Source: Anaerolineales bacterium UBA7227 (GTDB taxonomy: Bacteria; Chloroflexota; Anaerolineae; Anaerolineales; Villigracilaceae). From it: DNA of 23,356 bases. This document shows, piece after piece, positions 1-23,356 of this stretch. Below the pieces are notes generated by a model. The model was not told where the DNA came from. It saw only the letters and a list, made by a program, of their open reading frames with translations, and made no database searches. How positions within the stretch are numbered: the first letter of the stretch is position 1; each line of letters begins with the position of its first letter. The stretch is from assembly GCA_002473085.1 (NCBI GenBank), contig DKTP01000139.1:1-23356 (forward strand). The letters are read 5' to 3'. The translations under genes and the position numbers were made by a program.

Positions 1-67
1 TTTAGAGATAGGTTCTAAAAGATTTGCGCGTGAGGAATGTTAAAACATGGGGTTTTCCGCCGTCAAT

Positions 68-96
68 TTGACCCTCGCTCGTCTTCATGTTAAACT
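68..96 (+). promoter_or_regulatory. Sigma-70-type promoter for the miniprotein/stalk-protein pair
   Basis: TTGACC (68-73) and TAAACT (91-96) are separated by exactly 17 nt. The expected transcription start is near 103, leaving a leader of about 24 nt that carries AAAGGAG (114-120) before the ATG at 127. Positions 1-67 show no coding signal and nothing else I recognise. Confidence 0.6.
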
Positions 97-126
97 TACC
101 AGTTGCCGACACGAAAGGAGATCAAA

Positions 127-327
127 ATGAGAGACCGACAAGGCTGTCTGGCTGGCTTGCTTCAACTCTTTTTGCTCGACAAACTTTTCGACTGGCTTCA
201 GAACCGCTTCGGCTTTGGCAAGGGCTGTTCCTGTTCGGGGATCGGATGCGGCGTCATTCTCCTCGTCCTTTTCGCCCTGTTCGCCTGCGGCATCTTCACC
301 AACACCGACTGGCTGAAATTCTTCTGA
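127..327 (+). CDS. Small Cys-rich single-pass membrane protein, function unknown
   Basis: The 66-residue product is not one I can assign to a named family. The ATG at 127 is chosen because AAAGGAG lies 6 nt upstream; an in-frame TTG at 103 lies ahead of that Shine-Dalgarno site and is unlikely to be used. Residues about 1-32 are amphipathic (GLLQLFLLDKLFDWL), followed by a compact GCSCSGIGCG cluster with three cysteines and one hydrophobic segment (VILLVLFALFACGIF) near the C-terminus. The cysteine cluster could bind metal or be acylated, but nothing in the sequence decides this. The stop codon overlaps the ATG of the next gene by one base (TGATG), so the two are probably translationally coupled and may act at the membrane together. 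That it is a real gene is well supported by promoter, ribosome binding site and coupling; its function is open. Confidence 0.7.
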   Translation: MRDRQGCLAGLLQLFLLDKLFDWLQNRFGFGKGCSCSGIGCGVILLVLFALFACGIFTNTDWLKFF

Positions 328-947
328 TGCGCTGGCGGATCGCCGTTCTGTTCGCTCTGATTGTTCTCTCGTCCGGCCGCGCCGCCGCGCAGACCGACAT
401 CCGCATTGCCGCGCCTTCGTCAGGCTCGACGTTAAGCGGACTCGTCAACGTGATGGGGACGAGCGCCGCCGAGGGATTCGCCTCCTCCGAACTTTCCTTC
501 GCCTACGCCTCCGACCCGACCTCGACCTGGTTCCTCGTCTACCAGACCGATTCGCCCGTGACCGACGGCCTGCTCGCCGCCTGGGACACCAACTCCGTCA
601 CCGACGGGGACTACAACCTGCGCCTGCGCGTCGCCTTGCAGGACGGCTCCATCCTCGAATCCCTCGTGACGGGACTCCGCGTCCGCAACCAACTCCCGAC
701 CGAGACGCCCGCGCCGACTTCCGCTCCCGAACCGACCGCCACGACCGAATTCGTCCCTCCTCCCACGCCTCTCCCTCCGACCCCGCAGCCCGCGCCGACT
801 TCCACGCGTCTCCCCACGCCCACCTCTCTTCCTCCCAATCCGATCACGCTGGGCGAATCGCAAATTTGCGTTTTTCTCGGTCGCGCCATCCTCGCCACTC
901 TGCTGGCCTTTATCGCGGTCGCCGCCCTCCTCCGCTTGCGGAAGTGA
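327..947 (+). CDS. Secreted Ig-like protein with Pro/Thr stalk and C-terminal membrane anchor
   Basis: The 206-residue product starts at the ATG that overlaps the previous stop. It has an N-terminal signal peptide (MRWRIAVLFALIVLSS, probable cleavage after GRAAA). A beta-rich domain of about 90 residues follows (roughly 25-115), of the Ig-like or FlgD-like sort, with a 'DTNSVTDGDYNLRLRV' strand pattern. Next is a Pro/Thr/Ser-rich stalk of about 55 residues containing repeated PTP and PPTP motifs, then a final hydrophobic helix (ILATLLAFIAVAALL) ending in RLRK. This order predicts a surface-exposed domain held away from the membrane by a stalk, as expected in a single-membrane cell. No catalytic motif is visible. 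The upstream in-frame ATG at 87 overlaps the promoter and the upstream gene and is rejected. Confidence 0.75.
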   Translation: MRWRIAVLFALIVLSSGRAAAQTDIRIAAPSSGSTLSGLVNVMGTSAAEGFASSELSFAYASDPTSTWFLVYQTDSPVTDGLLAAWDTNSVTDGDYNLRLRVALQDGSILESLVTGLRVRNQLPTETPAPTSAPEPTATTEFVPPPTPLPPTPQPAPTSTRLPTPTSLPPNPITLGESQICVFLGRAILATLLAFIAVAALLRLRK

Positions 948-968
948 AGTGGACACGCAACACGGAGC

Positions 969-996
969 GCTGAAAACTGATGACTGAAAACTATCT
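969..996. repeat. Degenerate 7-nt repeat spanning the pth start codon
   Basis: Four consecutive heptads (GCTGAAA, ACTGATG, ACTGAAA, ACTATCT) run from 969. The pth ATG (980-982) lies inside the second unit, so the array supplies the first codons of pth. See the finding on dispersed heptad arrays. Confidence 0.55.
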
Positions 997-1561
997 CATA
1001 ATTGGCCTCGGCAATCCGGGCCGCGAATACAAAGACAACCGTCACAACATCGGCTTCATGTTGATTGACCGACTTGCCGTCCGCATCGACGCGCGCGGGA
1101 TAAAACTGCAATCCAAAGCCATCGTCACGAGCGGATTTTACGAGGAGCGCAAACTCATCCTCGCCAAGCCGCAGACGTACATGAACCTGTCGGGACAGTC
1201 CGTGCAGGGACTCCTGCATTTCTACAAAATTCCCTCCGAAAACCTGATGGTCGCGCACGACGACCTCGATCTGCCGCTCGGGACGATTCGCATCCGTCCC
1301 GGCGGAGGGGCGGGCGGCCAGCGCGGGATGGCCTCCACCATCGAACGCCTCGGCACGAAGGATTTTCCGCGCCTGCGCCTCGGTATTGGACGTCCGCCTG
1401 GGAGAATGGCTCCCGCCGATTACGTCCTGCAAAATTTCTCCCGCGCCGAAATGCTTATCGTCTCCGAAACCCTCGACCGCGCCGCCAACGCCGTGTTGAC
1501 GTTTATGACGGAGGGTTTGAACGCGGCGATGAATAGATTTAATGGCTCGGTAGCTGCGTAG
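980..1561 (+). CDS. pth: Peptidyl-tRNA hydrolase
   Basis: Pth cleaves the ester bond of peptidyl-tRNA released from stalled ribosomes and recycles the tRNA in the cytosol. The 193-residue length is typical. Visible family signatures are GLGNPG (9-14, containing the conserved Asn), RHNIGF with the catalytic His at 22, PQTYMNLSG near 70, and HDDLDLPLG around 91-99 with the catalytic Asp. The substrate-binding loop usually written GGHNG reads GGQRG here (Gln114-Arg115), so the conserved His and Asn of that loop are replaced. A GGAG at 964-967 is the only Shine-Dalgarno candidate and is about 12 nt from the ATG, which itself lies in a heptad repeat. The C-terminal codons run into an 8-nt repeat. 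The gene is followed by mfd on the same strand, the common pth-mfd order of many bacteria. Confidence 0.95.
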   Translation: MTENYLIIGLGNPGREYKDNRHNIGFMLIDRLAVRIDARGIKLQSKAIVTSGFYEERKLILAKPQTYMNLSGQSVQGLLHFYKIPSENLMVAHDDLDLPLGTIRIRPGGGAGGQRGMASTIERLGTKDFPRLRLGIGRPPGRMAPADYVLQNFSRAEMLIVSETLDRAANAVLTFMTEGLNAAMNRFNGSVAA

Positions 1562-1590
1562 TTGTGTAGTTTGATAGTTTGGCAGCCGCG
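1551..1590. repeat. Degenerate 8-nt repeat at the 3' end of pth
   Basis: Successive units TAGCTGCG, TAGTTGTG, TAGTTTGA, TAGTTTGG and CAGCCGCG begin at 1551. The first unit includes part of the last codons and the stop of pth. The period is 8, unlike the 7 of most other arrays in the window. Confidence 0.5.
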
Positions 1591-1622
1591 TTTACACGCA
1601 GCTGAACTGCGAGCCGTAGTAA

Positions 1623-1685
1623 CTTCTAACTTGCATCTTCTAACCTGTATCTTCTGACCCGTACCCCGTATCCCGTATCCCGCAC
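1623..1685. repeat. Nine-unit heptad array directly before mfd
   Basis: There are nine consecutive 7-nt units: CTTCTAA, CTTGCAT, CTTCTAA, CCTGTAT, CTTCTGA, CCCGTAC, CCCGTAT, CCCGTAT, CCCGCAC. The consensus drifts from CTTCTAA to CCCGTAT. It ends 6 nt before the GTG start of mfd and occupies the place where a ribosome binding site would be expected. Confidence 0.7.
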
Positions 1686-1691
1686 AATTCT

Positions 1692-4600
1692 GTGTCCTCC
1701 TCCATCCTCGTCTCCCACATCCGCTCTCTTCCAGCCTATGAATCTCTGCTGGGGAATCTCGCCGCGCGTCCCCTCGGCCTGCCGCGTTCCGCGCGCCTGC
1801 CTGTCCTCGCCTGCCTCCATGCGGACCTCAACCAGCCGATTCTGCTCCTCACCGACCGCGCCGACCACGCCCTCGCGCTCTTCGACGAGCTCGCCTTTTG
1901 GCTTCCCGAAGCGCCGCGCTATCTCTTCGCCGAGCCGAACCCGCTTTTTTATGAACAATCTTCGTGGGGCGTGACCACCCGCCGCGAGCGTCTCCAGACT
2001 CTCACGGCCCTCGCCAGTTATCATTTGCCGTTTGCGGAGAAACCCTCCGTCCCGCCAGTTATTGTCTCCTCCGCGCGCTCCATTATGACGCGGACGCTCC
2101 CGCGCCGCGACTATCTCAAGGCGTGCAGGAAACTCTCCGCGGGGCAATCCGTCCAGCCCGAGACGCTCATCCGCGCGTGGACCGAGATCGGCTACCAGCG
2201 CGCCGACACCGTCCTCGAGTCGGGACAGTTCGCCCATCGCGGCGGCCTGCTCGACATCTGGCCGATGGCCGAGGACGGACCCGTCCGCCTGGATTTCTTC
2301 GGGGACGAGATCGAGACCATCCGCAGGTTCGATCCCGCCACGCAGCGGACGGTGGAGAATCTCAAATCCGTCCTCGTCACGCCCGCGCGGGAGTTCATCG
2401 CGCGCGGACAGGAAACTGAAACGCGAGGCGCGGAAGGCGAAACCGAACTCAGCGAGTTCCACATCCCTCTCCTCCATCCTTTCCCCGCGAGTCTGTTCGA
2501 TTATCTCCCGTCGAAGGCGCTGGTCGCGGTGGACGACCTGGATCACGTTGAAAGCATGATTCAGGAAGTGGAAGAGCAGGCGCTTCGCTCGCGAAAGGAG
2601 GCCGTCGAGGAAGGCGCGTTCGCGGCGGGTTTCCCCGTCCCATATTTGACGTGGTCCGAACTGGCGGATTCGCTTGGCGAGAAGTCTCTCGTTGAGTTGG
2701 GGCGGAGCGGCGAGCAGTTATCAGTGTTCAGTAATCAGTCTTCAGTAGCGGGCGAGTCGCTGGCGAGTCAGTTTGGGCATATTGAACGATTCGCGGGACG
2801 ATTAAAGCCGTTTGAAGATTACCTCGCCCGTCTCGTGGACGACGGCAAACAAGTCGTCATCGTCTCGCGGCAGCGCGCGCGGTTGGAGGAACTCTGGAGG
2901 CAGACCGAAGACGAAAGACCGACGACCGACTCCGTCTCCCATCCTCCTCCTGCCGTCTCCAGTCCTCCTCCTGCCGTCTCCAGTCCCCCGTCCCCCGTCT
3001 TCCTCGAAGCCTCCCTCTCCGAGGGTTGGAGTCTCGGCGATCTCTATCTCATCACCGACTCGGAGATCTTCGGCTGGGAGCGGCCGACGCCGCGGACGCG
3101 CGCCCGAGCCGCGGTCGAGACGCCCGAAGCGGTCTACGCGGACCTTCAGGCGGGCGACCACGTCGTCCACGTGGATCACGGCGTCGGGCGTTTCGCGGGA
3201 CTCGTCCAGCGTCAACTCGACGGACGCGAACGCGAGTTCCTGGCGGTGGAATACGAGGACGGCGACACGCTTTTCGTCCCCGTGCATCAAGCGGACAGGT
3301 TGACGCGCTACGTCGGGGCGGAGGGAGGCCGTCCATCGCTGGACCGACTCGGAGGTCAGGCGTGGAGCGAGAAGCGGGGGAGAGTCAGGGAGGCAGTGAA
3401 GAAAGTCGCCGAGGAGATGCTCGATCTGTACGCGCGTCGTCATGTGTCAGTCGGTCACGCGTTTTCGCCCGACACCAACTGGCAGCGCGAGCTCGAGGAC
3501 TCGTTCCCGTATGTGGAGACCGAGGACCAGCGGCGCGCGCTGGGCGAGATCAAGCGCGACATGGAATTGCCGCGTCCGATGGACAGGCTGTTGTGCGGCG
3601 ACGTGGGTTATGGAAAGACCGAGGTCGCGCTGCGCGCCGCGTTCAAGGCGGTGATGGACGGCAAGCAGGTCGCCATTTTGGTGCCGACGACGGTTCTGGC
3701 GCAGCAGCATTACGAGACTTTTTTGCAGCGCCTCGCCGCGTTCCCCGTGAAGGTGGAGATGCTCTCGCGCTTCCGCACGCCGAAGGAACAGGACGATGTG
3801 CTGCTGCGGCTCGCGCTGGGCGAAGTGGACATCGTCATCGGCACGCACCGTTTGATTTCGTCCGACGTGCAGTTCAAGGATTTGGGACTGGCGGTGATCG
3901 ACGAGGAGCAACGCTTTGGCGTGGCGCACAAGGAACACCTGAAAAAATTGCGCACCGAAGTGGACGTGTTGACGCTCACCGCCACGCCGATTCCCCGCAC
4001 GCTCTACATGGCGCTGACGGGCGTGCGCGACATCTCGAATCTGAACACGCCGCCCGAAGAGCGCCTGCCGATCAGCACGCATGTGGGCGCGTATTCGCCG
4101 CGCCTGGTGCGGCAGGCCATCCTGCGCGAACTCGAACGCGGCGGGCAGATCTTCTTCGTCCACAACCGCGTCCACACGATAGATGCGATGAAGGCGCATT
4201 TGGAAAAGCTTGTCCCCGAAGCGCGCGTGGACGTCGGTCACGGACAGATGCCCGAGCATGAACTCTCGGCGGCGATGCGCCGCTTCAATTCGGGGGAGAT
4301 CGACGTCCTGCTCTCGACGACGATCATCGAATCGGGACTCGACATCCCGAACGCGAACACGCTCATCGTGGACCGCGCCGACACCTTCGGGCTGGCGCAA
4401 CTCTACCAACTGCGCGGCCGCGTCGGACGCGGGGCGATGCGCGCCTATGCCTATTTCTTCCGTCACAACAAGATCAATCCCACTGCGGACGGCCAGGCGC
4501 GGCTGGACGTGATCGCCGAAAACACGCAGCTCGGCGCGGGCTACTCCATTGCCATGCGCGACCTTGAGATTCGCGGCGCGGGGGAATTGCTCGGTCCGCG

Positions 4601-5189
4601 CCAGCACGGATTTATTCAGGATGTCGGCTTCCATCTTTATACGAGATTGCTGGCAGATGCGGTGAGGCATATCCGAGTTGAAAGTTCAACCCGAGAGAAA
4701 GCAACATTGAACCTTCAACCTTCAACATTCAACCTGCCTTTAGCAATGCCCGTCAATGTGGACCTTCCCCTCGCCATCGGCCTCCCCGCGGACTACATCC
4801 CCGACCAGGATTTGCGTCTGCGACTCTACCGCCGCATCGCGGACCTGCGCGACGAATCTGAACTGGACGCGCTCGCGTCCGAATTCCGCGACCGCTTCGG
4901 CGATCTGCCCGACATGGCGGACAACCTGCTCTACCAGATGCGCGTCAAACTGCGCGCCGAGAAAGCGGGACTCGCGTCCGTGAGTTGGGAGGCGGGACAG
5001 GTCGCGCTCAAATTCCCCGCGCCCGCTGGAGGGTCGGAGGACGATGCCGCGAATCCGCCGAAGGAGAAACGTCTCCCCGATCTCGCGCCCGACGTGCGCG
5101 GCGGGAGGAACGTCTATTGGGTCAATTTCACGAAGAACGAAAATTGGATGCCGAGGCTGTTGGACGTGTTGGAGATGGTGAGGGGGTAA
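1692..5189 (+). CDS. mfd: Transcription-repair coupling factor Mfd
   Basis: Mfd is a DNA translocase that removes RNA polymerase stalled at lesions and recruits UvrA. The 1165-residue length is usual. Domains seen in order are a UvrB-like N-terminal module (about 1-330), the CarD-like RNA polymerase interaction domain ([14 protein letters not shown], about 488-501), a RecG-like helicase core with Walker [10 protein letters not shown] (about 636-644), DEEQRFGV (about 737) and TATPIPRTL, a second RecA lobe with [10 protein letters not shown] and the QLRGRVGRG motif, and a C-terminal TRCF domain. The start is GTG at 1692 with no clear Shine-Dalgarno site. Three low-complexity heptad-repeat segments are read through in frame at about residues 342-353, 404-437 and 996-1016, all at likely interdomain linkers. 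A downstream 87-bp inverted-repeat element separates it from the convergent next gene. Confidence 0.97.
2715..2749. repeat. CAGTNNT heptad array inside mfd
   Basis: Five consecutive 7-nt units: CAGTTAT, CAGTGTT, CAGTAAT, CAGTCTT, CAGTAGC. It is read in frame as [12 protein letters not shown], a polar linker after the UvrB-like module. The same word family occurs in the intergenic array at 8213-8247. Confidence 0.75.
2902..3001. repeat. Heptad and 21-nt repeat tract inside mfd
   Basis: Four purine-rich heptads (AGACCGA, AGACGAA, AGACCGA, CGACCGA) are followed by pyrimidine-rich 21-nt units at 2932-2952, 2953-2973 and 2974-2994. Each 21-nt unit consists of three heptads beginning CCGTCTC. Because 21 is a multiple of both 7 and 3, the tract reads as a seven-residue protein repeat (PPPAVSS) just before the RNA polymerase interaction domain. 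Confidence 0.75.
4677..4739. repeat. CNTTCAA heptad array inside mfd
   Basis: Nine 7-nt units run from GTTGAAA (4677) through GTTCAAC, two diverged units, CATTGAA, CCTTCAA, CCTTCAA, CATTCAA and CCTGCCT. It is translated in frame as a Thr/Asn/Leu-rich linker ([14 protein letters not shown]) between the helicase core and the C-terminal TRCF domain. Confidence 0.7.
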
Positions 5190-5194
5190 AATTT

Positions 5195-5281
5195 GTACAC
5201 GGATTACGCGGATTTTGTGGACGAACACGGAATTTGTTAAATTTTCCGTGAAAATCTCATCTTTCCGCGAAATCCGTGTGC
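5195..5281. repeat. Inverted-repeat element A between convergent genes
   Basis: This 87-bp element fills the spacer between mfd and the convergent membrane-protein gene. Its left arm GTACACGGATTACGCGG is an imperfect inverted copy of the right arm ending CGCGAAATCCGTGTGC. The left part has a 9-nt period (ACACGGATT, ACGCGGATT). It is related in sequence to element B at 14094-14184. It could act as a bidirectional terminator, although no strong U-tract is visible. Confidence 0.6.
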
Positions 5282-5285
5282 TGAA

Positions 5286-7382
5286 TTAACGACACCCCAA
5301 AAATTCCATTGCTTCGCCCACAGATGAATCTCGCTCAACCGACTCTGGCGCGGACGCGGCCAACTCTTCCCACACGGGGCACAGAATCGTTTTCATGTTC
5401 GCGCTGACGCGGTTCGATTGCTTCGTCAATGCCAGCGCTTGTTTCCAATTTCCCTGATGAGCGTAGCCTTGAATGAAGGGGATGTATTCAAATCCGTGAC
5501 CAGGCGCGTAGCCGCCGCGCTCGGCCAATTCCCAGAAGAAGATAACCTGCTCCCAATCGCCCAACTGCCGCGCCAAGTCCGCGCGCTGATAGTGGAAGCA
5601 CCACGATGCTGGATTTTCAGGGACGATAGCGCGATACAAAGTTGGAACGGCATCGTGCTGATCGCGGATGCGACTCAAATTCGAAACCTGCGCGGCTTTC
5701 TTGACCTGTTCGGGCAGCCCACGATAGGCCGCGTCTTCGGGACGGAGAATCCACAGGCACTGGTTCTTCTCTGGCTCGAACACGATGATCAGGCTGTTGC
5801 GGCTGTTTCCTACAAACGTGGACGCGTACTTTTTCGCGGTCAACGTCACGCCTTCGACGAGCGAGTCCGCGTCTGTGTGGAGATTCTCGGACATGGCGAA
5901 GAACCAATATGGGCTGGGGCGCAGGGACTTGGTATCGTCCCGCAGGGATGCTTCGCGATAAATCGTGTTGAGCGCGAAGCTCGTTGGGTAATCGCCCATG
6001 TAGCCGAGGATTTCCTGGTCGGTGATAATGGCCGTCCCAGGCTCGATGGACGGCGCGCGCCAGGTCAACTGCTCGTAGAGTTTGACCTGTTTGTCCCACG
6101 AGGCTTTGAAATCGAACCCGACGCGGTTGTGGAATCCGATCAGCAAGCCGATCAGGATGGCGAACATCGCGCGCCGCGTCCGCTCGGACGTAAAGAGGGA
6201 CTCGAAGGCCAGCGCGGCCAGCATCCCCGCGCCAGGGAGGGCGGCAAGGGCGAAGCGTCCGTTCCACGGTTCGAGTTTCAGGTGAAGGATGAAGTTGGCA
6301 GCGTAGGCGGGCGCGAGTCCGAGAAGGAGGGCAAGGATGGAGGAGAGGAGATAGGATTTAGGGGGTAATTGGTAATTGGTAACTGGAGATTGGCGCCTGG
6401 GGTCGCTGAGGAATCGGGAGTAGAGATAGGCAAGGATGGCGGAGAAAAGCGTGATCGCCAGGAGAACGAAATTCCTCGCGCGGGTGAGTTCGAGGGCGGA
6501 CGGGTCAACGAGTTTGAACCAGGAGGCAACGAGGACGAGCGCCGCGTCCGCGGGGAAATTTTGCAGGGCGGACAAAATGGACGCGGTTGAAAAATCCATC
6601 GGGTTGTTGCGGAGGCCGAGACCGCCGAGGATCGCCGTCCGCCAGTAGAGGAAGAGCAGGAGAATCAGGAGATAGGGGAGCCAAAGTCGGATTGTGCGCT
6701 TGACGGTTTGCGCGTAGCCAGAATGGAGGAAAGCGCTGCGGGTGGAGGCGCTGGGTGGATTGGGGCTTTGTTCGGCAGCTGTTTTTGTCAATACTGCCCA
6801 GATCACGAACGGACGGAGCGCCTCCAGCCCGACGAAATACTCGACGGTAAAGAGGTGCAGCGTCTCCGCGAGGATGGCGAGCGCGGTGTAAACCAGCCAG
6901 CGTTTCGGGTTTTGGACGGCGCGGATCGTCAACAGGATGGACAAGGCGAGAAATGTGAACGATGCCCAGTGGATGGCGTATGCTACGGCCAATGATTGGA
7001 GAATAAAGAATGGATGGAGGAGCAAAAAGAAACCAGCCAGCGCGGTCCTGACCTGGTGATTGGGCCAGAGTATTTTCAAGATGGCGACAAATATAATCGC
7101 CGCCAGCGTTCTCAATGCGAGGACGAAAATGTGCCATCTCAGGGGAGAGGAACCCAGGATCGGAAAGAGCAGCGCATAACACCAGGCGGCTGTGGGTCGA
7201 CCGTCTATCGTCAAGAATTCGAGCATCCCAAGGGAGCCGCGTGAATTCCAGTAGAAAATATGCTGCCAGTCGTCCTGAAAAAATCCGAGCGAGGGGATGA
7301 GCAGGCCGTACGCCAGAACGCCCGCGGCAACGAGCGCGAGGGCGGACTGGAGTTGCGGGGAAAGCGGTTTTGTTTTGAACAT
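5286..7382 (-). CDS. Large polytopic membrane protein, GT-C glycosyltransferase-like
   Basis: The 698-residue product starts at ATG 7382, 14 nt after the upstream stop; the longer open frame to 7844 only shadows the upstream gene. The N-terminal two thirds hold roughly ten hydrophobic segments. Between the first two is a loop with GFFQDDWQHIFYW, whose DD pair resembles the first-loop acidic motif of GT-C enzymes that use lipid-linked sugars; that assignment is an inference. The last 230 or so residues are soluble and end in a TPR-like stretch (WELAERGGYAPGHGF, then GYAHQGNWKQALALTKQS). A heptad array at 6364-6398 is read through inside the coding region (SPVTNYQLPP), in a loop between membrane segments. 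It is probably transcribed with the HEAT-repeat gene upstream. A membrane protein is certain; glycosyl transfer is only plausible. Confidence 0.75.
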   Translation of the reverse strand: MFKTKPLSPQLQSALALVAAGVLAYGLLIPSLGFFQDDWQHIFYWNSRGSLGMLEFLTIDGRPTAAWCYALLFPILGSSPLRWHIFVLALRTLAAIIFVAILKILWPNHQVRTALAGFFLLLHPFFILQSLAVAYAIHWASFTFLALSILLTIRAVQNPKRWLVYTALAILAETLHLFTVEYFVGLEALRPFVIWAVLTKTAAEQSPNPPSASTRSAFLHSGYAQTVKRTIRLWLPYLLILLLFLYWRTAILGGLGLRNNPMDFSTASILSALQNFPADAALVLVASWFKLVDPSALELTRARNFVLLAITLFSAILAYLYSRFLSDPRRQSPVTNYQLPPKSYLLSSILALLLGLAPAYAANFILHLKLEPWNGRFALAALPGAGMLAALAFESLFTSERTRRAMFAILIGLLIGFHNRVGFDFKASWDKQVKLYEQLTWRAPSIEPGTAIITDQEILGYMGDYPTSFALNTIYREASLRDDTKSLRPSPYWFFAMSENLHTDADSLVEGVTLTAKKYASTFVGNSRNSLIIVFEPEKNQCLWILRPEDAAYRGLPEQVKKAAQVSNLSRIRDQHDAVPTLYRAIVPENPASWCFHYQRADLARQLGDWEQVIFFWELAERGGYAPGHGFEYIPFIQGYAHQGNWKQALALTKQSNRVSANMKTILCPVWEELAASAPESVERDSSVGEAMEFLGCR
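6364..6398. repeat. GGTAATT heptad array inside the membrane-protein gene
   Basis: Five consecutive 7-nt units on the + strand: GGTAATT, GGTAATT, GGTAACT, GGAGATT, GGCGCCT. On the coding (-) strand it yields a short polar loop segment and does not break the frame. Confidence 0.65.
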
Positions 7383-7396
7383 GCGCGTTCGCGGGA

Positions 7397-8206
7397 TTAT
7401 CGCGTGGCTTGGGCGGGTTTCACAAGCCCGCGAATGGATTCGGCCAATTGCGGCGGCAGGGACGACGAGATGCGGCGGAAGGTGGCGGCGGTGAGGCGGT
7501 TGGGCGAGTTGGCGATGACGTTCCGCAGAAAGTAGGCGGTTTCGGTGGGCGAGACGCGGTGGAGCGCCGTGAACAGGTCCACCAGGTCGGTTTGGAGCGT
7601 GCCGGGCGCGGCCTCGACGACCGCTTCGAGCATGTCGAAGACGGGCGGCAGATTGTTGAATTTGGGATCGTTGATGAGGGGCAGCAGCGCCTGGATGCCG
7701 TTCGCCCACAGACGCGGACGTTCGGGGTTCAGCCACTCGCTGACGAGCAGGAGGAAGCGGTCGGGCGTTTCCTTTCGCAGGCGGGCGAGACTGGTGGTGA
7801 GCAACGCGGCGCGCACCGAGGGGTCGCGTACTTGCTGCGTCCACGCGGTGAGACGCGGGAGCAGGCGTTCCTCGCGCGGGGGAATCCGCCCGAGCAGGGA
7901 CGCGGCGAGGAGTCCCATTTCCAGCCAGCCCTCGTCCCAGAGACGGTCGGCAAGTTCCAGCGCCGCGTTGGGATCGGCCGCGGCCAGCGGCGCGAGTTCG
8001 ATCTCGATGTGACGCAGGATGACGGAGGGCGTGCGGTATGTTTCCAGCACCGACGAGGGCGCGACCGCGTCCACTTCGCGCAGGCTGCGGTTGACGTAGA
8101 AATCCAGCGTCTCGTGCAGGGCGCGGACGAAGGCCTCGGGCTGGCCGAACAGGTCCGCCAGTTGCGCGGCTTGTTTTTTCAGGCGGGCGAGGTCAACGGC
8201 GGGCAT
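7397..8206 (-). CDS. HEAT-repeat protein, possibly AlkD-like DNA alkylation repair
   Basis: The 269-residue product is almost entirely alpha-helical, with repeated helix pairs rich in Leu and Ala. The segment ALELADRLWDEGWLEMGLLAASLLGRIP (near 98-125) resembles the part of AlkD-type DNA glycosylases where a helix pair carries a W-E-x(2)-LA pattern. AlkD enzymes excise alkylated bases using only HEAT-like repeats and have no compact catalytic motif, so the assignment rests on overall pattern and is moderate. A general HEAT or armadillo scaffold is the main alternative. The start at 8206 is an ATG; an inverted repeat and a heptad array lie directly upstream. It is followed after 14 nt by the membrane-protein gene, so the two are likely co-transcribed. 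Confidence 0.65.
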   Translation of the reverse strand: MPAVDLARLKKQAAQLADLFGQPEAFVRALHETLDFYVNRSLREVDAVAPSSVLETYRTPSVILRHIEIELAPLAAADPNAALELADRLWDEGWLEMGLLAASLLGRIPPREERLLPRLTAWTQQVRDPSVRAALLTTSLARLRKETPDRFLLLVSEWLNPERPRLWANGIQALLPLINDPKFNNLPPVFDMLEAVVEAAPGTLQTDLVDLFTALHRVSPTETAYFLRNVIANSPNRLTAATFRRISSSLPPQLAESIRGLVKPAQATR

Positions 8207-8212
8207 TGGTTG

Positions 8213-8247
8213 CAGTATTCAGTGTTCAGCATTCAGTAATCAGTGAC
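8213..8247. repeat. CAGTNNT heptad array upstream of the HEAT-repeat gene
   Basis: Five consecutive 7-nt units: CAGTATT, CAGTGTT, CAGCATT, CAGTAAT, CAGTGAC. It shares its word family with the array inside mfd at 2715-2749. Confidence 0.75.
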
Positions 8248-8278
8248 TTTCGGAAGCGCCCTGCTGGTCACTGATTAC
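8236..8278. terminator. Perfect 12-bp inverted repeat between proS and the HEAT-repeat gene
   Basis: GTAATCAGTGAC (8236-8247) is perfectly inverted as GTCACTGATTAC (8267-8278), with a 19-nt loop. The left arm is the end of the heptad array. It lies 16 nt after the proS stop on the leftward strand, so it could serve as a terminator or as an mRNA 3'-end stabiliser. No U-tract follows the hairpin, so intrinsic termination is uncertain. Confidence 0.45.
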
Positions 8279-8293
8279 CTAACCGAACGCTGG

Positions 8294-9733
8294 TTAGTAC
8301 GCTTTCGCGAAGTAAACCTTCTTCTTCGCGGGTTTGCCGCAGACGACGCACTTGCCTTCGCCTTCGGGCTGGTCGAAGGGGATGACGCGCGTGGTGGCTT
8401 TGGCGTCTTCCTTCACCTTCGCCTCGCACTCCCTGCTCTCGCACCACCACGAGAACGCCCAACCGTCCGCGACCGCGTCTTTCAGTTCGTCGTAGGTTTG
8501 GGGGGCTTTGATGTTCGCGTCGCGGTATTCGGTGGCGCGCTTGAGCAGCGCGGACTGGATCTCTTCAAGCAGACTGCCGACGGCCGCGGCGAGATTCGTC
8601 TGGGGGACGAAGGACTTCCCGTCGCGCCCAGGGACGTCGCGGCGGGCCAGCACGGCCGAGCCTTTGTCCACGTCCTTGGGTCCGATCTCGATCCGCAGGG
8701 GGACGCCGCGCATTTCCCAATCGTTGAATTTGTATCCCGCGCTGACGTTGTCGCGGTCGTCCATTTTGACGCGGATACCCGCGGCTTTCAACTCCGTGAA
8801 GACGCGGTCGGCGGTCTCCATGACCTTGCTCTTCTCCGCCTCGTTCTTGAAGATGGGGACGATCACCGCCTGGATGGGCGCGAGGCGGGGAGGCAGGATG
8901 AGTCCCTGGTCGTCGCCATGCACCATGATGAGCGCGCCGATCATGCGCGAAGAGATCGCCCAGGAGGTCGTCTCGGCGTATTGCAGGACGTTGTTCTTGT
9001 CAATGAACTGGATGTCGAAGGCTTTCGCAAAGTTGGGACCGAAGTAATGCGACGTGCCAGCCTGCAGGGCGCGCTTGTCCCACATCATGGCTTCAACGGC
9101 GGTGGTCATTTGCGCCCCAGCGAAGCGTTCGGAGTCGCTTTTGACGCCCTTGATGACGGGGATGGCGGCTTCTTCGACGTAGATCTTTTCGTAGATATCG
9201 AGGATGCGATAGGTCTCTTCGAGCGCTTCTTCCCGCGTAGCGTGCGCGGTGTGACCTTCGTGCCAGTAGAACTCGGCCGTGCGCAGGAATAGTTTCGTGC
9301 GGATCTCCCAGCGCAGGACGGAGCCCCACTGCACGATCAGGATGGGCAGATCGCGCCAGGACTTGACCCACTTGGAATACATGTAGCCGATGATGGTCTC
9401 GGACGTGGGGCGGACGGCGAGGGGCTCCTCCAGCTCTTCCCCGCCGCCGTGCGTGACGACAGCCAATTCGGGCGCGAAGCCCTCGACGTGTTCCTTTTCC
9501 TTCTCGAAAAACGACATGGGGATGAGCGTGGGGAAGGTCGCGTTGACGTGACCCGTCGCCTTGAACTCGCGGTCGAGCCAGGAGGTGATATTTTCCCACA
9601 GCGCCCAGCCGTAGGGACGGACGACCATACAGCCGCGCACGGGCGCGTAGTCGGCCAGTTCCGCTTTCAATACCAGTTGGTTGTACCACTCCGCAAAGTT
9701 TTCCGCGCGGGTGGGAAGTTTTTCTTCAGCCAT
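8294..9733 (-). CDS. proS: Prolyl-tRNA synthetase, archaeal/eukaryote-type
   Basis: This class II synthetase charges tRNA-Pro with proline. The 479-residue length and C-terminal extension identify the shorter archaeal/eukaryote-type form, not the long bacterial form with an internal editing insert. Visible signatures are TFPTLIPMSFFEKEKEHVEGF, the AVRPTSETIIGYMYSKW proline-binding segment, motif 2 (RWEIRTKLFLRTAEFYWHEG), and motif 3 near GDDQGLILPPRLAPIQ. The C-terminal domain holds four cysteines (CESREC and CVVCG), as in zinc-containing members, and ends with KKVYFAKAY, whose terminal Tyr is characteristic. The start is the ATG at 9733 (MAEEKLPTRAENF); an extension to 9820 is low-complexity repeat sequence and is rejected. 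A heptad array lies 12 nt upstream of the ATG. Confidence 0.95.
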   Translation of the reverse strand: MAEEKLPTRAENFAEWYNQLVLKAELADYAPVRGCMVVRPYGWALWENITSWLDREFKATGHVNATFPTLIPMSFFEKEKEHVEGFAPELAVVTHGGGEELEEPLAVRPTSETIIGYMYSKWVKSWRDLPILIVQWGSVLRWEIRTKLFLRTAEFYWHEGHTAHATREEALEETYRILDIYEKIYVEEAAIPVIKGVKSDSERFAGAQMTTAVEAMMWDKRALQAGTSHYFGPNFAKAFDIQFIDKNNVLQYAETTSWAISSRMIGALIMVHGDDQGLILPPRLAPIQAVIVPIFKNEAEKSKVMETADRVFTELKAAGIRVKMDDRDNVSAGYKFNDWEMRGVPLRIEIGPKDVDKGSAVLARRDVPGRDGKSFVPQTNLAAAVGSLLEEIQSALLKRATEYRDANIKAPQTYDELKDAVADGWAFSWWCESRECEAKVKEDAKATTRVIPFDQPEGEGKCVVCGKPAKKKVYFAKAY

Positions 9734-9744
9734 TTTGAATCTCC

Positions 9745-9778
9745 AGAGAGTAGATGAGTAGAGAGCAGAGAGCAGGTT
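9745..9778. repeat. AGAGAGY heptad array in the proS leader
   Basis: Units AGAGAGT, AGATGAG, TAGAGAG, CAGAGAG and CAGG occur with a 7-nt spacing on the + strand, beginning 12 nt upstream of the proS ATG. No other Shine-Dalgarno-like sequence is evident between the array and the start. Confidence 0.55.
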
Positions 9779-9800
9779 GCGCGCTCTGGCGCAACTTTCT

Positions 9801-9820
9801 TTGTCGTTAGAGAACGACAA
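9801..9820. terminator. 8-bp hairpin immediately after the LOG-family gene stop
   Basis: TTGTCGTT (9801-9808) and AACGACAA (9813-9820) form a perfect stem around AGAG. It abuts the stop codon (complement of 9821-9823) of the leftward LOG-family gene. No long U-run follows, so it may be a weak terminator or a 3'-end protector. Confidence 0.4.
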
Positions 9821-10375
9821 TTATGGATTGACCGTTCTCCACTCTCCGTTCTCCACTAACTTTACCGCAGTTTCAGCATCCGCCGCGAATTGCAGCAAAA
9901 CGCGCTGGCGTTCGGGCGTGAATTTTCCCAGTTTGTCGAAGACCTGACCGAAGACGGACTGCCAGCCGTCCCCGACCAGGATGAGCGGGCTTCGGCGGCG
10001 GGACTCCACGATCATCAAATTCCACGTCAGCGCGATCTCGGTCAGCGTGCCGGGACCGCCGGGCAGGGCGATGGCCGCGTCGCATTCCTCGATCAAGACC
10101 TGCAACCGCTCGATGAGCGTCTTCTTCCTTATTTCCTCTTTGACCCAGCGGTTGGCCCCGTTCGTCCTCCATCTCTCGATCTCCTCGCACGTCACCCCCA
10201 CGACGTGTCCGCCCGCCTCGGCCGCGCCGCGCGAGACCGCCTCCATCGTGCCGATGTAGCCGCCGTTGAGAACGACGTGTCCATGCTCGGCCAGCATCTT
10301 GCCGAGCGCGTAGGCCTCCGCGTAGACCGCGTCGCCTTCTTTGGGTTGAGAACCGCCAAATACGCTGATTTTCAT
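9821..10375 (-). CDS. LOG-family protein (SLOG/Rossmann fold)
   Basis: The 184-residue product has a Rossmann-like fold with the two signatures of the LOG/lysine-decarboxylase-like family. The glycine-rich segment LNGGYIGTMEAVSRGA lies at about 37-52, and the PGGPGTLTE motif (canonical PGGxGTxxE) at about 103-111. Characterised LOG proteins are nucleoside 5'-monophosphate phosphoribohydrolases; others in the superfamily bind nucleotides or nucleotide-derived signals. The exact substrate here cannot be read from sequence. The gene follows the MazG-like gene after 15 nt, which favours a shared role in nucleotide handling. The last residues (ENGEWRTVNP) are encoded by a heptad array, so the C-terminal tail seems to have been added or replaced by repeat sequence. 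Confidence 0.8.
   Translation of the reverse strand: MKISVFGGSQPKEGDAVYAEAYALGKMLAEHGHVVLNGGYIGTMEAVSRGAAEAGGHVVGVTCEEIERWRTNGANRWVKEEIRKKTLIERLQVLIEECDAAIALPGGPGTLTEIALTWNLMIVESRRRSPLILVGDGWQSVFGQVFDKLGKFTPERQRVLLQFAADAETAVKLVENGEWRTVNP
9833..9860. repeat. Heptad array encoding the C-terminus of the LOG-family protein
   Basis: Four consecutive 7-nt units: CGTTCTC, CACTCTC, CGTTCTC, CACTAAC. It overlaps the final codons of the leftward gene ending at 9821. Confidence 0.65.
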
Positions 10376-10390
10376 GATGACTTGTCCTGT

Positions 10391-10699
10391 TCAGTTTTCA
10401 ACGTCCCATTCGCGAGACTGATTGACTTCCAATTTTTTCAAAACGGCCTGCTCCAGGTCAATGTCCGTGACCGAGGCCAGTTGCAGGAGATACAACGTCA
10501 CGTCCGCCAACTCGCTGGCGAGTTCGTCTTTGTCTTTCGCGTCCTCGCGCCACTGAAAATGTTCCATGATCTCGGCCGCCTCCAGCGCCAGCGAGATCGA
10601 GATGTTCTTCGGCGTCTGCGGACGTTTCGTCCCTGCCGCGTACCAGCCTTTCGATTCGACAAAAGCGCTCATGCGGCGAGTTAAATCTTTGATGTCCAC
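10391..10699 (-). CDS. MazG-like nucleotide pyrophosphohydrolase
   Basis: This small (102-residue) all-alpha protein belongs to the MazG/dCTP-pyrophosphatase (RS21-C6-like) group, which hydrolyses NTPs or dNTPs to monophosphate and pyrophosphate. The metal-binding pattern is visible: SLALEAAEIMEHFQW supplies the ExxE set around residues 43-50, and ELASELADVTLYLLQLA supplies the second ExxxD helix. The start is taken as GTG at 10699 (VDIKDLTRRM), the usual N-terminus of the family; a GTG at 10717 would add six residues that come entirely from a heptad array. It is followed 15 nt later by the LOG-family gene, probably in one operon. The specific nucleotide substrate is not predictable. Confidence 0.85.
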   Translation of the reverse strand: MDIKDLTRRMSAFVESKGWYAAGTKRPQTPKNISISLALEAAEIMEHFQWREDAKDKDELASELADVTLYLLQLASVTDIDLEQAVLKKLEVNQSREWDVEN

Positions 10700-10703
10700 A
10701 GAC

Positions 10704-10738
10704 TGCTCTCTTCTCACTATTCTCTGTTCTCTTCACTG
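10704..10738. repeat. Heptad array at the 5' side of the MazG-like gene
   Basis: Five consecutive 7-nt units on the + strand: TGCTCTC, TTCTCAC, TATTCTC, TGTTCTC, TTCACTG. It directly precedes the leftward start codon and supplies an AGAGAG-type purine tract on the coding strand. Confidence 0.65.
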
Positions 10739-10739
10739 A

Positions 10740-10775
10740 CAAATAAAAACGGCTCGCCGGGTCTGGGAGCCGTTT
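10740..10775 (-). terminator. Intrinsic terminator for leftward transcription upstream of the MazG-like gene
   Basis: AAACGGCTC (10747-10755) pairs with GAGCCGTTT (10767-10775), a 9-bp stem. Read leftward, the hairpin runs into TTTTTATTTG. No annotated protein gene on the minus strand ends here, so it must stop a leftward RNA that starts in the 10780-10860 region, or attenuate the leader of the MazG-like gene. Confidence 0.6.
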
Positions 10776-10850
10776 GGGCGTGACAAAACGAACCTATCCA
10801 GACCGGGTAGATCGAAGTTCAGGGGACGGGTTCGGGCGGAAAAATTTCAT
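10741..10850 (-). ncRNA. Candidate small leftward RNA or attenuated leader
   Basis: On the minus strand, TATAAT (complement of 10857-10862) lies upstream and an intrinsic terminator at 10740-10775 lies downstream, framing an RNA of about 110 nt without an ORF. The RNA can form a 6-bp stem from GGTTCG (10829-10834, + strand) and CGAACC (10789-10794). A 7-bp pairing between CCAGACC (10798-10804) and GGTCTGG in the terminator loop (10760-10766) would make a pseudoknot or an antiterminator. I recognise no Rfam family. The -35 is weak, so this remains a candidate. Confidence 0.35.
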
Positions 10851-10880
10851 GCGCCGATTATACACATTTCTCCCGAAAAC

Positions 10881-10910
10881 GGAGGAAATTGCGCCGCTCG
10901 GATTTCCTCC
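10881..10910. promoter_or_regulatory. Perfect 9-bp inverted repeat upstream of cca, operator-like
   Basis: GGAGGAAAT (10881-10889) and ATTTCCTCC (10902-10910) are perfect inverted copies with a 12-nt spacer. The site lies between the rightward -10 of cca (TAAAAT, 10920-10925) and the leftward TATAAT (10857-10862), overlapping or lying close to both expected -35 regions. It could be a shared operator for the divergent promoters. Confidence 0.4.
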
Positions 10911-10919
10911 CTTGTGATG

Positions 10920-10925
10920 TAAAAT
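10920..10925 (+). promoter_or_regulatory. -10 element of cca, leaderless arrangement
   Basis: TAAAAT ends 6 nt before the cca ATG at 10932, so transcription should begin at or next to the start codon. No Shine-Dalgarno site lies in the remaining space. The -35 is not recognisable. Confidence 0.4.
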
Positions 10926-10931
10926 ATCCGC

Positions 10932-12188
10932 ATGTTGGACATCCCCCGCTTCCTCCCGGACGCGCGCCTGGTTCCGCTTCGACGCGTCTCCGCCGCCTGC
11001 GCGTCCCTCGGGCTGCGGTCCTACCTCGTCGGCGGATTCGTCCGCGACGCGCTGCTGGGACGTCCCATCGGCGATTTCGACATCGTCATCGAAGGCGACG
11101 CGACCAAAGTCGCGCGCCGCCTCGTCAAAGAGTTCGGCGGACGCGCGACCGTCCATCCCAAATTTCACACCGCTGCCTGGTCCATTCCCGAAACGTTCGA
11201 CGTTCAACCTTCGACGCTGGACCTGGTCTCCGCCCGTTCCGAGACGTACGAACATCCCGCCGCGCTTCCCACCGTGAAACTCGGTTCGCTCGCGGACGAT
11301 CTGCGCCGCCGCGACTTCACCGTCAACGCCATGGCCGTTAGTTTGGACGAAGACCGCTTCGGCGAACTCGCCGACCCGCTTGGCGGCCGCGACGACCTTT
11401 CACGCGGACTGATCCGTGTCCTCTATCCGCGCTCGTTCATTGACGACCCGACGCGCCTGTTCCGCGCCGTGCGATACGCGCAACGCTATGGATTTCGTCT
11501 CGCGTCCGAGACCGAAGCGACGGTCCCGCCTGCCTTGCAATATGTGGACGCGCTCTCGCCCGAACGCCTGCGCCACGAACTGGATTTGATCCTCGACGAG
11601 GACGATCCCGTCCCGATGCTGGATCAACTTTGGGCGTTGGGAATCCTTCAGGCGGCGCGCCCCGCCCTCCCGTGGGACGAAGCGACGCGGACGCGTTTCC
11701 GTCAAGGTCGGTCGCTTCCGTCCAATGTCAATCACATCCGCCTGCGCTGGGCGCTCTGGCTGCTCGCCTCGCCCGAAAAAGAGATTCGCGCTTTTAACAA
11801 GCGGCTGCATTTCGACGCCGATTTGAAAAAGACGGCGCTGGCGGCTTCCTCGATCTTTTGCGACCTGGATTTTTTCGGGCGCGCCCGTCCCAGCGAATGT
11901 GCGGCGCGTTTGGACACCCTGCCCGAGGACGCGATTCGCGCCGCGGCTGTGTGCGCGCCGCGCGGCAAGTCGCGCGCCAACTTGACGATGTACCTGGAAA
12001 AATGGAAGGCGCTCAAACCGTTCGCGAACGGCGAGACGTTGAAATCTCTCGGCGTCCCGCCCGGGCCGCGCTACGGGGAGATCCTGTCCCGACTCCGCGC
12101 CGCGTGGGTGGACGGGGAGGTCGCCAGCGAGGAACAGGAAACCGCGCTGCTGAATGAAATGCTGGCGCGGAAAAGTAACGACATATAA
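10932..12188 (+). CDS. cca: CCA-adding tRNA nucleotidyltransferase / poly(A) polymerase family
   Basis: This class II nucleotidyltransferase adds or repairs the CCA end of tRNAs. The 418-residue product shows YLVGGFVRDALLGRPIGDFD (about 31-50), with the GG-x-VRD element followed by the catalytic acidic pair in DFDIVIEG, the RRRDFTVNAMAV motif near 125, and the DPTRLFRAVRYAQRYGF segment of the tRNA-binding domain near 170-186. The tRNA-Gln gene in this window lacks an encoded CCA, which fits a need for this enzyme. A heptad array at 11195-11222 encodes ETFDVQPSTLDL in a loop of the head domain, longer than I expect there. A role as poly(A) polymerase cannot be excluded from sequence. The alr gene follows after 16 nt on the same strand. 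Confidence 0.9.
   Translation: MLDIPRFLPDARLVPLRRVSAACASLGLRSYLVGGFVRDALLGRPIGDFDIVIEGDATKVARRLVKEFGGRATVHPKFHTAAWSIPETFDVQPSTLDLVSARSETYEHPAALPTVKLGSLADDLRRRDFTVNAMAVSLDEDRFGELADPLGGRDDLSRGLIRVLYPRSFIDDPTRLFRAVRYAQRYGFRLASETEATVPPALQYVDALSPERLRHELDLILDEDDPVPMLDQLWALGILQAARPALPWDEATRTRFRQGRSLPSNVNHIRLRWALWLLASPEKEIRAFNKRLHFDADLKKTALAASSIFCDLDFFGRARPSECAARLDTLPEDAIRAAAVCAPRGKSRANLTMYLEKWKALKPFANGETLKSLGVPPGPRYGEILSRLRAAWVDGEVASEEQETALLNEMLARKSNDI
11195..11222. repeat. CGTTCRA heptad array inside cca
   Basis: Four consecutive 7-nt units: CGTTCGA, CGTTCAA, CCTTCGA, CGCTGGA. It is read in frame within a loop near residues 89-97. The CCTTCRA word is also the core of the mfd array at 4677-4739. 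Confidence 0.65.
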
Positions 12189-12204
12189 CCACTGCGATCC
12201 AACC

Positions 12205-13314
12205 ATGCCCGAATCCCTTCGCCCGACCCAGCTTGAAATCAACCTCGCGCAATTGCGCCGCAACCTCGAGGCCATCCGCGCGCATGTGGCGCCCGCGAAA
12301 GTCATGCCGGTCCTCAAGGCCAACGCCTACGGTCACGGGGTGGAGGGCGTCGCCAAATTCATCGCGCCCTTCGCGGATTACCTCAGCGTGGCGACCATTG
12401 ACGAGGGCATCCGTCTCCGCGAGCTGGGCATTGACAAACCCATCCTCGTGATGGGCGGGATTTTCTCCTGGCAGATTCCCTTCTTCTCGCGCTACGACTT
12501 GACGCTCACCGCGTCCTCCCCGGACCTCCTGCTGGCCGCGGAACAATTCGCCGCCGCGTCAGGACAGCGCGTCCGCGCGCATTTGAAGATAGACACGGGC
12601 ATGGAGCGCGTCGGCGTGCGCGACACGGAGGCGGAACCCTTCCTCGAGCAGGCCGCGGCCTGCCGCGGCGTGGACGTGGAGGGCATCTATAGTCACTACG
12701 CCAACGCCGACTCGTCCGACCTGACCCACGCGCGCCTGCAACTGGAACGTTTCAACGAGACCCTGCGCTTCTACGAAAAACGCAGCCTGCCGCCGCCCGC
12801 GCTGCGTCATATCTCTAACTCAGGCGGGATCTTGCAATTGCCCGAAGGCAACTTTGATATGGTGCGCTCGGGCATCATGTTCTACGGCGTCTATCCCACG
12901 TTGAGCGTCCCGCATACTGTGGAGGTGAAACCCGCCATCACCTGGCGGTCGCGGGTGGCCTACTCCAAGATCACCCCGCCCGGGCGGCCGGTCAGCTACG
13001 GGGCTTTGTGGCAGGCCGAACGTCCGACGCGAATCGTCACCGTCCCGTGCGGCTACGCGGACGGGTACGTCCGCCGCATGAGCGGGCGGGCGCGTCTCTT
13101 CGTCAACGGGAGGCTGGTACCGCAGGTGGGACGCATCTGCATGGACCAGTTCATGGCGGACGCGGGCGAGGCGGAGGCCGCGGTGGGCGATCCCGTCGTT
13201 CTGCTCGGCGAAGGAATCACCGCCCACGATTTTGCCGAGTGGGCGGGGACCAGTCCCTATGAGATATTGACTAATTTCTGTGTGCGCGTGCCGCGCGTAT
13301 ACGTGGAAGATTGA
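12205..13314 (+). CDS. alr: Alanine racemase
   Basis: Alr is a PLP enzyme that interconverts L- and D-alanine to supply D-Ala for peptidoglycan. The 369-residue product has the PLP-lysine motif VLKANAYGHG near 35-44, the HLKIDTGMERVG segment near 130, the HISNSGGIL phosphate-binding region near 205, and the second-subunit catalytic Tyr region (TVPCGYADGYVRRMSG, near 283). RICMDQFMAD near 311 is also conserved. The ATG at 12205 is chosen because it begins MPESLRPTQLEINL, the usual N-terminus; extension to 12154 would overlap cca. There is no obvious Shine-Dalgarno site, so translation may depend on coupling to cca. Confident assignment. Confidence 0.95.
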   Translation: MPESLRPTQLEINLAQLRRNLEAIRAHVAPAKVMPVLKANAYGHGVEGVAKFIAPFADYLSVATIDEGIRLRELGIDKPILVMGGIFSWQIPFFSRYDLTLTASSPDLLLAAEQFAAASGQRVRAHLKIDTGMERVGVRDTEAEPFLEQAAACRGVDVEGIYSHYANADSSDLTHARLQLERFNETLRFYEKRSLPPPALRHISNSGGILQLPEGNFDMVRSGIMFYGVYPTLSVPHTVEVKPAITWRSRVAYSKITPPGRPVSYGALWQAERPTRIVTVPCGYADGYVRRMSGRARLFVNGRLVPQVGRICMDQFMADAGEAEAAVGDPVVLLGEGITAHDFAEWAGTSPYEILTNFCVRVPRVYVED

Positions 13315-13353
13315 GAATTCGTTACAATTTTATTCGGGAAATATGACGATTTT

Positions 13354-13418
13354 CCTCTGGATTGAACTCCGCAGAGGGCATATAATTCGCCCATCATTGC
13401 TCGTGCATGGATTTGCAC
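13354..13418 (+). promoter_or_regulatory. Promoter region and leader of the CBS-ACT gene
   Basis: TATAAT (13381-13386) is the likely -10; the matching -35 position (13358-13363) is poor (TGGATT). It is overlapped by an inverted repeat, CCTCTG (13354-13359) and CAGAGG (13372-13377), a candidate operator or activator site. The leader contains a small hairpin, GTGCA (13403-13407) with TGCAC (13414-13418), ahead of a strong AGGAGG site at 13430-13435. Confidence 0.5.
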
Positions 13419-13440
13419 AGCGAACAAACAGGAGGTACGA

Positions 13441-14082
13441 ATGTTAGTTGGAGAAAGAATGTCCCGTCCGCCCATCACCATTGGGCCCGAGATGAGCATT
13501 AACGACGCGCTGGCTCTGTTCAAGAAGGAACGCATCCGCCGCGCGCCCGTCATCAAGGGCGGCAAGCTGGTCGGAATCGTCTCGGAAAAGGACCTGCTCA
13601 ACGCATCCCCGTCTCCCGCAACCACGCTCAGCATCTGGGAAATGAACTACCTGCTCAGCAAATTGACGGTGGCCGAAGTGATGACCAAGAACGTGATCAC
13701 CGTCGCCGAGGATACGCCCATCGAGGAAGCCGCCCGCATCATGGCGGATAACAAGATCGGCGGCCTGCCTGTCGTCAAGGGGGCGCGCGTCGTCGGCATC
13801 ATCACCGAGACCAACCTGTTCAAGATGTTCCTTGAACTGATGGGCGCCCGCGAGAGAGGCGTGCGCGCCACTGCGCTCATCGAAGACCAGCCCGGAATGC
13901 TGGCGAAAGTCACCCGCACCATCGCGGACGCGGGCGGGAACTTCATCGCCTTCGGTCAGTTTGTAGGCGAAGACGTGAACACGCGCGTCATCACCTTCAA
14001 GGTCAACGGAATGGACCAGGCGCAGGTGAAGAAGGTGTTAACTCCCCTCATCAAAAAACTGTGGGACATCCGCGAAGTATAG
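13441..14082 (+). CDS. CBS-pair plus ACT domain protein (AcuB-like)
   Basis: The 213-residue product carries two CBS domains (about 7-60 and 76-135, each with an R/KxAPVIKGGKLVGIV or LPVVKGARVVGIIT strand-turn) followed by an ACT domain (about 143-205, beginning VRATALIEDQPGMLAKVTRTIADAGGN). CBS pairs bind adenine nucleotides and ACT domains bind small ligands, often amino acids. The combination resembles the AcuB group, whose function is not firmly established. There is no catalytic domain, so the protein is probably a regulator. It has the clearest ribosome binding site in the window (AGGAGG, 5 nt from ATG) and its own TATAAT promoter, so it is likely expressed separately from alr. Repeat element B follows its stop codon. 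Confidence 0.85.
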   Translation: MLVGERMSRPPITIGPEMSINDALALFKKERIRRAPVIKGGKLVGIVSEKDLLNASPSPATTLSIWEMNYLLSKLTVAEVMTKNVITVAEDTPIEEAARIMADNKIGGLPVVKGARVVGIITETNLFKMFLELMGARERGVRATALIEDQPGMLAKVTRTIADAGGNFIAFGQFVGEDVNTRVITFKVNGMDQAQVKKVLTPLIKKLWDIREV

Positions 14083-14093
14083 TTTTTAAAACC

Positions 14094-14184
14094 GTACACG
14101 GATGACGCGGATTTGACGGACCTTTGCGGTTGGATTTAAAGATCCGCGCGCGAAGCGTCCCTCTTGCCCGTGTAATCCGTGTAC
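14094..14184. repeat. Inverted-repeat element B between convergent genes
   Basis: This 91-bp element has perfect 10-bp terminal inverted repeats, GTACACGGAT (14094-14103) and ATCCGTGTAC (14175-14184). The left arm has a 9-nt period (ACACGGATG, ACGCGGATT). It is related to element A at 5195-5281 and, like it, separates two convergent genes. No open frame or transposase is present. Confidence 0.65.
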
Positions 14185-14196
14185 CTATTTTGGGGG

Positions 14197-15618
14197 CTAG
14201 AAATTTCCCGCCTCATCCGCCATGCGGACGACGCGCGGGGTGAACTTCCCGACTACTTCCACCAGATCGTGCTGCGCGGCGATGACCGCCTCGATCGGCT
14301 TGTAGGCCTGCGGCGATTCGTCCAGGCCGCCGCCGAGGAGGGTGACGCCGCGCTCCCTGAGATACGCGTCCCGCGCGGATTTGGAGATGGAATTCAGCGC
14401 GGCCTTGCGGCTCATCATCCGACCCGCGCCGTGCGAGGCCGACATGAGCGACTCAGCCGCCCCGCGCCCGCGGACGAGATAGCCCGCGTCGCCCATCGAG
14501 CCGGGGATGATTCCCAACACGCCCGCGCCCGCGGGCGTGGCGCCTTTTCGGTGGACGATGACCTCGCGCCCGTCGGGGAGTCTCTCGCGCCAGGCGAAGT
14601 TGTGATGGTTCTCCACGACCGCGGCTGCTTTCAGTCCGGCCGCCTCGGCCACGCGGCGATGGATGACGTAATGGTTGGCCGCGGCGAAGCGTCCCGCCAG
14701 TTCCATCGAGAGCCAGTATTCCTGTCCCTCCTCGGAGTCAAGCGAAAGCCAGGCGAGGTGACGGACGCTTTTATCGAGGCGGGGGTGCAGTTTCATCGCC
14801 AGTTTGCTGTAACGGTCGGCGATCTTGAATCCCACCGAGCGCGATCCGCTGTGCGAGAGCAGCGCGAGATATTCGCCGGGCTGCAATCCAGACAGCGGCT
14901 CGTTCAGGCGGAACGCGCCCCACTCCACAAAGTGATTCCCCGTCCCGCTCGTGCCGAGTTGTTTGACGGCGTTATCGCGCAAAGTTTGGAGCAGGCGCGT
15001 CGCCTCCCAGTCGGGGTCGTCCAAAACGGGATGCTGGGCGCGGCGTTCGCCTTTCCATTCCGCGCCGAGACCGAAGGCGGTCTGGGTCAACAGCGCGTTT
15101 TCGAAGAGCGCGGGTTTTTGCTCCAACAGACGCGGGGAGACCTCGTACAGCGAGAGCCGCATCCGGCAGGCGATGTCCACGCCGACGGCGTAAGGGATGA
15201 CGGCGTTATCGGTCGCGAGGACGCCTCCGATGGGCAGCCCGTAGCCGACGTGCGCGTCGGGCATGAGCGCGCCCGCCACGGAGACGGGCAGGCGCATGGC
15301 GTTGTCCATCTGCGCGATGGACTGGTCATCGATCTGCTCCTTTCCCCACACGGGGTAGGGCGACGCTTCGCCGCGCAGTTCGGCGGGACTCTCCTCCCGA
15401 GGCCGGTCCGCGCGCAGGCATTCGCGCGCCAGCTCGGCGAGAGTCTCGTCAGCGAGGAAACGGCCAGGGTCGGCGCGCACCGCGTCCAGTCGCGCGAGAA
15501 CCGTGTCGCGGTCGAGTCCCGAATCGAGGAGTCGAGTCGCCGCGTCTTTGGCGATTCCAATGATCCGTCCTTCGGGCCAGCCGCGGCGTTTGAGCGTTTT
15601 GCCGGTCACGATGTCCAT
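14197..15618 (-). CDS. rtcB: RtcB-family RNA-splicing/repair ligase
   Basis: RtcB ligases join RNA 2',3'-cyclic phosphate or 3'-phosphate ends to 5'-hydroxyl ends using GTP and Mn2+. The 473-residue product shows PDAHVGYGLPIGGVLA, GVDIACRM (usually GVDIGCGM; the metal-binding Asp and Cys are kept), GTGNHFVE, ENHHNFAW, HRKGATPA, and SASHGAGRMMSR with the His that is guanylylated. All metal-binding His positions therefore appear intact. The G-to-A and G-to-R changes in the first metal motif point to a divergent RtcB subgroup. No RtcA or RtcR lies nearby. The start at 15618 (MDIVTGKTLK) has TATCAT 6 nt upstream on the coding strand, suggesting a leaderless transcript. The substrate in this organism is unknown; RNA repair is the reasonable expectation. 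Confidence 0.9.
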   Translation of the reverse strand: MDIVTGKTLKRRGWPEGRIIGIAKDAATRLLDSGLDRDTVLARLDAVRADPGRFLADETLAELARECLRADRPREESPAELRGEASPYPVWGKEQIDDQSIAQMDNAMRLPVSVAGALMPDAHVGYGLPIGGVLATDNAVIPYAVGVDIACRMRLSLYEVSPRLLEQKPALFENALLTQTAFGLGAEWKGERRAQHPVLDDPDWEATRLLQTLRDNAVKQLGTSGTGNHFVEWGAFRLNEPLSGLQPGEYLALLSHSGSRSVGFKIADRYSKLAMKLHPRLDKSVRHLAWLSLDSEEGQEYWLSMELAGRFAAANHYVIHRRVAEAAGLKAAAVVENHHNFAWRERLPDGREVIVHRKGATPAGAGVLGIIPGSMGDAGYLVRGRGAAESLMSASHGAGRMMSRKAALNSISKSARDAYLRERGVTLLGGGLDESPQAYKPIEAVIAAQHDLVEVVGKFTPRVVRMADEAGNF

Positions 15619-15624
15619 GTCTCA

Positions 15625-15630
15625 ATGATA
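15625..15630 (-). promoter_or_regulatory. -10 element of the RtcB gene, leaderless arrangement
   Basis: On the minus strand TATCAT ends 6 nt before the ATG at 15618. No Shine-Dalgarno site is present in those 6 nt. The glnS terminator lies just upstream, so this gene needs its own promoter. Confidence 0.35.
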
Positions 15631-15639
15631 CCGTATGCC

Positions 15640-15672
15640 GGAAGAAAAACGCCCGCGTTTCCGCGAGCGTTT
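15640..15672 (-). terminator. Intrinsic terminator of glnS
   Basis: Read leftward, an 11-bp stem (AAACGCTCGCG with CGCGGGCGTTT, one U-G pair) closes a GAAA tetraloop and is followed by TTTTTCTTCC. It lies 22 nt after the glnS stop. Confidence 0.8.
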
Positions 15673-15693
15673 GACCATGCGCCACCTGCTTGA

Positions 15694-17394
15694 CTACCCC
15701 TTCTTCTGTTCTTTCGCCCAACTGTCTTTCAACGTCACCGTCAAATTGAAGACGGGTTTGCCGGGCGTCGAGTCGGGATCGGCGCAGAAGTAGCCCGTCC
15801 GCTCGAACTGGAGTTTTTCGCCCGCCGTCACGTTGGCGAGCGACGGCTCGACGTAACCGTTCAGCGTTTCGAGCGAGTTGGGGTTGACGATGGAGTCCAG
15901 CTCGCCGTCGTCGGGACGCTCGACGGTGAACAACTGTGAATAGAGGCGGACTTCCGCGCGGACGGCGTGCGCGGCCGAGACCCAGTGGATCGTGCCTTTG
16001 ACTTTTCGTCCGTCGGGCGCGTCGCCGCCTTTGCTGGCGGGATCGTACGCGCAGTGGACTTCGGTCTCGTTGCCCGCCTCGTCCTTGACGACGCCCGTGC
16101 ATTTGACCAGGTAGGCGTAGCGCAGCCGCACTTCGTTGCCGGGGAAAAGGCGGAAATATTTGGGCGGCGGCGTCTCGCGGAAATCGTCCTGCTCGATGTA
16201 GAGGACTTTCGAGAAGGGGACTTTGCGCGTCCCCGCGGACGGGTCTTCGGGGTTGTTGACCGCGTCCATTTCTTCGACCTGCCCTTCGGGATAGTTGTCA
16301 ATGACCAGTTTGAGCGGGCGTAGGACGGCCATACGGCGCAGGGAGTGTTTGTTCAAGTCGTCGCGGATGACGGCTTCGAACTGCGCCATCTCCACGTAAC
16401 TGTCGTTCTTGGTTTCACCGAGCCCTGTCACGAAGTTGACGATGGCTTCAGGCGTGACGCCGCGGCGCCTCAGTCCGCGCAGGGTGGTGAGACGCGGGTC
16501 GTCCCAGCCGCGCACGATCCCCTCCTCGACGAGTCTCCGCACCTTGCGTTTTGACATCATCGCGTAGGTCAGGTTAAGGCGCGTGAATTCGATCTGGCGC
16601 GAGGGGAAGGCCTCCAGCTTTTGCAGGAACCACTCGTAGAGCGGACGGTGGATGATATATTCGTTGGAACACAGCGAGTGGGTGACGCCCTCCATCGAGT
16701 CGTTCTGTCCGTGCGACCAATCGTACATCGGGTAGATGTGCCACTTGTCGCCCGTGCGGTGGTGATGCGCGTTCATGATTCGATACATGACGGGATCGCG
16801 CAGCAGGATATTGGGGTGCGCCATGTCAATTTTGGCGCGCAGGACGCGGCTGCCTTCGGCAAATTCGCCGTTCTTCATCCGCTCCAGCAGGTCGAGATTT
16901 TCCTCGACGGAACGATTGCGATACGGAGAGTCGACTCCAGGCTTGAGCGCGGACTCGGTCTCGCTCCACTTCGTACCCTTCGGCAGGGTCCCGCGCGACG
17001 CGCTCATCTCCTCCTGGGTCTGGTCGTCCACGTAGGCGAGTCCCATTTTGACGAGTCTCACCGCCCAGTCGTAGAGCAGGTCGAAGTAGTCGGAGGCGTA
17101 GGTCTCCTTCGCCCACTGGATTCCCAGCCAGGCCGCGTCCTCCTTGATGGCGTCCACGAACTCGGTCTCTTCCTTGGACGGGTTGGTGTCGTCGAAGCGC
17201 AGATAGAGTTCGCCGCCAAATTCCTGCGCGGTGAAGTAGTCAATCAAAAAGGCTTTGACGTGTCCGATGTGGAGGTAGCCGTTTGGCTCGGGCGGCAGGC
17301 GTGTGCGGACGTAGTTGAAGCGTCCGCTTTTCAGGTCTTCGGCGACGGCTTCACGGATGAAGGCAGGGATTTTGCTGGCGGTTTCTTCGGTCAT
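15694..17394 (-). CDS. glnS: Glutaminyl-tRNA synthetase
   Basis: This class I synthetase attaches glutamine to tRNA-Gln. The 566-residue product carries [16 protein letters not shown] (HIGH at 42-45), [11 protein letters not shown] near 73-83, the [12 protein letters not shown] segment, and the KMSKS-equivalent MSKRK near 279-283. A C-terminal beta-barrel anticodon-binding region follows (about 340-550). GlnRS is thought to derive from the eukaryotic GluRS/GlnRS line and its presence implies direct charging instead of the GatCAB route. The ATG at 17394 is chosen for its AAAGGAA site 8 nt upstream; a GTG-type extension to 17415 is unlikely. Its cognate tRNA-Gln(CUG) gene stands 257 bp upstream in the opposite orientation. 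Confidence 0.96.
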
Positions 17395-17414
17395 TTTGTT
17401 TCCTTTGTACCGCA

Positions 17415-17420
17415 ATTATA
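17415..17420 (-). promoter_or_regulatory. -10 element of glnS
   Basis: TATAAT on the minus strand lies 20 nt upstream of the glnS ATG, with AAAGGAA in between. The -35 position is poor. Its upstream flank is the 9-nt repeat tract at 17436-17480. Confidence 0.45.
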
Positions 17421-17435
17421 ACAAACGCCCGGCGG

Positions 17436-17480
17436 TTCTTTGGCGCAAAGGGTTTTTGTGTCTTGGCGGTTTTGTGTGAA
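17436..17480. repeat. 9-nt-period tract upstream of glnS
   Basis: Successive 9-nt windows TTCTTTGGC, GCAAAGGGT, TTTTGTGTC, TTGGCGGTT and TTGTGTGAA share a TTTGYG core. The period matches elements A and B and not the heptad arrays. Confidence 0.4.
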
Positions 17481-17510
17481 AAGGATTCCCCAAGTTTTAC
17501 TTGCTGCTTT

Positions 17511-17529
17511 CCCGAAGTTCTACTTCGGG
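17511..17529. repeat. 8-bp hairpin in the glnS-tRNA spacer
   Basis: CCCGAAGT (17511-17518) and ACTTCGGG (17522-17529) form a perfect stem with a 3-nt loop. A related weaker hairpin, CAAGT with ACTTG, lies at 17491-17503, and the flanking GGATTCCCC and GGGATTCC make the whole block roughly palindromic. No U-tract follows. Function unknown. Confidence 0.45.
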
Positions 17530-17605
17530 ATTCCAAATTTTCATCATTCGGAGGCGCTCCCCCGTTCATGCTTTGTAAAAGCCATGATGAAAGCGCGTTC
17601 CGCCC

Positions 17606-17634
17606 TTGCCCGAAACGGACGGGCGTGCTAAAAT
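17606..17634 (+). promoter_or_regulatory. Promoter of tRNA-Gln
   Basis: TTGCCC (17606-17611) and TAAAAT (17629-17634) are spaced by 17 nt. The expected start near 17641 leaves a short 5' leader of about 10 nt before the mature tRNA, to be removed by RNase P. Confidence 0.6.
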
Positions 17635-17651
17635 ACCGCCCGCTGGAATAG

Positions 17652-17722
17652 TGGGGGCTCGTCTAATGGCAGGACGACTGACTCTGGATCAGTTAGTAGA
17701 GGTTCGAATCCTTTGCCCCCAG
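17652..17722 (+). tRNA. tRNA-Gln (anticodon CUG)
   Basis: The cloverleaf folds cleanly. A 7-bp acceptor stem pairs TGGGGGC with GCCCCCA, with G as discriminator. There is a D-arm around AATGGCAGG and a 5-bp anticodon stem ACTGA/TCAGT around loop CTCTGGA (anticodon CTG at 17684-17686). The T-arm has a GGTTCGAATC core. CCA is not encoded (CTT follows), so the cca product must add it. It decodes CAG. It stands divergent from glnS, and an array of 80-bp units carrying tRNA-end-like sequence follows directly. Confidence 0.95.
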
Positions 17723-17996
17723 CTTGAAAAGACTCCCAACCGGGAGTCTTTTCATTGAGCGGTTCGGATCCCCATTCAGGGGACGATGTCCTTTGTCTCC
17801 AGCTTGAAAAAACTCCCAACCGGGAGTCTTTTCATTGAGCGGTTCGGATCCCCATTCAGGGGACGATGTCCTTTGTCTCCAGCTTGAAAAGATTCCCAAC
17901 CGGGAGTCTTTTCATTGAGCGGTTCGGATCCCCATTCAGGGGACGATGTCCTTTGTCTCCAGTTTGAAAAGACTCCCAACCGGGAGTCTTTTCATC
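17721..17996. repeat. Tandem 80-bp repeat array derived from the tRNA-Gln 3' end and its terminator
   Basis: Three full units (17721-17800, 17801-17880, 17881-17960) and a partial fourth (17961-17996) are nearly identical. Each begins AGCTTGAAAA (AGTTTGAAAA in the fourth), contains the hairpin ACTCCCAACCGGGAGT (with single changes in units 2 and 3), and ends with GGTTCGGATC, a 20-nt insert and CTTTGTCTCC. Except for the insert, that last part matches the tRNA T-arm and 3' acceptor (GGTTCGAATC, CTTTGCCCCC). No protein gene is supported here. Confidence 0.9.
17726..17753 (+). terminator. tRNA-Gln terminator, repeated four times
   Basis: GAAAAGACTCCC and GGGAGTCTTTTC form a 12-bp stem around AACC with a built-in U-run. 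Copies recur at 80-nt steps at 17806, 17886 and 17966. Unit 2 has an A-C mismatch and unit 3 a U-G pair in the rightward RNA. The symmetry allows termination in both directions, so the array also insulates secF from rightward readthrough. Confidence 0.8.
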
Positions 17997-18041
17997 TTGG
18001 ATTTAGGCCTCGCGACTGTCCGGGCGGATCGTCCAAAGAAA

Positions 18042-18065
18042 CTGGCGCGCCGTTCGACGCGCCAG
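18042..18065 (-). terminator. Intrinsic terminator of secF
   Basis: CTGGCGCG (18042-18049) and CGCGCCAG (18058-18065) form a perfect 8-bp stem. Read leftward it is followed by TTTCTTTGG. It lies 7 nt after the secF stop codon. Confidence 0.7.
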
Positions 18066-18072
18066 CAGGCTG

Positions 18073-18990
18073 TTAGAGGGTCTGCGCTTTTTCTCCGCGA
18101 CGGAACCACGTTGTCCATTCGCGGTTCTGCCATACCACCAGCAGGGGCGCGGCGATGAAGATGGACGAGTAAGTTCCGCTGAGCAGGCCGACGAGGAGGA
18201 TAACGGCGAATTCGCGCAGGGTGATCCCGCCGAAAAGGGCCAGGGCCAGGAGCATGAATTCGACGGTCATCAATTGGGTGTTGATGGAGCGCTGCAGGGT
18301 CTGGATGATGGAATGGTTGGCGAGCGTCTCGAAGGGCAGGCGGCGATAGATGGACGAGTTCTCGCGGATGCGGTCGAAGACCACGATCTTGTCCTGCACC
18401 GAAAAGCCGATGACGGTCAGCAGCGCGGTCAGGAAGAGCGCGTCCACCTGCCAGCCCCAGAATGTTCCGCCGATGGCGGTGACGGACATGACGATGGCTA
18501 CGTCGTGGGCCATGGCGACGATGGCGGTGATGCCGTAGCGGAAGGCATGTTCGAGGCCGCGGAAGGTGAAGGTGATGTAGATCACCACGGCCAGCGCGGC
18601 GATGCCCACCGCCAGGGCGGCGCGTTTAGCCACCTGTTCGCCGATGGACGGGCCCACGCTGTCGAATTTCTCGACGGTCAACTCTCCGAATTTTTCCTTG
18701 AGGGCGCTTTGGATTTCCCTGCTGGAGGCTTCGTCCAGGAAGGAGGAGCGGACCTGGATCGTCCCCGCGCCGGTCGTCTGCACCTGGGCGTCTTTCACGC
18801 CGAGGCTTTCGTAGACGGCCACCACGTCGGCGGGCGCGGGCTGTTCGCCCGAGAAACGCACCTCGAGGATCGAGCCGCCCGTGAAGTCGATCGAGAGCGG
18901 CAGGCCGTTGAGCGCGATGAGGATCATCCCTGGAACGATGATGAGCAGGGAGATGGCAAAGTACCAGTAGCGTTTTCCGAGAATGTTCAT
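18073..18990 (-). CDS. secF: Protein translocase subunit SecF
   Basis: SecF works with SecD at the SecYEG channel and uses proton-motive force to complete protein export. The 305-residue product has an N-terminal membrane helix (YWYFAISLLIIVPGMILIAL), the signature IDFTGGSILEVRF near 34-46, an extracytoplasmic domain to about 130, and then five hydrophobic segments of the RND-like core, including DVAIVMSV and GFSVQDKIVVFDRIREN near 195-211. ATG 18990 is chosen because GGGAG lies 8 nt upstream; an extension to 19011 would overlap secD. It lies 10 nt after secD, so the pair is one operon ending at the hairpin 18042-18065. Confidence 0.95.
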   Translation of the reverse strand: MNILGKRYWYFAISLLIIVPGMILIALNGLPLSIDFTGGSILEVRFSGEQPAPADVVAVYESLGVKDAQVQTTGAGTIQVRSSFLDEASSREIQSALKEKFGELTVEKFDSVGPSIGEQVAKRAALAVGIAALAVVIYITFTFRGLEHAFRYGITAIVAMAHDVAIVMSVTAIGGTFWGWQVDALFLTALLTVIGFSVQDKIVVFDRIRENSSIYRRLPFETLANHSIIQTLQRSINTQLMTVEFMLLALALFGGITLREFAVILLVGLLSGTYSSIFIAAPLLVVWQNREWTTWFRRGEKAQTL

Positions 18991-19000
18991 GTGTTTCTCC

Positions 19001-20362
19001 CTAAAGACCAAACCATTTCAGGTTTTCGTCGCCGGGTTTAATGACTTTGAGGACGAGGTTGAGCAGGGTGCGGGTGACGAGGATGGCGGTGAAGAGCGAA
19101 ATTCCCACGCCGAGGGCCAGGGTCAGCGCGAAGCCTTTGACGATGGTCGCCCCAAAGGATGAGCCGAACCAGAACAGGATGATGGAAGTGATGATGGTGG
19201 CCAGGTTCGAGTCGCGGATGGAGGACCAGGCGCGCGTCCAGCCCAGGTCAACCGCGTTGCGGAGGGTGCGCCCGGCGCGCAGTTCTTCCTTCATGCGCTC
19301 AAAGATGAGGATGTTGGCGTCCAGGGCCGCGCCGGTCGAAAGCAGGAAGCCCGCCACGCCCGCCAGAGTCAGGGTGATGGGGATGTACTTGAAGACGGCA
19401 AAGGCGATCAGGCCGTAGATAATGATGGACACATCCGCTAAAATACCGGGCAGGCGGTAGTAGATGCCCATGAAGAGGAAGACAATGATGATGCCGACCA
19501 GCCCGGCGATCAGGGATTTCTCCAGCGAGTCCTGGCCGAGGGTTGGACCGACCACGCGGCTTTCCACGATCTTGAAGGGGATTGGCAGGGAGCCGTAGCG
19601 CAGTTGGATGGCCAGCGTGTTGGCGGCTTCGTTGGTGAAATCGCCGGTGATCTGGCCGCTTCCGCTCGTGATGGGCTCGTTGATTTGAGGCGCCGAAATG
19701 ACCGTTTTATCGAGGACGATCCCAAGATATTGCTGGCTATGAGTGGAAGTGTGGTCGCTGAAAATCACCGCGCCTTCCGCGGTGAGCGTAAAATCAATGG
19801 CGTTGCGTCCATAGGCGTCTTTGGCGACCAGCGCGGAGGCGATCTTATCCCCAGTCATTACGGTGTGATAGATGATCGGCTGGGCCGGGTCGGCGTTGTT
19901 CAGGTCGGTCGCGACGCCCCCGTCCACGTCGGTCTGGACGACCGTCCCGGCGGGGACTCTGGTGTGGCCGAAATCCACGAATTCGAGGCGTCCCGTCTCG
20001 CCGAAACTGGCCTTGATCGAATCGGGATTCGCGGCGTCGGGAAACTCGCCGACGATCCGGTTGCTGCCCGCCACCTGGAGCACGCTTTCATTGACCCCGA
20101 GCGCGTTGGTGCGATTCTCCAGAATTATGCGGGCGGTTTCCATTTGCTCTTTCGTGATGACCGTGCCTTCGGGAACGTCCGCTTCAAGCACGACCTGCAG
20201 GCCGCCGCGCAGGTCGAGGCCGAGTCTCGGGCTGACGTCGCGGCTCCACAGGGGCTTCTGGGTGAAGGGGTTGGTGATGCTTATCTTCTGATTGAAGTCG
20301 ATCCAGACCGCCAGGACGACAACCAGGACGATCAAAATTACTCTGTTCGTTAGATTTCTCAT
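19001..20362 (-). CDS. secD: Protein translocase subunit SecD
   Basis: SecD pairs with SecF in the membrane to drive late steps of Sec export. The 453-residue product starts with a membrane helix (VILIVLVVVLAVWIDF), then RLGLDLRGGLQVVLEAD near 46-62 (the SecD signature), a long extracytoplasmic region holding the P1-like domain (about 65-260), and five C-terminal membrane segments with LLSTGAALDANILIFERMKEE near 340-360. The ATG at 20362 is preferred, with GGAG about 8 nt upstream; a GTG at 20380 is possible. A TATAAT on the minus strand at 20412-20417 and a leader hairpin at 20387-20403 precede it. Confidence 0.96.
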   Translation of the reverse strand: MRNLTNRVILIVLVVVLAVWIDFNQKISITNPFTQKPLWSRDVSPRLGLDLRGGLQVVLEADVPEGTVITKEQMETARIILENRTNALGVNESVLQVAGSNRIVGEFPDAANPDSIKASFGETGRLEFVDFGHTRVPAGTVVQTDVDGGVATDLNNADPAQPIIYHTVMTGDKIASALVAKDAYGRNAIDFTLTAEGAVIFSDHTSTHSQQYLGIVLDKTVISAPQINEPITSGSGQITGDFTNEAANTLAIQLRYGSLPIPFKIVESRVVGPTLGQDSLEKSLIAGLVGIIIVFLFMGIYYRLPGILADVSIIIYGLIAFAVFKYIPITLTLAGVAGFLLSTGAALDANILIFERMKEELRAGRTLRNAVDLGWTRAWSSIRDSNLATIITSIILFWFGSSFGATIVKGFALTLALGVGISLFTAILVTRTLLNLVLKVIKPGDENLKWFGL

Positions 20363-20380
20363 GCGCTGAACTCCACTCAC

Positions 20381-20417
20381 AAAAATGCCTGCGGCTGGCA
20401 GGCGACGGAAGATTATA
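20381..20417 (-). promoter_or_regulatory. secD promoter -10 and leader hairpin with U-run
   Basis: Leftward TATAAT (20412-20417) is followed at the predicted RNA 5' end by the hairpin GCCTGC (20398-20403) and GCAGGC (20387-20392, minus-strand sense), then ATTTTTG. The hairpin could terminate readthrough from the P-loop gene or act as an attenuator of secD. No -35 consensus is visible. Confidence 0.45.
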
Positions 20418-20440
20418 CTACGGGAATTCCGATTTCTGGC

Positions 20441-20806
20441 TTACGGATTTGGCTGGAACGTGGACAGAAAATCCAGCGCTCGCGCCGCCACTTCGCCGGG
20501 CGTCAGCGAGTCGGTGTCCACGATCAAGTCCGCGCGTGCGAGGGCGTGGGCGAGACGGCGCTGCTGCTCGGCGTAATCGGCTTCGCTCCAGTTAAGTGTC
20601 CGCCGCGCCGAGCAGACGGGGAAGGAGGCCTGGAGGAAGATCAAAACGTCGGGATCGCTCATCCGCCTCCACATGTCCTGAACGTGGGAATGTTCCTGCG
20701 CGATGTGACGGCAGACGAAGCCGCGGGCTTCGAGCGCGGCGATCAGCGTGGACTTCCCCGATCCGCACGGGCCGACGACGCCGACGACGAATCTATCCGA
20801 CGGCAT
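20441..20806 (-). CDS. Small P-loop nucleoside/nucleotide-kinase-like protein
   Basis: The 121-residue product has a clear Walker A motif, GPCGSGKST (about 12-20), at the end of a first beta strand (FVVGVVG). It also has a Walker B-like strand (DVLIFLQASFPVC, about 53-65) and a C-terminal strand DLIVDTDSLTP followed by a helix. The layout recalls small NMP-kinase-like or AAA_18-type P-loop proteins, in which an Asp-Ser/Thr near the end lies close to the substrate. At 121 residues it is short for a full kinase, and the lid region is minimal (RRTLNWSEADYAEQQRR). It lies 42 nt after the phosphatase gene and is probably co-transcribed with it. The substrate is unknown. Confidence 0.7.
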   Translation of the reverse strand: MPSDRFVVGVVGPCGSGKSTLIAALEARGFVCRHIAQEHSHVQDMWRRMSDPDVLIFLQASFPVCSARRTLNWSEADYAEQQRRLAHALARADLIVDTDSLTPGEVAARALDFLSTFQPNP

Positions 20807-20848
20807 GGCCGGGGACTTTCGACGCCGCGCCGGAGCCGCGCCGGGCGT

Positions 20849-21556
20849 TCATGCGATGGGCAGGCGTACGCTCATGCGCCGCGCCTGGTCGGCGGCGTGC
20901 GGCGTCACTTTCACCGCCACCACGCTGATATCGTCCACGGGGCGGCCGTCGTCCAGGTGGACGGCGTGCGCCAGCAGCGTGTCCGCGATGATCTGTGGAT
21001 CGGGCGACTCTTCGTCGTCGAGCATGGCCTGGATCACGGTGCGGACTTCCATCGGCTGGCCGCGGCGCTTCCCGGCGTGTTCCAACCCGTCGGTGTAGAC
21101 GATGATGACGAGGCCCGGTTCGATGTCGATTTCTGTGATGACCGGCCGCGTGTCGCGCGCGGCGCCGAGCGGAACGCTTTCGGTCGAGGCGCTGTCCAGC
21201 TTCCCCTCGCGGCAGATGAAGGTCGCGCAGGGGTTGTTGCGCGTCAGGACGATGGTGTTCGTGTGCAGGTCCACCGAGACGATGTTCAGCGTGCAGGAGA
21301 CTTTGCCGCCCTTCTCGGTGTAGAGCGCGTCCGAGGCGGCGCGCGCCGCGGCCCCGTCCCGCACGCCTTCGGCCAGCAGTCCGATCACCTTGCGGACGAC
21401 CATCATCGAGACGGCTTTCGCGCCGCGTCCGCTGGATTGACCGTCCGCCAGCGCCACCGAGAGTCCGCCTTTGGGACGTTCGACGACTTCCAGCGTGTCT
21501 CCGCTTTCGGAGACGGCGTATTTGTTGATCTTGGCGACAGCGATTTGAACTTCCAT
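20849..21556 (-). CDS. SpoIIE/PP2C-type serine phosphatase
   Basis: The 235-residue product is a stand-alone PPM/SpoIIE-like phosphatase domain. Visible features are LSVALADGQSSGRGAKA (about 34-50, metal-binding Asp followed by a Gly-rich turn), VIIVYTDGLEHAG near 160-172 (second metal Asp with the TDG motif) and DDISVVAVKV near 212-221 (DD motif). Family members dephosphorylate anti-anti-sigma factors or other Ser/Thr phosphoproteins; no partner STAS or kinase gene is in the window. There is no sensor domain or membrane segment. The start is ATG 21556 (MEVQIAVAKIN). TAAAAT lies 7 nt upstream on the coding strand, predicting an almost leaderless mRNA, and the rpmF promoter lies back to back with it. 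Confidence 0.85.
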   Translation of the reverse strand: MEVQIAVAKINKYAVSESGDTLEVVERPKGGLSVALADGQSSGRGAKAVSMMVVRKVIGLLAEGVRDGAAARAASDALYTEKGGKVSCTLNIVSVDLHTNTIVLTRNNPCATFICREGKLDSASTESVPLGAARDTRPVITEIDIEPGLVIIVYTDGLEHAGKRRGQPMEVRTVIQAMLDDEESPDPQIIADTLLAHAVHLDDGRPVDDISVVAVKVTPHAADQARRMSVRLPIA

Positions 21557-21563
21557 GAATCCA

Positions 21564-21569
21564 ATTTTA
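21564..21569 (-). promoter_or_regulatory. -10 element of the phosphatase gene, leaderless arrangement
   Basis: TAAAAT on the minus strand ends 7 nt before ATG 21556. No Shine-Dalgarno site fits in between. The -35 is not evident. Confidence 0.35.
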
Positions 21570-21582
21570 CAACGGTTCGGGC

Positions 21583-21611
21583 TTGACGTCACTGCTCTCT
21601 GCCGCTATAAT
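21583..21611 (+). promoter_or_regulatory. Near-consensus sigma-70-type promoter of rpmF
   Basis: TTGACG (21583-21588), a 17-nt spacer and TATAAT (21606-21611) make the best promoter match in the window, fitting a highly expressed ribosomal protein gene. The leader is about 60 nt and includes GCCGAGC-type inverted sequence (GCGCCGAGCCTCGCTCGGC, about 21631-21650) that can fold. Confidence 0.8.
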
Positions 21612-21678
21612 CCCGCCGCTATCTGACCCCCGCGCCGAGCCTCGCTCGGCGATTGCATGTCAAACGAAGGAGAACGGA

Positions 21679-21882
21679 ATGCCCCCACAACCAAAACGCA
21701 AACACTCGAAAGGCCGCCGTGACCGACGCCGCGCCCACGACGCCATCGCCGCCAAGAATCTCGTCGCCTGTTCCAACTGCGGAGCCATGCGCCTGCCGCA
21801 CACCGTCTGCCCCAGTTGCGGACATTATCAGTCGCGCGAAGTGATCGAGATCAAGAAGGACAAGAAGAAGAAGTCCGAGTAA
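21679..21882 (+). CDS. rpmF: 50S ribosomal protein L32
   Basis: L32 is a small zinc-ribbon protein of the large ribosomal subunit. The 67-residue product starts MPPQPKRKHSKGRRDRRRAH, the usual basic N-terminus. It carries four cysteines in CSNCGAMRLPHTVCPSCGHY, the zinc-binding (C+) form, and has a lysine-rich tail (KKDKKKKSE) that is somewhat longer than usual. The ATG at 21679 has AAGGAG 9 nt upstream. It is transcribed alone, from the strong promoter at 21583 to the terminator at 21888. In many bacteria rpmF neighbours plsX or a DUF177 gene; here it does not. The assignment is secure. Confidence 0.96.
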   Translation: MPPQPKRKHSKGRRDRRRAHDAIAAKNLVACSNCGAMRLPHTVCPSCGHYQSREVIEIKKDKKKKSE

Positions 21883-21887
21883 AACAG

Positions 21888-21916
21888 GAGCCGTGAATTT
21901 CACGGCTCTTTTTTTT
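21888..21916 (+). terminator. Intrinsic terminator of rpmF
   Basis: GAGCCGTGAA and TTCACGGCTC form a perfect 10-bp stem (21888-21907), followed by a run of T residues (21908-21916). It begins 5 nt after the stop codon. Confidence 0.92.
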
Positions 21917-21932
21917 GACGGATCGACGCGGT

Positions 21933-22823
21933 CTATTTCTTTCCCAGTTCCACGCCCATCATTTTTTCCAGCGCTTTCACCAGGCTGTGATTCCCCTCGC
22001 CGCCAAGTCCCTGCGCTTGCAGCGCGCGGTACATTTGGAAGACCATCCCGGTCGCCAGCAGCGGGATGCCCATCTCGTCTGCGGCCTCCAGCACGAGACG
22101 CAGATCCTTTTGTTGCAAATCAATCGTGAAGCCCGGACGGAAGTCGCGGACGATCATCTGCGGGCCGCGGTTGGCGAGCATCCACGAACCCGCCGCGCCG
22201 CCTTTGACGGCGTCAATTGTTGTGGCGAGGTCGAGTCCGCCCGCCTGCGCGAAGAGCAGCGCCTCGCTCGCCGCGAGTTGATTCACGACCACCAAAATCT
22301 GGTTGACGAGTTTCGCCGTCTGCCCCGCGCCCTGCGCGCCGACGTGCGTGACGGTCTTCCCGTACGCCTGCAAGATCGGCAGGGCGCGCTCGAAGTCCGA
22401 CGCCGCGCCGCCGACCATGATGGAGAGCGTCCCGTTCTTCGCGCCCTCGCTGCCTCCGCTGACGGGCGCGTCGAGAAACGCCGCGCCCTGCGCGTTCAGC
22501 CGCTTCGCCATCTCGACGGTCTTGCGCGGGCTGATCGTGCTGTGGTCTGCCACCAGCGCGCCGCGCTTCACGCCCGCGCTGACGCCGTCCGCGCCGAACA
22601 AGACCTGCTCCACGTCGGGCGTGTCGCTGACGCAAATTAAGATCACGTCGCAGCGCGACGCCAAATCCGCTGGCGAAGACGCGCTCTTCGCGCCCTCCGC
22701 GACGAACTCGTCCATGCGCGCCGCCGTGCGATTCCAAACCGTCACGTCGCGCCCCGCTTTCAGCAGGTTGCGCGTCATGCCGCGTCCCATGATCCCCAGT
22801 CCGATAAATCCGATTTGTGTCAT
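21933..22823 (-). CDS. NAD(P)-dependent beta-hydroxyacid dehydrogenase (3-hydroxyisobutyrate dehydrogenase family)
   Basis: The 296-residue product belongs to the beta-hydroxyacid dehydrogenase family, which includes 3-hydroxyisobutyrate dehydrogenase and tartronate semialdehyde reductase. It opens with the Rossmann motif GFIGLGIMGRGMTRNLLKAG (5-24). It has the substrate-binding signature DAPVSGGSEGAKNGTLSIMVGG near 118-139 and the catalytic Lys in GAGQTAKLVNQ near 170. The sequence WNRT after the second strand, with Arg, suggests preference for NADP(H), as in the glyoxylate/succinic-semialdehyde reductase group. The actual substrate cannot be fixed. AAGGAG lies 7 nt before ATG 22823, and its -10 is shared with the divergent hydrolase gene. 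Confidence 0.88.
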   Translation of the reverse strand: MTQIGFIGLGIMGRGMTRNLLKAGRDVTVWNRTAARMDEFVAEGAKSASSPADLASRCDVILICVSDTPDVEQVLFGADGVSAGVKRGALVADHSTISPRKTVEMAKRLNAQGAAFLDAPVSGGSEGAKNGTLSIMVGGAASDFERALPILQAYGKTVTHVGAQGAGQTAKLVNQILVVVNQLAASEALLFAQAGGLDLATTIDAVKGGAAGSWMLANRGPQMIVRDFRPGFTIDLQQKDLRLVLEAADEMGIPLLATGMVFQMYRALQAQGLGGEGNHSLVKALEKMMGVELGKK

Positions 22824-22850
22824 GTCGTCTCCTTGTTGTCTGTTGCGCCG

Positions 22851-22858
22851 ATTATAAT
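22851..22858. promoter_or_regulatory. Shared palindromic -10 element of two divergent genes
   Basis: ATTATAAT reads TATAAT on both strands (22853-22858 on +, complement of 22851-22856 on -). Rightward, the ATG of the hydrolase gene follows after 6 nt, so that mRNA would be leaderless. Leftward, the dehydrogenase start lies about 28 nt away with an AAGGAG site. The -35 positions are weak on both sides. Confidence 0.55.
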
Positions 22859-22864
22859 GGACGC

Positions 22865-23356
22865 ATGCAGTTCACTCTCTCCCTCGCGCAAATGGACGTG
22901 AAATTCGGCGACCCCGACGCCAACCTCGCGACGGTCGTCCGCATGACGGAGGAGGCGGGACGCCGCGGCTCGGACCTGATCCTACTCCCCGAACTTTGGT
23001 CCACCGGCTACGACCTGACGCGCGCCGCGCGCTACGCCTCCGCCCTGACCTCGGGCCTGTTCGCTGAACTTTCGGCCCTCGCGCGGCGGACGGGGATTCA
23101 CATCGTCGGCTCGACGTTATCCACGCTCGGCGAGAATCGATTCGGCAACACGCTGACGGTCTTCGCGCCGAACGGGAACCTGCTTGCGGACTATTCCAAG
23201 ATCCACCTGTTCCGCCTGATGGACGAACATCTCTATTTGACGGCGGGCGACGAGCCCGCGCTGGCCGACCTGCCCTTTGGACGCGCGGGACTGGCGATCT
23301 GCTACGACCTGCGCTTCCCCGAGCTCTTCCGCGGTTATGCCCTGGCGGGCGCGGCG
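22865..23356 (+). CDS. Carbon-nitrogen hydrolase (nitrilase superfamily), 3' end outside window
   Basis: The visible 164 codons cover about the first 60 percent of a nitrilase-superfamily amidase. All three catalytic residues can be seen: Glu in LLPELWSTGYD (about 42-52), Lys in YSKIHLFRLMDEH near 110, and Cys in LAICYDLRFPELFR near 145-158. The sequence LRFPELFR after the Cys resembles the omega-amidase/Nit2 and YafV-like branch acting on omega-amides or deaminated glutathione. That sub-assignment is tentative. The ATG at 22865 lies 6 nt after TATAAT, so translation is predicted from a leaderless transcript; the N-terminus MQFTLSLAQMDVKFGDPDAN is the normal one. The gene is not broken, only cut by the window end. 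Confidence 0.92.
   Translation, partial: MQFTLSLAQMDVKFGDPDANLATVVRMTEEAGRRGSDLILLPELWSTGYDLTRAARYASALTSGLFAELSALARRTGIHIVGSTLSTLGENRFGNTLTVFAPNGNLLADYSKIHLFRLMDEHLYLTAGDEPALADLPFGRAGLAICYDLRFPELFRGYALAGAA

What the first reader, a model, noticed from the sequence alone, without database searches (positions are those of the whole stretch)
17652..17996. tRNA-Gln followed by 3.4 tandem 80-bp units made of tRNA 3'-end-like sequence plus terminator
Each unit repeats the sequence starting at the tRNA's last two bases, the terminator hairpin, and a segment matching the T-arm and 3' acceptor, but split by a 20-nt insert. The architecture recalls E. coli tyrT, where about three 178-bp units containing the tRNA 3' end and producing rtT RNA follow the tRNA gene. 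The sequences are not related as far as I can see. Processing of a readthrough transcript could yield 80-nt small RNAs with tRNA-like 3' ends. An alternative origin is repeated attachment-site duplication by an element that targets the tRNA.
Basis: partly seen in the sequence, partly recalled or inferred. Interest (0 to 1): 0.8.

Follow-up and report, generated by a model that had tools for sequence, protein, structure and literature searches.

The report
Split tRNA-tail repeats behind tRNA genes
Behind a glutamine tRNA gene sit repeated copies of that tRNA's own tail, each split by the same small hairpin insert; related arrays follow many other tRNA genes and a tmRNA gene in the same group of bacteria, with a layout like the E. 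coli RtT RNA array, so they look like an overlooked family of tRNA-linked RNAs or repeat elements.

Summary
Behind tRNA-Gln (17652-17723) lie three 80-bp units and a 33-bp stub. Each unit has a terminator-like hairpin, a copy of the V-loop/T-stem side of this tRNA, a ~20-nt insert, and the T-stem 3' strand plus acceptor end. Related arrays occur across Anaerolineales (Chloroflexota): a unit model finds 122 of 400 genomes of the order (about 103 at E<=1e-6). I read them behind tRNAs with 18 anticodons and one tmRNA; the tail matches the local tRNA better than any other in 65 of 73 arrays. The insert keeps a hairpin (CCCC-loop-GGGG, variants CTCC/GGAG, CCTC/GAGG) and a second helix with the T-loop whose closing pair occurs as T-A, C-G, G-C, A-T and T-G, paired in 114 of 114 aligned units. 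First units match the tRNA better than last ones in 25 arrays, worse in 4. Copy number differs within the species (3 versus 1). The E. coli RtT repeat has the same layout. I favour an RtT-like RNA made by readthrough of the tRNA, with a hairpin-marked selfish repeat as main rival. Attachment-site accretion is weak: a tyrosine integrase lies near 1 of 28 insert loci. Transcription is untested.

The parts
17652..17723 (+). tRNA-Gln (CTG), CCA not encoded
   Evidence: ARAGORN; Rfam RF00005 58.5 bits; sequence
17723..17802 (+). repeat unit 1 (80 bp)
   Evidence: TRF
17803..17882 (+). repeat unit 2 (80 bp)
   Evidence: TRF
17883..17962 (+). repeat unit 3 (80 bp)
   Evidence: TRF
17963..17995 (+). 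terminal stub: terminator part of a fourth unit
   Evidence: (match 17964-17995)
17725..17754 (+). terminator-like inverted repeat after the tRNA (again at 17805-17834, 17885-17914, 17965-17994)
   Evidence: self-match on the opposite strand; fold
17756..17769 (+). unit 1: copy of the tRNA V-loop/T-stem 5' strand/T-loop (also 17836-17849, 17916-17929)
   Evidence: comparison with tRNA-Gln
17770..17788 (+). unit 1: insert CCCC-ATTCA-GGGG-ACGATG (also 17850-17868, 17930-17948)
   Evidence: (model R1 matches 17770-17791, 17850-17871, 17930-17951, 20.3 bits each, below the cut of the genome search)
17789..17802 (+). unit 1: copy of the T-stem 3' strand and acceptor 3' end (also 17869-17882, 17949-17962)
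15694..17415 (-). glutamine--tRNA ligase gene, divergent neighbour of the tRNA
   Evidence: NCBIfam TIGR00440 666 bits (cut-off 425.8); Pfam

Best explanation
The array belongs to a lineage-wide family of tRNA-tail repeats that works like the E. coli RtT array. Each unit is a copy of the tRNA's own 3' part (V-loop to discriminator base) whose T arm is opened by a conserved structured insert, followed by the trailer or terminator. Shown: anatomy, family, base-pair covariation, likeness of the tail to the local tRNA, distal decay, copy-number change within the species. Inferred: part of the transcription reads through the first terminator; the tRNA-like 3' ends are cut or stopped, releasing about 80-nt RNAs; the insert pairs with the T-loop (in most arrays its GGA with UUC 54-56) so that the copy does not fold as a normal T arm; unequal crossing-over changes copy number and recombination with the tRNA keeps near units similar to it.
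For: Same T-arm-split layout in E. coli RtT, annotated there as an sRNA and matched at 1-9 places per genome in 4680 of 5426 E. coli genomes. Unit model: 122 of 400 genomes of the order at E<=1e-4, 83 of 210 good ones. T-loop helix, closing pair: paired in 114 of 114 distinct aligned rows (T-A 104, C-G 4, G-C 2, A-T 2, T-G 2; column shuffles mean 102.6, maximum 108) and in 124 of 125 rows found without the model, the exception not looking like a unit. First helix: 106 of 114 rows with 4 of 4 pairs, with CCTC/GAGG and CTCC/GGAG variants. Tail scores 16.3 of 20 against the own tRNA and 9.7 against the best other one; own better in 65, equal 5, worse 3 of 73. Terminator-like hairpin in 102 of 135 trailers, 1-3 after shuffling. 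First unit closer to the tRNA than last in 25 of 37 arrays, reverse 4, tie 8, p 1e-4. Loop base C in 4 of 8 arrays of the window's genus against 0 of 30 in genus g26, p 9e-4, one genome per species.
Against: No transcript evidence. The array is patchy: most genomes of the order gave no match, and a same-genus tRNA-Gln has none (G027). The window's own insert and tail, folded alone, do not form the CCCC/GGGG hairpin (GGGGACGA pairs with UUGUCUCC instead) and are no more stable than shuffles, z -0.62. The T-stem in units is only 77% paired. On the 36 units of A1 helix 1 showed no covariation and the T-loop helix only 2 cells changed on both sides, in one pair; the later variants are few independent events. 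The two helices share two G residues. Some arrays have no internal terminator (Met L121, Arg L236, Ser L237), and 38 of 73 have one after the last unit.
Confidence: 0.42

Rival explanations
1. A selfish or neutral repeat: a tiny hairpin module enters T arms of duplicated tRNA tails, before TTC or TCC, and the tails then multiply by unequal crossing-over. Nothing is done by the RNA.
For: Patchy distribution and copy number 3 versus 1 within the species; distal decay; nested double inserts at the same point in L063, L112, L050 and L152; a full-length tRNA-Gln copy with the insert in its T arm, G089:C193; genus-specific loop base across unlinked tRNAs.
Against: Among the hits read, intact inserts (at most 1 mismatch) in families f1 and f13 lay in tRNA or tmRNA tails, with two exceptions that have no tail and look like another motif or chance (L047, L085); no source element was found; base-pair covariation implies constraint on a folded strand; no match in viral contigs by three exact patterns.
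Confidence: 0.34
2. Accretion of attachment sites: integrative elements that use the T-loop as core left a row of attR-like tails.
For: tRNA tails from the T-loop to the 3' end are a usual identity block of such elements (recalled); tRNA-Gln loci of relatives were altered: in G026 and G028 the gene is broken at or just behind the anticodon loop and a second tRNA-Gln follows.
Against: PF00589 match within 10 kb of 1 of 28 insert loci in 14 genomes, that one belonging to an anticodon-side junction upstream of an existing unit. Units carry a tRNA-derived V-loop/T-stem side directly left of the insert. The same insert occurs with 18 anticodons. Serine recombinases were not tested.
Confidence: 0.1
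3. Tandem fail-safe terminators: only the terminator matters and the tRNA tail is carried along.
For: 102 of 135 trailers have terminator-like hairpins against 1-3 after shuffling, and in arrays such as L046, L074 and L122 their sequences differ between units while the hairpin stays.
Against: Arrays without internal terminators exist (L121, L236, L237); the insert, not the terminator, is the part conserved between loci.
Confidence: 0.08
4. Assembly artefact.
For: Some arrays lie at contig ends; G382 holds a 6750-bp identical repeat that may be an assembly duplicate.
Against: Present in two assemblies of one species and in genomes of 1-4 contigs such as G142 and G099.
Confidence: 0.01

Closest known systems
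RtT (rttR) repeats of the E. coli tyrT/tyrV operon
   Same: Tandem units directly behind a tRNA gene; each unit holds a V-loop/T-arm 5' copy, a hairpin-rich insert in the T-loop and the T-stem 3'/acceptor end; the number of places per genome varies from 1 to 9.
   Different: Unit 178 bp against 80 bp; insert about 67 nt and unlike the 20-nt one; CCA encoded in the E. coli copies, not here; seen behind one tRNA in E. coli (others not searched), behind many tRNAs and a tmRNA in Anaerolineales; no Rfam match to RtT here.
tRNA trailer RNAs such as the E. coli leuZ 3' external transcribed spacer sponge
   Same: A tRNA-linked trailer acting as RNA would be the same idea (recalled; only a search listing with abstracts seen).
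   Different: No tRNA-tail copies or split T arm known to me there; function here untested.
Small palindromic repeats (REP, Rickettsia palindromic elements; recalled)
   Same: Short conserved hairpin in several places of a genome.
   Different: Among the hits read, the intact insert lay almost only inside copied tRNA/tmRNA tails.

Membership tests
RtT RNA (E. coli tyrT repeats) | tandem units directly behind a tRNA gene, each ending in that tRNA's 3' end | tested here: met
RtT RNA (E. coli tyrT repeats) | T arm in the unit split by a structured insert (a feature I read from the E. coli sequence, not a published definition known to me) | tested here: met
   E. coli: (best match 11 of 13 to the T-arm 5' part; 13 of 10000 simple shuffles as good); here:
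RtT RNA (E. coli tyrT repeats) | match to the Rfam library, which includes RtT (recalled) | tested here: not met
   only tRNA at gathering score in the window; no RtT listed up to E 1 in six related loci
RtT RNA (E. coli tyrT repeats) | encoded CCA at the unit's 3' end | tested here: not met
   unit ends CTCCAG followed by CTTG; E. coli ends CCACCA
RtT RNA (E. coli tyrT repeats) | a stable RNA released from the tRNA transcript | not testable with these tools
   no expression data
Attachment sites of tyrosine-recombinase integrative elements | integrase gene beside the site | tested here: not met
   1 of 28 insert loci in 14 genomes within 10 kb; 27 of the 28 were read, G105:C38 is a model match only
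Attachment sites of tyrosine-recombinase integrative elements | element body between tRNA and displaced tail | tested here: not met
   about 55-170 bp from one tail to the next in the arrays read
Dispersed palindromic repeats | copies at unrelated intergenic sites | tested here: inconclusive
   11 loci read from the 3-mismatch search in family f1 have no tRNA tail (2-3 mismatches; L047 among them, 1 mismatch to the looser pattern); outside f1 L085, L088, L129, L130; many hits were not read

The most novel reading that the evidence does not exclude
A class of T-loop-locking structured inserts: one 20-nt module whose 3' helix pairs with the invariant T-loop UUC, which explains why the same module serves copies of tRNAs with 18 anticodons and a tmRNA. 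It would define a general kind of tRNA-tail RNA array to which E. coli RtT also belongs, either as functional RNA or as a minimal T-loop-directed mobile module.
Probability: 0.35. Interest if true: 0.88.

Novelty: new variant of a known kind. Interest (0 to 1): 0.74.

Why it matters
RtT stands as an isolated E. coli oddity in what I know and found. A second, larger family with the same split-T-arm layout, across many tRNAs and a tmRNA of another phylum, suggests that such arrays arise or are kept by a general process. The base-paired insert gives a search model, and the prediction of RNA ladders in unit steps from tRNA operons can be tested directly. It also warns that tRNA-tail copies behind tRNA genes are not always attachment-site scars.

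Tried and rejected
The whole unit as DNA query found 4 of 152 family genomes, the window's own among them, because tail and terminator differ by locus; the insert alone had to be searched. Phage records gave only the tRNA-Gln gene in the 20 of 29 records listed. Exact patterns in viral contigs: 0. First exact pattern in genome contigs: 0; looser one: 4 stretches. Phylum search: 12 of 301 genomes, 10 in the window's family and 2 outside the order, those two without a tRNA beside the hit. Rfam at relaxed threshold gave tRNAs, tRNA-Sec and low-scoring other matches. An extended 7-bp form of helix 1 is not supported (81.0% paired, shuffles 81.1). The first distal-decay script parsed 28 of 70 loci and gave p 0.30. 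A rewritten one (26 to 4, p 6e-5) demanded a tail score only of the first unit and so leaned towards the result; it was repeated with one threshold for all units: 25 to 4 (p 1e-4) at score 5, 21 to 4 (p 9e-4) at 8, 20 to 4 (p 0.0015) at 10. The array table contained off-target rows (L036, L119 reverse strand) and is not used for counts. Alignment A1 holds 36 of 38 units picked, one per locus and each the closest to the consensus, which leans towards conservation; L057 and L115 were left out as out of register. A2 holds the best 150 of 186 model matches. The E. coli matches of model R1 (21.3 and 19.8 bits) lie in the tyrT and tyrV T arms. Considered and dropped without a test: CRISPR-like array, integron attC, guide-sequence transposons, CsrA sponge. 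Papers: searches listed no description of these arrays by title and abstract start; one passage of PMC2658671 was read (a table row that lists rtT RNA among variable repeats); the classical RtT papers are recalled, not seen.

Full report
WHAT IS IN THE WINDOW. A tRNA-Gln(CTG) gene lies at 17652-17723, between a divergent glutamine--tRNA ligase gene (15694-17415, minus; TIGR00440, 666 bits) and a convergent secF gene (18073-19011, minus). TRF finds period 80, 3.6 copies, 96% matches at 17709-17995. Units are 17723-17802, 17803-17882, 17883-17962, then a 33-bp stub; they differ at 1, 1 and 2 of 80 positions, all in the terminator part, so the 47 bp of T-arm copy, insert and tail are identical in the three. 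A unit is: terminator-like inverted repeat, TGAGCGGTTCGGAT (V-loop/T-stem 5' side/T-loop of the same tRNA), CCCCATTCAGGGGACGATG (insert), TCCTTTGTCTCCAG (T-stem 3' strand and acceptor end). tRNA plus first terminator folds at -49.6 kcal/mol, z -5.25; the whole unit z -3.60; but insert and tail alone give z -0.62 and a minimum-energy fold in which GGGGACGA pairs with UUGUCUCC, not CCCC with GGGG.

IN THE SAME SPECIES AND GENUS. Genome G032 of the same species has the same tRNA with one unit and a stub. Directly behind its array it has an insertion of about 814 bp absent from the window. In G027 the tRNA-Gln is followed by a terminator and no unit (no model match). In G026 and G028 the tRNA-Gln is broken at or just behind the anticodon loop and a different tRNA-Gln follows; G026 keeps a decayed unit. 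In the window's own genome 39 tRNAs were called in the loci read; for 38 at least some downstream sequence was present (63-450 bp). Three have a copy of their tail downstream: Gln, Glu-TTC (one full, one nearly full unit) and Pro-TGG (one); all three carry a hairpin insert, and no tail copy without one was seen.

THE FAMILY. The insert with up to 3 mismatches is in 49 of 152 genomes of the family (reversed control pattern: 3), not all of them at tRNAs: 11 loci read have no tRNA tail. Reading the others shows the same anatomy: trailer, V-loop/T-stem 5' side, insert, T-loop and tail of the local tRNA. Anticodons seen: Ser-GGA, GCT, CGA, TGA (the last with a disturbed tail); Lys-TTT, CTT; Glu-TTC, CTC; Gln-CTG; Met-CAT; Asn-GTT; Pro-GGG, TGG; Gly-GCC, TCC; Arg-GCG, CCG, TCG; and a tmRNA gene (L159, RF00023, 157 bits). 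In seven loci at contig ends or without a called tRNA (L050, L059, L080, L114, L118, L119, L158) the gene was inferred from the tail or left open. With up to 1 mismatch to a looser pattern, 61 of 400 genomes of the order match, the reversed control in 1 of 400. A covariance model of 36 units finds 122 of 400 at E<=1e-4, 83 of 210 good ones, 39 of 130 genera; by my count of the listing 103 have a best E of 1e-6 or less. Matches are mainly in families f1 and f13; seven genomes of f8, f9, f12 and f14 (E 9e-5 to 1.9e-9) were not read. Plain tRNA T arms can reach 24 bits (L197) and 28.8 bits (L074 837-870), near the cut; on the other hand the window's own type scores only 20.3 bits and is missed, and only 14 candidates per genome were scored. 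Phylum-wide, 12 of 301 genomes match by pattern, two outside the order and not at tRNAs. Named records with the contig lengths of G089 and G113 are Anaerolineales and Chloroflexi MAGs, another is Leptolinea.

IS THE TAIL LOCAL? 75 loci were given to a script; 73 arrays with 135 units from 55 genomes were parsed (36 arrays with 1 unit, 20 with 2, 12 with 3, 3 with 4, one each with 5 and 6). The tail of the first unit scores on average 16.3 of 20 against its own tRNA and 9.7 against the best tRNA of another amino acid in the set: own better in 65, equal in 5, worse in 3; 9 of 73 score 10 or less (decayed).

WHERE THE INSERT SITS. In most arrays read (type B) it lies between T-stem 5' strand and T-loop, before TTC; in the Gln arrays and L114 it follows the T-loop, before TCC (type A). 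Double inserts at the same point occur in L063, L112, L050 and L152. G089:C193 has a full-length tRNA-Gln copy with the insert in its T arm, which ARAGORN does not call.

STRUCTURE. On 36 units (A1) helix 1, CCCC/GGGG, is 99.3% paired but nearly invariant; the T-stem is 77.2% paired, its covariation being that of the different tRNAs; the helix GGAY-NNN-RTYC is 99.3% paired with one pair changed on both sides in 2 sequences. Later arrays gave variants: CCTC/GAGG (L247), CTCC/GGAG (L248), loops such as GGAA (L236) and 3-nt loops. On the best 150 of 186 model matches, reduced to 114 distinct rows, helix 1 has 4 of 4 pairs in 106, 3 in 7, 2 in 1, the loop length being chosen for best pairing. The closing pair of the T-loop helix is T-A 104, C-G 4, G-C 2, A-T 2, T-G 2, all paired; shuffling one column gives a mean of 102.6 and a maximum of 108 in 5000. 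A regex collection that does not demand this pair gives 124 of 125 paired; the exception (L229) does not look like a unit. The rare types stem from few lineages: C-G from two Arg arrays and two nested inserts (L081, L116, L063, L112), G-C from L243 (and L066, read), A-T from L249; shuffles ignore relatedness. The two helices share two G residues and may be alternatives. In type B the second helix pairs GGA of the insert with UUC of the T-loop, common to nearly all tRNAs, which would explain why one module serves so many (inference).

DYNAMICS. With one score threshold for all units, in 37 arrays with two or more units the first matches the tRNA tail better than the last in 25, worse in 4, tie 8 (p 1e-4); with stricter thresholds 21 to 4 and 20 to 4. 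The loop base is C in 4 of 8 arrays of genus g1 (G032 left out as the same species) against 0 of 30 of g26 (p 9e-4), across Ser, Glu and Gln arrays; orthologous Ser-GCT arrays of two genomes are among the four. Terminator-like hairpins occur in 102 of 135 trailers (1-3 after shuffling) and after the last unit in 38 of 73 (0-5). Ser-CGA loci of g1, g6, g8 and g26 share a flanking reading frame at 66-75% identity, and three Gln loci (g1, g14, g26) share neighbours; the pair totals printed there include short frames around the tRNA itself and are not evidence of synteny.

COMPARISON WITH E. COLI RtT. In K-12 tyrV is followed by three copies of a 178-bp unit (TRF 3.1 copies), the first annotated as small RNA RttR. 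Each unit ends GCTTCGACCAAGGTTCGA (with small differences) | about 67 nt | AATCCTTCCCCCACCACCA, while the tRNA reads CGACTTCGAAGGTTCGAATCCTTCCCCCACCACCA: a V-loop/T-arm copy split in the T-loop by a hairpin-rich insert. The best match of the unit body to the T-arm 5' part (11 of 13) is reached in 13 of 10000 simple shuffles. The unit is matched in 4680 of 5426 E. coli genomes, 1-9 places each. The searches made listed no paper that describes this split; the original RtT papers were not available.

INTEGRASE TEST. In 14 array-bearing genomes PF00589 matches were listed and compared by eye with 28 insert loci of these genomes: one lies within 10 kb, at G052:C25, where an integrase gene runs into a partial tRNA-Lys that starts at the anticodon side, with a unit behind it. 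Further loci found later by the model were not part of this count. Such elements do hit these tRNAs, but this does not explain the units.

VERDICT. I rate the RtT-like RNA reading at 0.42 and the selfish hairpin-repeat reading at 0.34. Transcription, processing and function could not be tested.

Noticed in passing
L016 1729-2542 (G032, same species, directly behind the array): About 814-bp insertion absent from the window, with a RibD_C reading frame (PF01872, 86 bits) and ends resembling an integron attC site (GTTAGGC/GCCTAAC; motif recalled): perhaps a gene cassette at a secondary site.
   Followed up: partly
L142 and L143 (G026, G028), tRNA-Gln loci of the same genus: Native tRNA-Gln broken at or just behind the anticodon loop and followed by a different complete tRNA-Gln: replacement of the gene.
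   Followed up: partly
L158 (G052:C25:357000-359500): Integrase gene ending at a partial tRNA-Lys, followed by a split-tail unit.
   Followed up: partly
L102 around 1530-1570: A further hairpin-like insert (CCTACCTGCGGTAGGGTGCGATGCGA) in the acceptor part of a Glu unit.
   Followed up: no
L029, L030, L047: A different hairpin motif (GGGGGAGATGTCC or GGGGAAGATGTCC followed by GTAGGACAGAGGGGG or AAAGGACAGAAGGGG), with no tRNA called in these loci.
   Followed up: no
L184 (own genome, tRNA-Pro TGG): The 3' arm of the terminator-like hairpin doubles as the copied V-loop/T-stem strand in this unit.
   Followed up: no
window 17416-17651: Stretch between the ligase gene and the tRNA with an inverted repeat CCCGAAGTTCTACTTCGGG.
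   Followed up: no
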